Positions 1 through 64,000 of a DNA stretch of 64,000 bases are shown one piece after another; the first letter of the stretch is position 1, and each line of letters begins with the position of its first letter. The translations under genes and the position numbers were made by a program. The notes under the pieces are model-generated. The model had not been told where the DNA came from. It made no database searches and was given only the letters and a program-made list of their open reading frames with translations. Source of the stretch: Corynebacterium atrinae. Lineage in GTDB: Bacteria; Actinomycetota; Actinomycetes; Mycobacteriales; Mycobacteriaceae. Location: contig NZ_CP046977.1 of NCBI RefSeq assembly GCF_030408455.1, positions 2,046,001 to 2,110,000 of the forward strand, read 5' to 3'.

Positions 1-150
1 GGGTGCCGGCGGCCGAGGGGGTCAAGGCCACGCGGCCCTCGCTGTTCATCACTTCTTGTGGAATACCGATGCGCATACCTCTTCACAGTACTGAAGGAAT
101 ACCGTCGACTGCTTGGCAAGCGCACAGGCCAGTCCTGGCTTAACATCTCA

Positions 151-1302
151 ATGATGAGCCGACAGCGCAGTCCCCTTCTCGAGGTCATTGGGAGTTTCGG
201 CCTGCTGGGAATCACCGCCTTCGGTGGCCCGACGGCGCACCTGGGCTACTTCCGGGAAGAATTCGTCGCGCGTCGGTCATGGCTGAGCGAGCAGGCCTAC
301 GCTGAACTGGTCGCCCTGGGCCAGTTCTTACCGGGTCCAGCATCATCGCAGGTCGGAATGGCCCTGGGCTACCACCGGGCAGGTTGGGCCGGGATGTTTG
401 CGGCCTGGTTCATGTTCACGCTCCCTTCTGCGGTGGCGCTCGGAGCGTTCGGGATCTTCCTCGCACAAGGCGGTGCTGAACAGGGGTGGATAACGGGATT
501 GCTCGCTGCGGCCGTCGCGGTAGTTTTCCATGCGGTCAGCGGGATGGCGAGGGCGATGGCGTCGACCCCCGTGGCGGCGACGATTGCCGTGGTAGCCGGG
601 CTCATCGTCGTTGCGGTGCCGGGGTCGCTGACGCAGCTGGCGGTCATCGCCGGAGCGGGCCTCATAGGTCTGCTGGTCATGCGCGAAGAATCCACTCCGG
701 GTGTCACGCGGGGGGACCTGCGGCCCGTGTCGTTCCGCGCGGCCTCCCTGGCACTCGGCCTGTTCACGGCCCTGCTCGTTGCCGCTGCGGCCGTCGGCGG
801 TCGCGCTGCCGCCTACTTCCAGGCAGGTTCGCTTGTGTTCGGCGGTGGGCACGTCGTCCTGCCACTCCTGGAGCGCCTAACCGTAGCCTCCGGGTGGGTT
901 GACCAGGCCGAGTTCCTCGCCGGGTATTCGGCGGCGCAGGCGGTGCCGGGGCCGCTGTTTACCTTCGCGTCCTACCTCGGGGCGGTCGATGCTGGAATCC
1001 CTGGGGCGATACTCGCCACCGTCGCCATCTTCGCCCCAGCGGCGTTGCTCATGGTCGGCGGGATGCATTTTTGGGGTCGCTGGCGCCACCTAGCCGGGGT
1101 CCGCAAAGCCTTCACCGCCATTAATGCCGCGGTCGTGGGCCTGTTGGCAGCGGCACTGTGGGACCCCGTGATCACGCATGGCATCACCGGCACCGCGAGC
1201 TTGGCCATCGCCGTCACCTGCTGGCTGGCGCTGGCGTTGTGGAAGCTGCCGCCGTGGGCGGTGGCGGCCGGCGCGGCAGCGGCGGGAGCCTTTTTGCTCT
1301 AA
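151..1302 (+). CDS. chrA: Chromate transporter, ChrA family
   Basis: Predicted inner-membrane transporter of the CHR family, which exports chromate. The protein is about 383 aa, the usual length of the two-domain form, and is almost wholly hydrophobic. The N-terminal half carries the family signature: FGGP followed by HLGYFREEFV, then QFLPGPASSQVG. The second half repeats the pattern with VFGGGHVVLPLL and the AVPGPLFTFASYLG stretch. I chose ATG 151 because the match to the family begins just after it. The frame is open to the left edge, with a possible GTG at 58, so a longer N-terminus cannot be excluded. The stop overlaps the convergent gene by four bases. Chromate as the substrate comes from the family, not from this sequence. 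Confidence 0.85.
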   Translation: MMSRQRSPLLEVIGSFGLLGITAFGGPTAHLGYFREEFVARRSWLSEQAYAELVALGQFLPGPASSQVGMALGYHRAGWAGMFAAWFMFTLPSAVALGAFGIFLAQGGAEQGWITGLLAAAVAVVFHAVSGMARAMASTPVAATIAVVAGLIVVAVPGSLTQLAVIAGAGLIGLLVMREESTPGVTRGDLRPVSFRAASLALGLFTALLVAAAAVGGRAAAYFQAGSLVFGGGHVVLPLLERLTVASGWVDQAEFLAGYSAAQAVPGPLFTFASYLGAVDAGIPGAILATVAIFAPAALLMVGGMHFWGRWRHLAGVRKAFTAINAAVVGLLAAALWDPVITHGITGTASLAIAVTCWLALALWKLPPWAVAAGAAAAGAFLL

Positions 1303-1916
1303 AACAGCGACAGGGAGGTGGAGCGGTAGACGGAGCCGAAGGGGGCGTCGATACGCACCCACCGCCCAGTGGTGGATACCCGCAGGTGGCGGGGAATATC
1401 AATCGGGGCGGAGAAGCCCGGGATGAGCCCGAGCGAGGTGCATGCGAAGATCATGCGCATGGGGACCTCGACGGTGCCGTCGAGCGTGATCACTGCCTGA
1501 TCCAGCAGGCTGGCGGGCGGGCCCAGCGGCCCGGAAAACTGGCGGGCCAGCGCCTGGCCCTTGTCTGCCAATTCGCGCACGACCTGCACCGGAAGCGTAT
1601 CGACGATCGCGAAACCCGAGGCCGGCGGCAACGCGCCCGGCCAATTCGGGTCCCGCGCCGGACCTATGTCCTCGGCCTCATCCCGCAGTGCATCGAGCAA
1701 GTCGGTGGCGGCGACGACCGCACCGTCGCGCGAGGCGGAACCAGTGATCCGCCTGGAAGCAACGACCTGAAACGGAGTGGTGACGAAGACATCCACCGAC
1801 TGCCCATCAAGCTGACGGAAGCGGGCGGAGGCAGAAGCGTCGAGGCCGACGGCGCGATCAATGAGTGAGCGCAACCCCGGGCGGCCATCAACGATCCGCA
1901 GCGACTCCAATGTCAC
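1299..1916 (-). CDS. Conserved hypothetical protein, Rv2474c-like
   Basis: A soluble protein of 205 aa with no catalytic motif that I recognise. Its place matters: in mycobacteria a conserved hypothetical of this size (Rv2474c) sits beside the thioesterase Rv2475c and near the ABC-F gene Rv2477c, and the same neighbours occur here. The GTG start overlaps the stop of the upstream thioesterase gene (GTGA), so the two are probably translationally coupled. It has no signal peptide or membrane segment. Orthology is inferred from context and length only. Confidence 0.7.
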   Translation of the reverse strand: MTLESLRIVDGRPGLRSLIDRAVGLDASASARFRQLDGQSVDVFVTTPFQVVASRRITGSASRDGAVVAATDLLDALRDEAEDIGPARDPNWPGALPPASGFAIVDTLPVQVVRELADKGQALARQFSGPLGPPASLLDQAVITLDGTVEVPMRMIFACTSLGLIPGFSAPIDIPRHLRVSTTGRWVRIDAPFGSVYRSTSLSLF

Positions 1917-2371
1917 TTGTCGGACTCACCCGGCTCCAGCTGATCAACATCAGGCGAACGAGTAAGGATCTTGACTTCCTTCTCCGTGATCGAACGCGGA
2001 CGCTCCGTGTTCATATCCACCGCCACCTGCACGCACTCGACGATGCAGGCGACCCGACCCTGGCGATCCTTGATCTCCTGACGGGTGGTGAAGGAAGTGT
2101 TGCCGATCTCCACCACCTGGGTTTCAACGACCAGCTCGGTGGTGTCCGGCAGGACGGGCCGCAGGTAATCCACATCGAGGTGGCGGACGAACACCGCGAA
2201 ATCATGCCCGCGCGCCGTGAATTCATCCTCGGCGAACTTCAGACGCGCCTCCTGGGCTACCTCCACGTAATTCGCGTTCATAATGTGGCCATAGCGGTCA
2301 AAATCAGACCAGCGGACCGGAACCGTGGTGATGTGAAGCGGGGAGTTATCGTCAGCGGTCATTCCGTACAT
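1913..2371 (-). CDS. Acyl-CoA thioesterase, hotdog fold (4HBT type)
   Basis: A 152-aa single hotdog-fold thioesterase, expected to hydrolyse acyl-CoA thioesters in the cytoplasm. Residues about 20-50 read RWSDFDRYGHIMNANYVEV, the classic 4HBT/YbgC signature with the catalytic Asp (D of WSDFD) and the conserved His-xx-Asn. A purine-rich site (AAAGGA) lies upstream of the ATG at 2371; an in-frame ATG three codons later is an alternative. It lies between ettA and the Rv2474c-like gene, the same order as in mycobacteria (Rv2475c). The acyl substrate is unknown. Confidence 0.85.
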   Translation of the reverse strand: MYGMTADDNSPLHITTVPVRWSDFDRYGHIMNANYVEVAQEARLKFAEDEFTARGHDFAVFVRHLDVDYLRPVLPDTTELVVETQVVEIGNTSFTTRQEIKDRQGRVACIVECVQVAVDMNTERPRSITEKEVKILTRSPDVDQLEPGESDK

Positions 2372-2480
2372 ACGGGCGCTCGTTCCTTTCTGGCGTACAC
2401 GGGGTCGGTGCAGCGAATTGTCCGTGTTTGTCCACGTCCAATCTATACCTCTCGCCCGTGTTCCGACATTTACACTTCGC

Positions 2481-4151
2481 CTAGCGGGTCAGCTTTCGGT
2501 GAGTAACCCGAGACGGGCGAGCAGCGTCAGCGCCGAGGCGTTCGACCTTGTTCTTTTCGTAGTCTCCGAAGTTGCCCTCGAACCAGAACCACTGCCCCTC
2601 AGCCACATTGCCCTCCCAGGCGAGGATGTGCGTACAGGTGCGATCCAGGAACCAGCGGTCGTGGGAAATGACCACGGCACAGCCCGGGAACTTCTGCAGA
2701 GCGTTCTCGAGGGAACCCAGGGTTTCCACGTCAAGGTCGTTGGTCGGCTCATCGAGGAGGATGAGGTTGCCGCCCTGTTTGAGGGTCAGCGCCAGGTTGA
2801 GGCGGTTGCGCTCACCACCGGAGAGAACCTTGGACGGCTTCTGCTGATCCGGGCCCTTGAAACCGAACGCGGAGAGGTACGCGCGAGACGGCATTTCGTT
2901 CTGGCCGACGATGATGTAATCGAGGCCATCGGACACGATCTCCCAGACGGTCTTTTCCGGGTCGAGGTTCTCGCGGTTCTGGTCAACGTAGGACAGCTTG
3001 ACGGTCTCACCCACCTCGACGGCGCCGGCGTCGGGCTGCTCCAGCCCAACGATGGTCTTGAACAGCGTCGACTTACCCACACCGTTCGGGCCGATGACGC
3101 CGACGATGCCGTTGCGCGGCAGGGTGAAGGACAGGTCCTTGATGAGGACGCGGCCGTCGAAGCCCTTCTCCAGCTCCTTGACCTCGACGACCTTGTTGCC
3201 CAGGCGCGGCGGGGTCGGGATCTGGATCTCCTCGAAGTCGAGCTTCTTGTACTTCTCAGCCTCCGCAGCCATCTCCTCGTAGCGCTCAAGGCGAGCCTTG
3301 TTCTTCGACTGGCGAGCCTTCGGGGAAGAACGAACCCAGGCGAGCTCCTCCTTGAGGCGCTTCTGCAGCTTCTGGTCCTTCTTGCCGGACACCTCGAGGC
3401 GCTCGGCCTTCTTCTCCAGGTAGGTGGAGTAGTTACCCTCGTAGGGGTAGAGCTTGCCGCGGTCGACCTCACAGATCCAGCCCGCGACGTGATCGAGGAA
3501 GTAGCGATCGTGGGTCACGGCAAGGACGGCGCCCTTGTAATCGGCGAGGTGCTTCTCTAGCCAGAGGACGGACTCGGCGTCGAGGTGGTTCGTCGGCTCG
3601 TCGAGGAGCAGCAGGTCCGGCTCGGAGAGCAAGAGCTTGGCCAGGGCAACCCGGCGGCGCTCACCACCGGAGAGGTGGGTGACCGGCTCATCCGAAGGCG
3701 GGCAGCGCAGGGCCTCCATGGCCTGCTCAATCTTGGAGTCGACCTCCCACGCATCGGCGGCGTCCAGGTCTTCCTGGAGCTTGCCCATCTCATCCATGAG
3801 CTCATCGGTGTAGTTGGTCGCCATCTCCTCGGCGATCTCCTCGAAGCGCTTCTTCTTCTCGAAGATATCGCCCAGGCCCTCTTCCACGTTCTCGCGGACC
3901 GTCTTCTCTTCGTTGAGCGGAGGCTCCTGCATGAGGATGCCGACGGTGGCACCCGGGTCGAGGAAAGCCTCACCGTTGGAGGGCTGATCCAGGCCGGCCA
4001 TGATCTTGAGGATCGAGGACTTACCGGCACCGTTCGGGCCGACGACACCGATCTTGGCGCCCGGGTAGAAGGCCATCGTGACATTGTCCAGGATGACCTT
4101 GTCACCGATGGCCTTGCGCACGTTCTTCATCGTGTAGATGAATTCGGACAT
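2481..4151 (-). CDS. ettA: Energy-dependent translational throttle protein EttA (ABC-F ATPase)
   Basis: A 556-aa ABC-F protein with two ATP-binding cassettes in one chain and no membrane segments. It is expected to bind the ribosomal E site and gate entry into elongation according to the ATP/ADP ratio. Walker A motifs are GPNGAGKSS (about residue 40) and GPNGVGKST (about 360). ABC signatures are LSGGERRRVAL and LSGGERNRLNL, and both Walker B motifs end LLLDEPTNHLD or ILLDEPTNDLD. The linker is rich in Lys and Glu, as in EttA. The start MSEFIYTMKNVRK matches the family; in-frame codons up to 4193 are probably untranslated. It lies between ssb and the thioesterase on the same strand. Confidence 0.95.
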   Translation of the reverse strand: MSEFIYTMKNVRKAIGDKVILDNVTMAFYPGAKIGVVGPNGAGKSSILKIMAGLDQPSNGEAFLDPGATVGILMQEPPLNEEKTVRENVEEGLGDIFEKKKRFEEIAEEMATNYTDELMDEMGKLQEDLDAADAWEVDSKIEQAMEALRCPPSDEPVTHLSGGERRRVALAKLLLSEPDLLLLDEPTNHLDAESVLWLEKHLADYKGAVLAVTHDRYFLDHVAGWICEVDRGKLYPYEGNYSTYLEKKAERLEVSGKKDQKLQKRLKEELAWVRSSPKARQSKNKARLERYEEMAAEAEKYKKLDFEEIQIPTPPRLGNKVVEVKELEKGFDGRVLIKDLSFTLPRNGIVGVIGPNGVGKSTLFKTIVGLEQPDAGAVEVGETVKLSYVDQNRENLDPEKTVWEIVSDGLDYIIVGQNEMPSRAYLSAFGFKGPDQQKPSKVLSGGERNRLNLALTLKQGGNLILLDEPTNDLDVETLGSLENALQKFPGCAVVISHDRWFLDRTCTHILAWEGNVAEGQWFWFEGNFGDYEKNKVERLGADAARPSRVTHRKLTR

Positions 4152-4196
4152 TGTTCCCCTTATGTGTTGCTTGTTGGCACTGCCGGCACGCAATGC

Positions 4197-4805
4197 TCAG
4201 ACGTCACGCACAAGGGTACATGACCTCCCTCTCCCGGTTAGAAGGGAGGCGTCCCCGTCCCCTCGCCGGTCCCCTCGCCCACTGCAGCCGCCATGGCTGG
4301 GGGGGGCGGGGGCGGCGGGCAACGGCGGCAGCGATTCACTCGGCCGCTCCGCTGGGTCACTTTGATCGGCCACGATTTCGTCGTAGAGCGTGTCCGCCGT
4401 CTGGGGATCGGGAATGCCAACGTTGATGAGGTTCTTCTCCGCGTTATCGACCTTCATGGAACCGATGATGTACTTGTTCAAATCCAAGCCGACGCTGTTG
4501 GCGCGCATGAGAGTCTTGGAGCGCTTTTGGTTGTGCTCGTCTTCCCACTGGTGAGTGATCAACGTGCCGTGAACGATGACGGGCATGCCCTTGGACAGGG
4601 ACTTCTTGCAGTTGATGGCGAGCGGGCCCCAGACATCGACGCTCAAGAACATCTGGTCGATGTCGATCCAGTTGTTGTCCTTATCCTGCACGCGGCGGCT
4701 GGAGGCGATGCGCAGGCTGCACTTTTGGGCGCCGGAGCGCTCGAAGCGTTGGAGCTTGGGATCGTGGGTGAGGTTGCCGATGATGGTGGTGGTCGTATGA
4801 GCCAT
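4197..4805 (-). CDS. ssb: Single-stranded DNA-binding protein (Rv2478c-like), 3' end apparently frameshifted
   Basis: An OB-fold SSB. The N-terminus carries IIGNLTHDPKLQ and, at about residues 45-75, the strand region with WIDIDQMFLSVDVWG and KGMPVIVHG. It is the second SSB type that neighbours ettA in mycobacteria (Rv2478c). As written the protein is 202 aa with an Arg/Gly-rich tail. A run of eight G (4299-4306; C on the coding strand) precedes that tail. With one base fewer the protein would end at 4238 as GTGTPPF. A Pro-Phe end is the hallmark of the SSB tip that recruits partner proteins, so either the run was miscounted or it slips. The ATG at 4805 follows a purine-rich site. Confidence 0.85.
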   Translation of the reverse strand: MAHTTTTIIGNLTHDPKLQRFERSGAQKCSLRIASSRRVQDKDNNWIDIDQMFLSVDVWGPLAINCKKSLSKGMPVIVHGTLITHQWEDEHNQKRSKTLMRANSVGLDLNKYIIGSMKVDNAEKNLINVGIPDPQTADTLYDEIVADQSDPAERPSESLPPLPAAPAPPSHGGCSGRGDRRGDGDASLLTGRGRSCTLVRDV

Positions 4806-4895
4806 GGTGATATCCCCCTGGGTGGTGTTTGTGTTGACCTGGCACCACCCAGGGTGACAGGGCGGGGGGACGGTGACTACCGGGGCGTCGATAAG

Positions 4896-4935
4896 CTGTG
4901 GATAACCGCCTGACAAGGCGGAACGTTATCCACAG
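4896..4935. other. Hairpin carrying two inverted perfect DnaA boxes
   Basis: An 11-bp perfect inverted repeat (CTGTGGATAAC / GTTATCCACAG) encloses a second stem (CCGCC / GGCGG). The outer arms are each an exact consensus DnaA box: TGTGGATAA at 4897-4905 and TTATCCACA at 4926-4934. It lies ten bases downstream of the CopD-CtaG stop codon, so it may simply terminate that transcript, but no T-run follows on either strand. An 11-mer repeat of the region (CGTCGATAAGC) abuts it at 4886-4896. Confidence 0.5.
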
Positions 4936-4944
4936 AAGTAGCCT

Positions 4945-7035
4945 TTAGCGGGCAGAGGGGTTGCCCAACTCATCGTCGGTGACGTATCGTCCGGCGCTCA
5001 TCTGGGCGAGCATCTGGTTATAGGCCTCGAAATCATCATCTTCACCAGCATCAACGCGCCGGTCGTACTCCGTTTCGATGACTCGATCCTCCCGCCGCCA
5101 CTCAAAGAAGAGAATGAGGAACACCAGACCCAGCGGGAACGACCCCGAGGCCCAGCCGATGCCGCCGCCGACGCGCTGATCCTCCAGCAGGTTTAGCTCC
5201 CACGGCAGGCCGAGGGACATGTAGAAGTCGTAGCCCATGATGGTGGTCAGCTGCATGAGGTAGATGCCGGCGAAGAGGTGGAAAGGCATGGAACCCACCA
5301 GCCACGCGAGGCGGATCGCGGCGGGGCGTTGGACGGGCAGCGGGTCCTTGCCCACGACCTCCCAGAAATAGAGGTAGCCGGAGAACAGGAAGACCCAGTT
5401 CATGATGAGGTGGCCGGCGTGCTCGGAGATCATCACCTCATACAACGGAATGATGAGGTAGAGGATGTAGAAGAAGAAGAGGAACTGCGCGAGGTTGACC
5501 ACGGGGTGGCTGAGGAACCTTAGCCAGGGCGACTGCGTGTAGGCGTAGACCATGTCGTGGACACTGGGTTGGCCCGGCTCCCCGGGAGCGTAGGCCCGCA
5601 TGATCAGGGTGAGCGGGCAACCGAGCGCCAAGAAGAGCGGCACAACCATAGACAAAATCATGTGCACGATCATGTGAATGGAGTAGGCGGCACCCATGTT
5701 CATTCCGAGCCCGGAACTCATGGTCTCCAACAGCGTGAAGGTGCCCAGCAGCCAAAACACGGTGCGGGTGGTGCTCCACGATCCGCCCGCACGCCGCACC
5801 CGCCACACTCCATAGAGGTAACCGGCGGTGAGCAAGAGAGCGATGGTGCCAAACATGACATCAAAACGCCACATGGTGAAGACGTTGAAGAAGGTCGGCT
5901 TCTCGTAGAGATCAAAACCGAGCTGGGTCGCCATGTTCGACAGGTTGGGGTTGCGCGGCGGGGGCGGCGGGGTCCGGCCCATCGTGATGGCCACGCCGGT
6001 GATTGCGGCCATGACGATCACCTCGACGATGGCGAAACGCATGAACAGCGCGGGTTTGGTTTCCAACTGCGGGATGGTCAACCTGCGGTGCACCCAACCG
6101 AACAGCCCGAGAACCACCACGCCCACGGTCTTGACGATGAGAATCGTGCCATACGTCGAGGTCAGCCAATCCGACCATTCCACCCGGATCACCGCGTTAA
6201 TGAGGCCCGACACCGCCATGACGATGACGGACATGAATGCCACATTGGAGTAGCGGCGCAGCCCCGTGCCCAGGTACGGGCCAAGGCGACGACCGTGCGC
6301 GATTAGCGCCATGAGCCCGCCGACCCACACCATCATGAAAATGAGGTGCCACAGGTAGGAGTTCGTACCCCAATCATGGTCGCCGCCGGAAGCCGAATGC
6401 CCCTCCATGCCCAGCGGGACGATCATGAGAATCGCGCCAATAAACAGGGGGAGCTGGCTGATCCACGAGCGGAAGAAGAGCCCCGCCACGCCCACGACCA
6501 GGGCAATCCCTGCAACGACCGCCCAGGCGCGGGCAGTCGCGACCTGTTCAATGGCCAAAGACCAACTGGCCACATCGAGGGTTTGTGCAAAGGGGGTACC
6601 GGAGACGTCGGAAAGCACCAGCGGGATCATGAGCAGGGCAACGAGGCCGAAACACAACGCCGACACCGCACCCGTCCGCGCCGCCAGGTGCCCATCAACC
6701 GAGAGCTTCGCCCGCACGAGCTGCGAATTATCGTTGCCCGGGATGGACGGAGCCATATAGAAGGACGAGAACATGAACGAGCCGACCGACAGCGCCGCCA
6801 GCATCCACCCCACCGCCCGGAAAAACGGCAACCCAATCGTCGTGATCCGCCCCGGATCCGGAATGCCCAAGGCAGCGAGCGAACCCGCGAGGAAACCATA
6901 GGAAATCGTCGCGCCCACCGCGCCGGCCACCGCAAAGAAAAGCAGGAAGAGAGGCCAGGTCGGCCGCGCCTTCAAGGCCTTCGTGGCACTGCTTATTTGC
7001 GCCCGCCCGTTGCCCACCACATCCGTATCTGCCAT
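4945..7035 (-). CDS. CopD-CtaG fusion membrane protein (copper handling / cytochrome oxidase assembly)
   Basis: A polytopic membrane protein of 696 aa joining two families. The N-terminal half (to about residue 350) resembles the CopD copper-resistance domain, with many helices and WHLIFMMVWVGGL. The C-terminal half (about 380-660) matches the CtaG/Caa3-assembly family, with YSIHMIVHMILSMVVPLFL, HPVVNLAQFLFFFY and MNWVFLFSGYLYFW. Such fusions are typical of Actinobacteria (Rv0102 type) and are linked to copper supply for cytochrome oxidase. I chose ATG 7035 because the longer open frame would run back through tRNA-Arg. The cytoplasmic C-tail is acidic. It reads away from the tRNA and toward ssb. 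Confidence 0.85.
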   Translation of the reverse strand: MADTDVVGNGRAQISSATKALKARPTWPLFLLFFAVAGAVGATISYGFLAGSLAALGIPDPGRITTIGLPFFRAVGWMLAALSVGSFMFSSFYMAPSIPGNDNSQLVRAKLSVDGHLAARTGAVSALCFGLVALLMIPLVLSDVSGTPFAQTLDVASWSLAIEQVATARAWAVVAGIALVVGVAGLFFRSWISQLPLFIGAILMIVPLGMEGHSASGGDHDWGTNSYLWHLIFMMVWVGGLMALIAHGRRLGPYLGTGLRRYSNVAFMSVIVMAVSGLINAVIRVEWSDWLTSTYGTILIVKTVGVVVLGLFGWVHRRLTIPQLETKPALFMRFAIVEVIVMAAITGVAITMGRTPPPPPRNPNLSNMATQLGFDLYEKPTFFNVFTMWRFDVMFGTIALLLTAGYLYGVWRVRRAGGSWSTTRTVFWLLGTFTLLETMSSGLGMNMGAAYSIHMIVHMILSMVVPLFLALGCPLTLIMRAYAPGEPGQPSVHDMVYAYTQSPWLRFLSHPVVNLAQFLFFFYILYLIIPLYEVMISEHAGHLIMNWVFLFSGYLYFWEVVGKDPLPVQRPAAIRLAWLVGSMPFHLFAGIYLMQLTTIMGYDFYMSLGLPWELNLLEDQRVGGGIGWASGSFPLGLVFLILFFEWRREDRVIETEYDRRVDAGEDDDFEAYNQMLAQMSAGRYVTDDELGNPSAR

Positions 7036-7146
7036 GCGACCCACCCTAATCACCTTATGACCTAAGTCATAGCCAGCGTGAAACTGGTCACTAGCTGGGA
7101 ACTTTTCTGCTTCCGGCGGATCGTGCGCTAAACTCTTTTCCGCACA

Positions 7147-7220
7147 GCCCCCATAGCTCAGTGGATTAGAGCATCCGGTTTCTACCCGGCTGGTCGCGGG
7201 TTCGAGTCCTGCTGGGGGCG
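7147..7220 (+). tRNA. tRNA-Arg (anticodon TCT)
   Basis: A complete cloverleaf. The acceptor GCCCCCA pairs with TGGGGGC, the D-arm GCTC pairs with GAGC, and the anticodon loop TTTCTAC gives TCT. The T-arm has GCGGG-TTCGAGT-CCTGC. CCA is not encoded. One mismatch closes the anticodon stem. The last 12 bases of the gene are part of a 16-bp direct repeat that recurs at 7680-7695. Confidence 0.95.
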
Positions 7221-7224
7221 CTTT
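7209..7224. repeat. Direct repeat, tRNA-Arg 3' end (attL-like copy)
   Basis: Sixteen bases, CTGCTGGGGGCGCTTT, spanning the end of tRNA-Arg. They recur exactly at 7680-7695. A duplicated tRNA 3' end is the usual footprint of a site-specific integrative element, so this is read as one attachment half-site. Confidence 0.75.
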
Positions 7225-7679
7225 GTCGTGTCTCGAGACATAGTTCCTACTTTGTCTCGGGGCATGACCTTTTTTGCGCGGGTTCAGGTCGGTCGAATCT
7301 GGTCGATTCGGCGGGAGTATCGGAGCTTCTTCTCCACTGATGCGTGAGACTTCTTGGGTGCCCCAGTATTTAAAGCCGCCACTGGCGGCCTCCTGTACCT
7401 GGCTGATCTTCGCTGATACCAAGGGAACCTACTGATCCGAGTTGTAAGGCTGCTAGCGGCTGGCCTTGACGTTTCCGTGGCCCCTTCTGATACTCGTCCA
7501 CACTGCGTGTTCATAGTGGGTGGAACGATGTCCCGGGACATCTGCTTTTCTGATCCTGGGCACGATGATGTTCCTCCCGTGGGAGGGCGGGGCATGCGGA
7601 ACAGTGTTGTGAGACATCAGGGCTTTATGGGGCGGAACGATCTCATGAGACATGCGGAACGATGTCACGGAATCAGACA
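7225..7679. mobile_element. Remnant of an integrated mobile element with iterated terminal sites
   Basis: This 455-bp insert lies exactly between the two 16-bp direct repeats and has no intact gene. It holds a family of about 20-bp sites starting GGAAC and ending GACAT: plus-strand copies at 7522-7541, 7598-7617, 7634-7653 and a decayed one at 7656-7675, and an inverted copy at 7228-7247. Several are internally palindromic around TGTC/GACA. Multiple repeated sites at the termini recall transposase binding sites of IS21- or IS481-like elements. The duplicated tRNA end recalls integrase elements instead, so the family is unresolved. No transposase or integrase motif could be read. Confidence 0.6.
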
Positions 7680-7695
7680 CTGCTGGGGGCGCTTT
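7680..7695. repeat. Direct repeat, second copy (attR-like)
   Basis: Exact second copy of the 16-bp tRNA-Arg 3'-end sequence found at 7209-7224. It closes the 455-bp insert. Confidence 0.75.
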
Positions 7696-7702
7696 CGGGC
7701 GG

Positions 7703-7791
7703 GTGCCAAAATTCTCTAAAATGCGTCGGGGCGCTCGGCGTTTCCGCAGGTCGCCGCAAATCAGCTTTTAGATTCTAGAGAATTTTGGCAC
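7703..7791. repeat. 89-bp element bounded by a perfect 16-bp inverted repeat
   Basis: GTGCCAAAATTCTCTA at 7703-7718 is matched exactly by its reverse complement at 7776-7791, with 57 bases between. It lies in the intergenic space just after the tRNA-Arg scar and 104 bases before the VOC gene. The spacing is long for a terminator, so a miniature inverted-repeat element or a protein-binding pair is possible. Confidence 0.6.
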
Positions 7792-7895
7792 TCGCGACGC
7801 CCAACCCTGTGGCGCAGCACACATTTCCAGGCGTAAAATCGCGTGGGCCTCCACTCCTGGAGGTCACCGATCCCTCAAGCTAGGAGCCCTTAACA

Positions 7896-8702
7896 ATGGC
7901 ACGCACCGGCAGCCCCATCTGGATTGACCTCGGCACCCACGACATCGATGGGGCCGACTCCTTCTACTCGCAAGTGTTTGGCTGGGACATCCCCGAGGGA
8001 GCGGCTGAGTTCGGCGGCTACCGCATCGCTACCAAGGATGGTGTCCCGGTGGGCGGCATGATGAGTTCGCTCATGGGCCCGGATCGCCCGCTCGAGGAGC
8101 CGGAGTACCCCACCGCCTGGACCGTTTACTTGGCAGTGGAGGATTGCGCTGCTGCGGTGGCGGCCGCGGAGAAGGCCGGGGCGACCGTCGTTGTTCCCGC
8201 GATGGAGGTCGGCGAGCTGGGTTCCATGGCGATCCTCGTCGATCCCGCGGGAGCTGGCGTCGGCTTTTGGGAGGCCAAGGAGTTCCCCGGCCTGGCCTTC
8301 AACGGCCAGCCAGGCACTCCCGTGTGGTTTGAGCAGATGAGCAAGGACTTCTCTGCGGCCGCAGACTTTTACCAAGAGGTGTTGGGCTGGAACCTCGCCT
8401 ACATCGGTGAGGATGGCCAGCCGGTCGACGAGGCCCCGGCCTCAGGCATCCGCTACGCCACCAACGGTGCGGGCGAGAACGCCTCCGCCGGACTCTGTGA
8501 GGCCGATTCGTTCCTGCCCGCGGAGGTGCCCAGCTTTTGGCGCGCTTACATCGGTGTCACGGACACCGATGCCACGGCCGCCCGCATCGTCGAGCTGGGT
8601 GGAGCGCTCCTGGACGGTCCGATGGACTCTCCCTTCGGTCGCGTGGCGACGGTCGCGGACCCCCAAGGTGGCACCTTCCAGATCGTCAGCGTTGAGGGCT
8701 AA
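7896..8702 (+). CDS. Two-domain VOC (glyoxalase/extradiol dioxygenase-like) protein
   Basis: A 268-aa protein built of two tandem vicinal-oxygen-chelate domains. Domain 1 (about 1-125) begins GSPIWIDLGTHD with FYSQVFGWD. Domain 2 (about 135-268) begins PVWFEQMSKD with FYQEVLGWN and ends ADPQGGTFQIV. It resembles the actinobacterial CFP30B (Rv0577) group, for which a detoxification role is suspected. The metal-binding residues could not be assigned with confidence, so no reaction is proposed. A GGAG element lies upstream of the ATG. The gene converges on the transporter gene and overlaps it by four bases. Confidence 0.8.
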   Translation: MARTGSPIWIDLGTHDIDGADSFYSQVFGWDIPEGAAEFGGYRIATKDGVPVGGMMSSLMGPDRPLEEPEYPTAWTVYLAVEDCAAAVAAAEKAGATVVVPAMEVGELGSMAILVDPAGAGVGFWEAKEFPGLAFNGQPGTPVWFEQMSKDFSAAADFYQEVLGWNLAYIGEDGQPVDEAPASGIRYATNGAGENASAGLCEADSFLPAEVPSFWRAYIGVTDTDATAARIVELGGALLDGPMDSPFGRVATVADPQGGTFQIVSVEG

Positions 8703-10054
8703 AGCACCATCGCCGCGATGAAACCAGAGATGAGCAGCGGGATGTTGAAGTGAATGAACGTCGGGATGACCGAATCCCGGATGTGATCGTGCTGGCCATC
8801 GGCGTTGAGGCCGGACGTCGGGCCCAACGTTGAGTCCGATGCCGGGGAACCGGCATCGCCGAGGGCGCCTGCGGTGCCGATGATCGCGACCGTCGCCACG
8901 GGCGAGAAGCCCAGAGCCAGGCAGAGCGGGACGTAGATGGTGGCGATGATCGGGAGCGTCGAGAAGCTGGAACCGATACCCATGGTGACGATGAGCCCGA
9001 CGACCAGCATCGCGATCGCGGCGGCCGCCTTGTTGCCGGCGAACATTTCGGCCGAGGAGTTGACCAGGGACTCCACCTCTCCGGTGGCGCTCATGACGGC
9101 GGCGAAGCCCTGCGCGGTGATCATGATGAAGCCGATGAGCGCCATCATCCGCATACCGGAGGTGAAGATGTCATCGGCTTGGTTCCACCTCACCGCGCCG
9201 GTGCCCATGAAGATGGCGAGGCCCGTCAGGGCGCCGATGAGCAGGGAGTTCGCCTCCGAACCGCTGGCCTGCATGACCACCTGGATGACGAAGGTGGCGA
9301 TGATCGCGATAATGGCCACCGTCACCCGGTAGCGCGAGATTTCCTCGTCGTGGGTCTCCGTGCCGCCAATGATCGGCTTATCGGCGTAGATGCGCGGCTT
9401 GCGGTACGTGAAAAAGACCGCGATGAGCAGGCCAACGATCATGCCCATCGCCGGGATAGCCATTGTGGACACAATGTTGATCTGGCTGGTGTCCATGCCA
9501 GCTCGCTCAATGTTGCCCAGCAAAATATCATTGAGGAAGATGTTGCCGAAGCCCACCGGAATCCACATGTACGTGGTGACGAGGCCAAACGTGAGCACGC
9601 AGGCAACGAGGCGACGGTCGATCTTCAAACGGTTAAAGATCGCCAGCAGCGGCGGAATGATCAACGGGATGAACGCGATGTGCACGGGAATGAGGTTCTG
9701 GCTCATGATCGACATCGCCAGAATGCCCGCGACCATGCCCCACTTCGTCATCGCCACCAGGGATTTCTTCCCCGATTCCGAACTGACATCAAGCTTATTA
9801 ATCAACCAATTGGCCAACAACGCCGGCAACCCCGAGCTCGCCACCGCCATCGCGAAGGCACCCAGCAAGGCATAACTCAGCGCAATCTGTGCACCGCCAG
9901 ACAGCCCGTCTTGGAAAGCAACCATCGTGCCCTCCAGGCCTAGACCGCCCAGCAGGCCACCCACGAGGGCACCAATGAACAAAGCCAGGACCACATGGAC
10001 CCTGGACACGGCGAGGATGAGCATCACGAGGACGGCTATTAGCACAGCGTTCAT
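8699..10054 (-). CDS. YuiF-type transporter (Na+/H+ antiporter superfamily)
   Basis: An integral membrane protein of 451 aa with about 11-12 hydrophobic segments and no soluble domain. It resembles the YuiF family (Na_H_antiport_2), with SIMSQNLIPVHIAFIPLIIPPLL in the middle and a C-terminal GSSFSTLPIIATIYVPL followed by GDAGSPASDSTLGPTSG, typical of re-entrant loops in ion-transporter-superfamily members. Family annotations vary between Na+/H+ antiport and amino acid (histidine) uptake, and nothing here decides between them. The ATG at 10054 opens directly into the first helix. It is transcribed alone. Confidence 0.75.
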   Translation of the reverse strand: MNAVLIAVLVMLILAVSRVHVVLALFIGALVGGLLGGLGLEGTMVAFQDGLSGGAQIALSYALLGAFAMAVASSGLPALLANWLINKLDVSSESGKKSLVAMTKWGMVAGILAMSIMSQNLIPVHIAFIPLIIPPLLAIFNRLKIDRRLVACVLTFGLVTTYMWIPVGFGNIFLNDILLGNIERAGMDTSQINIVSTMAIPAMGMIVGLLIAVFFTYRKPRIYADKPIIGGTETHDEEISRYRVTVAIIAIIATFVIQVVMQASGSEANSLLIGALTGLAIFMGTGAVRWNQADDIFTSGMRMMALIGFIMITAQGFAAVMSATGEVESLVNSSAEMFAGNKAAAAIAMLVVGLIVTMGIGSSFSTLPIIATIYVPLCLALGFSPVATVAIIGTAGALGDAGSPASDSTLGPTSGLNADGQHDHIRDSVIPTFIHFNIPLLISGFIAAMVL

Positions 10055-10227
10055 GCGTTTTACTATAAAACTAGGCCGCGCCGATAGCTTGCTTTTTGGC
10101 GCAGAGGGTGGAGGCGTAGGGGTAGGCCTTCGCCGGCATAACTCATCTCATCACTGACAATTTCCATAAACTAGCGTTTAGCCACAGCTATCGCTCTCTA
10201 TCAAAAGCGAAGAAAACTGGACACACC

Positions 10228-10605
10228 ATGAGAGGCTCTGACGTGGAAGAGTTTCCGTTTCGGACCATGTTTGATGACGAGCCGCGTTCTGAGCTCGTCA
10301 CGGAGAAGTTCTATAAGGACTACTTGGCGTGTCCATGGCCGGGTGAAGCAGCGATGCTGCCCTCCCCTGACCCGGATAAGTTCGTGATTATCTTCACCGA
10401 CCGTGACTCCGCGGGTGGAGTTGTATCAGTTGCCGGTATGGATTGGGACCTTGCCTCTGAAATATCACTGCACTTCCAAGAGCGGGCGGAAGCGGACGCG
10501 CCGGTCGGTGATGTGTTTGACCGGATTCGATACGACTTCGGAGTTGAAGAAGTGTGGGAGCTAGACGATCTGACAGTCTTGGGCGACCTTCCCCGCGACT
10601 GGTAG
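10228..10605 (+). CDS. Hypothetical protein, 125 aa
   Basis: A small acidic soluble protein with no motif that I recognise. It has no signal peptide, membrane segment or zinc ligands. Trp and Phe are fairly frequent and the C-terminal third is rich in Asp and Glu. Its base composition is less GC-rich than the flanking genes, with several AT-rich codons, which may mark recent acquisition. It stands alone between the YuiF-type gene and cmrA. It could be an immunity-type or accessory protein, but nothing in the sequence shows this. Confidence 0.55.
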   Translation: MRGSDVEEFPFRTMFDDEPRSELVTEKFYKDYLACPWPGEAAMLPSPDPDKFVIIFTDRDSAGGVVSVAGMDWDLASEISLHFQERAEADAPVGDVFDRIRYDFGVEEVWELDDLTVLGDLPRDW

Positions 10606-10723
10606 CTGTCCCGATCTCCACTACCAGCCAAAATGTGGCGGTCGAGGTCCTGGCCAACCTTTCGACTGGTCCGTGGACTTAAGCTGTACTCCAAACGCAT
10701 TCGCTGCACAGACAGGAAGATCT

Positions 10724-11527
10724 ATGTCCCTCCCCTCCCCCAGCCCGACATCCCGCGCGCTCGTGACCGGCGCCAGCCAGGGCATCGGCAAGGCGATGGC
10801 GCGTGACCTGGCATCGATGGGTCACAGTTTGATCATCGTCGCGCGTCGCGAAGCATTGCTCGCCGAACTCGCCGCCGAGCTGGAGAGCCGCCACGGCGTC
10901 ACGGTAGAGGTCGTCGCGTGCGACTTGAGCAAGCACGATGAGGTAACTCGTCTCATCGAGCTTATCGACGCCCGCGAGGTCTCCATCCTCATCAATTCCG
11001 CCGGCATTGCGTCGTTCGGGCCCCTGCTAAAGCAGGATTGGAACTACGAGGTTGATCAGTTCAACCTCAATGCGACGGCAGTCCACCGCCTCACGCATGC
11101 AGTGCTCAAGGGGATGGCGGAGCGTAAGGATGGCGCGATCTGCAACGTCGGCTCGGCGGCAGGCAACGTGCCGATCCCGAACAATGCCACCTACGTTTTC
11201 ACGAAGGCGGGCGTCAACGCTTTCACCGAAGCCCTGCACTACGAGTTGAAGCCACTGGGCATTCATTGCACTCTGCTGGCCCCTGGGCCAGTCCGGGAAG
11301 CTGTGGTGCCTGATGAGGAAAAATCGATCGTCGATAAGGTTGTTCCGGATTTTCTGTGGACGACGTACGAATCCTGCTCGCGTGAGACTCTCGAAGCGAT
11401 GTCGAAGAACCAGCGGCGTATCGTACCCGGCCCGCTGAGCAAGGCGATGAACGCCGTCTCCAAGGTTGCGCCGACGGGGCTGCTCGCTCCGCTCATGGGT
11501 CATTTCTACGCAAAGATGGGGAACTGA
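10724..11527 (+). CDS. cmrA: Mycolate reductase CmrA (short-chain dehydrogenase)
   Basis: A 267-aa NADPH-dependent short-chain dehydrogenase. The cofactor motif [12 protein letters not shown] is at about residues 12-23, the INSAG motif at about 90, and the catalytic Tyr-xxx-Lys is in ATYVFTKAG. The position immediately before orn is shared with Rv2509 and C. glutamicum cmrA. That enzyme reduces the beta-keto group of newly condensed mycolic acid, the last step of mycolate synthesis. The ATG at 10724 follows AGGAAG at good spacing; upstream in-frame codons lack a ribosome site. Only one base separates it from orn. The function is inferred from synteny plus family. Confidence 0.8.
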
Positions 11528-11528
11528 C

Positions 11529-12173
11529 ATGCCCGAGAATTCCACAAAAGTCGCCGCCAAGAACGATCGGCTCGTGTGGGTTGACCTGGAGATGACCGGC
11601 CTTGACGTGCATCGCCACGTCATCGTCGAAGTCGCCGCGCTGGTCACCGACGCCGACCTCAACATCCTCGGCGAGGGCGTCGACCTCGTCGTCCACGCCA
11701 CCGAGGAAGAGCTGGCGCACATGGACGATTTCGTCACCACCATGCACAACAACTCCGGTCTCACCGCCCAAATCCGTGAATCAACCGTCACCATGGAAGA
11801 GGCCGAAGACGCCGTCCTCAACCTCATCGCGACCCACTGCTCCCCCGAACATCCCGCCCCGCTGGCCGGCAATTCCATCGCCACCGACCGCATGTTCATC
11901 CGCGAGCAAATGCCGCGTCTCGACGCTGCCCTCCACTACCGCATGGTCGACGTCTCCTCCATCAAAGAACTCGCCCGCCGCTGGTACCCCAAGGCCTACT
12001 TCAACCAACCCGCCAAGGGCCTCGCCCACCGCGCGCTTGCCGACATCGTCGAATCCATCCGCGAGCTCGACTACTACCGACGCTCCATCTTCGTCGACCT
12101 CCCCGGCCCCACCTCCGACGAAGCCTCCACCGAAGCAGACGCCGCTACCGAGTCCTACCAGCGGTTTTTGTAA
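11529..12173 (+). CDS. orn: Oligoribonuclease
   Basis: A 3'-5' exoribonuclease of the DEDDh family that degrades very short RNAs and pGpG-like linear dinucleotides to mononucleotides. The 214-aa length is slightly longer than most because of an acidic Ser/Thr-rich C-tail. Catalytic motifs are visible: [10 protein letters not shown] (Exo I, DxE) near residue 15, [10 protein letters not shown] (Exo II) near 115, and HRALADI (Exo III, His and Asp) near 165. It starts one base after the cmrA stop, so the two are probably one transcript. Confidence 0.95.
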
Positions 12174-12222
12174 AATCAGCTCCGTGCGTTAATCTTGATC
12201 ACGCTGCAATTGCGCAGCGATG

Positions 12223-12298
12223 GTGGCTGTAGTTCAGCTGGTAGAGCACCAGGTTGTGATCCTGGGTGTCGCGGGTTCGAGCCCCGTCAGCCACCCCA
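12223..12298 (+). tRNA. tRNA-His (anticodon GTG)
   Basis: Cloverleaf with acceptor GTGGCTG/CAGCCAC and anticodon loop TTGTGAT (GTG). The T-arm is GCGGG-TTCGAGC-CCCGT. A G at 12222 can supply the tRNA-His G-1 facing discriminator C12295, and CCA is encoded at 12296-12298. Confidence 0.95.
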
Positions 12299-12304
12299 AA
12301 GTAG

Positions 12305-12350
12305 AAGCAGTCCTCGGTAAGTTATTCACTTAACTTGCCGAGGACTGCTT
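12305..12350 (+). terminator. Hairpin terminator after tRNA-His
   Basis: Two 20-base arms (12305-12324 and 12331-12350) pair with a single G-T wobble around a six-base loop. The stem contains GCAGTCCTCGG. It begins seven bases after the tRNA CCA end. The T-run after it is weak, but the stem is long and stable. Confidence 0.75.
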
Positions 12351-12409
12351 CGTTGTTTCCTAGGTGGGATCTGGGTTGTTCCTCGGTGGTTCCTGGGCGG
12401 TGAGGCAAT

Positions 12410-12766
12410 ATGGGCGTCATGATCTTTGACAACCTCGTCCTTGCCCTTTTCGCTGCGTTAGTCCTCACGGCGTTGATCGTCGTTGGTGTAGCACGGTCCG
12501 TCCTTCCGCGGCAAGACCAGGAGCGAACCACGTTTCCATGGTTCTGGGTCACCTTCCCCGTGACTGTTTTCGCAGGCCTCGTGGCTGCTTTACGCCTGGT
12601 CCCGGCCGCCCCAATGCAATCCGACTTCGGGTGGACAATGTACGCCCCGCTATCCGATCCAGTCGACTACGGCTTTCCAGACCTGCCCAGCACATTTATC
12701 TGGACTGTCATTCTCGTGGTGGGGGCGGTTGCTTCCGTGGTCGCCTGGAAGCGGGGGCGGGTTTAG
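12410..12766 (+). CDS. Small membrane protein, 118 aa, unknown function
   Basis: Three hydrophobic segments are visible: about residues 5-28, 42-62 and 95-112, separated by a polar loop with PRQDQERTTF and a loop rich in Pro and Asp. It ends in a basic tail, KRGRV. No family is recognised. The start may be ATG 12410 or ATG 12419 three codons later. It follows the tRNA-His terminator and stands alone, so no role can be inferred from its neighbours. Confidence 0.6.
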   Translation: MGVMIFDNLVLALFAALVLTALIVVGVARSVLPRQDQERTTFPWFWVTFPVTVFAGLVAALRLVPAAPMQSDFGWTMYAPLSDPVDYGFPDLPSTFIWTVILVVGAVASVVAWKRGRV

Positions 12767-13119
12767 GATCCATCGATTAACAGGAACTGAGCAGTCCAGA
12801 ATTATCCAAAATGGTTTGGTCTCGACTGGAGTGACAAACAAACTGTGGACAGGTAATTAAGCTTCAGTCTCCACAGCACCTACTGTTTCCTGGTGCTAAG
12901 CACTCTCGAAGTCGCCAGGGCGTGTCACGTTGTTTGTGTGCGGGGCCTGATAGTTAAAGGTAGAACGCGAAGAAGTCCGGGTAGGCCACAGACACCTGGT
13001 TGATGGCCTGGTTCCAGCCAGTCACCGGCAGTTACTGATACACCACGCTAGCGGACGCAACCGCATGACACCGCGCAGCCACCCGGGGTCGTCGGTTGTT
13101 TACTGATAGATTCGACGCC
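12767..13119. other. Intergenic stretch without recognisable gene
   Basis: No convincing coding frame. The only structure seen is a 7-bp inverted repeat (CTGTGGA at 12843-12849, TCCACAG at 12870-12876) that lacks a T-run. The composition is less GC-rich than the surrounding genes. Confidence 0.5.
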
Positions 13120-13551
13120 GTGACCACGTCCGACCCCGCACTCGTCCCCGAACTTCTGGTGGCAGATACCCCCGCAAGCATCGAGTTCTGGTGTGGTCTA
13201 TGTGGATTCACCATCGACTATCAACGTCAAGATGAAGGATTCGCCTACATCTCACGCGGAAGCGCACACCTCATGCTCGAGCAGCAAGGGATAGGCCGGA
13301 ACTGGATCACCGCTCCGCTCGCGCGGCCGCTGGGGCGCGGGATCAATTTCCAAGTGTCCGTCCCGTCACTTTCGCCGATACTCTCCGCGCTGCGCGAGGC
13401 AGACTACCCGCTTTTCATGGAGCCGGAGTCGAAGTGGTATCGCATTTCTGAGACCGAAGAAACGGGGGTCGAGCAATTCCTCGTGGCTGACCCCGACGGC
13501 TACCTCATTCGCTTCCAAACTTCACTCGGGAGACGCCGCATTAATAGTTAG
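13120..13551 (+). CDS. Bleomycin-resistance/VOC family protein
   Basis: A single-domain VOC protein of about 143 aa. It has LVADTPASIEFWCGLCGFTIDY near the N-terminus, HLMLEQQ in the middle and a C-terminal FLVADPDGYLIRF, the usual metal-ligand strand of bleomycin-binding and glyoxalase-like proteins. Members of this size bind and sequester bleomycin-type drugs or act as unknown lyases, and the sequence does not say which. The GTG at 13120 gives a standard N-terminus; a TTG at 13096 in the same frame is an alternative. It stands alone, with 60 bases to the convergent oxidoreductase gene. Confidence 0.7.
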   Translation: MTTSDPALVPELLVADTPASIEFWCGLCGFTIDYQRQDEGFAYISRGSAHLMLEQQGIGRNWITAPLARPLGRGINFQVSVPSLSPILSALREADYPLFMEPESKWYRISETEETGVEQFLVADPDGYLIRFQTSLGRRRINS

Positions 13552-13611
13552 GTGAGGGTAAATCTGTAGCTGCCGGTACTGCACGCATTCTCCCTTCACA
13601 CTCGATTCAAG

Positions 13612-14517
13612 TCATCCGTCCACCATCTCCGCCAGCAGCTCCTCCGATCGTGCCCGCCCGACAAGGTCACTCATCCCGCCGGTGACTAGCACCTCCCCCA
13701 TTACACGGAGTTGCTTCTCCACTTCCCGCGGAGTTCCCCACACCGCCATCTCCAAGGTTTGCGCCATCCGGCGCTTCTCGGCGGCGCTCGGCACGGGGAG
13801 CTCCTCCACTGGAAGGAGGGCTTCGAACACGCCGGTCGTGCGGGCCCGGGCCTGCGCCCACGCCTCCGGAAGGAGGAGATCGCGGGCCGCATCCGTCGTA
13901 TCGGCGACGGCGACGTTGAGGGAGTGAATGACCTGCGGGGCGTCGATAAGCCCGGGACGGAAGGCGCGGCGGTAGAGGTCAGCTGCATCTGTTTGGTTTG
14001 GGCCGCCGAGGATGATGCCGAGGCCGAGCTCGGCGGCAAGCTGCGCAGAGCGGAAGCCTGCGAGCAGCCACACGGGAGTGGCGGTGTCCAGGTGTCCGAG
14101 CATTTCCCGCAGGTCTGCAGGGTAGGCCTTCTTCAGCTCGGCAGGATCGCCCTGTCGCAGGGCAGCACGCACGTCGGCGGTGAAGCCAACGGAGGAGCCG
14201 ATGCCGGCGTCGACCCGCCCTGGGTACAGAGCCTCCAGGGTGGCGATTTGCCCAGCAACAATGAGCGGCTGGTGCGTCGGCAGCATGATTCCCGCGGTGC
14301 CCACCCGGATTCGGCGAGTGCCCGCACCGACGGCAGTGGCCAGCATCGCCGGCCGCGATCCGGGAATGCCTGGGACGCCGTGGTGCTCGGCAACGAGGAA
14401 GCGGTCGAAGCCGAGGGCCTCAACGTGGCGGGCGTGGTCGATCACGCCTTGCAGGACATCCGCCGTGGTGGATGAGCCACCGATGGCATTGGCGCGGTCG
14501 AGGACAGAGAAACGCAT
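13612..14517 (-). CDS. LLM-class flavin-dependent oxidoreductase
   Basis: A 301-aa luciferase-like monooxygenase family protein, expected to use reduced FMN or F420 in the cytoplasm. It shows RFLVAEHHGVPGIPGSRPAM near residues 40-60, the RIRVGTAGIMLPTHQPL core strand, and GRVDAGIGSS for cofactor phosphate binding. The pattern fits the MsnO8-type subgroup. The substrate is unknown. The ATG at 14517 begins MRFSVLDRA, typical of the family. It runs in the same direction as the acetyltransferase gene but is separated by about 30 bases. Confidence 0.8.
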   Translation of the reverse strand: MRFSVLDRANAIGGSSTTADVLQGVIDHARHVEALGFDRFLVAEHHGVPGIPGSRPAMLATAVGAGTRRIRVGTAGIMLPTHQPLIVAGQIATLEALYPGRVDAGIGSSVGFTADVRAALRQGDPAELKKAYPADLREMLGHLDTATPVWLLAGFRSAQLAAELGLGIILGGPNQTDAADLYRRAFRPGLIDAPQVIHSLNVAVADTTDAARDLLLPEAWAQARARTTGVFEALLPVEELPVPSAAEKRRMAQTLEMAVWGTPREVEKQLRVMGEVLVTGGMSDLVGRARSEELLAEMVDG

Positions 14518-14547
14518 GGTCCCCAGAGTAGGCGGAGGCCAACCCGA

Positions 14548-15087
14548 CTAAACGCTATCCCCCTCCACCACGGCGTACACCGCCAGGTCATAGTGCTGGC
14601 CGCGGTGAAACTCCGCTTTCCGGGCGATGCCCTCAAAGCGCGCCCCACCCTTTTCGGCCACGTGTCGGGAGGCCGCGTTATCCGCCCGCGCCTTCACCTC
14701 CACGCGCTTGGCACCCCCGGCCAGGGCGTACTCCAGCACCAGGCGAAGGGCCACGGACTGCAGGCCACGCCCGCGGGCCCAGGGAGCGGTGTGATAGCCA
14801 ATGTCATAGATCCCGGCGTCCTTATTGGTCACCCGTAATTCGATGCTCCCCAGGAACCGATCATCGTCGTCCGCGGTCATGACCAGCCGCACGTTATCCG
14901 TGTCCGCACTTTCGGCAATGAACGCCTCCGCCATGTCCAGCGTGTAGGGCTGGGGAATGGTGGTGAAGTCAATCATGCGCTGATCCTGACAGCAGGCGTA
15001 GAGGTCGGCCGCGTCGGCGCTAACAAGCGGACGCAATGCGATGCCTCCGCCGCGCAGGCGGACATCCTTGACTTCCCACAGGTTCAT
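14548..15087 (-). CDS. GNAT family N-acetyltransferase (RimJ/RimL type)
   Basis: A 179-aa acetyltransferase with LRPLVSADAADLYACCQD at the N-terminus and the acetyl-CoA loop in YHTAPWARGRGLQSVALRLV (R/Q-x-x-G-x-G/A form). The late motif NAASRHVAEKGGARFEG is typical of the RimJ/RimL branch, which acetylates protein N-termini, aminoglycosides or small amines. The target is unknown. I chose ATG 15087; a TTG three codons upstream is less likely. It is probably co-oriented with the L,D-transpeptidase gene without overlap. Confidence 0.8.
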   Translation of the reverse strand: MNLWEVKDVRLRGGGIALRPLVSADAADLYACCQDQRMIDFTTIPQPYTLDMAEAFIAESADTDNVRLVMTADDDDRFLGSIELRVTNKDAGIYDIGYHTAPWARGRGLQSVALRLVLEYALAGGAKRVEVKARADNAASRHVAEKGGARFEGIARKAEFHRGQHYDLAVYAVVEGDSV

Positions 15088-15114
15088 GGCTGCCAAGTTT
15101 AGCTGCCGAACCCC

Positions 15115-16308
15115 TTACCAGGAGCTGGTTTCATTAACGTTGCCCTTCTTCCATGTCTCCCAAGGGATGTTCCAATCGCCCAGGCCGTCATAGCCCGAGA
15201 GCGTGCCGGCGATAGTGTTCTTCACCACGACCGGATCGCCGCGCTTGACCGAGTTCTGGAACCAGTTGGCAGCCTCGGTGGTGACGTTGATGCAACCGTG
15301 GGACACATTGGAATAGCCCTGCTGCCCCACCGACCACGGGGCCGCGTGGACGTAAATCCCGGAGTAGGACATCTGCGTGGCGTAATCGACCATCGTCTTG
15401 TACCCACCGGAATCGTGCGAGAGCCCGAAAGTTTCCGAGTCCATGAGCAGCTGGCTATGCGAATCACCAATGATGTACGTGCCGTTCGGCGTCGGCCAAC
15501 GATCCGCGCCGAGCGACACCGGAATCGAGCGCAGGACCTCGCCGTTCTTGGTCACGGTCATGGTCTTGGTGGCGTCATCAACCACGGTCATCACCTCATC
15601 GCCGATGGTGAACTTTGCCGCATTATCCGAGTCGCCGTACACTCCATCGCCAAGCTCCTGGCCATAGATATCAGCCTTCACCGCGACGGACGTGCCCGGA
15701 GTCCAGAACTCCTCCGGCCGCCAGCGCACCTCACGATTATTGAGCCAGAAGAACTGCCCGTCCACCTTCGGTTCCGTCGTAATGGTGATCGCATCTTGCG
15801 CCGCTTGCCGATCCGGGATCGCCTGCGAGAAGCGGAAAGCAATCGTCTGCGCCACCCCCACCGTCGAACCATCGAGCGGCGACAGCGCCACCGAAGCAAT
15901 GCTCGTCGGCGTCGCCGTGGCGAAGGTGGACTTCGTCGTCTCGCCGTTCTTATCCTTCGCCGTGACGGTGTACGTCCGGTTATAACCCAGCACCTCATCG
16001 GTGGTCCAGGACTTCTTATCCTCGCTCAGCTTGGACTGGATGACCTTCCCATCCTCATTGACCATCTCCACACTCGCGAGGCCCTCATCCTGCGACTCCA
16101 CCGTCACCGGCGTCGCCGGATCATACTTCTTGGTGCCATCTTTAACGGAGACCTTCGGCGCCGGCTTCGCCTCCGGCTCGCTTATCGACGCCTCCCCTTC
16201 CGCACCCTGCTGCCTATCCAGCGTGCATGCAGCCAGTCCCACCGCCGCAAACATGGTGACTGCTGCCACCACTGCCACCCGCCTCACGGCGGACACCGAA
16301 ATTCTCAC
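15115..16308 (-). CDS. L,D-transpeptidase lipoprotein (LdtMt2/LppS-like)
   Basis: A cell-wall enzyme that forms 3-3 cross-links between meso-diaminopimelate residues of peptidoglycan, the carbapenem-sensitive alternative to penicillin-binding proteins. It is 397 aa. The N-terminal signal ends in a lipobox, VGLAAC, followed by an acidic linker. Two Ig-like segments (about 50-240) precede the YkuD catalytic domain, whose nucleophile lies in SHGCINV at about residue 339. The start is GTG 16308 behind GAGGTG. Mycobacterial Rv2518c occupies the same part of the chromosome between orn and fas, supporting orthology. Confidence 0.9.
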
Positions 16309-16565
16309 TACTCACACCTCAAGATTGCCCAATAATCGGGTCCAGCCTAGCCCCGCCCCCAACGCTTTTGGCCCTCCGCTGGACCAAAAAGAGGTTTCGT
16401 CATCGAACTGTTGCCTAATACACAGGAATACGGACTCACCCATACCGAAACCCACACAAATCCAACCCTTGACCAGGCGATTTTACTACCACGCCACCCG
16501 CCTGTTATATTTTTCTTCGTTGCCAGCACGGTCCCCACACCGGGAACGAGCAGGAAACAACCTAA

Positions 16566-16641
16566 GCGCCATTAGCTCAATTGGTAGAGCAACTGACTCT
16601 TAATCAGTGGGTTCGGGGTTCGAGTCCCTGATGGCGCACCA
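16566..16641 (+). tRNA. tRNA-Lys (anticodon CTT)
   Basis: Cloverleaf with acceptor GCGCCAT/ATGGCGC, D-arm GCTC-GAGC, anticodon loop CTCTTAA (CTT), T-arm TCGGGG-TTCGAGT-CCCTGA and an encoded CCA end at 16639-16641. Confidence 0.95.
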
Positions 16642-16643
16642 CA

Positions 16644-16683
16644 TTTAAGGCCCCTACCTGCAGAAACAGGTAGGGGCCTTAAA
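16644..16683 (+). terminator. Terminator after tRNA-Lys
   Basis: A perfect 17-bp stem (arms 16644-16660 and 16667-16683, containing AAGGCCCCTACCTG) with loop CAGAAA starts three bases after the tRNA. The arms begin and end in T and A runs, so it can act on both strands. Confidence 0.85.
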
Positions 16684-16684
16684 G

Positions 16685-17166
16685 TTTGGGGGTCGGGCAA
16701 GGGCACGGTTATGGCACGGTTTGACTTTCAACTGGGGGTGCATTTTGGCACCCCCGCCCCCTGATCGCGACCGGTTGGGCTCAAGTAGCACAATGTGAGG
16801 CAGGCCCGGGCGTGTCGCGAGGACCAAGTGGTGCGGGCGCTAAAAGTGCGTTTCGAGTTCACTCATTAATCGAGTAGCGAGATCTGGGAACTCGATTAAT
16901 GGGTGAAGTCGTATCGCACTTTTGGGTCTTACGGGGTGAGATCAGCGACAGACCCCTCTGAGCAGTGCGTTCCGGGTCCTCGCGGCGGTCAAGATGGTTG
17001 CCGAGTTGCTCCTTGCACGTTGTTGGTGCGATCGAGTGGATTCTGGGCAGCTACTTCTCTGGCATTTCAGGATGGTGAACTGTGGTTTTCACGGAAACCG
17101 CACACACATTGTGCCACTTACCCCACCGGCTAAAACGGCCCAAAAGTCGCGATCAGCCACCCGCCC
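16685..17166. other. Intergenic stretch with hairpins, no gene seen
   Basis: No convincing coding frame. It contains a short hairpin (GGGGGTGC at 16734-16741, GCACCCCC at 16748-16755, loop ATTTTG) and the 82-bp palindrome listed separately. The rest shows nothing recognisable. Confidence 0.5.
16842..16923. repeat. 82-bp imperfect palindrome
   Basis: The ends are exact (AAAAGTGCG at 16842-16850, CGCACTTTT at 16915-16923). The inner arms pair largely too, including ATTAATCGAGT against ACTCGATTAAT. The central loop is about 12 bases. The size and near-complete pairing suggest a folded RNA, a miniature mobile element or a multi-site operator. It is downstream of tRNA-Lys and not next to any start codon. 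Confidence 0.6.
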
Positions 17167-17829
17167 CTACACCAGCAACGCAATGCCGTAGACCGTGAGA
17201 GCTACCGCGACGATGTAGCCGCCGGCCTTCACCGTGAGTTCTTTGTGCTGGCGGAGGTATTCAAATGCCCGACCGAAGGGGCTGTAGGGGTAGGCCCGCA
17301 CGAGGCCGATGAAGATGGCCGAGACAAACGGCAGGCTGAGTGCCAGGCTGGCGTAGAAGAGCAGGCCGACGTAGCGAACGGCCACGGAGAAGTCTCCGGC
17401 CGAGAGGTGTCCCAGCCCGGCAAAGAAGGGCAATGAAGTTGCAGACTGCACGACGCCGAGCACGAAGCCCGCCCCGACTGTCTTGAGGCTTGGGTTTTGT
17501 AGCGGCTCGAGGAAACGATTCATCACCTTGGTGTCCACTGACCCTGATCCCCGCAGGGTGAGCACCAAGGTCACCAGACCGACGATGATGAGCACCCAGC
17601 CGAAGATGGGGCTCTCCAGGGCGCGGCGGACGAGGTCGCCGAGGCCGTCGAAGATGAGGAGCGTGATTAGGGCGAGGACGAGGACTCCCAGCCAGTCGCC
17701 GAAGACGAGGCGGGTGACAATCTGCCGGTAGCGGCCTCCGCGGGGAAGCATGACGCCAAGCGCGACAATGATGCCGATGAGAAGCGCATTGAGCGAATCC
17801 ATCAGCGCGAATAGTACGGCCTGGAGCAT
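17167..17829 (-). CDS. GAP-family (LysE-like) integral membrane protein
   Basis: A membrane protein of 220 aa with six predicted helices. It starts with a helix containing DSLNALLIGIIVALGVMLP, then a short basic loop and GDWLGVLVLALITLLIFDGL. The central loop has FLEPLQNPSLKTVGAGFVLGVVQ. The pattern resembles the actinobacterial Gap family (linked to glycopeptidolipid export in mycobacteria) and LysE-like exporters. The substrate cannot be told. It lies downstream of, and in the same direction as, the glutaminase group, 45 bases after the small membrane protein gene. Confidence 0.6.
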   Translation of the reverse strand: MLQAVLFALMDSLNALLIGIIVALGVMLPRGGRYRQIVTRLVFGDWLGVLVLALITLLIFDGLGDLVRRALESPIFGWVLIIVGLVTLVLTLRGSGSVDTKVMNRFLEPLQNPSLKTVGAGFVLGVVQSATSLPFFAGLGHLSAGDFSVAVRYVGLLFYASLALSLPFVSAIFIGLVRAYPYSPFGRAFEYLRQHKELTVKAGGYIVAVALTVYGIALLV

Positions 17830-17874
17830 CAGTGTTCACCTTTTAGGGGCTGGGGGTGTGGCGTGGGGACAACT

Positions 17875-18189
17875 TTAGTAGCGGCGCTTCCGCAAGGCCC
17901 ACACGGAGCCGACGAGCCCGACGATGGCGAGGACGATCGCGGACGTCACCACGAGGTTGTAGACGAGGAAGATGTCTACTTCGGGGTCTGCCACCGAGTA
18001 GGTCACGCTGCCGGAGCGGGCCATGTCCATCCCGACGGACATGGTCACCAGGACCACGAGGGACACGACGAAGGTGCCGAAGAACAGCCAGAACCAGGGG
18101 AATTTGTCGATCGTGGAGCACTTGCGCACCATGAGCACTGCTGCGAGCACGCCCGCCACGGCGAAGAGGCTCAGGAGGACCAGCAGCAT
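17875..18189 (-). CDS. Small membrane protein, 104 aa, coupled to glutaminase
   Basis: Three hydrophobic segments (about residues 2-18, 30-50 and 74-95) and a basic C-terminus, LRKRRY. No family is recognised. Its ATG overlaps the glutaminase stop codon (TAATG), so translation is probably coupled. That hints at a role linked to glutamine/glutamate metabolism or transport, which is inference from position only. Confidence 0.65.
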   Translation of the reverse strand: MLLVLLSLFAVAGVLAAVLMVRKCSTIDKFPWFWLFFGTFVVSLVVLVTMSVGMDMARSGSVTYSVADPEVDIFLVYNLVVTSAIVLAIVGLVGSVWALRKRRY

Positions 18190-19439
18190 TATGACAGCGC
18201 TCCGACGGTATCGGCGGTCGTGCCGTCGGAGAACTCGAGGTCGGTGAGCACACCCTCGGGGTCGTAGACGGCGACGTCGAATCCTTGCTCGCGGAAGCGC
18301 CGCAGGCCTTCCTTGACCATCCGGCGACCGACGAGGTTGAAGGAGGTGACGCGGGAGACGTCGAGAACCATGTCGGTGCCGCCGAGCTTTTGGCTGGTGA
18401 GCTCGTAGAGGATGCTCTCGGCGGCGGAGAAGTTGATCGTGCCCTGCAAGCGGATGATGGTGTGGTCGCCGTCGCGGGTGATGGAGCGGATGCCCGGCGC
18501 GCTGTAGTAGTCGGAGGACATGAGGTGCATGCCCATGTCCTCGGAGAGGCGCTCGAAGATTTTGACGCCGCGGTGGCTGTTTCCCTGGGCGTCGAGACGC
18601 GGCGACAGCGTGGCGATGCCAAGCTGGCCGGGCAGATTACCGATCAGCCCACCGGCGACCCCGGATCTGGCGGGAATACCGACATTCGCCATCCAGCGGC
18701 CTGCGCCGTCGTACATGCCTGCGGAGCTCATGACAGCGAGGGTGAGGCGGCAGGTTTTGGGGTCGAGGATCTGCTCGCCGGTGATCGGCTGGGTGCCGCC
18801 GTTGGCCAAGGTGGCGGCCATGATCGCCAGGTCGCGGACGGTGACCAGGATGGCGCATTGGCTGGTGTAGCTGGTCACGGCGTCGTGAGCGTCGTCGTGG
18901 ATAATGTCGTAGCTGCGCAGCATGTGCGCGATGGATAGGTTACGGTCAGCGCCCTCCAGCTCGGAGGAACACAAGCCGGAGTCCATAGTCAGTTCGCGTC
19001 CGGCAAGGCGGGAGAAGAGGTCGCGGATCTTCTCCACCCGTTCCTCCACCGTGGAATCCTCGCCGTTGATGAGCTGGTTCACCGCGATGGCACCGGCGTT
19101 GATCATGGGGTTGACGGGGCGCTTGTCATTGTCGTCGAGCGAGAGCTCGTTGAACGCTTCGCCGGAAGGTTCCATGCCGACGACCTCCGCGACGGCGTCG
19201 GCACCCAGCTCCTGTACGGCGAGGGCGTAGACGAAGGGCTTGGAGATGGATTGGATGGTGAACTCGACGTCGGCGTCACCGGCGGAGTAGACGTGGCCGC
19301 TGGTGGTGCAGAAGGCGATCGCCAGGCGGGAGGGGTCGGCAGCGGCGAGTTCGGGAATGTAGGAGGAGACGTCGCCTCCGTCCTGGTCGCGGACGTCGTC
19401 AAGAAGATCGGCCAGGTATTCCGGGATGGGCGTCTGCAT
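18189..19439 (-). CDS. glsA: Glutaminase with C-terminal STAS domain
   Basis: Hydrolyses glutamine to glutamate and ammonia. The glutaminase domain (about 1-305) has the serine beta-lactamase-like fold, with the Ser-x-x-Lys motif in QSISKPF at about residue 66, NPMINAGAI near 120 and later YTSQCAILVTVRDLA. The last about 95 residues form a STAS (anti-sigma-antagonist-like) domain, with a beta-alpha pattern around TINFSAAESILYELTSQ and DMVLDVSRVTSF. This fusion is typical of corynebacterial glutaminases. ATG 19439 gives 416 aa; longer in-frame sequence overlaps the divergent nicotinamidase gene and is rejected. The STAS domain may mediate regulation. Confidence 0.9.
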   Translation of the reverse strand: MQTPIPEYLADLLDDVRDQDGGDVSSYIPELAAADPSRLAIAFCTTSGHVYSAGDADVEFTIQSISKPFVYALAVQELGADAVAEVVGMEPSGEAFNELSLDDNDKRPVNPMINAGAIAVNQLINGEDSTVEERVEKIRDLFSRLAGRELTMDSGLCSSELEGADRNLSIAHMLRSYDIIHDDAHDAVTSYTSQCAILVTVRDLAIMAATLANGGTQPITGEQILDPKTCRLTLAVMSSAGMYDGAGRWMANVGIPARSGVAGGLIGNLPGQLGIATLSPRLDAQGNSHRGVKIFERLSEDMGMHLMSSDYYSAPGIRSITRDGDHTIIRLQGTINFSAAESILYELTSQKLGGTDMVLDVSRVTSFNLVGRRMVKEGLRRFREQGFDVAVYDPEGVLTDLEFSDGTTADTVGALS

Positions 19440-19487
19440 GACGTAGAGCTTACTTACCCTCACACGATGCCGACTAAGCTGAACCAC

Positions 19488-20054
19488 ATGTCCAGCCCAG
19501 CCACTGCCCTCATCATCGTCGATGTCCAAAATGATTTCTGCCCGGGCGGGAGCCTCGCCACCGAGCAGGGCGCGGAGGTTGCCCGCCTCATCGCCGAGCA
19601 CGTCGCGCACCACGGCGAGCGCTACAGCCACATCGTCGCCACGCAGGACTGGCACATCGACCCGGGCAGCCATTTCTCCGAGGACCCCGACTTCGTCGAC
19701 TCCTGGCCCGTGCACTGCGTGGCAGGCTCCCCCGGCGCCGAACTGCACGAGGCCCTGCACAACACGCTTATCGACGCCCTCTTCCGCAAGGGTGCGTACT
19801 CCGCCGCCTACTCCGGCTTCGAAGGAGCCGCCGAAGGCGGCGAAGGATTGGCGCAATGGTTGCGGCAACGGGGCGTCGATAAGCTCGATGTGGTGGGGAT
19901 TGCCACCGACCATTGCGTGCGGGCGACGGTGCTCGACGGCCTCGACGAGGGCTTCGAGGTGCGGGTGCTCACGGACTTGTGCGCGGCCGTCGATAAGCAA
20001 CGCGGCGACGCCGCTTTCGCCGAAATGGTCGGCTCCGGCGCGCAACTGAGCTAA
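19488..20054 (+). CDS. pncA: Nicotinamidase / pyrazinamidase
   Basis: Deamidates nicotinamide to nicotinate in the NAD salvage pathway, and converts pyrazinamide to its active acid. It is 188 aa, the normal family length. The catalytic triad is visible: Asp in IIVDVQNDF (about 12), Lys in FRKGAY and the nucleophilic Cys in ATDHCVRATV. Metal ligands lie in DWHIDPGSHF. I chose ATG 19488; ATG 19467 in the same frame would add seven residues. It diverges from glutaminase with about 50 bases between starts. Three copies of the CGTCGATAAGC word fall inside this gene. Confidence 0.9.
   Translation: MSSPATALIIVDVQNDFCPGGSLATEQGAEVARLIAEHVAHHGERYSHIVATQDWHIDPGSHFSEDPDFVDSWPVHCVAGSPGAELHEALHNTLIDALFRKGAYSAAYSGFEGAAEGGEGLAQWLRQRGVDKLDVVGIATDHCVRATVLDGLDEGFEVRVLTDLCAAVDKQRGDAAFAEMVGSGAQLS
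19766..19998. repeat. Cluster of three copies of the 11-mer CGTCGATAAGC
   Basis: Copies lie at 19766-19776 (minus orientation), 19874-19884 and 19988-19998 (plus), all inside pncA. They belong to a set of eleven copies in the first 44 kb; the others are near 4886, 10960, 13941, 16180, 32006, 33362, 39277 and 43571. See the findings. Confidence 0.65.
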
Positions 20055-20644
20055 GGAACCGGCACCCCGCCGTAGAGCCGCTCCATCTCCGCCATCTCAG
20101 CGGTCTGGACCGTGATCATCTCGGCGGCCATATCGCGCAGGGGTTGGTAGCCGCCCCCATCGACCTCATCCTGCGTCATAGCGATGACTTCCTGGTGGTG
20201 GAAGTGCATAAGCTCCAAAAAGCGTGTGCGCAGCTGCTCGCCTTGCAGCGCGGCGTAGGACTCATACACCCCCGGGGAGACCATGCCATTGGCGATGTGG
20301 TGCGAATGCACCTCCATATCCGCATCAATCCCCCACTGCTGCGCCCACTCATTCATCTGGGCGTTCTCCGCCTCCTGGCCATCGCGAATACGCTCGGCGA
20401 GATCCCGAACCTCCGGGTCAGTGACATCCGAGGCGAGCAGGACGCTCGCCATGTCGATCGCCTGCTGATGGTGCGGTACCATCATCCCGAGGAAGTGGAC
20501 GTCGGTGTCATTGGCCTCCGCCGGCATGGCACCGGTGCGCTCGGAGACCATGTTCTCGGCCTGCTGCGGTTCGGCCGGGTCAGCGGCGCACCCCGCCAGC
20601 AGGCCCACCGCGAGGAGAGCCGCCAGTATCCGCAAAATCCGCAT
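20051..20644 (-). CDS. DUF305 family lipoprotein
   Basis: A secreted 197-aa lipoprotein. The signal sequence ends in the lipobox LLAGC at about residue 19. The mature part is a four-helix DUF305 (ferritin-like) domain with two similar halves: HFLGMMVPHHQQAIDMA and LMHFHHQEVIAMTQDE. The repeated His and Met residues suggest metal binding, and family members are often linked to copper. It overlaps the end of pncA by four bases on the other strand. The metal is not shown by the sequence. Confidence 0.85.
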   Translation of the reverse strand: MRILRILAALLAVGLLAGCAADPAEPQQAENMVSERTGAMPAEANDTDVHFLGMMVPHHQQAIDMASVLLASDVTDPEVRDLAERIRDGQEAENAQMNEWAQQWGIDADMEVHSHHIANGMVSPGVYESYAALQGEQLRTRFLELMHFHHQEVIAMTQDEVDGGGYQPLRDMAAEMITVQTAEMAEMERLYGGVPVP

Positions 20645-20655
20645 GTTAGACGCTG

Positions 20656-20934
20656 TTAGACGCGGCCGGCAAGCATCCGCTGCAGCTCCTTGATGTCACT
20701 GCTGCGCTTGCGGTTACGCAGCACCACCAAGGTCACGATGCCCACGACGGCGACGCCCACACCAGCGAGAACCTTCTGCACCTGCGGGTCTTGAATCTTG
20801 AGGTAGGCCTCGCGCTTGGCGTCGTTGACCAGGTTCTGCGGCTTGCTGCGGGTCGCGAGCTCATCCAGGGTGCTGGCGAGCTGGCGACGGGTGCGCTCGA
20901 TGTCGCGCTGGATATCATCAATATCTCGTGCCAC
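20656..20934 (-). CDS. DUF3618 membrane protein (Rv2520c-like)
   Basis: A 92-aa protein. Residues 1-30 form a charged amphipathic helix, DIDDIQRDIERTRRQLAST, typical of DUF3618. One membrane segment follows at about 58-77 (VLAGVGVAVVGIVTLVVL) and then a basic tail. The GTG start at 20934 behind GGGAGA fits the family; the open frame upstream does not. Mycobacteria have the same small gene divergent from bcp (Rv2520c-Rv2521), as here. Function unknown. Confidence 0.8.
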   Translation of the reverse strand: MARDIDDIQRDIERTRRQLASTLDELATRSKPQNLVNDAKREAYLKIQDPQVQKVLAGVGVAVVGIVTLVVLRNRKRSSDIKELQRMLAGRV

Positions 20935-21052
20935 TAGGATCTCCCGATTCACATTTTGCTTATGGACGTTCACGTTTTTACCCACGTTAGTGTAGCGCCC
21001 CTTCCCGGTGCACACGCAGGTATCCGCGCACGCAAACGGTATGGTGGAGGAC

Positions 21053-21523
21053 ATGACAGAACCCTCACGTCTTGCCGTTGGTGACAAGGCCCCAGATTTC
21101 TCCCTCCCCGACGACACCGGAGCGACCGTCTCCCTCAGCGACTACGCCGGTCAGCGGGTCCTCGTCTATTTCTACCCGCGGGCGAACACCCCCGGCTGCA
21201 CGAAAGAGGCCTGCGATTTCCGCGATTCTCTCTCCCAGCTCAATGACCAGAACATCGCGGTCCTGGGCATCTCTCCCGACTCGCCTGCGAAGCTCGCCGC
21301 GTTCCGCGCTGATCACGACCTCACCTTCCTCATCCTAGCGGACGAAGACAAGGCCGTCATGAAGGCCTGGGGCGCATTCGGCGAGAAGAAGAACTACGGC
21401 AAGATCGTCCAGGGCGTCATCCGCTCCACCTTCCTCGTCGAGCCCGACGGCACCATCGGCCTCGCCCAGTACAACGTCCGCGCCACGGGCCACGTCGCAC
21501 GCCTCTTGCACGACCTGGGATAG
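21053..21523 (+). CDS. bcp: Thioredoxin-dependent peroxiredoxin, Bcp/PrxQ type
   Basis: Reduces hydrogen peroxide and organic peroxides using thioredoxin-type donors. It is 156 aa. The peroxidatic Cys lies in PGCTKEAC, with the resolving Cys five residues later, as in PrxQ. Conserved PDFSLPDDTG and VLVYFYPRANTPG precede it, and a catalytic-pocket Arg lies in VIRSTFLV. ATG 21053 follows GGAGG. fasR begins seven bases after its stop, so the two are probably co-transcribed. Confidence 0.95.
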   Translation: MTEPSRLAVGDKAPDFSLPDDTGATVSLSDYAGQRVLVYFYPRANTPGCTKEACDFRDSLSQLNDQNIAVLGISPDSPAKLAAFRADHDLTFLILADEDKAVMKAWGAFGEKKNYGKIVQGVIRSTFLVEPDGTIGLAQYNVRATGHVARLLHDLG

Positions 21524-21529
21524 TCGCGC

Positions 21530-22201
21530 ATGAGTGAAGACACGATTATCGACGCCGCCGCAGCCGACGCCACCGAGGAAGGCATCCTCGTTCCCCGGCG
21601 TCGACCCGCGCAGGCCCGCAGTCGGGAGAGGTTCAATCGCATCCTCACCGCCGCGCGGAGCGTGCTTGTCGACGTCGGCTTCGAATCCTTCACCTTCGAT
21701 GAAGTCGCCCGCCGCGCCGGCGTGCCTATCGGCACGCTGTATCAGTTCTTCGCAAACAAATACGTCCTCATCTGCGAACTCGACCGGGTTGATACCGCCG
21801 AGAACGTCGCCGAGCTAAAGAAGTTCTCCGAGCGCGTCCCCGCCCTCCAGTGGCCGGACATCCTCGACGAGTTCATCGACCACCTCTCCCGCATGTGGCA
21901 CGACGACCCCTCGCGCCGCGCTGTCTGGCACGCCGTCCAGTCCACGCCGACCACCCGCGCGACGGCCGCGGCGACGGAAAAGCAGATGCTCGACATCATC
22001 TCCGACGTCGTCGCCCCCCTCTCCCCCGCCTCCTCCCCGGAGGAGCGGCTCCAGCTGGCTGGCCTGCTCGTCCACACGGTGTCGTCCCTGCTCAACTATG
22101 CCGTGCGCGACGAATCCCACGACGATGACCGCTTCGAATCCATCGTCAACGAGATCAAGCGAATGCTCGTGGCGTACCTCTTCGCGGTGGCCACCGGCTA
22201 A
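21530..22201 (+). CDS. fasR: TetR-family regulator, probable fatty-acid synthesis regulator FasR
   Basis: A 223-aa TetR protein with an N-terminal helix-turn-helix at about residues 30-75 (FTFDEVARRAGVPIGTLYQFF) and a helical ligand domain. In C. glutamicum the TetR regulator FasR (Cg2737) is encoded next to bcp and close to acpS and fasA, and controls fatty-acid synthesis genes in response to acyl-CoA. The same neighbourhood here supports the assignment. A decayed copy of its last about 110 bases occurs at 29338-29450. Identification rests on synteny plus family. Confidence 0.75.
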   Translation: MSEDTIIDAAAADATEEGILVPRRRPAQARSRERFNRILTAARSVLVDVGFESFTFDEVARRAGVPIGTLYQFFANKYVLICELDRVDTAENVAELKKFSERVPALQWPDILDEFIDHLSRMWHDDPSRRAVWHAVQSTPTTRATAAATEKQMLDIISDVVAPLSPASSPEERLQLAGLLVHTVSSLLNYAVRDESHDDDRFESIVNEIKRMLVAYLFAVATG

Positions 22202-22219
22202 CTTATTTCCGGAAAGTGC

Positions 22220-22248
22220 TTGCCAAAGTGGAAAGTTATTTCTATACT
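22220..22248 (+). promoter_or_regulatory. Sigma-A-type promoter of a probably leaderless transcript
   Basis: TTGCCA at 22220-22225 and TATACT at 22243-22248 are spaced by exactly 17 bases. The expected start site is about 22255, beside the ATG at 22256, so the mRNA is probably leaderless. AAAGTG occurs twice around the -35 box, a possible site for the regulator encoded just downstream. Confidence 0.65.
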
Positions 22249-22255
22249 TAGGGCT

Positions 22256-22690
22256 ATGGAAACTCCCACTCCCGACAACGCCCGCATCCTCCTCGACTAC
22301 GCCAACACCACCACCCGCCACGCCGCCGGCGTCTCACTCGCCTGGCTCTGCTACATCGCCCTCTGCGCCGGTGGCGCCATCGCCGCCATCGGCCTCGCAT
22401 ACGCCAACGTCACCGACTCGACCCCCCTCCCCGCCTGGATCGCCGGCGGCCTGTGGGTCGGCATCGGCGCCGCGTTCACCGCTGGGGCCACTGCCCTATC
22501 CCCGCCAACCCGCCGCGGCTTCAATGCCCGTTGGGGCATCATGATCGCCATCTGGGCCGTCCTGTGGGTCGGGGTCTCCTTCCTCAATTCTTCGTTCACC
22601 CTCGGCCACGGCATCGCCCTGGCAGCCGGTTTCATGGCCGCTGCAGTCCTCGGCCCCATCTGGGACATTGTCGCGGTGAACAAGAAGTGA
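22256..22690 (+). CDS. Small membrane protein paired with a winged-helix regulator
   Basis: A 144-aa protein with four hydrophobic segments (about 22-46, 58-82, 97-114 and 120-138) and a short basic end, VNKK. No enzyme motif. The stop overlaps the GTG of the following regulator gene, so the two form a coupled pair; small membrane protein plus HTH_34-type regulator pairs are common in Gram-positive bacteria. Most of this gene is deleted from the decayed duplicate at 29.4 kb. Function unknown. Confidence 0.65.
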   Translation: METPTPDNARILLDYANTTTRHAAGVSLAWLCYIALCAGGAIAAIGLAYANVTDSTPLPAWIAGGLWVGIGAAFTAGATALSPPTRRGFNARWGIMIAIWAVLWVGVSFLNSSFTLGHGIALAAGFMAAAVLGPIWDIVAVNKK

Positions 22691-22977
22691 CCCACCCACG
22701 CACCCAGCTCAACCCCGCCTTCACCAACCCCCTGCGGTTCTCGCTCATGGCGACCCTCTCCGGCGTCACCGAGATCTCCTTCAAACAAGCCCGCGAGTAC
22801 CTTCAGACCACCGACTCCACCCTCTCCAAGCACGCGTCCGCTCTCGAAGAGCTGGGTTTCGTCGCCGTAAAGAAATCCTTTATCGGCAAAAAACCCACCA
22901 CCCGGCTAGCCCTCACCAAACAGGGCGAAATCGCCTGGCAGGATCACCTCACCGCCCTGCGAGCCATCGCCCTCTAG
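22687..22977 (+). CDS. Winged-helix transcriptional regulator (HTH_34/MarR-like)
   Basis: A 96-aa single-domain winged-helix protein. The recognition region is YLQTTDSTLSKHASALEELGFV, and the wing is KKSFIGKKPTTRLALTKQGE, as in the short regulators that accompany small membrane proteins. The GTG start overlaps the upstream stop (GTGA). Its own promoter region probably contains its operator. The end overlaps the convergent acpS stop by four bases. A truncated, decayed copy lies at about 29533-29670. Confidence 0.75.
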   Translation: MTHPRTQLNPAFTNPLRFSLMATLSGVTEISFKQAREYLQTTDSTLSKHASALEELGFVAVKKSFIGKKPTTRLALTKQGEIAWQDHLTALRAIAL

Positions 22978-23375
22978 CCAGTCACCACCAGGCACGTCGC
23001 CGTCGCATAGTCACCATCATGGCTAATCGACAAGCTGGTCCGAATCTCCCCGATGCTGCCCCGCACAGCCTCCGCCACCAACCCCCGCGTATCGACGTCC
23101 ACCCGTCCCCAACCGTCCGACCGAACCTCAATCTCCCGAAAGTCCACTGCCTCCGGCGACATCGCCGGAGGCCTTCCATATAAGGCCTGCGACCAAGCCT
23201 TAATAAAGGCCTCCTTGGCGGCCCAACGGCCCGCCAAATGCAGGGCCCGATCAGGGCGGGTCGTGGCGGTACGCAGCTCCAGTGCGGTGAAAACCTGGTC
23301 GAAGGTGGACCCGGGCATCGCTAATTGCTCCCGGAACCCCGGGACCGCGACGATATCGACTCCCACGAAAAACAT
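22974..23375 (-). CDS. acpS: Holo-[acyl-carrier-protein] synthase AcpS
   Basis: Transfers 4'-phosphopantetheine from CoA to the carrier domain, in this lineage mainly that of the type I FAS. It is about 133 aa. The family motifs are FVGVDIVAVPGF (Asp ligand of magnesium) at the N-terminus and GRWAAKEAFIKA (Glu and Lys) at about residues 55-66. The start ATG 23375 has GGAA upstream; ATG 23393 would overlap DUF624. In mycobacteria acpS directly follows fas. Here the two are 6.6 kb apart, and a decayed acpS fragment remains beside fas (29680-29715). Confidence 0.9.
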   Translation of the reverse strand: MFFVGVDIVAVPGFREQLAMPGSTFDQVFTALELRTATTRPDRALHLAGRWAAKEAFIKAWSQALYGRPPAMSPEAVDFREIEVRSDGWGRVDVDTRGLVAEAVRGSIGEIRTSLSISHDGDYATATCLVVTG

Positions 23376-23379
23376 GGCT

Positions 23380-23985
23380 TTATCGTTCCACATTCAGGAT
23401 CAGGAGCATGACGTAATACAGCGCCGCCCACCCGCAGATGAGCATGAAGAACAACACCGCCGGCCAGATACTGGGCATATAGAACAACAACAGCGGCACG
23501 GCGGCCGCAACCGCCAGGGCGCCAAGGGTACGCGGCAGGAAACGGATGGCGCTAAGGACCGCGCTGACGAAAGTCTCGCGCAGGGGCTGGGGGTTGTGGG
23601 CGTGCAGGGGATAAAACCACACCGTGACCGCTGAGATAACGATCACCCCAGACAATACCGCGGCGGCAAACACGAAGGTCAGGGTGGAAGTCAGGCCCGC
23701 GCGCAGGATCACCGAAAGCTCGTAGACAGCGAACAACAACACCGCCGTTGAGATAAAACACCACGCCGTGACCGGCCGCCAGCCACGGGCAAACACCCGG
23801 AAAAACTGCTTACTCCGACTCGAACCTTCGCCCTCAATCATCGACCCCAACACCGCCGCCGCCGCCCGGCTCGCAGAGCCGGCGGTGACCAGCGGCAGGC
23901 TGGTGAGGATGAGTAGGGCGTTGACCACGACGACGTCGGCAAGCAACGAAAGCGCGGAGTAGAGGCGGCCGTCGAGACCCATCAC
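23380..23985 (-). CDS. DUF624 (YesL-like) membrane protein
   Basis: A 201-aa protein with about five membrane helices. It shows the DUF624 start pattern NALLILTSLPLVTAGSASRA, then a charged loop and FFRVFARGWRP. YesL-like proteins are regularly encoded with carbohydrate ABC transporters of the MalFG type, and this gene follows two such permeases on the same strand with a gap of ten bases. Its precise role is unknown. The start is a GTG followed at once by ATG 23982. Confidence 0.8.
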   Translation of the reverse strand: MMGLDGRLYSALSLLADVVVVNALLILTSLPLVTAGSASRAAAAVLGSMIEGEGSSRSKQFFRVFARGWRPVTAWCFISTAVLLFAVYELSVILRAGLTSTLTFVFAAAVLSGVIVISAVTVWFYPLHAHNPQPLRETFVSAVLSAIRFLPRTLGALAVAAAVPLLLFYMPSIWPAVLFFMLICGWAALYYVMLLILNVER

Positions 23986-23995
23986 CTTAGTTTGG

Positions 23996-24877
23996 CTATC
24001 CCTTCACGGCGCCGGCAGCGACGCCCTCGATGATGTACTTCTGGGCAGACATGTAGAAGACGATGATCGGGATGATCGCCAGGACCAGCATCGCCATCAT
24101 CGCGCCCATATCTCGGTTGCCATGCGAGCCGACGAAGCTCTGGATGAGCACCGGAATGGTCTTGTACCGCGTCGACAGGCCGATAACCAGGTAAGGCAGG
24201 AGATAGTCGTTCCACACCCACATCGCGTTCAAGATTGCGACCGTGATCGCCGTGGGCTTGCACATCGGCAGCACCACCCTGAAGTAGTTCTGGAGGGGGG
24301 AGCAACCATCGATCATCGCTGCCTCCTCGATCTCCAGGGGAATGGACTTGATGAAGCCGACGAACATGAACACCGACAACCCGGAGCCGAAACCGAGGTA
24401 GAGCACCACGATGCCGATGGGGTTGGCGAGGTTAAGCATGTCGGCGATCTTGACCGTGGGGAACATCACCATCTGGAACGGGATGACCATGGAGAAGACG
24501 AACATGTAATACAAGGCGTTCGTCCACCACGTTTTCACGCGCACGATGTAATAGGCGGTGAGTGCCGAGAAAAACACGATCGCGATGACCGACAGAATGG
24601 TGATGGTAAACGACCAGACGATCGCCCAACCGAAACCCTGACGCATGAGGCCAGTGACGAAGTTCTCCAGGCCGACCCACATCTCACCGAGGGGGATGGA
24701 GAAGGGATCGTTGGCGATGGCGAACTTGTTCTTAAACGCGTTCATGAAGATGAAGACGATCGGGCCTAAGAACACGAGCGTTAAGAAGGCGAGCACCGCA
24801 TAAATGAACAGTGCGGCGGGCCCGCGGCTAGTGGAGCGTGCCTTGGTGAGTGGCTTGTCCAGCGTTGGCGCGGTCAT
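23996..24877 (-). CDS. Carbohydrate ABC transporter permease, MalG type
   Basis: A 293-aa inner-membrane permease with six helices. The EAA loop that docks the ATPase is EEAAMIDGCSPLQNYFRVVLPMCKP at about residues 190-215. The N-terminal tail is long and basic. The gene overlaps the upstream permease by four bases (ATGA). With the partner permease and binding protein it forms a CUT1-class sugar importer energised by a shared ATPase, probably the one encoded divergently at 27411. The sugar is unknown. Confidence 0.9.
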   Translation of the reverse strand: MTAPTLDKPLTKARSTSRGPAALFIYAVLAFLTLVFLGPIVFIFMNAFKNKFAIANDPFSIPLGEMWVGLENFVTGLMRQGFGWAIVWSFTITILSVIAIVFFSALTAYYIVRVKTWWTNALYYMFVFSMVIPFQMVMFPTVKIADMLNLANPIGIVVLYLGFGSGLSVFMFVGFIKSIPLEIEEAAMIDGCSPLQNYFRVVLPMCKPTAITVAILNAMWVWNDYLLPYLVIGLSTRYKTIPVLIQSFVGSHGNRDMGAMMAMLVLAIIPIIVFYMSAQKYIIEGVAAGAVKG

Positions 24878-25719
24878 GCCTCGACCTCCCTACTTCTGGT
24901 CGCCCGCAGCTGGAAGAGGGCGAACACGACGACGACCACCACGAAGATGACGGCCTTGGCCTGGCCCACGCCCTCCACACCGATGCGGTTGAACATGGTG
25001 TTGACGATGTTGAGCGCGACCATTTCCGTCTGCGACTGGGGCGCGCCATTGGTTAGGGCGAGGTTCTGGTCGAACATCTTGAAGGTGTTGGACAGAGTGA
25101 GGAACAAACAGATGGTGATCGACGGCATCACCATCGGAATAGTGACATGGCGCAAAACAGTCCACTTGTTGGCACCGTCGATCTCTGCGGCTTCCACGAG
25201 CTCCGGGGGCACGTTTTGTAGACCGGCGATGTAGATGATCATCATGTAACCCACCAACTGCCAGTTGATGAGGATGATCAGGCCCGCGTAGCCGTACTTC
25301 CAATCGGCGACGATCGTGGTGCCGTAGTTAGCCAGCACGGCGTTGATCATCGACTGCCAGGTATAGCCCAACACGATGCCGCCGATGAGGTTGGGCATGA
25401 AGAATACGGTGCGAAAGAAGTTGGTGCCGGCCAGCTTCCTGGTCAAAACCCAGGCGATGGCGAAGGCGAAAAGGTTGACAGTGACCAGGGAAACCACCAC
25501 GACGAGTGCGGTAAATCCGAAGGAACGGACGAACCCTTCGCGCTGCCCGAAGGCATCGACGTAGTTCTGCACGCCCACAAAAGAGGCGTCGGTGATGGTG
25601 GTGAAACTGGCGAAGGAAAGGAGGAAACCCATAATGAACGGCACCAGGAACGCGATGGCGAAAGCGATCAGCGTGGGCAGCACGAAGATGGGGAAATACT
25701 TCTTCAGTGATTTTTGCAT
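24874..25719 (-). CDS. Carbohydrate ABC transporter permease, MalF type
   Basis: A 281-aa permease with six helices. Its EAA loop reads VEAAEIDGANKWTVLRHVTIPM at about residues 175-197. It starts MQKSLKKYFPIFVLPTLIAF, with a positive N-terminus followed by the first helix. It lies 77 bases downstream of the binding-protein gene and overlaps the MalG-type gene, so all three are one operon. Confidence 0.9.
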   Translation of the reverse strand: MQKSLKKYFPIFVLPTLIAFAIAFLVPFIMGFLLSFASFTTITDASFVGVQNYVDAFGQREGFVRSFGFTALVVVVSLVTVNLFAFAIAWVLTRKLAGTNFFRTVFFMPNLIGGIVLGYTWQSMINAVLANYGTTIVADWKYGYAGLIILINWQLVGYMMIIYIAGLQNVPPELVEAAEIDGANKWTVLRHVTIPMVMPSITICLFLTLSNTFKMFDQNLALTNGAPQSQTEMVALNIVNTMFNRIGVEGVGQAKAVIFVVVVVVFALFQLRATRSREVEA

Positions 25720-25796
25720 CGAATATCCATTTCAGATACCGAGGAGTGCCGCTGACCGCCGCCTTGAGGGGGCGGCCAGCGGGCGGGACAAGTGAC

Positions 25797-27128
25797 TTAC
25801 TTCAGCGCGGCTTGTTCGGCTGCCCAGGAGTCACGGACGGTTTCAACGACCTGGTTCCAGTCCAGGTTACCGGTGGCATACTGCGCCAGGGCCTGGCCGA
25901 AATCATTCTTGAACTGCTGGGATGGGAAGTACTGGAAGTCCCACGGAATGGCGGTCTTGGTCGAATCGGCCATGTTGGCCGCGATCTCCTTGGCCAATGG
26001 ATCGTCCGGAGTGTCGGCGACGGTGAAGCCCTCGAACGGGGCGATAAAGCCGAGATCGCTGACGACCAGCGCGCGGCCCTCGTCGGTAGTAAACAGCCAG
26101 TTGACGAAATCGCGAGAGGCTTCCTGGTCTAGCTCGGAGGCCTTAGCGTTGACGGCCAGGTAGTTCTCGGTGCCAATCGCCAGGCCCTGGGAGGCCTCAT
26201 TGGGCAGGCCCATGTACATCGGCAGGTACTTGATCTTGTCCTTCTTGACCACGTTGCCGTTGACGTCGCTGATCTGGCTCCACGCCCAGTTACCGTTTTG
26301 GACCATCGCAGCCTGGCCAAGCGCGAACTCCGCCATCGAATCGGACACAGCCTTCGACGGGGTGAGAGTGCGCGGGACCGTGGAGTTGTCGAGGTACAGG
26401 TCGAAGAGGTTCTTAAACTCCGCGTTGTACTTGAACTCCAGCTCCGCCGGGCGGTTGTTGTCGAGATCGACGAACTCCTGGTGCACGGGCAGGTTGGCCA
26501 GGTGGGTCTGCCAACGCCATTCCTCGCCCGAAGCCAAAGAGGTGGCGGCGAACACGCCGTTGATGCCCAGCTCGTCGGCCTTGGACTGCATGTCCTCGGC
26601 GACGGCCTTGAGCTCGGTGAAGCTGTCGACCTCATTCAAGGAGCCAACGGGCGCGCCGGGGAGCGCGAAGTAGTTGTCGAAGATCTCCTCGTTGTAGATG
26701 ATGCCGTAGCCCTCGACGGCGAACGGCAAGCCGTAGATCTTGCCGTCCTCGCCCTTCAGCGGGTCAATGTCCGCATTGAGCGCCTTGGTGGCGTCGAGGT
26801 CGGTGATGTCGGCGGCGTAGCTCTGCCAGGTTTGCAGGCCAACGGGGCCGTTGATCTGGAAGAGGGTGGGGGCATCGGACTTGGCGACCTCGGACTTCAA
26901 GGTCTGCTCGTAGGTGTTGGAGGCAGCGGTGACGACCTTGACGGGGACGCCGGTTTCCTCCGTGTACTTCTTGGCGATGGCCTGGTAGGCGGCGTCCTGT
27001 TCCGGCTTGAAATTGAGGAAGTAGACGTCCGCGGTGTCTTCACTGGAGCCGCAAGCCACAAGCGCCGAAGCGGCGAGGACGCTGGCCCCGAGGGTGCCTA
27101 AAAGGCGTGAAAACTTACTCATACTCAT
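25797..27128 (-). CDS. Sugar-binding lipoprotein of CUT1 ABC transporter
   Basis: The extracytoplasmic solute receptor of the importer, 443 aa. The N-terminal signal ends in the lipobox ALVACGSS at about residue 26, so the mature protein is membrane-anchored. The body has the type-1 SBP pattern YTEETGVPVKVVTAAS near 55 and YGLPFAVEGYGIIYNEEIF near 135. The ATG at 27128 follows AGGGAGA. It is the first gene of the operon; a palindrome in the divergent region is a likely operator. Ligand unknown. Confidence 0.9.
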   Translation of the reverse strand: MSMSKFSRLLGTLGASVLAASALVACGSSEDTADVYFLNFKPEQDAAYQAIAKKYTEETGVPVKVVTAASNTYEQTLKSEVAKSDAPTLFQINGPVGLQTWQSYAADITDLDATKALNADIDPLKGEDGKIYGLPFAVEGYGIIYNEEIFDNYFALPGAPVGSLNEVDSFTELKAVAEDMQSKADELGINGVFAATSLASGEEWRWQTHLANLPVHQEFVDLDNNRPAELEFKYNAEFKNLFDLYLDNSTVPRTLTPSKAVSDSMAEFALGQAAMVQNGNWAWSQISDVNGNVVKKDKIKYLPMYMGLPNEASQGLAIGTENYLAVNAKASELDQEASRDFVNWLFTTDEGRALVVSDLGFIAPFEGFTVADTPDDPLAKEIAANMADSTKTAIPWDFQYFPSQQFKNDFGQALAQYATGNLDWNQVVETVRDSWAAEQAALK

Positions 27129-27206
27129 GATCTCCCTTGGAGGTGCTAAATGTGACGAACTTAAAAAAACACAAATGGTGTGAGTTGACAGTCACAACCT
27201 TACTCC

Positions 27207-27227
27207 AAGTTGGTCAATTACCAACTT
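27207..27227. promoter_or_regulatory. Palindromic operator candidate in the sugar transporter divergent region
   Basis: AAGTTGGT and ACCAACTT form a perfect 8-bp inverted repeat around CAATT, about 80 bases upstream of the binding-protein start and 184 bases upstream of the ATPase start. The TTGGT-n5-ACCAA core resembles sites of FadR-type GntR regulators. No regulator gene for it lies nearby. Confidence 0.55.
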
Positions 27228-27410
27228 CCCTATGAACAAAAGGCAGAACTGGAGTTCAGAGGTGCTTGGGCTCGTGCTATCTTGGGGCTAGATAAGTCAC
27301 AGAACATCTGCCACTTGTCGTAGGTCATAATTCGTCTGGCCTGAAGTCCCTTACCCACCTCTCACTTACGGATCGTTCGGCGCGTACCCGCCGATGGAGG
27401 CATCACTTTT

Positions 27411-28556
27411 ATGGGCAATGTCACGTTTAACAACGCCACCCGCCACTTCCCTGGCAACGACCGGCCCTCGGTCGACAAACTCAATCTAGAAATCGCCGAA
27501 GGCGAATTCCTCGTCGTCGTCGGCCCGTCCGGCTGCGGCAAGTCCACCGCCCTGCGCATGCTCGCGGGCCTGGAAGAAATCAACTCCGGCAGCATCCACA
27601 TCGGCGGCAAAGACGTCACCAACGTCGCACCCAAAGACCGCGATATCGCCATGGTCTTCCAGAACTACGCCCTCTACCCGCACATGACCGTCCGGGAAAA
27701 CATGGGCTTCGCGCTCAAGATCGCGAAGAAGCCGCAGGCGGAGATCGACCAGCTGGTCGAAGCGGCCGCCCGCAGCCTCGACCTGCTCCCCTACCTCGAC
27801 CGCAAGCCCAAAGCCCTATCCGGTGGCCAGCGCCAGCGTGTCGCCATGGGTCGCGCCATCGTCCGCCGCCCCCAGGTCTTCCTCATGGACGAACCACTGT
27901 CCAACCTCGACGCCAAGCTGCGCGTGCAGACCCGAACCCAGATCGCCTCGCTGCAGCGGGAGCTCGGCGTGACCACCCTGTATGTCACCCACGACCAGAC
28001 CGAGGCTTTGACCATGGGCGATCGCATCGCGGTCCTCAAAGACGGCGTGCTGCAACAGGTCGGTACCCCACGGGAGATGTATGAGACCCCGGCCAACGAG
28101 TTCGTCGCCGGGTTCATCGGCTCCCCCGCCATGAACCTCGGCACCTTTGCCGTCACCCCGGACGGCACCGCCACCCTGGGTGCCGCGACGGTGCACATCC
28201 CAGCCGCCACCCGGGAGGCGATGCGTGCGGAGGACAACGGCGAAGTCATCATCGGTTTCCGCCCCGAAGCCCTCGACATCGTGCCCGAATCGGAAGCCCA
28301 GACCGGCACCATCCCCGTCGAAGTCATCCTGGTCGAGGAGCTCGGCTCTGATTCCTATATCTACGGCCGACTAGTCGGCGGCGGCGATCTGGGTTCGGGC
28401 ACGAAGTCGAACCCGGATGAGGTAGAGACCAACCAGATCGTCATTCGCGCGCAGCCGAACCTGGCGCCCGCACCGGGCTCAGTCGTGCACATCCGCGTCC
28501 ACGACGGCGCCCTGCACGCATTCTCGGCGTCGACGGGCGAGCGCCTGCCGTCCTAA
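27411..28556 (+). CDS. Sugar ABC transporter ATP-binding protein (MsmK/UgpC type)
   Basis: A 381-aa ATPase of CUT1 importers. Walker A is GPSGCGKST (about residue 40), the Q-loop is in VFQNYALYPHMTV, the signature is LSGGQRQRVAMGRA and Walker B is VFLMDEPLSNLDAKLR. A C-terminal regulatory OB domain (about 235-381) contains GFRPEAL. Such ATPases often serve several sugar transporters. It is divergent from the binding-protein operon, and the shared 282-base region holds the palindrome. The start ATG 27411 fits the family. Confidence 0.9.
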   Translation: MGNVTFNNATRHFPGNDRPSVDKLNLEIAEGEFLVVVGPSGCGKSTALRMLAGLEEINSGSIHIGGKDVTNVAPKDRDIAMVFQNYALYPHMTVRENMGFALKIAKKPQAEIDQLVEAAARSLDLLPYLDRKPKALSGGQRQRVAMGRAIVRRPQVFLMDEPLSNLDAKLRVQTRTQIASLQRELGVTTLYVTHDQTEALTMGDRIAVLKDGVLQQVGTPREMYETPANEFVAGFIGSPAMNLGTFAVTPDGTATLGAATVHIPAATREAMRAEDNGEVIIGFRPEALDIVPESEAQTGTIPVEVILVEELGSDSYIYGRLVGGGDLGSGTKSNPDEVETNQIVIRAQPNLAPAPGSVVHIRVHDGALHAFSASTGERLPS

Positions 28557-28562
28557 ATCAAG

Positions 28563-28975
28563 CTAGACGCTGGAGAGAAGCACGCCGAGCGGAATGACCG
28601 AGGAGCTTTCGAAGGTGACCTTTGGCTTCTGCTCGGCGGGCTTTTCCACGGGCTTCGGGGTGCTCGGCTTCACGCCCTCCTCGCTGAAGACCCCGCAAGC
28701 CGCAGCACGCAGGTCGACGAGGCCGATCAGGGACTTCTTGAGTCCCACGTCGACCTCGTTGAGCTTGTCTGGGTTTTCCAGCTTGCCCAGGCTGGAGCGG
28801 TATTCCTCCGGGGTGGTGGCTTTGTGGCTAGTGGCGTTTTCGGCCAGCTCCCCGACCGGGGTCACGCTGACGTTCTACTCGATGGTCTGCGGGTCTGCGC
28901 CTGAGCAAGAGGGGCAAGGCCACCCAAGGCCATGGCGCCAGCGCTAATAAGGGCGAGGATGCGGGAGCTATGCAT
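28563..28975 (-). pseudogene. Broken gene for a small secreted protein
   Basis: The first 27 codons from ATG 28975 encode a good Sec signal peptide (ILALISAGAMALGGLAPLAQ). That frame then ends without a mature domain. A 100-aa body with GVFSEEGVKP and a Pro/Lys-rich linker lies in another frame. Reading back from the body gives ADPQTIE, then an in-frame TAG, then NVSVTPVGE, as if a TAC (Tyr) had become TAG. A frameshift and a nonsense mutation therefore separate the signal from the body. No family is recognised. Confidence 0.65.
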
Positions 28976-29337
28976 CGCATATATACCTTTCCCGCTGGGT
29001 AGAGATATAGACGCTCAAGATCATGGAGCACCACCCTAGAGCGCGCGAGCAAAATACCCTGCTCCTCTCAGGATCCACACACGGTCTTCTCGCTTTACGG
29101 TGAGTCAACTCTGTGACCTGCAAGCTGGATCAAGATCACGGTGCAATGCCGAACTGAGCATATTTAGCCCGTGCGCCGCTTCAGCTGGTCCCGCAACTAC
29201 AGACTTTTCAATCCCACCGAGAAACCAAGATTCCTGGAAGCGCTACTGAAACGTCAGCACCCGTGAAGCTACGTCCTGGGGATTCGTGTCGCCGGAGGTT
29301 TAAAGTGTCCAACATTTCAGGAGGACGTGGAGTCGTG
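28976..29337. other. Intergenic decay region, no intact gene
   Basis: No convincing gene. A frame of about 32 codons from a GTG near 29170 looks coding-like but has no family or ribosome site. The region lies between the broken secreted-protein gene and the decayed fasR duplicate. Confidence 0.4.
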
Positions 29338-29715
29338 CCTGCTCAACTATGCCGTCCGCGACGATTCCCACGATGATGCGAGCTTCGAATCCATCGTCAA
29401 CGTGAACAAGCGGATGCTCGTGGCCTACTTCTTCGCGGTGGCCACCGGCTATCAAGTTTGCGGAATGTGCTTGCCAAAGTAGAAACTCCCACCCTCGGCC
29501 CCATCTGGGACGTAGTTGCGGTGAACAAGAAGTGACCCACCCACGCACCCAGCTCAACCCCGCCTTCACCAACCCCCTGCGGTTCTCCCTCATGGCCACT
29601 ACCGCCGGCGTCACCGAGATCTCCTCCAGACCATCGACTTCACCCTCTCCAAGCTCGCGTCCGCTACTTTCAGCTCGATCCCGGTATTGCCAGCTGCTCC
29701 CGAAACCCAGGAACA
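29338..29715 (+). pseudogene. Decayed, internally deleted copy of the fasR-membrane protein-regulator-acpS segment
   Basis: This stretch is a degenerate duplicate of about 22087-23340. It matches the last about 110 bases of fasR, then the promoter words TGCTTGCCAAAGT. It jumps past most of the membrane-protein gene to its last codons (CTCGGCCCCATCTGGGA), continues through the first about 45 codons of the winged-helix gene with small deletions, and ends in a scrap of acpS (GCTGCTCCCGAAAC). Substitutions and several deletions destroy every frame. It lies just downstream of fas on the fas strand, the usual place of acpS. Confidence 0.8.
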
Positions 29716-29774
29716 TGGACGATTTCGACACCAACGTGGTACCTGCCCACCATCGTCCCCCCCTCCCACTTTCG

Positions 29775-29838
29775 AGGGTTCCTGGTGACGCAAGCACCGA
29801 TCCCGGCCCCATCCCTCGCCAGCGTCACCACGAACCCT
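29775..29838. repeat. 64-bp palindromic repeat, copy 1
   Basis: It starts AGGGTTCCTGGTGACGC and ends GCGTCACCACGAACCCT. The two ends pair almost perfectly to form a hairpin of about 16 bp around a C-rich loop. A second copy follows 29 bases later. Confidence 0.65.
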
Positions 29839-29867
29839 CAAGGGGAGTCGAGCGCTGGCAGAAACTC

Positions 29868-29931
29868 AGGGTTCCTGGTGGCGCAAGCACCCAACCCGGC
29901 CCCATAACTCGCGAACGTCACCACGAACCCC
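29868..29931. repeat. 64-bp palindromic repeat, copy 2
   Basis: Same length as copy 1 and most positions identical, including AGGGTTCCTGGTG, the CCCGGCCCCAT centre and GTCACCACGAACCC at the end. Two tandem hairpins lie just downstream of the fas stop. Confidence 0.65.
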
Positions 29932-29950
29932 AAAAAGGCAACAACGCAAT

Positions 29951-29986
29951 CGCCCCCTGCACATCCGGGGGGATGGGCAGGGGGCG
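29951..29986 (-). terminator. Probable fas terminator
   Basis: CGCCCCCTGC at 29951-29960 pairs exactly with GCAGGGGGCG at 29977-29986. The stem starts 20 bases after the fas stop. On the minus strand it is followed, after about 15 bases, by a short T-run. Confidence 0.65.
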
Positions 29987-30005
29987 GGCGTCGGAAAGCG
30001 GGAAC

Positions 30006-33000
30006 TTAAGCGTCGATTTCCTGGCCGGTGCGGAGGACGCCGTCGACGAGGCGGGCATCGTGGTCCAGCAGGACCGCGGCCTCGCGGGACTTGACGGCGT
30101 CGCCGGTGCCACCGAGGTTGCGGTCGGCAGGACGCTCGAAGAGCGGAGCGCCACCGTACATGCCGTCGACGATGCGACGCAGGCCGGCTTCTTCGCGGGC
30201 GACGGACTGGCGGACCCACTCGGCAGCCGCCTCATGGCCGCGCTCCTGGCGCAGGGCCGCGAGGAAGGCGCCCGGGTGGACGATCGCTACGAGAGCGGAG
30301 ACGTGGCCGAAACCGAGCGAAGTGACCAGGCCGACCTTGGGTGCGCGGGCCGCCAGGTTGAGCGGCTTGCGCAGCCAGACCAGGTGCTCGTGCTGGGCCA
30401 AGACGGGGTCGACGCAGTCGAGGGACATGTTCGCCGGGATCTGGCCGGAGCGGAGAACCTGGGTGAGGCCGATCATCTGGAAGGCTGCGGCGCCGCCCTT
30501 AGCGTGGCCGGTGAGGGTCTTCTGCGAGATGATGTACAGCGGGTTGCCCTCGGCGCGGCCGATGGAGGCGGCGATGCGCTCGTGCAGGTCCGACTCGTTG
30601 GGGTCGTTGGCGGCGGTGGAGGTGTCGTGCTTGGAGATGATCGACACTTCGTCGGCAGTCACACCCACCTGGGCGAGCGAGCGGGCGAGGCGGGAGTCGA
30701 CGCCACCGCGGGCGGCTCCCAATGCGCCGAGGCCCGGGGCCGGGATCGAGGTGTGGGCACCGTCGGCGAAGGACTCGGCGAAGGCGACCACGCCGAGAAC
30801 CGGGAGGCCCAGGTCAGCGGCCACAGATCCGCGGGCCAGCAGCAGCGTGCCGCCGCCTTCGGATTCGATGAAGCCGCCGCGGCGTCGGTCGTTGGCACGC
30901 GAGAAGTAGCGGTGCTCGATGCCCTTGGCAGCCATTTCCCCGGAGGGGGCGGTGGCGGCCATGTCGCCGAAGCCGGTGATGCCTTCAATGGAGAGATCGT
31001 CGAGGCCACCGGCGACGACGAAGTCGGCCTTGCCCAGTTGGATCTTGTCCACGCCTTCTTCGACGGAGACGGCGGCGGTGGCACAGGCGGCGACGGGGTG
31101 GATCATCTGGCCGTAGCCACCGACGTAGGACTGCATGACGTGCGCGGCGACGACGTTGGGCAGGGCTTCCTGCAGGATGTCGTTGGCGCGGGGTTCGGCG
31201 AGCAGGCCGTCGATGTAGAGGGAGCGCATGGATTCGACGCCGCCCATGCCGGTGCCTTGGGTGGAGGAGACGCGGGCGGGGTGGACGTCGCGAAGCAGTT
31301 CCGCCGGGGAGAACCCGGAGGAGAGGAAGGCGTCGATGGTGCAGACGAGGTTCCACAGTGCGAGGCGATCGAGGTTGTCGATCATGTCGGCGGGGATGCC
31401 GTAGACCGAGGGGTCGAAGCCTTCGGGGATTTGGCCGCCGACGAAGCGCGACATGGTGATGCGGCGCGGGACGCGGACGGCGGATCCGGCGTGGCGGGTG
31501 ACGGTCCACTCGCCGGCTTCCTCGTCGTAGTGGGCGGAGGTGTGGTCGGGCTCGGAGTCGACGTAGGTCTTAGCTTCGTCCTTGGTGGCCACGGCGAAGG
31601 ACAGGTCTTTGTCCAGGTAGACGGTGGTCAGTTCGGGCGCGAGGTTGTCGACCATGAAGAAGTCGTCGTGGTAGCGACGCACACCGACGCGGGCGAGGAC
31701 TTCGTCGTGGAAGCGGTCGAAGATCTCGGCTTCCTCGAGTTCGTTGTCATCGGCGTCGTACCAGGCGCCGTCCCAGGTGATCAGGCCCATGGTCCAGGCG
31801 AGTTCGATGACGCCGGCGGCGGTGAGGTCGCCGGTGAGTTCGGCGTCGAAGCGGGTGCGGGCAGAGCCGTAGGGGCTCATTTCACCGGCACCGACGATGA
31901 CGACCATGTCGTCTAGTTTCTGGGTCACACCAACGAAGTCGGGGGTGGTCCAGTCGAGGCGTCGGTACGGGGTCGGCAGGGCCCGCAGGGTCTGCGGTTC
32001 TTCCTGCTTATCGACGCCCCCAGCCTCAGCCTCCGCCTCAGCGGCTGCCTCCCGCGCCAGCTCGGCAATGTTGACGTCGGACTCTCCGAGTCCGCCGGTG
32101 TAGTCGACGATGATGGGGGCGCCGGCGGCCTCCCGTCGAGCTTCGGGGCTGACCTGGGAGAGAAGGAGCTCGGCCATCTCTTCGGTGGAGAAGGTCTGCA
32201 CGCCCTTGGCTTCGATGGCGTCGACCAGCGGGTCGTTGCCGCCCATGAGGCCGGTGCCGCGGACCCAGCCGATGAAGGCGTGGACGAGGCTGGTGCGGTC
32301 GCCCCAAACGGGCTCAGCTTTCCAGCGGGTGACCAGGGCGTCGAGTGCGGCCTTGGATTCGCCGTAGGCGCCGTCGCCGCCGAAGCGGCCGCGGTTGGGT
32401 GAGCCGGGGAGGACGACGTGGAGGCGCTTGCCCACGTTGGTGTCGGTGCCGATCTCGGACAGCCCGGCGATGAGGCGTTCGACGGCCCACAGGAGCAGGC
32501 GCATCTGGGATTCGGCTTGGGGGCCGGAGTCGGCGAGCGAGCCCATGACGCGAGGGGCGGCGAAGGGGAAGAGCAGGCTCGGGACGAGAGCCTTCTTGAG
32601 CACCTTCTTCTGGCCGTTGACGGTCGCGGTTTGCTCGGTGCCGATCCACTCGATGACGTCATCGAGGTCGCCGAAGGAGTTGAGGTTGGCGGGGATGACC
32701 CACAGGGCGGCGGTACCACGCGCGGCGGAGGCGTAGAGGGCCTTGTAGTACTCGACGCGCGAGTGCGACAGGTTGGAGGTGGTGACCACGACGGTCGCTC
32801 CCCCGGCCAGCAGCTCCTCGACGACGGCGGCGGCAATTGAGTTCGGGGAGGCGCCGGTGACCACGGCGACGTCCGCGGAGTAGGCCAGGGCCTGCTCGTC
32901 GCGGGCCTGCGCGGCCAGTGCGTCGAGGCCGAGGTAGCTGGCTTGCTTGGCGACGGCCTCGCCCGTCCCCGTCACATCCACGTCCCCCTCGGCGATCTCG

Positions 33001-36000
33001 CCGAGGCTGACGCGGGTGAGGTCTTCGCGGGCGGATGCCCAGCGGTCGTCGAGAAGCACGGCCTCGGAGGCCGAGAAACGCGGGGCGACCTGGCGCGGCC
33101 AGTCGGATCCCAGCTCGCGGGAGACGAGGTCGAACAGGGCGGCATCATCATCGTCCTCGTCGAGGGAGGCGGAGGCCTGCTCGCTGATGCCCAGCTGGGT
33201 GAGGATGGTGCGGGCGGTGGCCGCGAGGACGCCGTCCTTGCCGGTGACCTGCTCGGCGAACTCGCCGAGGGCGGCGGAGTCGACGACCCCACCGGCGGAA
33301 CCGCCTGCCGAGGGCAGGCCCACGGCGACGCCGCGGCGGGCGGCGACGGCCTGGACGGCGGCGTCGATAAGCGACTCCAGATCGGACGCGGAGGCCGGGG
33401 CGGCCGGGGTGAGCGTGGCCAGATCGCCGCCGCGCAGGGAGGCGCCTTCGCGGGCGCCGATAACGACCTCGGCGACGACGTGGTTGGCCCAGCCCGGGCC
33501 GAGCTGCCACGTGCCGGTGACGCGCTCGGCGACGAAGCCAGGCTTCTTGCCGGTCGGGCCGGTGATGCGGCGGAGGGCATCGGCGGCGGCATCGCCAAGT
33601 ACGGGACCGAAAGCCTGGTAGCCCTTGGCCATCTTGGTCACGGTGGCCTTCAGTGCCTCCAGCTCCGCATCGGCGGCACCGTCGATGGCGCCGAGGCCGA
33701 ACTCGACGCCGAGATCGAGCAGCAGCTGGTTACGGCGGGAAGACACGCCCTCAACGAGCGTCTCGATCGAATCCGTCGAGCCCATCTGGTCCGGGCGGAC
33801 CTTCGTCCAGATGGCGATGAGCATCTCCGTGGCATCGCCCGGGGTGAAGACGATGTCGTCCGGGGTGCCCGCGCCGGGAGCGGCAACGGGGGCGGGGGTG
33901 GTGATCGGTGCCTCGTTGGGGACGGTCGCGCCGGGGGCTTCCTCGGCGGCGGCCGGGGCCTCTTCGACGACCGCAACCTCGCGCACGACCTCGTCGGTGG
34001 CGAAGACCACCGGGCGGTCGCGCTCGACGTTGAGGACCTCAATCGTGCTGCCCGCGTACTTCGGCAGGCGCAGGGTCTGGCCCATCATGTTGGCCAGGGT
34101 CGGGGCGGAACCGACGCCGACCTCGACGAAGCGCTCGACGCCCAAACCGCCGTGTGCGTGGTCGCGCAGGACGAGGTCCTGGGTCTCGATCCAGCGCACC
34201 GGGGAGGCGAACTGCCAGGCCAGCAGCTCGATGAGGAGGACGCGGGCGAGCTTCTGCTCATCCGCCGCCGCGGAATCATAGTCGGCGAGGATGTCGTTGA
34301 TGTACGGCGAGTCGACGACCTTGGCAATGGACTCGACGAAGTCGCGGGTCAGCTCAAAGGGCCGGGCGACGAGGTTGGGAATGTAGCGATCGACGAGGAT
34401 GTCCAAGTCGATGGCCTCGGGGATGAGCGAATCCAGGTGCTCGCGGAAGTCGCCCACGCCATCGCGCAGGTGGCTGGAGTGGAAGGGCACGTCGATGCCG
34501 GGGATCATGATGAACGCGCGCTGGCCCGGGGCCCGCTTCTCCGCGTCCTCCTTGAGGGCCTTGAGGCCCCCGCGGGTGCCGGCCACGGCGTATTGGACGC
34601 CGGCGATGTTGTAGTTAACGATCTCGAGGAACTCGCCGGTCTTCTCCGAAAGCTCGGTGACGTAGTCGAAGACGTTGTCGGCGGTCAGTCCCATCTTGTT
34701 CGGGCGCAGGGCGGCGAGGCCGTAGTTGGACAGACCTTGCTCATCGCGCTCGACGAGACGGTGCATAGTCAGGCCGCGGCGGTAGACGATCTCCACGACT
34801 GACTCGAGGGAGAGCACGCCCGAGTAGGCGGCCAGGGCGTTGTACTCGCCGACGGAGTGGCCGGCGAAGTAGGCGCGCTTGTTCAGAGAGTCGGCTTCGC
34901 GCATCTCCGCGATCTGCGCGCAGCCGAGGGTGGCCATGGCGACCTGGGTGAACTGGGTGAGGAAGAGCACGCCGTCCGGGTGGGAGAAGCGCTCACCGGC
35001 GACGGTGACTTCGGTCGGGTTGTTCTGCACGATCTCCAGGACGGAGAAGCCCAGCTTGGCGCGGGTATGCGCGTCGGCGCGGTCCCAGATCTCGCGGGCG
35101 GCGGCCGAAGAGGCCCGGGAATCCATGCCCATGCCCTGGGACTGGATGCCCTGGCCGGGGAAGCCGTAGAAAGTGATGGGGGCGGCCATGACAGCGGTGG
35201 CGGACATGATGAGGTTGCCATCCACCGTGGCGGTGACGGAGCGGACCTCTCCGCAGCCGGGGCGGTTGTCCACGCCGGTGCGTTCCACGGAGAACTCAAT
35301 GACCTGGCCGGGCAGGACCGGGGCGAGCATCGTGGCGGTGTATTCGACGACCCGCTGCGGGCGGGTCGAGGCGGTGTCGTCCTGGTAGCCGGCGCCGGCA
35401 ACGAGTTCGCCGATGGCGGAGGTCCACATGCCGTGGACAATGACACCAGGCAGACCGGCCAAACCGGCGGCGACGTCGGAGACGTGGATCGGGTTGCGGT
35501 CGCCGGAGACGACGGCGAAGGGGTGCATGGACTCGGGGGCGACGACGCGCGCGAAGGCACGGAAGGAACGCGGGGAGTCCACGACGGACGGCAGCGCCGA
35601 GGTGTTGGTGCGGGCAGTCATCTTGCCGTTGCGGCCGCGGATGGCGAAGCGCTCGGAGAGGGTGGCCAGGGGCGCACCGTTGGCGTCGATGGTCGCGCGG
35701 ACCACGACAACGCGACCCATGTCGGTGTCGGATACTTCGTCCGCCGCTGCGGAAATTCGCAGCTCAACCGGGCCATCCGCAACTGAGGGCAGGGTGCCCA
35801 GCATCTTGAGGTGGTGCTCGAGGTGCACGAGGGAGAGCATGCCCTCAACGACGGAAGCCGCATCGGTGCCGGGGATGACGGCGGAGCGGACGGCGGCGAA
35901 CACGGCGGGCCAGGCGCGCCCGACGAGGACGTCCGGGGCGGTGTCATGGGCGGCCAGGTCGGAGGGGAGGTAGCCGGCGGTGACGTTGTCATAGTCGGCG

Positions 36001-39000
36001 AGCAGGCCAGCATCGAGGACTGTGGTCCATTCGGCGCGGCCGTCGACGATCTCGGCGAGGGTGCCACCCGCGGCAACGCGGGTGAGCTCCGCCATGGCGG
36101 CGTCGGCATCATCTTGGGTGACCTGCGGCGACGCGGACAGCGGCGCGTCGGCGGGCACGGTGAAGCGGACCGTCAGGTCCGTGGTGGTGCCGAAGCCGGT
36201 GGAACCGGCCAGCGGGACGATGAGCACCGCGTGCTCGGCATCCTCGGCGACCAGGACGGCGCCGGTCGGGGCGTGAGTGGCGCGGCCGTCGGCAAGCGTC
36301 CAAGCCTCGGGCGCACCGAGGCGCTCGACGAAGGATGCCTGGTGGCGGCCAGCCCAGTAGGTGCCGGGGGCGCGCAGGACGCGCTCGACGACGGACTGCT
36401 CGACCTCGACGACCGGCTCACCGGCCGCCTCGAGGGCGTCGATGGACGCCTGGTTGAAGCGACCCAGCAGGTCGGCGACGGGCTCGTTGACGCGGGTGAT
36501 GCCCGCGACGGCCGCCGTGCCCGGGATGATGCACACCTCGTCGGCCGTGTAGCGCGGGTGGTGCGCCTGCCACAGCGAATCCGAACGCCACCAGCGGCGC
36601 ACGTCGCCGTCGATGACGGGCACGAAGTTCGCCGGCTTGCCCGGGTTGGTCAGCAGCTTGATAAACCACGCCCGGTCGGCGGGGTGCAACAGATCCTTCT
36701 CCGCCGCGGGGTAGAGCTCCACCAGCTTTTCGACGGCCGCGCCCGGCGCGTCCACATCCACCGTCACGCGGGCCACAAACTCGCCGTGATCGGCGTCGGT
36801 GAGGCGGGACTCGGCGCGGGCAACCATGTCGACGAAGCGGTTGAACCAGGAGACGTCGATCCACTCCCCTTCCCAGGGGCCGGAGATCTCCAGGTAGCGG
36901 TTCAGCCACTGCGCGTAGGTGACGTCTTCTAGGTCGCCGAAGTAGGGCTTGCAGGTCTTGTCAATGGCGGCGATGATCTCGGCGCGGCGGGCCTGCGCGG
37001 CGTCGTCATCGCCGGCGACCTCGTCGAGGAGGCGGCCAGCCTGGGCGAAGGAGTTATCGATCTCGTGCAGGTCCGCGCCGAGCTGGGAGCGGCCGGAGGC
37101 GATGCCTCCGGAGACGCGGCCGGCGCCGGCCCACTCGTCGGACCCGGCGGCGTCGACAAGCGCCTGCTTGACGGCCTCCGACGCGGTGGATTCGAGGGTG
37201 GCCATGGCGGCGGTGCCCACGAGGATGCCGTCGACCGGCATGAGCGGCAGATCATGGGCGGTAGCCCAGGTGCCGGTGATGTACTCGGCGGCGCGCTCCG
37301 GGGTGCCAATGCCGCCACCGACCACGAGGATCGTGTTGGGGCGCTGGCGCACCTCGGCGTAGGTGGCGATGAGAAGCTCGTCGAGGTCCTCCCACGAGTG
37401 GTGTCCACCCGCCTTGCCGCCCTCAACCTGAATGATGACGGGAATCTCGGGGATTTCGTCAGCGATGGCGAGGACATTCCTGATGTGCTTGACCGCGCCG
37501 GGCTTGAACACCACCCACGGGATGTTGGCCTCGCGCAGCTCCTTGACCAGGGCGACGGCCTCGTCGCGCGGCGGCATGCCGGCGGTGACCACGACGCCAT
37601 CGATAGGCGCACCATTGGCGCGGGCGCGCGGGACGAGGCGCTTTCCTTCGATCTGCATGCGCCAGAGGTACGGGTTGAGGAACATGGAGTTGAACTGGGC
37701 GTTGACGCCCGGCTCCAGCAGCTCGGTGAGGCGCTCGAGGTTGTTTTCCAGGTACTCCTCGGTGACCTGGCCGCCACCGGCGAGCTCGGCCCAGTGGCCG
37801 GCGTTGGCCGCCGCAGCGACGATGACCGGGTCGACCGTGGACGGGGTCATGCCCGGCAGCGTCATCGGGGTGTAGCCGGTGACCTCGGTGAACTTGGTTA
37901 CCAGGCGGGTCTGGCCGTTGATCTTGAGTAGGCGCGGGGCGAACTGGGCGAAATCGACGGGCAGCTCGGGGGCGAGCCCGGTATCGAAGAGCTCGGCCTG
38001 GCCGGCGGTGCCGGACACATCGAGGACGCCGACGCCGCGACCGGCGACGATCTTGCGGGTCAGCGGGGTCATGCCGCCCTCGGGGCCGACCTCGAGGATC
38101 CAGCGGGCGCCGGTGTTGATGGCGGCGTCCAGCTCGGCAGGCCAATCGACGGTGCGCACGAGGACGTACTCGGCGGCCTTGCGGGCCACGTTGGTGTCCA
38201 GCCCGGCCTTCTCGGCCCAGGTGACGGTCTGCTCCACCGCAGCGTTCATCACCGGGTGGTGGAATGCGGCTTGAACGGGCAGCGGGCTCAAGCGCGGCTC
38301 GAAGGGGGCGCCGCCGCGCTCCTTGTTCTCAATCGCCTTGGCATCCTTGCGCGCGAACTTCTCCAGCAGCGCCTGCACTGCGGCGTTGTCCTGCGGGCGG
38401 CCGACGAGGACGAAGGCGTCGCGGGAGTTGCGCAGGCCGATGACCGGGCGCAGTTCCTCCGGCACGTCCGCCGTGGCGTGGTCGATCGCCAGCTGCAGCT
38501 GCTCGCGGGTAATACCCGAGATGGCAATCATGGGCATCTGCTCGCCCTGCTGGATGAGTCCGGTCATGCGGGCGGTGCGGGTGAGCGCAGCGCCGATGAT
38601 CTGGGCAATGGCGAGGAGCTCATCGGACTCCGCCTCGCCGTCGAGCAGCATGGCGGACAGCACGCCCTGCGAGTGCGCAAAATTAGCCACAGAGCGGTCG
38701 AGTTCGAGGCCCTGGCGATCGAGCGATTCCAGCACGCCGAGCTGCGCGGTGAAAATACCGGGCACACTGATGGCGGCCTGGTTGAGGTCGAAGTCGGGCC
38801 CCTCTTCGCCCTTGGCCCAGGCAATCGGATCGAAGCCGAAGGGGCGGGTGGCGGCGAGCTCATCGGCGACGGGGGCGAGCCGGTAGGCAGCACCATCGAC
38901 CAACGAGGTGATGGCGGTGCCCACGCCGGCGGCTACCGCGGTGCGCAGAGTCTTCAACCAGTCGTATCCCTGGCCGGCGAAGGCCAAGGCGAACGGCTCG

Positions 39001-39056
39001 GTGGCAAAGCGGTCGATCAGGCGGTCTGCGCTGACGGAAGTGCTGTAATCGGTCAC
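30006..39056 (-). CDS. fas: Type I fatty acid synthase
   Basis: A single 3016-aa multifunctional enzyme that makes fatty acids for membranes and for mycolic acid synthesis. The domains follow the bacterial/fungal FAS I order. Acyltransferase (1-350, Ser in AHSQGVLSA); enoyl reductase (about 370-800, GGKAGGHHSWEDLDE); dehydratase (about 850-1290, MaoC-like SGDRNPIHVSD); malonyl/palmitoyl transferase (about 1290-1690, GHSVGEYNALA). Then carrier domain (phosphopantetheine Ser in VEGVSSRRNQ, about 1768); ketoreductase (VTGASPNS, about 2064); ketosynthase (Cys in VAACATAAVS about 2657, His in KHDTSTAANDPNE and TGHAKGGAA). The start is a GTG at 39056. It needs AcpS, encoded 6.6 kb away. It is intact, with no internal frameshift. 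Confidence 0.97.
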   Translation of the reverse strand: MTDYSTSVSADRLIDRFATEPFALAFAGQGYDWLKTLRTAVAAGVGTAITSLVDGAAYRLAPVADELAATRPFGFDPIAWAKGEEGPDFDLNQAAISVPGIFTAQLGVLESLDRQGLELDRSVANFAHSQGVLSAMLLDGEAESDELLAIAQIIGAALTRTARMTGLIQQGEQMPMIAISGITREQLQLAIDHATADVPEELRPVIGLRNSRDAFVLVGRPQDNAAVQALLEKFARKDAKAIENKERGGAPFEPRLSPLPVQAAFHHPVMNAAVEQTVTWAEKAGLDTNVARKAAEYVLVRTVDWPAELDAAINTGARWILEVGPEGGMTPLTRKIVAGRGVGVLDVSGTAGQAELFDTGLAPELPVDFAQFAPRLLKINGQTRLVTKFTEVTGYTPMTLPGMTPSTVDPVIVAAAANAGHWAELAGGGQVTEEYLENNLERLTELLEPGVNAQFNSMFLNPYLWRMQIEGKRLVPRARANGAPIDGVVVTAGMPPRDEAVALVKELREANIPWVVFKPGAVKHIRNVLAIADEIPEIPVIIQVEGGKAGGHHSWEDLDELLIATYAEVRQRPNTILVVGGGIGTPERAAEYITGTWATAHDLPLMPVDGILVGTAAMATLESTASEAVKQALVDAAGSDEWAGAGRVSGGIASGRSQLGADLHEIDNSFAQAGRLLDEVAGDDDAAQARRAEIIAAIDKTCKPYFGDLEDVTYAQWLNRYLEISGPWEGEWIDVSWFNRFVDMVARAESRLTDADHGEFVARVTVDVDAPGAAVEKLVELYPAAEKDLLHPADRAWFIKLLTNPGKPANFVPVIDGDVRRWWRSDSLWQAHHPRYTADEVCIIPGTAAVAGITRVNEPVADLLGRFNQASIDALEAAGEPVVEVEQSVVERVLRAPGTYWAGRHQASFVERLGAPEAWTLADGRATHAPTGAVLVAEDAEHAVLIVPLAGSTGFGTTTDLTVRFTVPADAPLSASPQVTQDDADAAMAELTRVAAGGTLAEIVDGRAEWTTVLDAGLLADYDNVTAGYLPSDLAAHDTAPDVLVGRAWPAVFAAVRSAVIPGTDAASVVEGMLSLVHLEHHLKMLGTLPSVADGPVELRISAAADEVSDTDMGRVVVVRATIDANGAPLATLSERFAIRGRNGKMTARTNTSALPSVVDSPRSFRAFARVVAPESMHPFAVVSGDRNPIHVSDVAAGLAGLPGVIVHGMWTSAIGELVAGAGYQDDTASTRPQRVVEYTATMLAPVLPGQVIEFSVERTGVDNRPGCGEVRSVTATVDGNLIMSATAVMAAPITFYGFPGQGIQSQGMGMDSRASSAAAREIWDRADAHTRAKLGFSVLEIVQNNPTEVTVAGERFSHPDGVLFLTQFTQVAMATLGCAQIAEMREADSLNKRAYFAGHSVGEYNALAAYSGVLSLESVVEIVYRRGLTMHRLVERDEQGLSNYGLAALRPNKMGLTADNVFDYVTELSEKTGEFLEIVNYNIAGVQYAVAGTRGGLKALKEDAEKRAPGQRAFIMIPGIDVPFHSSHLRDGVGDFREHLDSLIPEAIDLDILVDRYIPNLVARPFELTRDFVESIAKVVDSPYINDILADYDSAAADEQKLARVLLIELLAWQFASPVRWIETQDLVLRDHAHGGLGVERFVEVGVGSAPTLANMMGQTLRLPKYAGSTIEVLNVERDRPVVFATDEVVREVAVVEEAPAAAEEAPGATVPNEAPITTPAPVAAPGAGTPDDIVFTPGDATEMLIAIWTKVRPDQMGSTDSIETLVEGVSSRRNQLLLDLGVEFGLGAIDGAADAELEALKATVTKMAKGYQAFGPVLGDAAADALRRITGPTGKKPGFVAERVTGTWQLGPGWANHVVAEVVIGAREGASLRGGDLATLTPAAPASASDLESLIDAAVQAVAARRGVAVGLPSAGGSAGGVVDSAALGEFAEQVTGKDGVLAATARTILTQLGISEQASASLDEDDDDAALFDLVSRELGSDWPRQVAPRFSASEAVLLDDRWASAREDLTRVSLGEIAEGDVDVTGTGEAVAKQASYLGLDALAAQARDEQALAYSADVAVVTGASPNSIAAAVVEELLAGGATVVVTTSNLSHSRVEYYKALYASAARGTAALWVIPANLNSFGDLDDVIEWIGTEQTATVNGQKKVLKKALVPSLLFPFAAPRVMGSLADSGPQAESQMRLLLWAVERLIAGLSEIGTDTNVGKRLHVVLPGSPNRGRFGGDGAYGESKAALDALVTRWKAEPVWGDRTSLVHAFIGWVRGTGLMGGNDPLVDAIEAKGVQTFSTEEMAELLLSQVSPEARREAAGAPIIVDYTGGLGESDVNIAELAREAAAEAEAEAGGVDKQEEPQTLRALPTPYRRLDWTTPDFVGVTQKLDDMVVIVGAGEMSPYGSARTRFDAELTGDLTAAGVIELAWTMGLITWDGAWYDADDNELEEAEIFDRFHDEVLARVGVRRYHDDFFMVDNLAPELTTVYLDKDLSFAVATKDEAKTYVDSEPDHTSAHYDEEAGEWTVTRHAGSAVRVPRRITMSRFVGGQIPEGFDPSVYGIPADMIDNLDRLALWNLVCTIDAFLSSGFSPAELLRDVHPARVSSTQGTGMGGVESMRSLYIDGLLAEPRANDILQEALPNVVAAHVMQSYVGGYGQMIHPVAACATAAVSVEEGVDKIQLGKADFVVAGGLDDLSIEGITGFGDMAATAPSGEMAAKGIEHRYFSRANDRRRGGFIESEGGGTLLLARGSVAADLGLPVLGVVAFAESFADGAHTSIPAPGLGALGAARGGVDSRLARSLAQVGVTADEVSIISKHDTSTAANDPNESDLHERIAASIGRAEGNPLYIISQKTLTGHAKGGAAAFQMIGLTQVLRSGQIPANMSLDCVDPVLAQHEHLVWLRKPLNLAARAPKVGLVTSLGFGHVSALVAIVHPGAFLAALRQERGHEAAAEWVRQSVAREEAGLRRIVDGMYGGAPLFERPADRNLGGTGDAVKSREAAVLLDHDARLVDGVLRTGQEIDA

Positions 39057-39382
39057 GTGAGTGCTCGCTCCTGTATTTCCTGTTTATTGCTGGCGAAAAT
39101 CGCGGGCAGATTGCGCCCACAAGTTTTGATAGCCAAATATGCCACATAAACCTGAGGAAAGCGTCATCTTTCGCCGACATGTCGCGGCGGACTTTTTCCG
39201 ACATTCACCTACGATGCCGTAGGTTTCCGGTGGCCAGGGAAGTGGCGGGCAGATGCGTTTGCAGGGGAACGCAGCAGCTTATCGACGTCCCCGCGGCCCC
39301 ACGAGGCCACGTCCCCTCCCCCTTGGCGGGTGAGGTGCATCACTTTTCAAGGGGTCCGGGGACATCTGCCACAAGGGCTCGG
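39057..39382. other. fas upstream region, no gene
   Basis: Holds the fas promoter on the minus strand and the palindrome listed separately, plus one copy of the 11-mer word at 39277-39287. The next 95 bases toward the oxidoreductase pseudogene show nothing else recognisable. Confidence 0.4.
39207..39224. promoter_or_regulatory. Palindromic operator candidate upstream of fas
   Basis: ACCTACG and CGTAGGT form a perfect 7-bp inverted repeat around ATGC, 150 bases upstream of the fas start. It could bind FasR or another repressor; I cannot match it to a known consensus. Confidence 0.4.
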
Positions 39383-40341
39383 CTACAGGCTGGCCCGCGC
39401 CGCCGCCAACACCCCGACGACAATCGCACTGTGCTCCAGGAGGCGATCACGGGCATCGAAGTCCCCCTCCCGGATCAAGCGCTCGAATTCCACAAACTCG
39501 GAGATCATGCGGTGGGGCTGCGGTCGCGGCTCCCACACCTGTTCTTCCCCACCCCGTTCGCGATGAACGACGGTGCCGAGCTCGTTGGGCGGGGCGGGGC
39601 ACAACGCATATCCGTCCATTCCGCGCAGGATCGTCCGGTTAGGTCCGTCACAGTCTTTGCCAAAGACCGCGATGGCCGTCGTCTGCGGGTACTCGAGGGT
39701 AAGCACGCCCGAGGTATCCGTACCGCGCTCGATATTCGGCGCGTAGGAGATGGCACTCGGCCTCCCCAAGAGACCGACGATGACGTGGACGGCGTAGACA
39801 CCTAAGTCCATGAGCGCGCCACCGCCGTGCGCGGGATCGAAGGAGGGGTGCAGGGGCTCGCCCGCACGGAAGGAATCCATGCGGGAGGAATACTGGGCGT
39901 ACTCACTACTGAGCAGGCGGAGCGGCCCGAGCGAGGGCAACAGCCCCGCAGGTAGCCGAAGGACTCCGAATGCACCGTCGTGATCGCCTCGACGAGGATG
40001 AGTCCTCGCTCGCGGGCCAGCGCAGCCAGCGAGTCCAGTTGCGCCGACTCCAGGACGAAGGGCTTTTCACAGATCACATGCTTGCCGGCCAGCAGCGCCG
40101 CGCGGCTGAATTCGTAGTGCAACGTGTTGGGGACGGCTACCCACACCGTGTCGATCTCGGGGTCCGCCAGGCATTCCTCGACGTCCGTGTACACCCGCGG
40201 GATGCCGAATTCTTCGGCCAGTGGCGCGACCGCCGCCAACCGGCGCCCGTAGATCGCCGCGAGTTCCAGACCAGGGATTTTCTTAGCCTCCGGGAGGAAC
40301 TCGCCGACAATCTTTCCGGCGCCAAGGACCGCTAGTTTCAT
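39383..40341 (-). pseudogene. Gfo/Idh/MocA oxidoreductase, frameshifted
   Basis: The N-terminal part starts at ATG 40341 with LAVLGAGKIVGEFLP (NAD-binding Rossmann motif) and CEKPFVLE (the EKP motif). The C-terminal part, with GGGALMDLGVYAVHVI, lies in another frame. The frame changes near 39945, in codons for YLRG-, at a run of four G. Adding one base there gives a full-length protein of about 319 aa. So either the gene has a one-base deletion or the sequence has an error. The substrate would be a sugar or polyol, unknown. It is divergent from bglF. Confidence 0.8.
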
Positions 40342-40434
40342 CACTTCTCCATGTGGCTTCTGTCTCACCTGTTGCTTTTAGAAAAAGGCTGTCACATAAT
40401 GGGTGGCGATACCAGCCCCTGTGGGTTGGGCCAA

Positions 40435-40461
40435 GGATTGTAACCCTCACGGGGCAAGACC
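40435..40461 (+). promoter_or_regulatory. RAT site for a BglG/LicT-type antiterminator
   Basis: The leader of bglF contains GGATTGTAACCCTCACGGGG followed by CAAGACC, matching the ribonucleic antiterminator pattern (GGATTGT-Ac...GGCA-AACC). It overlaps the left arm of the terminator at 40457, so binding of the antiterminator would prevent the terminator from forming. Confidence 0.85.
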
Positions 40462-40509
40462 TGAGCAGCAGACCATGCGTCGAGCATGGACTGCAGCTCG
40501 GGTCTTTTT
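40457..40509 (+). terminator. Conditional terminator in the bglF leader
   Basis: AGACCTGAGC (40457-40466) pairs with GCTCGGGTCT (40496-40505) with one wobble, and T residues continue to 40509. The intervening part can also fold (CCATGC/GCATGG). It shares five bases with the RAT site. Confidence 0.85.
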
Positions 40510-40550
40510 GCGTTCCAGGACCAGTTCTAGACCCGAAAGAGAAGGACGAC

Positions 40551-42446
40551 ATGGCAACGAAGACCGACTTCCGGCCCCTGGCCGACGCAGTCGTGACTGC
40601 GCTCGGCGGACCGGACAACATCCGCTCCGTGACGCATTGCGCAACCCGGCTGCGCTTTAAGATCAAGGATGCCGCCAAGGTGGATGACGCGGGCGTCGAA
40701 AAGCAAGAAGGCGTGATCACGCTGGTGAAGGCCGGCGGGCAGCACCAAGTGGTGATCGGCAACGATGTTGCGCTCGCCTATGAGGCGATCGTTGGCATCG
40801 ATGGCATGGCCGCTAAGGCCGTCAAGGAGGCCGCCGACGACGAGGACGAGGGTCCGCAAGGCAGCCTGTTCAACCGGCTCATCGACCTCATTTCCTCCCT
40901 GTTCAGCCCGATCCTGTGGTGCTTGTCCGGCATTGCCCTGCTCAAGGCCTTCCTCGCTATGTCGGTGCAATTCGGGTGGATCGACGCCGAGGGAACGAAT
41001 TACCTCGTACTCAACGCGATGGCCGATGCGGTGTTTTACTTCCTACCGCTGTACCTCGCGCTGACTGCCGCCCGGAAATTCAAGGTCAACGACTTCATCG
41101 CTCTCTCCGTAGTGGCGCCCCTGGTCTACCCCACCGTCGTCGCGCTCGGCGGCGTGGAGGAACCCGTCACCCTCTTCGGCCTGCCGCTGGTCACGATGAG
41201 CTACGCCTCCTCGGTGATCCCCGCCATCCTCGCGGTGTGGCTGACCGGCTATCTGCAGCGGTGGCTGGAGAAGGTGCTGCCCGGCGCGATCCGCACCTTC
41301 GGCACCCCGCTGTTGTGCGTGCTCATCATGGTCCCGCTGGTGTTGTTCACCGTCGGCCCCATCACGATGGTCGCCTCCAACGGCATCTCCAGCGGCATCG
41401 CCTGGCTTTTCGAGGCCGCCCCCTGGCTCGCCGGCGCTCTCATGGGCGGGTTCTGGCAGGTCCTCGTCATGTTCGGTCTGCATTGGGGCTTCGTGCCGGT
41501 GTTCCTCAATGACATCGCCACGCAGGGCTACAGCGCCATCATGGCGGTGCTCATGGCCCCCGTCCTGGCGCAAGGCGCGGCCGCCGCTGCCGTCTTCCTC
41601 CGCTCCAAGGTGGCTGCCCGCCGAAAGGTCGCCGGCCCGGCTACGGTCTCCGCGATCCTCGCTGGTGTCACCGAGCCGGTCGTCTACGGCGTCAACCTGC
41701 CGCTGAAAATCCCCTTCTACCTCGGCTGCGTCGGCGGTGCGATCGGTGGCGCCATCATCGGCATGGGCGGCGTCGCCTTCAACACCTTCGTCTTCCCCTC
41801 CGTCCTCGCCACGCCCGCCATGCTGGGCCGCGGCAACCTCATCCTGGCCTTCATCGGCATCGCCGTGGCCATGATCGTGGCGTTCGTCGGGACGTGGCTC
41901 GCGATGCCGCGGTTGGAGAAGCAGGAGGCAGCGGCTGTTCCCGACAGCGCGAATGGTGCCGACAGCACGACTATCGACGTCCCCCTCGGCACCACTGCCA
42001 TTCTCCTCCCCGTCCGCGGCGAGGTCATCCCCCTCGACCAGGTCAACGACAAGGTCTTCGCCTCCGGGGCGATGGGCACCGGGCTGGCGGTGCTGCCTGC
42101 CGACGGCGACGTCATCGCCCCCATTTCCGGCACCGTCATCGCGGCACCGAAATCCGGCCACGCCTACGGCATCAAATCCCCCGAGGGCATCGAGGTCCTC
42201 GTCCATGTCGGCCTGGACACAGTCGCCATGAAGGGCGAGGGATTCACCCCACACGTGGTCAAGGGCGACGTCGTTAAGGCGGGGCAACCCCTGGTCACCG
42301 CTGACCTGGCGGCCATCGCGGCCGCCGGGTACGAAGCCACGACCCTGCTGGTGGTTACGAACTCGGGCAAGCTGGCGGAAGTCCGCAGTGTTGCGCCCAA
42401 CGTCTCTTCCCTCGCCGGCGAGGCCGGCATCCTGGTCACCCCCTAA
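40551..42446 (+). CDS. bglF: Beta-glucoside PTS permease, EIIBCA
   Basis: Imports and phosphorylates aryl-beta-glucosides. It is 631 aa in the order IIB-IIC-IIA. The IIB domain (1-85) has the phosphorylated Cys in SVTHCATRLRF (Cys30). IIC (about 105-470) is polytopic with GVTEPVVYGVNLPLK. IIA (about 490-631) has the phospho-acceptor His in VLVHVGLDTVAMKGEGF (about 552) and GTVIAAPKSGHAYGIKS. ATG 40551 follows GAAGGA. The leader carries a RAT and terminator, as in the C. glutamicum R bglF-bglA-bglG operon. bglA follows after 27 bases. Confidence 0.93.
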   Translation: MATKTDFRPLADAVVTALGGPDNIRSVTHCATRLRFKIKDAAKVDDAGVEKQEGVITLVKAGGQHQVVIGNDVALAYEAIVGIDGMAAKAVKEAADDEDEGPQGSLFNRLIDLISSLFSPILWCLSGIALLKAFLAMSVQFGWIDAEGTNYLVLNAMADAVFYFLPLYLALTAARKFKVNDFIALSVVAPLVYPTVVALGGVEEPVTLFGLPLVTMSYASSVIPAILAVWLTGYLQRWLEKVLPGAIRTFGTPLLCVLIMVPLVLFTVGPITMVASNGISSGIAWLFEAAPWLAGALMGGFWQVLVMFGLHWGFVPVFLNDIATQGYSAIMAVLMAPVLAQGAAAAAVFLRSKVAARRKVAGPATVSAILAGVTEPVVYGVNLPLKIPFYLGCVGGAIGGAIIGMGGVAFNTFVFPSVLATPAMLGRGNLILAFIGIAVAMIVAFVGTWLAMPRLEKQEAAAVPDSANGADSTTIDVPLGTTAILLPVRGEVIPLDQVNDKVFASGAMGTGLAVLPADGDVIAPISGTVIAAPKSGHAYGIKSPEGIEVLVHVGLDTVAMKGEGFTPHVVKGDVVKAGQPLVTADLAAIAAAGYEATTLLVVTNSGKLAEVRSVAPNVSSLAGEAGILVTP

Positions 42447-43868
<1,422 letters not shown>

Positions 43869-43876
43869 GTAGGAAC

Positions 43877-44007
43877 ATGAAGGTAGTCCGAGTACTCAAC
43901 AACAACGTCGTCCTCGCCACCGACGACTCCGGCCGCGAGGTCATCCTCACCGGCTGGGGCGTGGGCTTTAAAACCAAGCCCGGCGCGGCCGTCGACGTTG
44001 CCAAGAT
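43877..44007 (+). pseudogene. bglG: Truncated BglG/LicT antiterminator (RNA-binding domain only)
   Basis: Starting at ATG 43877 the protein reads MKVVRVLNNNVVLATDDSGR and continues VILTGWGVGFKTKPG, a clear CAT RNA-binding domain of the LicT/BglG family. After about 43 codons the frame enters the IS6-family element and stops at 44053. Most of the usual 55-residue RNA-binding domain but neither PTS regulation domain remains. The rest of the gene is not found on the other side of the insertion within this window. The operon therefore lacks its own antiterminator. Confidence 0.9.
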
Positions 44008-44061
44008 GGTGCTGTTGCAAAGTTCGGGCGACAGGAAGACCTGCGTGAAATAATCACAGCC

Positions 44062-44497
44062 ATGGGCATCTTCTCCGGTCGTCATTTCCCCCGTGACATC
44101 ATCCTGTGGGCGGTCCGGTGGTACTGCCGCTACGGGCTCAGCTACCGCGATCTGGAAGAAATGATGACCGAACGCGGCGTACCGGTCGAGCACACCACGA
44201 TTCTCACCGCTGGGTCCAGAAATACGCCCCTGAGCTGGACAAGCAAACACGGTGGTACCGGCAGGTACCTGACTGGCAGGCCAGTTCCTGGCGAGTGGAT
44301 GAGACCTATATCCGGGTCGGCGGCAGGTGGTGCTACCTCTATCGGGCGATCACCGCCGGTGGCCAGACCCTGGACTTTTACCTCTCTCCGAAGCGGAACG
44401 TGGCCGCAGCGAAGCGTTTCCTGGCCAAGGCTCTCAGATTCAATGCGTCAGCCGGGTATCCCAGAGTGATCAACACCGATAAAGCACCCTCCCTAGC
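44062..44497 (+). pseudogene. IS6-family transposase, 5' part
   Basis: The start FSGRHFPRDIILWAVRWYCR is typical of IS6 transposases. Near 44205 the frame shifts (ATTCTCACCGC where ATTCACCGC is expected), then continues as WVQKYAPELDKQ and VDETYIRVGG with the first catalytic Asp. It stops at INTDKAPSLA, where the IS481-family element inserted; the second Asp is in NTDKA. Confidence 0.9.
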
Positions 44498-44539
44498 TGT
44501 ACTGACCGGGGACGTTGATCGAGCGGCGGTGACTGTATA

Positions 44540-44561
44540 CGATACGGACCGTGCCGTATCG
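44540..44561. promoter_or_regulatory. Operator palindrome over the tetR start codon
   Basis: CGATACGG and CCGTATCG form a perfect 8-bp inverted repeat around ACCGTG, and the GTG start codon of the TetR gene is inside the spacer. A TATACGAT -10-like box overlaps the left arm. This is the expected layout for autorepression of a leaderless transcript. Confidence 0.7.
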
Positions 44562-45252
44562 AAATAATGAAACCGCGCCTGTGCGGGGCCGCCCGCGCGA
44601 CCCGGACCTCGACCGTCGGATCACTGCTGCCGTACTCGAGGTTCTGGGTGAGCAGGGGTTCGAGGCAGTCACGTTCGAGTCCGTTGCCCGCCGATGCCAG
44701 ACCTCCAAGGCATCGCTGTACCGGCGCTGGCCCTCGAAGCGGGACATGGTGCTGGCCGCGGTGAAGGATGGCCCCGCCCGGCAGGCATCGACACCGATTC
44801 CCGTGGGGGCATGCCTGCGCGACGATCTCCTCGCGCTCGTGCGGCGGCTCGCCGAGACCATGCGCTCGGCAGCCACCGGGACCGCGTTCATGCTGTTGCA
44901 GGCCGGCCTGGAAGATCCCGACCTGTGCGACGCCATCGAGGAAGCAACGGGTCCGACTGGCGCCCGGTTGCCACAGCATGTGATCGATGCCGCCGTCGCA
45001 CGCGGGGAGCTACCTGCCGGGACCAACGCCTTCGCGTACGAGGAGATCGTCGGCTCGGTGCTGCTTCTTCGGCGGGCCAACGGGCTCGCCGTGACCGACG
45101 AATACCTGCAAGCCCTCATCGATGCGCTGGTGATCCCTGCCCTAACGGTCTCGCACCGTTACTCCGGGCTGCCTGCCGGGATCTTCTCCGGCCATCCCAC
45201 CACCCAACTCGCCAGCATCCCCGCTGCCGAAACGTCCCAGGAGTTCTCATGA
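44551..45252 (+). CDS. TetR-family regulator, passenger of the IS481 element
   Basis: A 233-aa TetR protein. The helix-turn-helix is at about residues 22-65 (VTFESVARRCQTSKASLYRRW). The C-terminal ligand domain, with LLALVRRLAETM and ALIDALVIPAL, resembles the TetR_C_11 type. The GTG start lies inside a palindrome. The stop overlaps the hydrolase start by four bases, so the regulator and hydrolase form a coupled pair. The inducer is probably the hydrolase substrate, which is inference. Confidence 0.88.
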   Translation: MPYRNNETAPVRGRPRDPDLDRRITAAVLEVLGEQGFEAVTFESVARRCQTSKASLYRRWPSKRDMVLAAVKDGPARQASTPIPVGACLRDDLLALVRRLAETMRSAATGTAFMLLQAGLEDPDLCDAIEEATGPTGARLPQHVIDAAVARGELPAGTNAFAYEEIVGSVLLLRRANGLAVTDEYLQALIDALVIPALTVSHRYSGLPAGIFSGHPTTQLASIPAAETSQEFS

Positions 45253-46145
45253 CCAGCTTCACCATCGACGATTTCACCTACCGCCGCATCGCAGGCGCCG
45301 ACGGCGTCCACCTCAACGTCGCCGTTGGGGGCGAGGGCCCGGCCGTGGTTCTGCTTCACGGGTTCCCGCAGACGCACTACATGTGGCGTCACGTCGCCCG
45401 ACTGCTCGCCCAGCAGTACACGGTGATCGTCCCGGACCTGCGCGGCTACGGGGACAGTGACAAGCCGGCCGCCCAGGACGTCAACACGTATTCCAAGCGC
45501 ACCATGGGCAACGACATCATCACTGTCGTCCGCGAGCTCGGTTTCGACAGCTTCGGCCTCGTCGGCCACGACCGCGGCGCGCTCGTCGCCGTCCGCGCTG
45601 GCCTCGATCACCCCGAGTCCATCGCCTTCCTCGGCATCCTCGACGTTCTGCCCACCCTCGACACCTGGTCGGTTCTGCAGGGCGTGAACGCCAAGGTGGC
45701 CTGGCACCTGTACCTCATGGCCCAGCCCGCTGGGATGCCCGAGAAGATGATCGCTGCAGTCGCCCACGAGTTCTACTCCTCGTTCCTCGACGCCTGGGAC
45801 CCCGCTGGGAATACGTTCACGCCTTCCGAGCGGGACTACTACGTCCAGGCATCGATCGCGTCCACGGACTCGATCGTGGCCGACTACCGAGCGACCGCGG
45901 GAATCGACCTCGACATGGACGCTGCCGACCGCGAGCGAGGCGTCCAGCTGTCCATGCCGGTAGCCGCCATCTCCCAGGACTGGGGCTCTCAGCTCGGTTT
46001 CGACGCCTCCGCGCTGTGGCGCGCCTGGGCGCCCGACTTCACCTACCAGGCGACCACGAGCGGCCACTTCATGGCCGAACAGAACCCCCAGGAGATCGCC
46101 GAATTCGTCCAGGCCCTCGCGCACCGGGCCGACGACCAGCACTGA
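45249..46145 (+). CDS. Alpha/beta hydrolase, haloacid dehalogenase / epoxide hydrolase type
   Basis: A 298-aa hydrolase. The oxyanion motif is LLHGFPQTHYMW, then DLRGYGDSDKP, and the nucleophile elbow GHDRG carries Asp instead of Ser, as in fluoroacetate dehalogenases and epoxide hydrolases. The late His is in TSGHFMAEQ. The segment AWHLYLMAQPAGMPEKMI aligns with the dehalogenase cap, but the Trp that follows the His in fluoroacetate dehalogenase appears to be Leu, and the second active-site Arg is not evident. Either a dehalogenase with altered substrate or an epoxide hydrolase is possible. It is the second passenger of the IS481 element. Confidence 0.85.
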   Translation: MTSFTIDDFTYRRIAGADGVHLNVAVGGEGPAVVLLHGFPQTHYMWRHVARLLAQQYTVIVPDLRGYGDSDKPAAQDVNTYSKRTMGNDIITVVRELGFDSFGLVGHDRGALVAVRAGLDHPESIAFLGILDVLPTLDTWSVLQGVNAKVAWHLYLMAQPAGMPEKMIAAVAHEFYSSFLDAWDPAGNTFTPSERDYYVQASIASTDSIVADYRATAGIDLDMDAADRERGVQLSMPVAAISQDWGSQLGFDASALWRAWAPDFTYQATTSGHFMAEQNPQEIAEFVQALAHRADDQH

Positions 46146-46211
46146 CCACCGCCAACCCGCTGAGGGGCTCATCCGCGCCGGATGAGCCCCTCAGCGCATC
46201 CAAGGACACCG

Positions 46212-47198
46212 ATGTCTCACCAAAACGCCGCCCTCACTCCCCGCCATCGCCTGAAGGTCGCCAAACTCGTCGTCGAGGACGGGTGGCCGATCAGCGAGGT
46301 CGCCGCCCGTTTCCAGGTCTCCTGGCCGACCGTGAAGCGGTGGGTCGACCGCTACCTCGTCGGCGAGTCCATGTACGACCGCACGTCGCGCCCGAAGACG
46401 TCGCCGAACGAGACCCCGAAGACGGTGACGAAGCGGTGCGTCAGCCTGCGAATGCGATTGAGGGAAGGGCCAGTTCAGCTGGCAGCCCGACTCGGCATCG
46501 CCCCTTCGACGGTGCATCGAATCCTCACGACGGCACGCCTGAACCGGCTGTCTTACGTCGACCGGGCCACGGGCGAACCGATCCGCCGGTACGAGCACCC
46601 CCACCCCGGATCCCTCGTACATGTCGACGTGAAGAAGATCGGGAACATCCCTGATGGGGGCGGGTGGCGCTACGTCGGCCGCAAACAGGGCGAGAAGAAC
46701 CGAGCCGCCACCCCAGGCAAGCCACGCAATCAGTACGGCGGCCCGAAGCTCGGGTACGCGTTCGTCCACACGGTCATCGATGACCACTCGCGTGTCGCGT
46801 ACTCCGAGGTCCACGACGACGAGACCGCCATCACCGCCGCCGCCGTCCTGCACCGCGCTGTCGGCTGGTTCGCCGAGCGCGGCGTCACCATCGAACGCAT
46901 CTTGTCGGACAACGGCGGCGCGTACCGGTCCCATCTGTGGCGTGACACCTGTCAGGCGTTGTCGATCACGCCGAAGAGGACCCGCCCGTACCGCCCCCAG
47001 ACGAACGGGAAGGTGGAGCGCTTCCACCGGACCATGGCCGACGGGTGGGCCTACGCTCGCTGCTACACCAGCGAGCACGAACGCCGCGACGCACTGCCCG
47101 ACTGGCTCCACCACTACAACGAGGTGCGTCCGCACACCGCGTGCGCCAACCAGCCGCCCTTCTCACGATTGATCAACGTCCCCGGTCAGTACACCTAG
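46212..47198 (+). CDS. IS481-family transposase
   Basis: A 328-aa DDE transposase. The N-terminal helix-turn-helix is GWPISEVAARFQVSWPTVKRW. The catalytic residues are in LVHVDVKKI (Asp), ILSDNGGAY (Asp) and NGKVERFHRT (Glu). The C-terminus LINVPGQYT is encoded by the right terminal repeat, and the stop codon TAG lies in the target duplication just outside the element, so each new insertion would alter the protein end. ATG 46212 matches the family start MSHQNAALTP. It looks intact and may be active. Confidence 0.95.
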   Translation: MSHQNAALTPRHRLKVAKLVVEDGWPISEVAARFQVSWPTVKRWVDRYLVGESMYDRTSRPKTSPNETPKTVTKRCVSLRMRLREGPVQLAARLGIAPSTVHRILTTARLNRLSYVDRATGEPIRRYEHPHPGSLVHVDVKKIGNIPDGGGWRYVGRKQGEKNRAATPGKPRNQYGGPKLGYAFVHTVIDDHSRVAYSEVHDDETAITAAAVLHRAVGWFAERGVTIERILSDNGGAYRSHLWRDTCQALSITPKRTRPYRPQTNGKVERFHRTMADGWAYARCYTSEHERRDALPDWLHHYNEVRPHTACANQPPFSRLINVPGQYT

Positions 47199-47199
47199 C

Positions 47200-47478
47200 C
47201 AGGGCAATCGCCGAGTTGAAGTCAGAGGGAATCTGCCCGCCAACAGTGGAACACCGGCAGGTGAAATACCTCAACAACATCCTGGAAGGCGACCATGGTC
47301 GGCTGAAGCGGATCTTCGGGCCGAAAGGCGCGTTTAAGAACCGGACATCTGCATATCGGACGTTGAAAGGGATGGAGGCGATGCACTCGATTCACGGAAA
47401 GGGCAAGGCACGATGTTTGCCTACGGGCACCCGAACCCGGACGCGGTGATCGTCAACCGGGTCTTCGAGACGGCCTAA
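47200..47478 (+). pseudogene. IS6-family transposase, 3' part
   Basis: Continues the split transposase with RAIAELKSEGICPPTVEHRQ and VKYLNNILEGDHGRLKR, including the catalytic Glu region. A further frameshift near 47412 separates HSIHGKGK from the typical end MFAYGHPNPDAVIVNRVF. The transposase cannot be functional. Confidence 0.88.
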
Positions 47479-47556
47479 CAACGCCCACACGCAGCGGCCA
47501 TCAGGGAATGAGAAACTGAGTCTTCGCTGCTCTCCCCCCAACTTTGCAACAGCACC

Positions 47557-48227
47557 CGTTGAAGTGGGTAACCCCAATCGAAGGGCATCGGCGCTTCGAC
47601 GCTTCCGATTTCGTTCGAGGTCAGCAGGACACCGTCTACATCCTCAGCAAGGAAGGTGCCGACAACGCTGCAGCCCTGACGACAGCCCTCACCGCGGCGA
47701 TAACTACTGCAGCAGAGCAGCACGGAGAACAGTGTGGTGGCCGGCTCCCAGTGCCGCTCGTGGCCGCGCTCGATGAGGCCGCCAATGTCGTGAAGTGGCC
47801 AGAACTTCCGTCACTCTACAGTCACTACGGCTCGCGCGGAATCATCCTGATGACGATCCTGCAGTCGTACACGCAGGGCGTAGGAGTGTGGGGGGAGGAA
47901 GGCATGGAAGCGATGTGGTCAGCGGCTTCGATCTTGCTTTACGGCGGCGGTGTTCGCGACGACAAGATGCTGCAGAAGCTTGAATCTCTTATCGGCGAGG
48001 TCGAGGTCTTCGAGTCGTCGACCAGCCGTACCGGCGACGGCCCCCGCTCGGTAAGCACACAGCGGCGGGAGAAGAAGATCCTCACTGTCTCCGAGCTTGC
48101 CAGCCTGCAGCAGTGGAGGGCGCTCGTGCTCGCATCAAAACGCCGACCCATGGTCGCGGAGATGGAGCCCTTCTGGGTCCGGCCTTGGCCTGAGAGAATC
48201 CGTGCGCAGCTGGGAGTCACAGCATGA
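47557..48227 (+). pseudogene. Type IV coupling protein (TraD/TraG/VirD4-like), 5'-truncated
   Basis: About 220 codons of the C-terminal part of a conjugative coupling protein. It keeps VYILSKEGADNAAALTTALT and the TraM-recognition region PLVAALDEAANVVKWPELPS with RGIILMTILQSYTQGVGVWG. The N-terminal membrane segments and Walker A are missing, cut off by the IS6 right end. Such proteins pump the relaxase-DNA complex into the secretion channel. Genes downstream on the same strand overlap it. The fragment proves that this DNA belonged to a plasmid or integrative conjugative element. Confidence 0.88.
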
Positions 48228-48574
48228 GTGATCAAGTTCCAGAGACACAGTTCCTGGACGTCTACCAGTTCGTCGATGAGCTCATTGCTCCGCTCTACGG
48301 CGTCACCGAAGCCCGGATCAATGAGGTCCGCTGGGCGAAAACATGGTGGGCCCACGCCGACGTCGTCCTCCGCCTGGATAGTTTGTGGCGCCGCTACGAG
48401 CAGTTGCGAATTTCGGAACCTGCGACATTCCTGGAGACTTTCCTGCGGTCCCACGCGGACTACCACATGCGCTACCTCATGCGCGACGACGGTGTGATGG
48501 CGGACTGCCGTCGGCAGGACATGCCCACTCTGCCGCTCCCCGTTGATCCAATCCCCGAAGGTGGAGAGGAGTGA
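48224..48574 (+). CDS. DUF4913 family protein
   Basis: A 116-aa soluble protein with the DUF4913 pattern: FVDELIAPLYG near the N-terminus, then WAKTWWAHADVVLRLDSLW and a C-terminal SHADYHMRYLM. The family is common on actinobacterial conjugative elements beside coupling-protein genes; its function is unknown. Its ATG overlaps the coupling-protein stop (ATGA), so it was part of the transfer operon. Confidence 0.8.
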   Translation: MSDQVPETQFLDVYQFVDELIAPLYGVTEARINEVRWAKTWWAHADVVLRLDSLWRRYEQLRISEPATFLETFLRSHADYHMRYLMRDDGVMADCRRQDMPTLPLPVDPIPEGGEE

Positions 48575-48576
48575 TC

Positions 48577-48717
48577 ATGCCGACCCCGCTCCACCGGCAA
48601 TGGGAACTCCACGAGCCGGCCCTTGAAGAACTGACCAGCAGACTGCACGCCCTTTCCCAGGAAGCGGGAGACCTTGATCGCGGCGAGCACATAAAGAGAA
48701 ACGGATCACCCTCATGA
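48577..48717 (+). CDS. Small coupled ORF, 46 aa, in the transfer operon
   Basis: A short gene between two overlapping neighbours. ATG 48577 lies behind GGAGAGGAG; a GTG at 48571 overlaps the DUF4913 stop and is an alternative. The product is polar and helical (LHEPALEELTSRLHALSQEA). The stop overlaps the ATG of the next gene. Position and ribosome site make it likely to be real. Function unknown. Confidence 0.6.
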   Translation: MPTPLHRQWELHEPALEELTSRLHALSQEAGDLDRGEHIKRNGSPS

Positions 48718-49343
48718 CCCCCACGCCCTCATCCAGATCAGAGATCGACCGCTCCCTAGCCCGGGCTCTTCGACTGATCCGGCAGGCAGCAGGATCATCG
48801 CGCCGGCACACTCTGCGCCAATCGACCAGAGCTGCCGGTCCGGCGACGTATCGACACCTCACACCGGGGCAGTTGGCATCAGCGGCCTTAGCCGGCCTGG
48901 TCGTGGGCCAGTGGGCAGAAAGGGAAGGTGCCGACAGATTCTTCGTCGCAGAGCTGCAGCGGCGTGGGATGACTGAATCGTGGGCTGCCTGGGACAACGA
49001 CGCCGCCACCGTCAGCGACACTCCGCTGGGCGAGTTTGAGACGAGACTGAGCCAGCTCGGAACACTCACCCACCACAGCCTCGATAATCTGTGCGAAACG
49101 CTGGATAGAGTGGCGTTCGGTGATGATGGTAGAACCCCTGGGGCACTATCGCCGGCGGAAGTGATCGAGGACATGGAGGCCACCGGAATGCCGGAAGAAG
49201 CCATCGACGCTTACGCTGCAGCTGTCGGCACCTCCGCTACGTCCCTTAGCCAGGACCTGGCTGTCCAGGGAGAGTCTCCTACCCCCTTGCTCGCTGCGGA
49301 GATGCCTACAGAAGATGAGGCGGCAGACGAAGCTGCGCTGTAG
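48714..49343 (+). CDS. Hypothetical protein of the conjugative element, 209 aa
   Basis: A soluble, mostly helical protein with no recognised family. Features are a basic N-terminal third (LARALRLIRQ, SSRRHTLRQS), a central GQLASAALAGLVVGQWAERE and a very acidic C-terminus ending in repeated Glu and Ala. It overlaps the small ORF upstream by four bases and ends nine bases from the convergent relaxase gene. It may be a relaxosome or structural accessory, which is inference from position. Confidence 0.65.
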   Translation: MTPTPSSRSEIDRSLARALRLIRQAAGSSRRHTLRQSTRAAGPATYRHLTPGQLASAALAGLVVGQWAEREGADRFFVAELQRRGMTESWAAWDNDAATVSDTPLGEFETRLSQLGTLTHHSLDNLCETLDRVAFGDDGRTPGALSPAEVIEDMEATGMPEEAIDAYAAAVGTSATSLSQDLAVQGESPTPLLAAEMPTEDEAADEAAL

Positions 49344-49351
49344 CCAGGGGG

Positions 49352-52300
49352 CTACTGCTCGAGAGAGTCCTCTCGGCCCTCCTCGGCAGAAGGAGCCACC
49401 GGATCGCTGATAGAGGGTCCGGTGGTCTTCTGGTCCTGCGGTCGTGCGGGCGAGACGAGATCGAGAAGATCCCGGCCGGGGTCAGGGCGCGGTGTCGTGA
49501 CGCGGGAACCGCGGGACGGAACGGGGCGCGCTCCCATCACAGTGTCCACGAGACGCCGACCCGCCACCGCGAGGTCGACAGCCTGATTTTCCTCTGGGCT
49601 GATGAGCAAGTCGCGAGTACGTAGCAACCAGTCGCGCAGCTCCGGGTCACACCCCCGCGACGCGGGGGGGACGGCCGGGACGTCAGAAGACGTGGACAGC
49701 TCAGCTGCCTGGTCGCGCAGCCGGTAAGAAATGACGGCACCGATGTTCTCGGCGTCCCCGAGATTGGTGACTGCTGCGGTCATTAAGTCTCGGGGATCCA
49801 CACCGGCAGCAAGGAGTCTGTGCCACGTGGCAACGACGGTGGAAAGACCTCCCTGCTCCGAGAAACGTGCAGCCTCATCCACGGAGAGCCGGTCAAGGAA
49901 GCTGTCCAGGTACGTGGCGGTGAACTGGCCGGACGCGAGCTCCACCCCATAGGTGTACAGCTGCCCGAGACGCTCCAGGCTTCTGGCCTGGACGACTTCA
50001 TCGAGGTGGACCTCCGTGGCCGTGCGCTGACGGTGGTCTCGGGTGATCGCCCTGGAGAGAACCTCAGCGGCATCCAATCCTGCGGCATTGCCGGAGCCGA
50101 GCCAGTGGGCCTCCTCAGCTTCTTCGTCCAGTCGAGCGTCGGTGACCGCCCAGATCCGGTTCTCCTTCTTTCCCCGGGTCAGTGCCACGTACAGAGTGGA
50201 CCTGTCCGTGGAGTCGTCGATGATCGCGTGAGCGACGTCGACAGTGGCGCCCTGGGCGCGGTGGACTGTTGAGGCATATCCGAGGTGGACGTTCTGGGAG
50301 ACGTATTCAGCAGGCAGCGAAACGCAGGCCCCGCTGGCGGGATCACGCGCCAGCAGACCGCCGTCGCGTCGAATTTCCGCAATGGTGAACATCTGTCCGT
50401 TGATCAGGCGTTCGCCGTCTGGGAGCCGCTCGTTCTTTCGGCAGATGATGGTGTCTCCGACGCCTGCGACATCACCGCGGGACAGGGTGAGCTCATCGGT
50501 AATGCTGACAACTCCTTGGCGAATCCGCTGATCGCGGATCATCTCATTAAGGGCGTCTACGTCGGAATTTGTCGGAGCTACTAGGAGAACCCGCCGACCC
50601 AGAGCTACATCAGCCAGGTACGCCTCTACGGCGTCGGTAAGCATCTCAGTGCGGGTTCCACCAGTAATCCAGTCCCTGTCCTCATAAAACTTGAGTGCCG
50701 CCAGGTTGCCGGCTCGAAGGTTCAGCGAAGCCTCTGCCTGCTCAGCGTCGTTACCGTGAGCAAACCTCATGACGTCAGTGAGTTCTGCGGGATCACTTGC
50801 CTTGCAGAGAGCGGCAAAGAGTCCACCAGCACCTACAGCGTCGAGCTGATGCGGATCACCGATGAGCCGGAGGACTGCACCTGAGGCCTCCGCAATTTCA
50901 GTGAGCGCAGCGAGATTCTCGGTCGTGGCCATGCCGGCCTCGTCGACCAGAAGCATGTCGCCGGCCCGGAGTTGAATGGGCAGCGCGCCCAAGTCCCGTG
51001 CATTCTTCTCGGGGTTCTTTCCCCTCCAGGTATGTGTTAAGTGGTCGACAGTCGAGGCGTCCACGCCGATCTCTTCACCGAGGATCTGGGCGGCCGCCGC
51101 TGAGGGAGCGAGACCGACGACGCGTCGTCCCTCGGCCTGCCAGACGTCCCTGACGATCCGCATGGAGGTCGTCTTTCCGGTGCCGGCCGGTCCGACCCCG
51201 ACGCCGACCAGAGAGCCGCACTGAAGAAGGTGGCGAGACAGTTCGGCCTGTCCGGTGTTCAGAGACCAGCCATGCTCGCGGGTGTGCTCCTCTAGGGCAG
51301 CATTAATCACTCTGCTCGAGGAGAACACCGCCGTCGGCTCTGTGACTGCCGACAGCACCCGCGCCTCCGCGTGCAGAATCGCTGCCGTCGAGTACTTCTC
51401 GGAACCGATGTGTCGGTCCACGCCGCTGGCCGAAGCGTCACCATCGGTCCGGAGCTGCAGCGGGAGATCAGGCGATTCTGAGGGACTGAGATCTACCACC
51501 AAATCGTTAACAATCGTCTCGGTAAGGAGCTGATGAGCGCGAGCCACCTCGTCCGAATTCTCAAACCGAAAACCCTTGAGGGCAGTCCCCACTGCCGCAG
51601 TGATGTGATGACGGGAGAAGTAAGAGCGCCGAGCAATCACCGATTCCAAGATCTGCCCTCCCCGCTTCCGGAGCTCATGGCGGACTTGACCGTCGTCAGC
51701 CCCGAAGAAGTAAGGACGGCGATCCTGTGGGGATGTTCCGACCATCTCCTTCAGCTTCTCGATGAGGTCCTCCCCATCACTCACTGTCCGCGCTTCCTGT
51801 GCCCAAGTGGCTCGAAGATCAGCAAGAGATTCCGCAGGCTTCTTGGCATCGCGGGTCTCCAGGATTGCCGCCTGCCACAGCTGCTTGACCGTCTGATGGT
51901 CTGGCTGGTGGCCATGTTTGGCAACGTAAGCCGACAGCATTGTCTCGTACACCGGACGTGCCAAGGTGCGCCGCTTAGAGAAAACGTCGATCAACTTCTG
52001 AGGGACACCAGCAACTTCCCACACCGGAGCCTTGTCCCGGCCACGAGACGAAGCCTCGAAAGAGATTCCCATCTTGCGAGTGAGGATCTCTTGCATGACG
52101 GAGTCATAGCGCGCAGAGAGGGTCTGATGGTTCATGAATAGCGGCCTCCCGTCAAGTGCTCGCCACCTTCCGTCCGGGCCTTGAACCTTGTTTGAGATCA
52201 GAACGTGCGAGTGAAGGTCAGGATCTCCACTGCGGGTGTCGAAATGAGTGAACTCTGCAGCGAGCAGTCCTCGTGAGCGCACCTGCGCCAGTCCACCCGT

Positions 52301-52993
52301 ACCCTGACGCGTTCGCACGACGTTATCTTCGGCCCATGCGAGAACCTCCGCGACCGCCTCGTGGTGGCAGGCGGCGATCCGAGACGCCGTTCGCTCATCG
52401 CTTAAGGCCCACAGAACAGACACGGACTTGGCCGGTGAGAAGGTCAGATCGTAGCCTGCCACAGCCTGCTTGACCTCAGCTCGCTGGAGGTTGACCCAGG
52501 CGACGACGTCGCGTGCGGGAGCGTTGGTGTATCCGGTCGCCTCAACGTAGAAGGGCCGGCCAACGCTGACGGCCAGCTCAGAGCGCTCCGCATCCAAGGG
52601 AAGGCGGTTTTGCTCGCGAAGAAACGAACTCTCGGCTGATCTCAGAGCGTTCAGTACCGGGATGTTGTTGGTGTACGAGGGGAACTTTCCACCGAGCTGG
52701 CAGTCCTTCAAACTTGTCCCTTCGAGGAGCTTTGAATCGGTGTCGGGGTGCAAGCCCAGGCCGTAAAGCGCGGCCATCTGATCCGCTTCAACTATCTGCC
52801 CTGTCGTCGCTGACGATGACTCCAGCGCCGCCAGTCCCCGTCCCAGCCAGCGCCCCGGAGGGGTGCCTTTGGCGGCGTAGTAGGAAGCGAGCTTTCCTGT
52901 TTCCGTCGACTGGTCGTAGGCATCATTTGTCGCCACCGAGCGCAGCAGGTACTGGTACCCAGCACCTGCGTGTACCGCCCGAAAGCTCATCAT
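49352..52993 (-). CDS. traA: MobF-family relaxase-helicase (TraA-like)
   Basis: A 1213-aa conjugative relaxase. The N-terminal TrwC-like domain (about 1-300) carries catalytic tyrosines near residue 13-26 and the HUH metal site in FTHFDTRSGDPDLHSHV (about 240-257). The C-terminal two thirds is a RecD/TraI-like helicase with Walker A GPAGTGKTT (about 604) and DEAGMATTENL. It nicks oriT, binds the 5' end and unwinds the strand for transfer. It is full-length. It diverges from the gene at 53117, and the 120 bases between contain an oriT candidate. Confidence 0.93.
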   Translation of the reverse strand: MMSFRAVHAGAGYQYLLRSVATNDAYDQSTETGKLASYYAAKGTPPGRWLGRGLAALESSSATTGQIVEADQMAALYGLGLHPDTDSKLLEGTSLKDCQLGGKFPSYTNNIPVLNALRSAESSFLREQNRLPLDAERSELAVSVGRPFYVEATGYTNAPARDVVAWVNLQRAEVKQAVAGYDLTFSPAKSVSVLWALSDERTASRIAACHHEAVAEVLAWAEDNVVRTRQGTGGLAQVRSRGLLAAEFTHFDTRSGDPDLHSHVLISNKVQGPDGRWRALDGRPLFMNHQTLSARYDSVMQEILTRKMGISFEASSRGRDKAPVWEVAGVPQKLIDVFSKRRTLARPVYETMLSAYVAKHGHQPDHQTVKQLWQAAILETRDAKKPAESLADLRATWAQEARTVSDGEDLIEKLKEMVGTSPQDRRPYFFGADDGQVRHELRKRGGQILESVIARRSYFSRHHITAAVGTALKGFRFENSDEVARAHQLLTETIVNDLVVDLSPSESPDLPLQLRTDGDASASGVDRHIGSEKYSTAAILHAEARVLSAVTEPTAVFSSSRVINAALEEHTREHGWSLNTGQAELSRHLLQCGSLVGVGVGPAGTGKTTSMRIVRDVWQAEGRRVVGLAPSAAAAQILGEEIGVDASTVDHLTHTWRGKNPEKNARDLGALPIQLRAGDMLLVDEAGMATTENLAALTEIAEASGAVLRLIGDPHQLDAVGAGGLFAALCKASDPAELTDVMRFAHGNDAEQAEASLNLRAGNLAALKFYEDRDWITGGTRTEMLTDAVEAYLADVALGRRVLLVAPTNSDVDALNEMIRDQRIRQGVVSITDELTLSRGDVAGVGDTIICRKNERLPDGERLINGQMFTIAEIRRDGGLLARDPASGACVSLPAEYVSQNVHLGYASTVHRAQGATVDVAHAIIDDSTDRSTLYVALTRGKKENRIWAVTDARLDEEAEEAHWLGSGNAAGLDAAEVLSRAITRDHRQRTATEVHLDEVVQARSLERLGQLYTYGVELASGQFTATYLDSFLDRLSVDEAARFSEQGGLSTVVATWHRLLAAGVDPRDLMTAAVTNLGDAENIGAVISYRLRDQAAELSTSSDVPAVPPASRGCDPELRDWLLRTRDLLISPEENQAVDLAVAGRRLVDTVMGARPVPSRGSRVTTPRPDPGRDLLDLVSPARPQDQKTTGPSISDPVAPSAEEGREDSLEQ

Positions 52994-53116
52994 GGACCTC
53001 AGTCTATCCGGGGTTCACCCCAATCTCACTAAAAGTGCATACTGTGTGTGGCAGTTTTAGAGCCGAGTAGCGGCGAAGATCTGGCGTTAAGGCTGACGGA
53101 TTCCTAGGGTGAAGAC
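52994..53116. promoter_or_regulatory. oriT candidate between relaxase and accessory gene
   Basis: Holds GGGGT/ACCCC around TC (53010-53021). It also holds an inverted repeat CTAAAAGTGC / GCAGTTTTAG (53029-53038 and 53051-53060, one mismatch) whose 12-base loop is GT-rich (ACTGTGTGTG). A hairpin beside a relaxase gene is the usual form of a nic region. No nic site is recognised by sequence alone. Confidence 0.5.
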
Positions 53117-53464
53117 ATGGCTAAACGATCAACAAAGCGACCAAGTGCACGAATGAAGGCGAAGGAACGTCTTGCAGATCAATTCGCGGAACTGCAAGCT
53201 CTCGAGATTGCCCTTGGGCGCGCCCTCACCCAGTGGGAGGCCGTCGAGAGGGCGGAGCAATCCCTCCGCGAAGCCCTGGAGCCCCTCGTAGAAAGGGGCT
53301 TCAACCGGGCAAAGATTGCAGATCTTCTCGGCGTAGACTCCGCGGATGTCGGCCGCGTACTAGCTCTTCCCCTCCCCACTGATGACGCCAGAGTTGACCC
53401 GGATAGTGAGGAGCATCTGTCAGGGCATGAGGATGATTCCTCGAGCTCCCCCGACGATGTCTAG
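53117..53464 (+). CDS. Probable relaxosome accessory protein with HTH, 115 aa
   Basis: A charged protein. Residues 1-20 are basic, 20-60 form a likely coiled coil (LADQFAELQALEIALGRALT) and 60-80 a helix-turn-helix-like segment (FNRAKIADLLGVDSADV). The C-terminus is acidic and Ser-rich. Its position divergent from a MobF relaxase, next to the oriT candidate, suggests an oriT-binding helper. That role is inferred. Confidence 0.6.
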   Translation: MAKRSTKRPSARMKAKERLADQFAELQALEIALGRALTQWEAVERAEQSLREALEPLVERGFNRAKIADLLGVDSADVGRVLALPLPTDDARVDPDSEEHLSGHEDDSSSSPDDV

Positions 53465-54179
53465 TGATTCGTTCCGGGAGCAAGACGTTCCGCTCCCTGG
53501 ACTCGACTTTCTTCAACCTGCCGTCGTTGCACCCGTGAAAAGGCAAGTGGCTTCGTCGCCTACACTCACGGCGACTGCAGCCGACATCAGGAGGTTCTGG
53601 CGACGCGTCGTGGTCTCTCCGTCTTGCTGGTTCTGGATCGGCGCAGTGAGCGTTCCTGACGGATACGGTCGTTTCACTTGGCAACGAGGCGGTGTTCAAC
53701 GCACACTCGCAGCGCACCGCTTTTCCCTAATGATTTCCGGCCAGGAGATTGATGGCCAGGTCGCAGAGCACCACTGCAACGAACCGCTATGCGTTCGCGT
53801 CGGGGACAGACATGTGTTCGCTTCGACACAGGCCGCGAATGTTGCCTGGGCGGTGCAGCTGGGCCGGCACCGGGGGAATGTACGCACGGTGGGGGAAGGA
53901 CAAGAGCCCGCGGCTCGTTCGCACCGAATCAGGGAAGCACTTGAGCACGGGTGGAATGAGTCGGCGTACCTGCGAGCGGTAGCAGAAGGCGACGTTTCGC
54001 AGACGTCGCTTCTGCTGCCGGGCGAAACATCTAGCTCTCCGTCACCACAATGGCTAGGTCTTGGGTCTGGTGCAGGAACTGATGACATCCTTCCAGGCCA
54101 GCCCTCTCGGCTAGCCACGCTCGATGTCACCAGTTCCTGCACCAGACCCGTCCCCAATAATGGGACAGCCTCAAGGTAA
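53457..54179 (+). CDS. HNH endonuclease-like protein with foreign C-terminal tail
   Basis: A 240-aa protein. The centre has FWIGAVSVPDGYGRF and then EHHCNEPLCVRVGDRHVF, the pattern of short phage/plasmid HNH enzymes (His-His-Cys then Cys-Val). The last about 45 codons run through an 87-bp inverted repeat and look unlike the rest, so the original 3' end was probably replaced. ATG 53457 overlaps the upstream stop. A homing or restriction-like nuclease role is suggested by the family but not shown. Confidence 0.65.
   Translation: MSSDSFREQDVPLPGLDFLQPAVVAPVKRQVASSPTLTATAADIRRFWRRVVVSPSCWFWIGAVSVPDGYGRFTWQRGGVQRTLAAHRFSLMISGQEIDGQVAEHHCNEPLCVRVGDRHVFASTQAANVAWAVQLGRHRGNVRTVGEGQEPAARSHRIREALEHGWNESAYLRAVAEGDVSQTSLLLPGETSSSPSPQWLGLGSGAGTDDILPGQPSRLATLDVTSSCTRPVPNNGTASR
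54063..54149. repeat. 87-bp element with 27-bp inverted repeats
   Basis: The arms at 54063-54089 (starting GGGTCTGGTGCAGGAACTG) and 54123-54149 match with one mismatch around a 33-base centre. A related word, GGGTCTGGGACA, recurs at 54181-54192. It lies at the border between the conjugation genes and the photolyase region and looks like a miniature element or two abutting insertion-sequence ends. No target duplication was seen. Confidence 0.65.
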
Positions 54180-54247
54180 CGGGTCTGGGACATAGTGGGC
54201 ACCTCGTTCCTGCCATGTTAAGGAAATCGGAGCACTAGGTTGGTGGT

Positions 54248-55747
54248 GTGACTCAAGCGAACGGGAAAGCGCCCGCCCTCTTCTGGTTCCGCGACGACCT
54301 GAGGGTCCGCCACAACGAGGCGCTCGCCGCGGCCGCCGACCGCGGGCCGGTCACCGCGGTCTACATCGCCGAGGACCCGGTCGCGACCGGGGTCCGGCCC
54401 CTGGGCGGGGCGGCCCGGTGGTGGTTGCACCGCAGCCTGGAACGACTCATCGAGGACCTGGCGGGAGGTGGGGTGCCCCTGCTGATCCGCAGTGGCGACC
54501 CCCGCCGCCTCATCCCGGAACTGGCCGCACGGAACGGGGCGTCCTACGTGTCGTGGAGCCGGCGCTACCACCGCCCGCAGCGCGACATCGACGCGGAGGT
54601 GAAGGAGAGTCTGCGTTCCGGTGGGGTCGACGCCCACAGCTTCCCGGGCCACCTGCTGGCGGAACCCTGGACAGTGGCTACGGGGCAGGGTACCCCCTAC
54701 AAGGTGTACACGCCGTTCTCCCGGGCGCTGCGTTCCCTCGTCGAGGAGGGTCCCGGCCCTGGCGGGCTGCACCTGGAGCAGGCGCCGGAGGGACTGGCCG
54801 GGCCCGGCGCGGACCCGGAGGGGAGCAGGGAGGACCTGGCCGAGCTCGCCCTGCTGCCCTCGCACCCCTCCCGCCGGGAACCGGACTGGACCGGCGGCCT
54901 GGAGCAGATGTGGACGCCGGGGGAGGAGGGCGCGTGGCGCCGGCTCGGGGGGTTCCTGGCCGCGCTGGAGGGGGGCGTCGGAAAGCATGGTTACGCCGAG
55001 GGGCGGGATTATCCGGCCCTCGACGTGACCAGCCGGCTCTCCCCGCACCTGCGCTTCGGGGAGATCAGTCCGCTCGCGGTGTGGTCGGCGGCCGCCGCGC
55101 TGGAGGCGGACGGGCGCGACGTCACGGTATTCCAGAACGAATTGATGTGGCGGGACTTCGCCTGGCACCGCCTCCACCACCGCCCCCACCTGGCGACGGC
55201 TAACGTCCGCGCGGATTTCGACGCCTTCCCCTGGGCCTGGGACCCCGGTGAGCTGGCGGCGGGCACCGCCGGCGGGCGCGACGGACGGCGCAGCAACCGC
55301 GCCGCTGCCCCCGGGGACTTCCACGCCGACCTCGGCGCCTGGCGCAGCGGCGCCACCGGCATCCCGCTGGTCGACGCCGGCATGCGCGAGCTGTGGGCCA
55401 CCGGGTACATGCACAACCGGGTGCGGATGGTCGTCGGTTCGCTGCTGACCAAGAACCTGGGCATCCACTGGCGCCACGGCGAGGAGTGGTTCTGGGACAC
55501 GCTCGTCGACGCCGATCCGGCCAGCAACGCCTTCAACTGGCAGTGGGTGGCCGGATGCGGCGACGACGCAGCACCCTATTTCCGGATCTTCAACCCGGAG
55601 ACCCAGGCCAAGCGGTTTGATCCGGAGCGCACCTACATCTCGGCCTGGGTGCCGGAATTCGGCGGCCCGGACTACCCGGCCCCCGTGGTCGACCTCCGGG
55701 AATCCCGGGCCATGGCACTGGCCGCCTACGAGGGGATCCGCCGGTAA
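54248..55747 (+). CDS. phrB: Deoxyribodipyrimidine photolyase (class I CPD type)
   Basis: Repairs UV-induced cyclobutane pyrimidine dimers using blue light. It is 499 aa, the usual length. The N-terminal antenna domain begins LFWFRDDLRVRHNEAL. The FAD domain contains YMHNRVRMVVGSLLTKNLGIHW, WFWDTLVDADPASNAFNWQW and YFRIFNPETQAKRFDP, with Trp residues of the electron path. The start is GTG 54248, as the family begins here. The next gene follows after 82 bases in the same direction. Codons are strongly GC-ending, more so than in the first 44 kb. Confidence 0.95.
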   Translation: MTQANGKAPALFWFRDDLRVRHNEALAAAADRGPVTAVYIAEDPVATGVRPLGGAARWWLHRSLERLIEDLAGGGVPLLIRSGDPRRLIPELAARNGASYVSWSRRYHRPQRDIDAEVKESLRSGGVDAHSFPGHLLAEPWTVATGQGTPYKVYTPFSRALRSLVEEGPGPGGLHLEQAPEGLAGPGADPEGSREDLAELALLPSHPSRREPDWTGGLEQMWTPGEEGAWRRLGGFLAALEGGVGKHGYAEGRDYPALDVTSRLSPHLRFGEISPLAVWSAAAALEADGRDVTVFQNELMWRDFAWHRLHHRPHLATANVRADFDAFPWAWDPGELAAGTAGGRDGRRSNRAAAPGDFHADLGAWRSGATGIPLVDAGMRELWATGYMHNRVRMVVGSLLTKNLGIHWRHGEEWFWDTLVDADPASNAFNWQWVAGCGDDAAPYFRIFNPETQAKRFDPERTYISAWVPEFGGPDYPAPVVDLRESRAMALAAYEGIRR

Positions 55748-55829
55748 TTTCCTCGGCCCGCCGTCACGGTTCGGCCATGAAATCCCCGTTGGCTCGACAG
55801 GGTCGCCCGCACGTACTTATCCTGAATCC

Positions 55830-57377
55830 ATGTCTACCCCACTCCCCGCCACCCTCGACTACACCGCCCGACACGGGAGCCGGACTGTGCTGGTCACCGG
55901 GGCTTCCGGTTACGTCGGCGGCCGCCTGGTCACTGAGCTGCTGGCCGCCGGGTTCCAGGTCCGCGCCTCCTCCCGCCGGGTGGAGAGCCTGCGCCGGTTC
56001 GACTGGAGCGACAGGGCGGAACTGGTGGAGGCGGACCTCACCGACGCCGACGACATCGCCCGGATCATGACGGGTGTCGACGTCGTGTTCTACCTGGTCC
56101 ATTCCATGGGCGGCCAGGACGAGGACTTCGAGGAGGTGGAGAAGCGGACCGCCACCCTGGTGGCCGACGCCGCAGGGGAGGCGGGTGTGTCGCAGATCGT
56201 CTATCTCTCCGGCCTGCATCCCCGGGGACGGCAGCTGGAGGACCTGTCCAAGCACATGCGCTCCCGGGAGCGGGTGGCCAAGATCCTCCTCGAGGGCAAG
56301 ACCCCCACGCTCGTGTACCGGGCGGCCACGCTCATCGGCTCCGGTTCCGCCTCTTTCGAAATGATCCGGCACCTCACCGAACGGCTGCCGGTGATGGTGG
56401 CGCCGCGGTGGATCAAGAACCGCATCGAACCCCTGGCAATCCGGGACGCGCTCTACTACCTCGTCCGGGCGGCGGACCTCGAGGAACCCGTCAACCGGGA
56501 GTTCGACATCGGCTGCGGGCAGGACTACGAGTTCGCGGACCTGATCAGGATCTACGGCCGGCATAAGGGGCTGCGCCGGCGCGTTTTCGCCGTCCCGCTG
56601 CCGCTGCCCATGGACACCCTCTCCGGCGGCTGGATCGGGCTGGTCACGCCCGTGCCGGCCGGGCTGGCCGTCCCCCTGGCGCAGTCCATGGCGGAGGATG
56701 CCGTCACCGAGGAGCACGATATCGCCGAGATCATCCCCGACCCGCCCGGCGGACTGATCGACTACCCGACGGCGGTGACCCTGGCGGTCAAGGCGGAACG
56801 CAGCCGCGGGGTGCCCACCTCCTGGGACCGGAGCTGGACCAGCGTCGGTGACGCCGCGGACAGCCTGCCCACGGATCCGGAGTGGACCGGGGAGTCCGTC
56901 TACGAGGACGTCCGCTCCGGGGAGTCTGATCTCCCGGCCGAGAAGGTCTGGGAGGTCGTGGAGGGAATCGGCGGGCCGAACGGCTGGTATTCCGCTCCTT
57001 CGTTGTGGCGGGTGCGCGGCATCATCGACCGCCTCATCGGCGGGCCGGGGCTCGGCGGACGGCGCGATCCGCGCCATCTGGCCGTGGGCGACAAGGTGGA
57101 CTGGTGGCGGGTGGTCGAACTCGACCGGCCCCACCGGTTGGTGCTGGCGGCCGAGATGAAGATCGACGGCCGGGCCTGGCTGGTCATGGAGGTCAGGGAC
57201 CGCGGCGAAGGGTCCACCTATGTCCAGCGCGCCCTCTACGCCCCGACGGGACTGCTGGGGCGGCTCTACTGGTGGTCCCTGCTGCCCTTCCACGCCCTCA
57301 TCTTCCCGGTCATGCTGCGCACCATCCTCAGGACGGCGGAAGAGGAGAACCGGGCGGACGGGGACGGGCGCGCGTAG
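55830..57377 (+). CDS. NAD(P)-binding protein with C-terminal DUF2867 domain
   Basis: A 515-aa protein. The N-terminal half is an atypical short-chain dehydrogenase, with TVLVTGASGYVGGRLVTELL at about residues 15-35 and VFYLVHSMGGQDEDFEE. The C-terminal half (about 330-500) is a DUF2867 domain with WWRVVELDRPHRLVLAAEMK and a hydrophobic end (YWWSLLPFHALIFPVML). Such fusions often lie near photolyase and carotenoid genes in actinobacteria and proteobacteria. The reaction is unknown. ATG 55830 gives a normal Rossmann start. Confidence 0.85.
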   Translation: MSTPLPATLDYTARHGSRTVLVTGASGYVGGRLVTELLAAGFQVRASSRRVESLRRFDWSDRAELVEADLTDADDIARIMTGVDVVFYLVHSMGGQDEDFEEVEKRTATLVADAAGEAGVSQIVYLSGLHPRGRQLEDLSKHMRSRERVAKILLEGKTPTLVYRAATLIGSGSASFEMIRHLTERLPVMVAPRWIKNRIEPLAIRDALYYLVRAADLEEPVNREFDIGCGQDYEFADLIRIYGRHKGLRRRVFAVPLPLPMDTLSGGWIGLVTPVPAGLAVPLAQSMAEDAVTEEHDIAEIIPDPPGGLIDYPTAVTLAVKAERSRGVPTSWDRSWTSVGDAADSLPTDPEWTGESVYEDVRSGESDLPAEKVWEVVEGIGGPNGWYSAPSLWRVRGIIDRLIGGPGLGGRRDPRHLAVGDKVDWWRVVELDRPHRLVLAAEMKIDGRAWLVMEVRDRGEGSTYVQRALYAPTGLLGRLYWWSLLPFHALIFPVMLRTILRTAEEENRADGDGRA

Positions 57378-57395
57378 AGGGCCCTGCCGTCGAGA

Positions 57396-57422
57396 GGCTC
57401 CGGCGGAATGTCCGCCGGAGCC
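57396..57422. terminator. Bidirectional hairpin between convergent genes
   Basis: GGCTCCGGCGGA and TCCGCCGGAGCC form a perfect 12-bp stem with an ATG loop. It lies between the stops of the DUF2867 gene and the lipocalin gene, so it can serve both. There is no T-run. Confidence 0.8.
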
Positions 57423-57451
57423 CCGGGGATCAACCGCCGTCTAACTGCGGG

Positions 57452-58132
57452 TTAGAGCAGGCAGAGCGGGGTGACGTCCTTGCGGCCTTCCGCCATCGGG
57501 ACGGTCAGGAAGGAGCAGTCCCACCAGCCGCGGTCGGCGACGGTGGTCTTGACCAGATTCCACTGTTCGGCGGTCAGGTTCGGGGTGCGGCTGAGCACGA
57601 AACCGGAGCGGCGCTGGGGGTCGCCGACGATCGCCAAGGTGTAGTCCCCGGTGGGGTTGTCCTCGGCCAGGTAGGTGATGCGGTAGTTGACGGGTCCGTT
57701 CTCGTCCTGGAAGGGGATGCCGGGGAAATTCACCCGCAGCGAGGCGTTGGTCTCGGTGTTGCGGATGGTGGCGGTGCCGTCGATGACGGAGTCGGAGCTG
57801 ATCTGGGAGCCGCAGGAGTTGCGCACCGACAGGGCGGTGCCGTCCTCGTTGAGCTCGTAGTCGGCGGTGGTGTCGTTGGTGCACTGCAGGGTGTACGGCT
57901 GGGGGACTGCGGCCACCTGGTACCACCTGCCGTCGTACCTCTCCGGGTCGACGACGAATCCCACTTCCCTCAGTTCCGGTCCGGTGCTGGAACTGGCGGG
58001 CAGGATGTCCGCGGAGATGCTGGAGTTGCGTCCGCCGTTGGTCAGGTCCTGTGCTTTGGCTGCGGCGACGGAGAGCGGGGAGATCAGTGCGGCGAGCAGG
58101 AGGGCGGCGCCGAATTTCTTGGAGGTGCGCAT
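57452..58132 (-). CDS. blc: Secreted lipocalin (Blc-like)
   Basis: A 226-aa protein. Residues 1-28 are a Sec signal peptide (ALLLAALISPLSVAAAKA) without a lipobox. The lipocalin domain starts with YDGRWYQVAAVPQPY, the G-x-W signature, then TVRNSCG-type strands and ends GDYTLAIVGDPQRRSGFVLS, typical of the bacterial Blc group that binds fatty acids or other hydrophobic ligands. Next to a carotenoid operon it might bind pigments or lipids outside the cell. It is divergent from the crt operon, and its upstream region carries a near copy of the crt-side palindrome. Confidence 0.88.
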   Translation of the reverse strand: MRTSKKFGAALLLAALISPLSVAAAKAQDLTNGGRNSSISADILPASSSTGPELREVGFVVDPERYDGRWYQVAAVPQPYTLQCTNDTTADYELNEDGTALSVRNSCGSQISSDSVIDGTATIRNTETNASLRVNFPGIPFQDENGPVNYRITYLAEDNPTGDYTLAIVGDPQRRSGFVLSRTPNLTAEQWNLVKTTVADRGWWDCSFLTVPMAEGRKDVTPLCLL

Positions 58133-58190
58133 GAACAGAGCCTTTCGCGGAAGTGTGCGGGTGCGGAGAGGGTGCCTGACCCCGTGGAAA

Positions 58191-58215
58191 AACTAGGTAG
58201 CCAGGCTAACTAGTT
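58191..58215. promoter_or_regulatory. 25-bp operator palindrome, lipocalin side
   Basis: AACTAGGTAGCC and GGCTAACTAGTT pair with one mismatch around a central A. It lies 58 bases upstream of the lipocalin start. The core TAGCC-n-GGCTA is shared with 58340-58360. Confidence 0.75.
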
Positions 58216-58339
58216 TGCACTCTGGCGCGCAGGGCGGGGGTGGGTGTCTGTCTTCGGGAAAATTACCCCCGGGGCAGGGTACTGGGGCAGGGCCTGGGTG
58301 CCCCCGTCGGCGCGGTGGATGGGGGCGGCCGGGGCCTTA

Positions 58340-58360
58340 TTAGTTAGCCTGGCTAATTAA
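58340..58360. promoter_or_regulatory. Operator palindrome, carotenoid side
   Basis: TTAGTTAGCC and GGCTAATTAA pair with one mismatch around T. It is 180 bases upstream of the glycosyltransferase start. The half-site TTAGTTAGCC also occurs in the other palindrome, read on the opposite strand. MarR-type repressors use sites of this form; C. glutamicum CrtR is a MarR protein that controls crt genes, but no such gene is in this window. Confidence 0.7.
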
Positions 58361-58459
58361 ATGCCAATATGGTGTATGACGGCTGTCCCGATGCCAGTTG
58401 AAGGCACAATGGAACCAGCCGTCCCACCTCACGTCCCTCGGGGGGCGGGCATTGATTAT

Positions 58460-58471
58460 TGTGACATCACA
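58460..58471. promoter_or_regulatory. Short palindrome upstream of the crt operon
   Basis: TGTGA and TCACA around CA. The half-sites look like CRP/GlxR half-sites, but the spacer is two bases, not six. Possibly part of the promoter. Confidence 0.3.
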
Positions 58472-58539
58472 GAAAGTGCCACGCCCATTTTATCCAGTAG
58501 GACCTACCTCCATGTCGACGCTTTCCTGCGCGGTCACCG

Positions 58540-59334
58540 ATGAGTGACGCACCCGTATCAGCTGGCCGCCCGGCGCTCAGCGTGATCATCCCCTGCCTGA
58601 ACGACGCGCGCCTGCTCGACCGCTGCCTGCGCAACCTCGGGGCGCAGTCGGTCGCCCCCGCCGAGGTCATCGTGGTCGACAACGGGTCCACCGACGATTC
58701 CGCGGACGTCGCGCGCCGTCACGGGGCACTGGTCGTCGACGAGCCGCGCCGCGGCATCACGTGGGCGACGAAGGCCGGATTCGACGCCGCGGGAGGCGAC
58801 GTCCTCATGCGTATCGACGCCGACGTCGAGCTTGACCCCGACTACCTGGAGCGCGTGCGCGACATCTGGCGGAGGGCCGAGGCATCGCCCGGTCGCCGTG
58901 TGGTCGGGGTGACCGGTTCCGCCCGTTTCGAGATCCCGGGCCCCGCAGGCGACATCGCCAGCTCCCTCTACCTGGGCGCCTATTTCCGCAGCGTCGGTTC
59001 CACGCTGGGGCACTATCCCCTGTTCGGCACCAACTACTCGATCCGCGCCGACTGGTGGGCGGAGGTCCGCGACTCGGTCGACCTGAGCGACACCTACGTC
59101 CACGAAGACATGCAGCTCTCCTTTGCCGTGCGTGCCGACGAGACCGTCTGGTTCCAGAAGGACCTCGTAGTGAGCATGGACGACCGTGCCCTGCACGGGA
59201 TCCGGCAGGTGGCGGTGCGCTTCCACCGGGGTTTCTACACCGTCCTGCGCAACTGGCGGAAGCACCCTCCCCACCGCCGGCTGGCGCAGCGGGGCCTGCT
59301 GGGAACACGGCTGCGGGAGGTGCTGGCACCGTGA
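58540..59334 (+). CDS. Family 2 glycosyltransferase, first gene of the carotenoid operon
   Basis: A 264-aa GT-A fold glycosyltransferase without membrane segments. It begins LSVIIPCLNDARLLDRCLRN, has VIVVDNGSTDDSA for nucleotide binding, the DxD-type metal site DADVELDPDY and the acceptor-side motif YVHEDMQLSFAVR. It overlaps crtE by four bases, so it is fully part of the operon. It may glycosylate decaprenoxanthin or another isoprenoid. C. glutamicum has an mmpL-type gene in the crt operon and not a GT2 at this position, as I recall. The ATG lacks a ribosome site and overlaps an 11-codon leader. Confidence 0.85.
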   Translation: MSDAPVSAGRPALSVIIPCLNDARLLDRCLRNLGAQSVAPAEVIVVDNGSTDDSADVARRHGALVVDEPRRGITWATKAGFDAAGGDVLMRIDADVELDPDYLERVRDIWRRAEASPGRRVVGVTGSARFEIPGPAGDIASSLYLGAYFRSVGSTLGHYPLFGTNYSIRADWWAEVRDSVDLSDTYVHEDMQLSFAVRADETVWFQKDLVVSMDDRALHGIRQVAVRFHRGFYTVLRNWRKHPPHRRLAQRGLLGTRLREVLAP

Positions 59335-60296
59335 CCCCGGACCTCGATTCCCGGATCGGCGCTTCGCTGACGCTGCTGGAGGACTTCCTCGCGAGCGGCC
59401 GTGCCCAGCTCCCGCACGACGCCCGGCTGCTGGCGATGGCCTACGACGGTGTGGCCGAATTCTCCCTGGGCGGCAAACACCTGCGGTCCCGGCTCGTCCA
59501 TATCTCCGCCGGGGACGTCGTCGGCGAAGGCCTCCAGGCCGCCACGGTGTTCGGGGCGTGCGTGGACCTGCTGCACGGGGCCTTCCTCATCCACGACGAC
59601 ATCATCGACCGCGACGACCTGCGCCGTGGCCGCCCGACCATCCACGCGGCGGTGCGGGACGAGTACGGGGACGCTCACCTGGGCACCTCGCTGGCCATCG
59701 TCGCCGGAGACTTGGGAATCAACGGCGCCCTCCAGCTGCTGCTCACCTCGGACCTGGCGGACGACGTCGTCCGCCGCGGCATGCGGTTGCTCTCCTCCGC
59801 GGCGCACGAGACGATCACCGGCGAGATCCTCGACATCGCCCACCTGGTGGAGCCGGACCCCGACCTGGAGCAGGTGCGGCTGAGCAACCACCTCAAGACC
59901 AGTGAATACAGCTTCGGCACCCCGCTCAAGCTCGGCGCCCTGGCGGCCGGGCGGGACCCGGCGTCGATGAAGCCGATCGCCCACGCGCTGGGCAACGCCT
60001 ACCAGGCGGCCGACGACATCGCCGGCGCGGTGGGCGACAGCGAGGTCACCGGCAAGCAGACCGCCGGTGACGTGGTCAACCGGCGTGCGACGTTGGTGAC
60101 CATGAGGATGGACCCCGAACAGCCGACTGACCCGCAGGCCCTGGCCGGGATCATCCGCGACGTCATCGCGGAGGGTGACTCCCACCTGGCGGATGCCCGC
60201 CGGCTCATCGACGAGACCGACCTGGCGCCCGGCATCCGGGAGAATCTGCACCACATCACGAACCGAATCGAAGGGATGCTGCGCACCCATGCCTGA
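59331..60296 (+). CDS. crtE: Geranylgeranyl diphosphate synthase
   Basis: A 321-aa trans-prenyltransferase that condenses isopentenyl diphosphate onto allylic diphosphates to give the C20 precursor. The first Asp-rich motif is HDDIIDRDDLRRGRPT (about 85-100), the second DDIAGAVGD (about 228). GGKHLRSRL near residue 45 is the conserved substrate loop. The start is GTG 59331, overlapping the glycosyltransferase stop; the end overlaps crtB by eight bases. Confidence 0.92.
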   Translation: MTPDLDSRIGASLTLLEDFLASGRAQLPHDARLLAMAYDGVAEFSLGGKHLRSRLVHISAGDVVGEGLQAATVFGACVDLLHGAFLIHDDIIDRDDLRRGRPTIHAAVRDEYGDAHLGTSLAIVAGDLGINGALQLLLTSDLADDVVRRGMRLLSSAAHETITGEILDIAHLVEPDPDLEQVRLSNHLKTSEYSFGTPLKLGALAAGRDPASMKPIAHALGNAYQAADDIAGAVGDSEVTGKQTAGDVVNRRATLVTMRMDPEQPTDPQALAGIIRDVIAEGDSHLADARRLIDETDLAPGIRENLHHITNRIEGMLRTHA

Positions 60297-61200
60297 GCAG
60301 ACGCCACCGGACCGGAAGCAGCTGGGGGAGTTCCTGGACCGCTACGACCGCGCGGCGGTCAAGGCCTCCCACGAGGTCATCCTGTCCTACTCCACGAGTT
60401 TCTCCCTGGCCACCCGCCTGCTGGGCAAGCAGGTGCGCACGGACATCCGCAACCTCTACGCCATGGTGCGCATCGCCGACGAAATCGTCGACGGGACGGC
60501 ACGGGCGGCGGGTCTGAGCCCCGAGGAGACCGCCGCGGCACTGGACGACTACGAGAGCGCGGTCCTGGCCGCCCCCGCCCGGCGTTTCCACGTCGACCCG
60601 GTCCTGCACGCCTACGCGCTCAGCGCCCGCCGTTGCGGTTTCAACCCCGAGCATGTGACGGCTTTCTTCTCCTCCATGCGTCGGGACCTGAACCAGACGA
60701 CCTACGACGAGCAGAGCTTCGAGGACTACGTCTACGGCTCCGCCGAGGTCATCGGCCTGCTATGCCTGTCGGCCTTCCTGGTGGACCATCCGGTCACGGA
60801 GGAGCAGCGCGGCCGGATGGAGGAGGGGGCGCGTTCCCTGGGCGCCGCCTTCCAGAAGATTAACTTCCTGCGCGACCTGGCAGAGGATTCCGGGACCCTG
60901 GGCCGCGCCTACTTCCCCGGCCTGGACGACCACGAGCTCACCGAGGAGCACAAGGCGCAGTTGATCACCGACATCCGCGGCGATCTCGCGCACGCCCGCA
61001 CCGTCATCCCCCTGCTGCCGTTGTCCGCCCGCACCGGTGTGCTGGCGGCGGCGGAGCTCTTCGGCACGCTGACCGACCAGTTGGACGAGCTTCCCACGGC
61101 GGAGCTCACGCGCCGACGCGTCAGCGTGCCGCGCCGGACGAAACTCGCGATACTGGCGCGGGCGGTCGCCACCGCCCGGCGCATGAACCCCGCGACCTGA
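60289..61200 (+). CDS. crtB: Phytoene synthase
   Basis: Joins two geranylgeranyl diphosphates head-to-head into phytoene. It is 303 aa. Conserved pieces are SYSTSFSLATRLLGKQ (about 32-47), the first Asp motif in VRIADEIVDG (about 62-71), and the second in NFLRDLAEDSG (about 193-203). It overlaps crtE, and crtI follows after 38 bases. Confidence 0.93.
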   Translation: MPEQTPPDRKQLGEFLDRYDRAAVKASHEVILSYSTSFSLATRLLGKQVRTDIRNLYAMVRIADEIVDGTARAAGLSPEETAAALDDYESAVLAAPARRFHVDPVLHAYALSARRCGFNPEHVTAFFSSMRRDLNQTTYDEQSFEDYVYGSAEVIGLLCLSAFLVDHPVTEEQRGRMEEGARSLGAAFQKINFLRDLAEDSGTLGRAYFPGLDDHELTEEHKAQLITDIRGDLAHARTVIPLLPLSARTGVLAAAELFGTLTDQLDELPTAELTRRRVSVPRRTKLAILARAVATARRMNPAT

Positions 61201-61238
61201 ACCTGAGAACCCGAACCCTAGAAACGAGAATCAGACAC

Positions 61239-62843
61239 ATGGCAGACAACACCCCCCGCTCCGCCGCCGTGATCGGAGCCGGCGTCGCCGGATTGGCCAC
61301 CGCCGCGCTCCTGGCCAAGCAGGGTATGAAGGTCACGGTCGTGGAGCGCACGGACAACGTCGGCGGCCGCGCCGGCGACTTGACGCTGGACGGGCACCCC
61401 GGTTTCCGCTGGGACACGGGCCCGTCCTGGTACCTCATGCCCGACGCCTTCGACCACTTCTTCCGGCTGCTGGGCACCACCACGGAGGAGGAGATCGACC
61501 TGGTCGACCTCGCTCCGGCCTACCGGGTGTTCCCCGAGGGGGAGGCCCCGGTGGACGTGCCCAGCGGCGTGGAGGCGGCCGTCGAATTGTTCGAGTCGAT
61601 CGAACCCGGCGCGGGGCAGAAGCTGCGCGATTACCTCGACAGCGCCGGTGACACCTACCGGATCGCCATCGAGCGTTTCCTCTACACCACCTTCTCCGCG
61701 ACGGGCCCGCTGCTGCACCGCGACGTGCGCCAGCGCCTGGGCAAGCTGGCCAGGCTGCTGACCCAGCCCCTGGATTCCTTCGTCAACGCCCGTTTCCGCG
61801 ACCACCGGCTGCGCCAGGTGCTCACCTACCCGGCGGTGTTCCTGTCCTCGCGGCCGGAGACCACGCCCTCCATGTACCACCTGATGAGCCACACCGACCT
61901 GGTGCAGGGCGTGCGATACCCGGTCGGCGGCTTCACCTCCGTCATCCAGGCGATCCACCGTCAGGCGGTCAAGCACGGCGCGGTCGTTGAGCTGGACACC
62001 GAGGTCACCGCAATCACCACGCGGAAAGAAGGCCGCAAGGATGTGGCGAGTGGTGTGCGCGTCCGCCGCGCCGACGGCCGGGTCGAGGAGATCGGCGCCG
62101 ACATCGTCGTCTCCGGCGCGGATCTCCACCACACCGAGACCCGTCTCCTGCCGCCGAAGTTGCGCACCTACCCGGAGAAGTACTTCGCCTCCCGCGATCC
62201 GGGGCTGGGAACCGTGCTGGTCATGGCGGGTGTGAAGGGCAGACTCCCGCAGCTGACCCACCACAACCTGCTGTTCAGCCGCGACTGGTCGGAGGACTTC
62301 GAGGCCGTTTTCGACGGGCCGGTGGCCAACCGCCCGCTGGACGCGTCCCGTTCCATCTACGTCTCCATGCCCTCGGCGTCCGACCCGGACGTGGCGCCCG
62401 AGGACCACGAGAACCTCTTCATCCTCGTGCCCGTCCCCGCGGCCGAGGAGATCGGGCACGGCGACGCCTACCGCGGGCAGGCCTCCGATCGGGTGCAGGC
62501 CATCGCCGACGCCGCCGTCGACCAGATCGCCGAGTGGGCGGGCATCCCGGACCTGGCCGAACGCATCGTCGTGCGCCGGACTCTGGGTCCGGCCGACTTC
62601 GCCGAGCGTTTCCACGCCTGGCGGGGCGGTTCCATCGGCCCCGGCCACTCGCTGCGCCAGTCGGCGTTCCTGCGCGGCCGCAACGTCTCCGGGAAGGTCG
62701 ACGGCCTGTACTACGCGGGCGCCACCACCGTGCCCGGTGTGGGCGTGCCCATGTGCCTGATCTCCGCCGAGAACGTGGTCAAGCGTCTGCACGGCGACAC
62801 CAGCCCGGGCCCGCTCCCGGAGTCGGGGGGCGCCCGTGCCTGA
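61239..62843 (+). CDS. crtI: Phytoene desaturase (lycopene-forming)
   Basis: Converts phytoene to lycopene by successive FAD-dependent desaturations at the membrane. It is 534 aa. The dinucleotide-binding motif is VIGAGVAGLATAALLAKQGM (about 8-27), followed by ERTDNVGGRAG. The C-terminal family motif is YYAGATTVPGVGVPMCLISAE, part of the CrtI signature. The end overlaps crtYe by eight bases. Confidence 0.95.
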   Translation: MADNTPRSAAVIGAGVAGLATAALLAKQGMKVTVVERTDNVGGRAGDLTLDGHPGFRWDTGPSWYLMPDAFDHFFRLLGTTTEEEIDLVDLAPAYRVFPEGEAPVDVPSGVEAAVELFESIEPGAGQKLRDYLDSAGDTYRIAIERFLYTTFSATGPLLHRDVRQRLGKLARLLTQPLDSFVNARFRDHRLRQVLTYPAVFLSSRPETTPSMYHLMSHTDLVQGVRYPVGGFTSVIQAIHRQAVKHGAVVELDTEVTAITTRKEGRKDVASGVRVRRADGRVEEIGADIVVSGADLHHTETRLLPPKLRTYPEKYFASRDPGLGTVLVMAGVKGRLPQLTHHNLLFSRDWSEDFEAVFDGPVANRPLDASRSIYVSMPSASDPDVAPEDHENLFILVPVPAAEEIGHGDAYRGQASDRVQAIADAAVDQIAEWAGIPDLAERIVVRRTLGPADFAERFHAWRGGSIGPGHSLRQSAFLRGRNVSGKVDGLYYAGATTVPGVGVPMCLISAENVVKRLHGDTSPGPLPESGGARA

Positions 62844-63180
62844 GTTCTTTGAGCCCTTCACCTATCTGACGATCCTCCTGGCCGTCCTGGTCTGTATGGC
62901 GTTGTGCGACTGGCGCTGGAAACTGGCCTTCTTCCTCGACGCCCGCCGCGCCGCCGTGCTCAGCGCGGCCGTCGTCGCGGCGTTCCTCGTCTGGGACGCC
63001 CTCGGCATCGCCACCGGATCCTTCTTCCGCGGCGGTTCCTCCTACATGACCGGGGTGGTCCTCGCCCCGGAGATGCCGGTGGAGGAGCCGATCTTCCTGT
63101 TCTTCCTCACCTACCTGACCATCAACCTCACGACCGGGGCGCGTCTGCTTCTCGACGCCCGCGGAAGGCGGTCCGCATGA
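62836..63180 (+). CDS. crtYe: C50 carotenoid epsilon-cyclase subunit CrtYe
   Basis: A 114-aa integral membrane protein with three helices, one half of the heterodimeric lycopene-cyclase-domain enzyme that cyclises flavuxanthin-type C50 carotenoids. The conserved motif is MPVEEPIFLFFLTYL (PxEEPxF) at about residues 78-92. The start is GTG 62836 inside the crtI end, and the stop overlaps crtYf (ATGA). Confidence 0.92.
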   Translation: MPEFFEPFTYLTILLAVLVCMALCDWRWKLAFFLDARRAAVLSAAVVAAFLVWDALGIATGSFFRGGSSYMTGVVLAPEMPVEEPIFLFFLTYLTINLTTGARLLLDARGRRSA

Positions 63181-63473
63181 CCTACCTGCTCATCAGCCTG
63201 CCGTTCCTCATTCTCGCCGCGGTGCTGTGGGTCATCCGGCGCGGTTCCGCGCCCCGCCAGGTGGCGGTGACCGCGATCGTCGCCGCCGTGCTCCTGGTGC
63301 TCACCGCCGTCTTCGACAACCTCATGATCTGGGCGGAACTCGTCGGCTACGGCGACGCGCAGCGCCTCGGACTGCAGGTCGGCCTCGTGCCCGTCGAGGA
63401 CTTCTTCTACCCGCTGTTCGTCGCACTGATCGTCCCCGCCTTCTGGCCGGGGAGAAAGAAGCAGCATCCATGA
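63177..63473 (+). CDS. crtYf: C50 carotenoid epsilon-cyclase subunit CrtYf
   Basis: The second cyclase subunit, 98 aa with three helices. Conserved pieces are VFDNLMIWAELVGY and the VPVEDFFYPLF (PxEDFFY) motif at about 75-85. It overlaps both neighbours by four bases, which fits the equal amounts needed for a heterodimer. Confidence 0.92.
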   Translation: MTYLLISLPFLILAAVLWVIRRGSAPRQVAVTAIVAAVLLVLTAVFDNLMIWAELVGYGDAQRLGLQVGLVPVEDFFYPLFVALIVPAFWPGRKKQHP

Positions 63474-64000
63474 CAACCATCCTCGGGGTGCTCTCCGCTT
63501 CCCGGCCCATCAGCTGGGTCAACACCGCCTTCCCCTTCGGCCTGGCCTACCTGCTGGCCGGCGGGGGACTGGACTGGCTGTTCTGGGTTGGCGTGCTCTT
63601 CTTCCTCATCCCCTACAACATTGCCATGTACGGGATCAACGACGTCTTCGACCACGAATCTGACATCCGCAACCCCCGCAAGGGCGGCGTCGAGGGTGCC
63701 GTCCTGCCGAAGTCGATGCACGCACCCCTGCTGTGGGCCTCGGCGCTGACGACCGTCCCCTTCCTGATCGCGCTGTACGCGGCCGGGACCTGGACCTCGG
63801 CGCTGTGGCTGACCGTCGCCATGGCGGCGGTGATCGCCTACTCCGCGCCTCCCATGCGGTTCAAGGAACGCCCCGTCCTGGATTCGGTGACCTCCTCGGC
63901 GCACTTCGTCACCCCGGCGATCGTCGGCGCCACCATCACCGGCGGCGAGGCGGGCACCCACTTCTGGTTCGCGGCCGGCGCCTTCTTCCTGTGGGGGATG
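63470..64000 (+). CDS. crtEb: Lycopene elongase CrtEb (UbiA prenyltransferase), cut by the window end
   Basis: Adds two C5 units to lycopene to give the C50 acyclic carotenoid. About 177 codons are present; the family has about 290. The prenyl-diphosphate motif is NDVFDHESD (NDxxD) at about residue 54, followed by IRNPRKGG. Several helices are visible, including LWLTVAMAAVIAYSAPPMRFKERP. It overlaps crtYf by four bases. The frame is open to the edge. Confidence 0.92.
   Translation, partial: MTTILGVLSASRPISWVNTAFPFGLAYLLAGGGLDWLFWVGVLFFLIPYNIAMYGINDVFDHESDIRNPRKGGVEGAVLPKSMHAPLLWASALTTVPFLIALYAAGTWTSALWLTVAMAAVIAYSAPPMRFKERPVLDSVTSSAHFVTPAIVGATITGGEAGTHFWFAAGAFFLWGM

Follow-up and report, generated by a model that had tools for sequence, protein, structure and literature searches.

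A TetR-hydrolase pair between the ends of an IS481-family insertion sequence in Corynebacterium atrinae

Introduction

Insertion sequences of the IS481 family with genes other than the transposase have already been described, and the accounts given here follow excerpts of the cited papers. ISArsp12, found on the Arthrobacter plasmid pA2H1, is an IS481 element with passengers (PMC6305408), and ISPfr21 of Propionibacterium freudenreichii, which the same paper assigns to IS481, has a TetR-family regulator and one further gene (PMC2909200). In the case of TnRErm46/ISRe46 from Rhodococcus equi, transposition is evidenced by many insertion sites (PMC6794481). Insertion sequences with passenger genes between their ends form the general class of transporter IS, or tIS (PMC9330008).

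In our study, an element of 2696 bp (44498-47193) with all three genes on the + strand has been analysed in Corynebacterium atrinae; the window means the whole stretch of 64,000 nucleotides that was analysed. As the cargo-bearing IS481 elements ISPfr21, ISArsp12 and TnRErm46 are in print, this element belongs to a known transporter-IS kind. Among open-licence full texts screened by title and beginning of the abstract, with ISfinder outside the scope, none was found to describe a TetR-hydrolase IS481 element or an exchange of cargo in this branch.

Results

The perfect 23-bp repeats, the CCTAGC duplication and the certainty of the boundaries, all claimed in the original prediction, were confirmed (Table 1). 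The repeats start with TGT as is typical of the IS481 family, and the 6-bp duplication has the NCTAGN form also seen in TnRErm46. The insertion target is an IS6-family gene, and its empty site is found in an IS6 copy on the Corynebacterium faecale plasmid pCFAEC45971b (L135). CCTAGC occurs there once between flanks matching those of the element (94 bases with 2 mismatches on the left, 94 bases with 0 mismatches on the right), and hence the boundaries are exact. Removal of the element had also been said to restore the IS6 frame exactly. The phase is indeed continuous across the insertion, the left piece ending at IS6 residue 144 and the right piece beginning there, but one further frame break is present within each half, so the insertion site is exact and the IS6 gene is otherwise not intact.

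Table 1. Features of the element and their positions in the window
Feature	Position	Strand	Basis
Left target-duplication copy, CCTAGC	44492..44497	.	Sequence; CCTAGC single in empty site L135
Left terminal inverted repeat, 23 bp	44498..44520	+	TGTACTGACCGGGGACGTTGATC
-10-like TACGAT (44538-44543) and palindrome (44539-44561) over the tetR start	44538..44561	+	Pattern in relatives
TetR-family regulator, 233 aa, GTG start	44551..45252	+	PF00440 and PF16859 above cut-off
Alpha/beta hydrolase, 298 aa	45249..46145	+	Pfam; Asp108-Asp132-His273; Leu112, Leu154
Perfect 18-bp hairpin between cargo and transposase gene	46158..46196	+	Sequence
IS481-family DDE transposase	46212..47198	+	Conserved start ATG 46212; open frame from 46182
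Right terminal inverted repeat, 23 bp	47171..47193	-	Exact reverse complement of TGTACTGACCGGGGACGTTGATC
Right target-duplication copy, CCTAGC	47194..47199	.	Sequence

A composite transposon was considered and rejected: two IS copies flanking the cargo were not found, one transposase and one end pair are present, and the IS6 sequences on the outside belong to a single IS6 that was split in two. No 8-bp duplication was found at the outer ends of this IS6 (44008-47556 of the window), and 14 further places in the own genome resemble its right part. To the left of the IS6 lies a beta-glucoside PTS and family-1 glycosidase pair (40353-43868), and to the right are conjugation genes (47544-52993), where the C-terminal part of a VirD4-like coupling protein adjoins a MobF relaxase. 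The position of the IS6 between glycoside and conjugation genes looks like an IS6-made junction. One full copy of the element is present in the own genome (2.81 Mb, 3 contigs). Plasmid records matching the two flanking regions were from Corynebacterium in 26/32 and 22/27 cases, the matches listed falling in the IS6 part, and 0 of 190 plasmid records matching the element cover 80% of it.

The transposase had been called an apparently intact IS481 DDE enzyme, which is upheld by a score of 335 bits against the IS481 model NF033577 (cut-off 224) and by the residues D149, D243 and E279 (counted from 46182), where 35 residues separate D243 from E279. Its stop codon TAG (47196-47198) falls inside the right target duplication. 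The hairpin upstream of the gene is a possible transcriptional insulator; it is without a T run and is missing or weak in many relatives.

The two genes ahead of the hairpin were also correctly foreseen as a coupled TetR-hydrolase pair inside the ends, since they overlap, the hydrolase ATG overlapping the TetR stop codon, and their Pfam assignments agree. The regulator combines the TetR_N helix-turn-helix (PF00440) with the C-terminal ligand domain TetR_C_11 (PF16859), placing it in the TetR family. A natural fusion of the two proteins in one 499-aa chain was also observed (P0115).

A hydrolase scan of genome contigs gave 52 loci, or 53 with the window, and a TetR match is present in 44/53. 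The palindrome over the tetR start is probably the TetR operator. Its strict pattern is found in 38/53 loci, once per matching locus, with 37 matches in the 441,710 bases outside the window, and the site of the element is the sole operator-like one in its own genome at up to 3 mismatches. The corresponding sites of L012 and L062, the complete relatives described below, fail the strict pattern and carry a variant recognized by eye. The palindrome pattern supports an autoregulation of TetR in cis, in which the binding of TetR would be expected at this site. The tetR start is possibly leaderless, and the inner TTGATC of the left repeat (44515-44520) may serve as the -35 of a tetR promoter. The left end as a fixed -35 element is a weak candidate, since the spacing to the -10 is 17 bp in four loci and 21 bp in two others. 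The conserved gene neighbourhood of the pair gave no clue to the substrate, because shadow open reading frames in GC-rich DNA dominated the neighbourhood clusters.

The best solved-structure matches of the hydrolase are fluoroacetate dehalogenases (E 4e-58), and Asp108, Asp132 and His273 align with the triad positions of dehalogenases, giving the Asp-His-Asp arrangement. D108 is present in 53/53 loci, D132 and H273 in 52/53 each, and every one of the three in 120/120 nearest proteins, which are the best 120 of 7989 matches to the hydrolase. R109, corresponding to the first Arg, is retained in 53/53 loci and 120/120 nearest proteins, H153 in 52/53 and 120/120, and Y213 in 50/53 and 118/120. In the excerpted part of a review, Arg111, Arg114, His155, Trp156 and Tyr219 are listed among the important residues of fluoroacetate dehalogenase (PMC5485738). 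The pair of arginines (111 and 114 in the Rhodopseudomonas enzyme) is reduced here to R109, with Leu112 at the second position (53/53 loci, 120/120 nearest proteins), and the His-Trp-Tyr halide site keeps H153 and Y213 with Leu154 in place of Trp (51/53 and 119/120). Compared with fluoroacetate dehalogenases and related hydrolases (PDB 9c9f, 1y37, 4bat), the hydrolase is thus alike in fold family, triad positions, Asp-Arg motif and pocket His and Tyr, whereas Leu112 and Leu154 stand for the second Arg and Trp. It forms a distinct subfamily, as Leu stands at these two positions in nearly all loci and nearest proteins. PDB relatives of the hydrolase include chains named epoxide hydrolase, and a neutral substrate such as an epoxide is our guess.

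Mobilicoccus caccae (L012) and Agilicoccus flavus (L062) each have a complete relative with both ends, TetR, hydrolase and transposase in the same gene order. The two agree with each other at 99-100% per 150-bp segment and lie at different sites with exact but different duplications, GCTAGT and CCTAGG. The pair is therefore bounded by these ends elsewhere, which the original prediction had named as one of the points on which it could fail. Three further loci (L015, L028, L048) have the left end and transposase fragments in the same order as the element, and two (L021, L023) have the left end without transposase. Nine of the 53 loci, having no TetR match, were left out of the operon tree and 44 kept. 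A left-end remnant (up to 5 mismatches in 20; 200 shuffles per locus) stands beside the operon in 7/41 loci other than the three complete elements and was detected in none of the remaining 34, and the remnants are scattered over three separate parts of the TetR-hydrolase tree. As 34/44 loci are without an end remnant by the test used, an IS origin is not demonstrable for most operon homologues. Decay of the transposase, with the operon kept, is seen in several hosts. At L011 in Phycicoccus endophyticus (about 3277-4946), two decayed ends were seen to flank a TetR-hydrolase pair, and no transposase lies in the interval.

The hydrolase cluster at 90% identity holds 11 sequences on 35 contigs, own included. 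A search of 242 genomes of the genus, including the own one and with two candidates per genome, gave among the matches listed only hits in the transposase part (query 1706-2696) for all those above 100 bits elsewhere, and only short weak matches for the cargo part.

The TGTACTGACC-type IS481 elements are here called the branch. Their end pattern (up to 2 mismatches) is present in 57/301 family genomes and 38/394 class genomes, against 4 and 2 genomes, respectively, for a reversed control pattern. The branch sample was purposive, being collected from end pairs, genus transposase matches, plasmid matches and the hydrolase scan. Its 56 rows represent 55 elements, L126 being a duplicate of L075, and Kocuria L143, with no left end within the scan, was excluded from the count. 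In this purposive sample the 55 distinct rows with two ends include 38 with an exact duplication, of NCTAGN form in 38/38. Among these 38, 31 are 1.9-6.0 kb long and 7 are transposase-only (1.09-1.12 kb). Cargo was identified in 29 of the 31 larger elements by Pfam, record annotation or tblastn from representatives, the exceptions being L120, where none was found, and a Dermacoccus element with a weak piece only; a regulator was identified in 24 of the 31. No cargo match was obtained for the 14 rows of at most 1118 bp. Cargo is thus common in this branch as purposively sampled. The original prediction held that most IS481 elements contain only the transposase and that a unit of this kind is unusual. 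The former fails for this branch in our sample (31 larger against 7 transposase-only), and the latter is not supported, because IS481 elements with regulator-plus-partner cargo are in print and outnumber the transposase-only ones in the branch sample.

The cargo is of many types. TetR is joined with hydrolase in the element under study, L012 and L062, and with DUF4865 in L107 and L108. WYL regulators occur with hydrolase (L071, L075), glyoxalase (L096 and C. jeikeium pA505) or RidA (Dietzia, Gordonia, L078), and AraC with glyoxalase (L099, L100). Other combinations are MerR-TipAS with DUF2268 (L069 and kin), Rrf2 with an NAD(P)H-binding protein (Micrococcus), ArsR with a permease (Arthrobacter), and LysR with EamA, mostly with an NAD-binding protein (L065, L066, L103, L110). 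HxlR is found in L080 and L119, ABC-2 efflux in L063 and kin and in L072, and ABC with MFS in L092 and L093, which are 4.1-kb branch elements encoding an ABC ATPase with two nucleotide-binding domains and an MFS transporter. L107 and L108 are identical 2615-bp elements with a broken transposase in two genomes, and their flanks are unequal but the same in both (CCTAGC, CCTAAC). In Dermacoccus abyssi CP043032 (L136/L142), matching ends enclose a stretch of 6.0 kb that has TCTAGA at either side.

For the transposase tree, rows were kept if a single aligned stretch exceeded 200 residues, which left 39. One clade (97/86) is made up of eight transposase-only rows, and two other clades comprise 12 rows (97/99) and 17 rows (98/96), 29 together. 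The left end was found in 25/29 of the latter, and 25/25 of these are at least 1.85 kb long. The transposase-only L074 and L121 branch apart.

One clear case, to which no rate is attached, indicates that cargo and transposase have been reassorted. L063 and L094 have an ABC-2 cargo in common and show 24 differences over the first 2100 bp; from nt 2105 onwards, about 89 nt into the transposase gene, the divergence is about 20%. In its transposase part L063 instead resembles L080 (97.4% identity). Upstream of this part, L080 has no match to the ABC-2 cargo of L063 and encodes an HxlR regulator, its left end lying beyond the stretch reached. The flanks of L063 are unequal (GCTAGC, ACTAGG), which might fit a hybrid origin. 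L065 (423-3157) and L066 (360-3093) hold the LysR/EamA/NAD-binding cargo in two genomes. They are probably non-autonomous satellites moved in trans, because they are near-identical (97-100% per segment compared), have both ends with duplications that are exact but not the same, and retain only the final 22 or so codons of the transposase.

Discussion

The element is very probably an autonomous transporter IS of the IS481 family with the TetR-hydrolase pair as cargo. The single IS481 unit envisaged in the original prediction, with a regulator-hydrolase pair inside its ends, agrees with the ends, duplication, empty site and relatives. This reading is further backed by the IS481 model and DDE residues, the seven remnant loci, the operator pattern in 38/53 loci, the P0115 fusion and the triad in 120/120 proteins (best of 7989). 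Counted against it are the single copy, the lack of a strong cargo match among the matches listed for the 242 genus genomes, the 34/44 operon loci without end remnant, the strict operator pattern missed by L012 and L062, the varying -35/-10 spacing, and the hairpin that has no T run and is missing or weak in many relatives.

In the proposed mechanism, the transposase would act on both ends and insert the element in full into CTAG targets, which would provide the UAG stop of its gene. TetR would bind the palindrome that spans the -10 and start codon of its own gene, giving an autoregulated operon, until a small molecule releases it from the operator. The co-translated hydrolase would then attack that molecule or a relative of it via Asp108, His273 and Asp132, and the hairpin may shield the transposase gene from transcription of the cargo.

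An assembly chimera or chance arrangement is scarcely credible. The element is single-copy in its own genome and no other strong cargo match was listed in the genus, but an exact empty site exists in a relative, the TetR-hydrolase-transposase unit recurs in two other genera, and the hydrolase cluster spans 35 contigs, on which grounds this explanation, raised in the original prediction as a unit existing only in this assembly, was rejected. Passive trapping, in which two separate ends would have captured the operon a single time without its moving as a unit, would suit the 34/44 operon loci without a detectable end; it is highly improbable in view of the two near-identical units L012 and L062, which occupy different target sites in two genera with exact duplications.

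It is quite unlikely that the cargo serves the element, with TetR mainly controlling the transposase and the hydrolase incidental. Cargo and transposase do lie on one strand as one unit, and regulators are frequent among the cargo of related elements. However, the sole operator-like site precedes tetR, a strong hairpin parts the cargo from the transposase, the operon is still found at loci whose transposase and ends have decayed, and 14/14 transposase-length rows are without the cargo tested, 10 of them having ends and a transposase of about 1.1 kb with no regulator. A slightly better chance, though still a poor one, is given to the view that the hydrolase is a haloacid dehalogenase of the fluoroacetate type, which would make the unit a mobile cassette for dehalogenation. 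Its best solved-structure matches point that way and some sources name its relatives haloacetate dehalogenase, but leucine stands throughout the nearest proteins, with one exception at the Trp position, for two residues that the excerpted review lists as important. The halogenated acids proposed originally as substrates are disfavoured for the same reason, the second Arg and Trp of the fluoroacetate dehalogenase pocket being Leu here; the epoxides named alongside them may be substrates.

Beyond the single transporter IS, the chances are about even that this actinobacterial IS481 branch, with ends TGTACTGACCGG... and a CTAG target, is a general vehicle for interchangeable regulator-effector modules. 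The modules would occupy a single slot, bordered by the left end and by the transposase gene, recombination near the transposase start would reassort them with different transposases, and they would sometimes be moved as transposase-less satellites. The TetR-hydrolase operon would have spread through Actinomycetes partly by this vehicle and been kept while the element decayed. Small single-IS units whose records say no more than 'IS481 family transposase' can carry entire modules for detoxification or efflux together with their regulation, and the end sequence TGTACTGACCGG... gives a handle for finding them. If the exchange of cargo is general, the branch provides an uncomplicated natural model of how insertion sequences acquire, exchange and pass on host genes.

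In comparison with the known systems, ISArsp12 (L141; 2615 bp) is likewise an IS481 element with a regulator and partner before the transposase. It has the near-identical end TGTACTGACCGGACACGTTG, the CTAG duplication CCTAGA and a transposase 76% identical to that of our element, but its passengers are an ArsR regulator and a permease. ISPfr21, compared by its excerpted description only, is similar as an IS481-group IS with a TetR-family regulator and one gene, and differs in that the partner is described as a protein of unknown function. TnRErm46, in the excerpted account, has an IS481 transposase, TetR in its cargo, the NCTAGN duplication and a target-supplied transposase stop in common with our element, whereas its 6.9-kb length, resistance cargo and end sequence are different. 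The tIS, as excerpted, is a class and not a specific element, defined by passengers that transposition does not need and that lie between the ends of one IS; here TetR and hydrolase lie inside the ends, and in relatives of about 1.1 kb the ends enclose a transposase but no passengers. What our purposive survey adds is that the carriage of regulator-effector modules is common in the branch and that a swap has occurred in one clear case.
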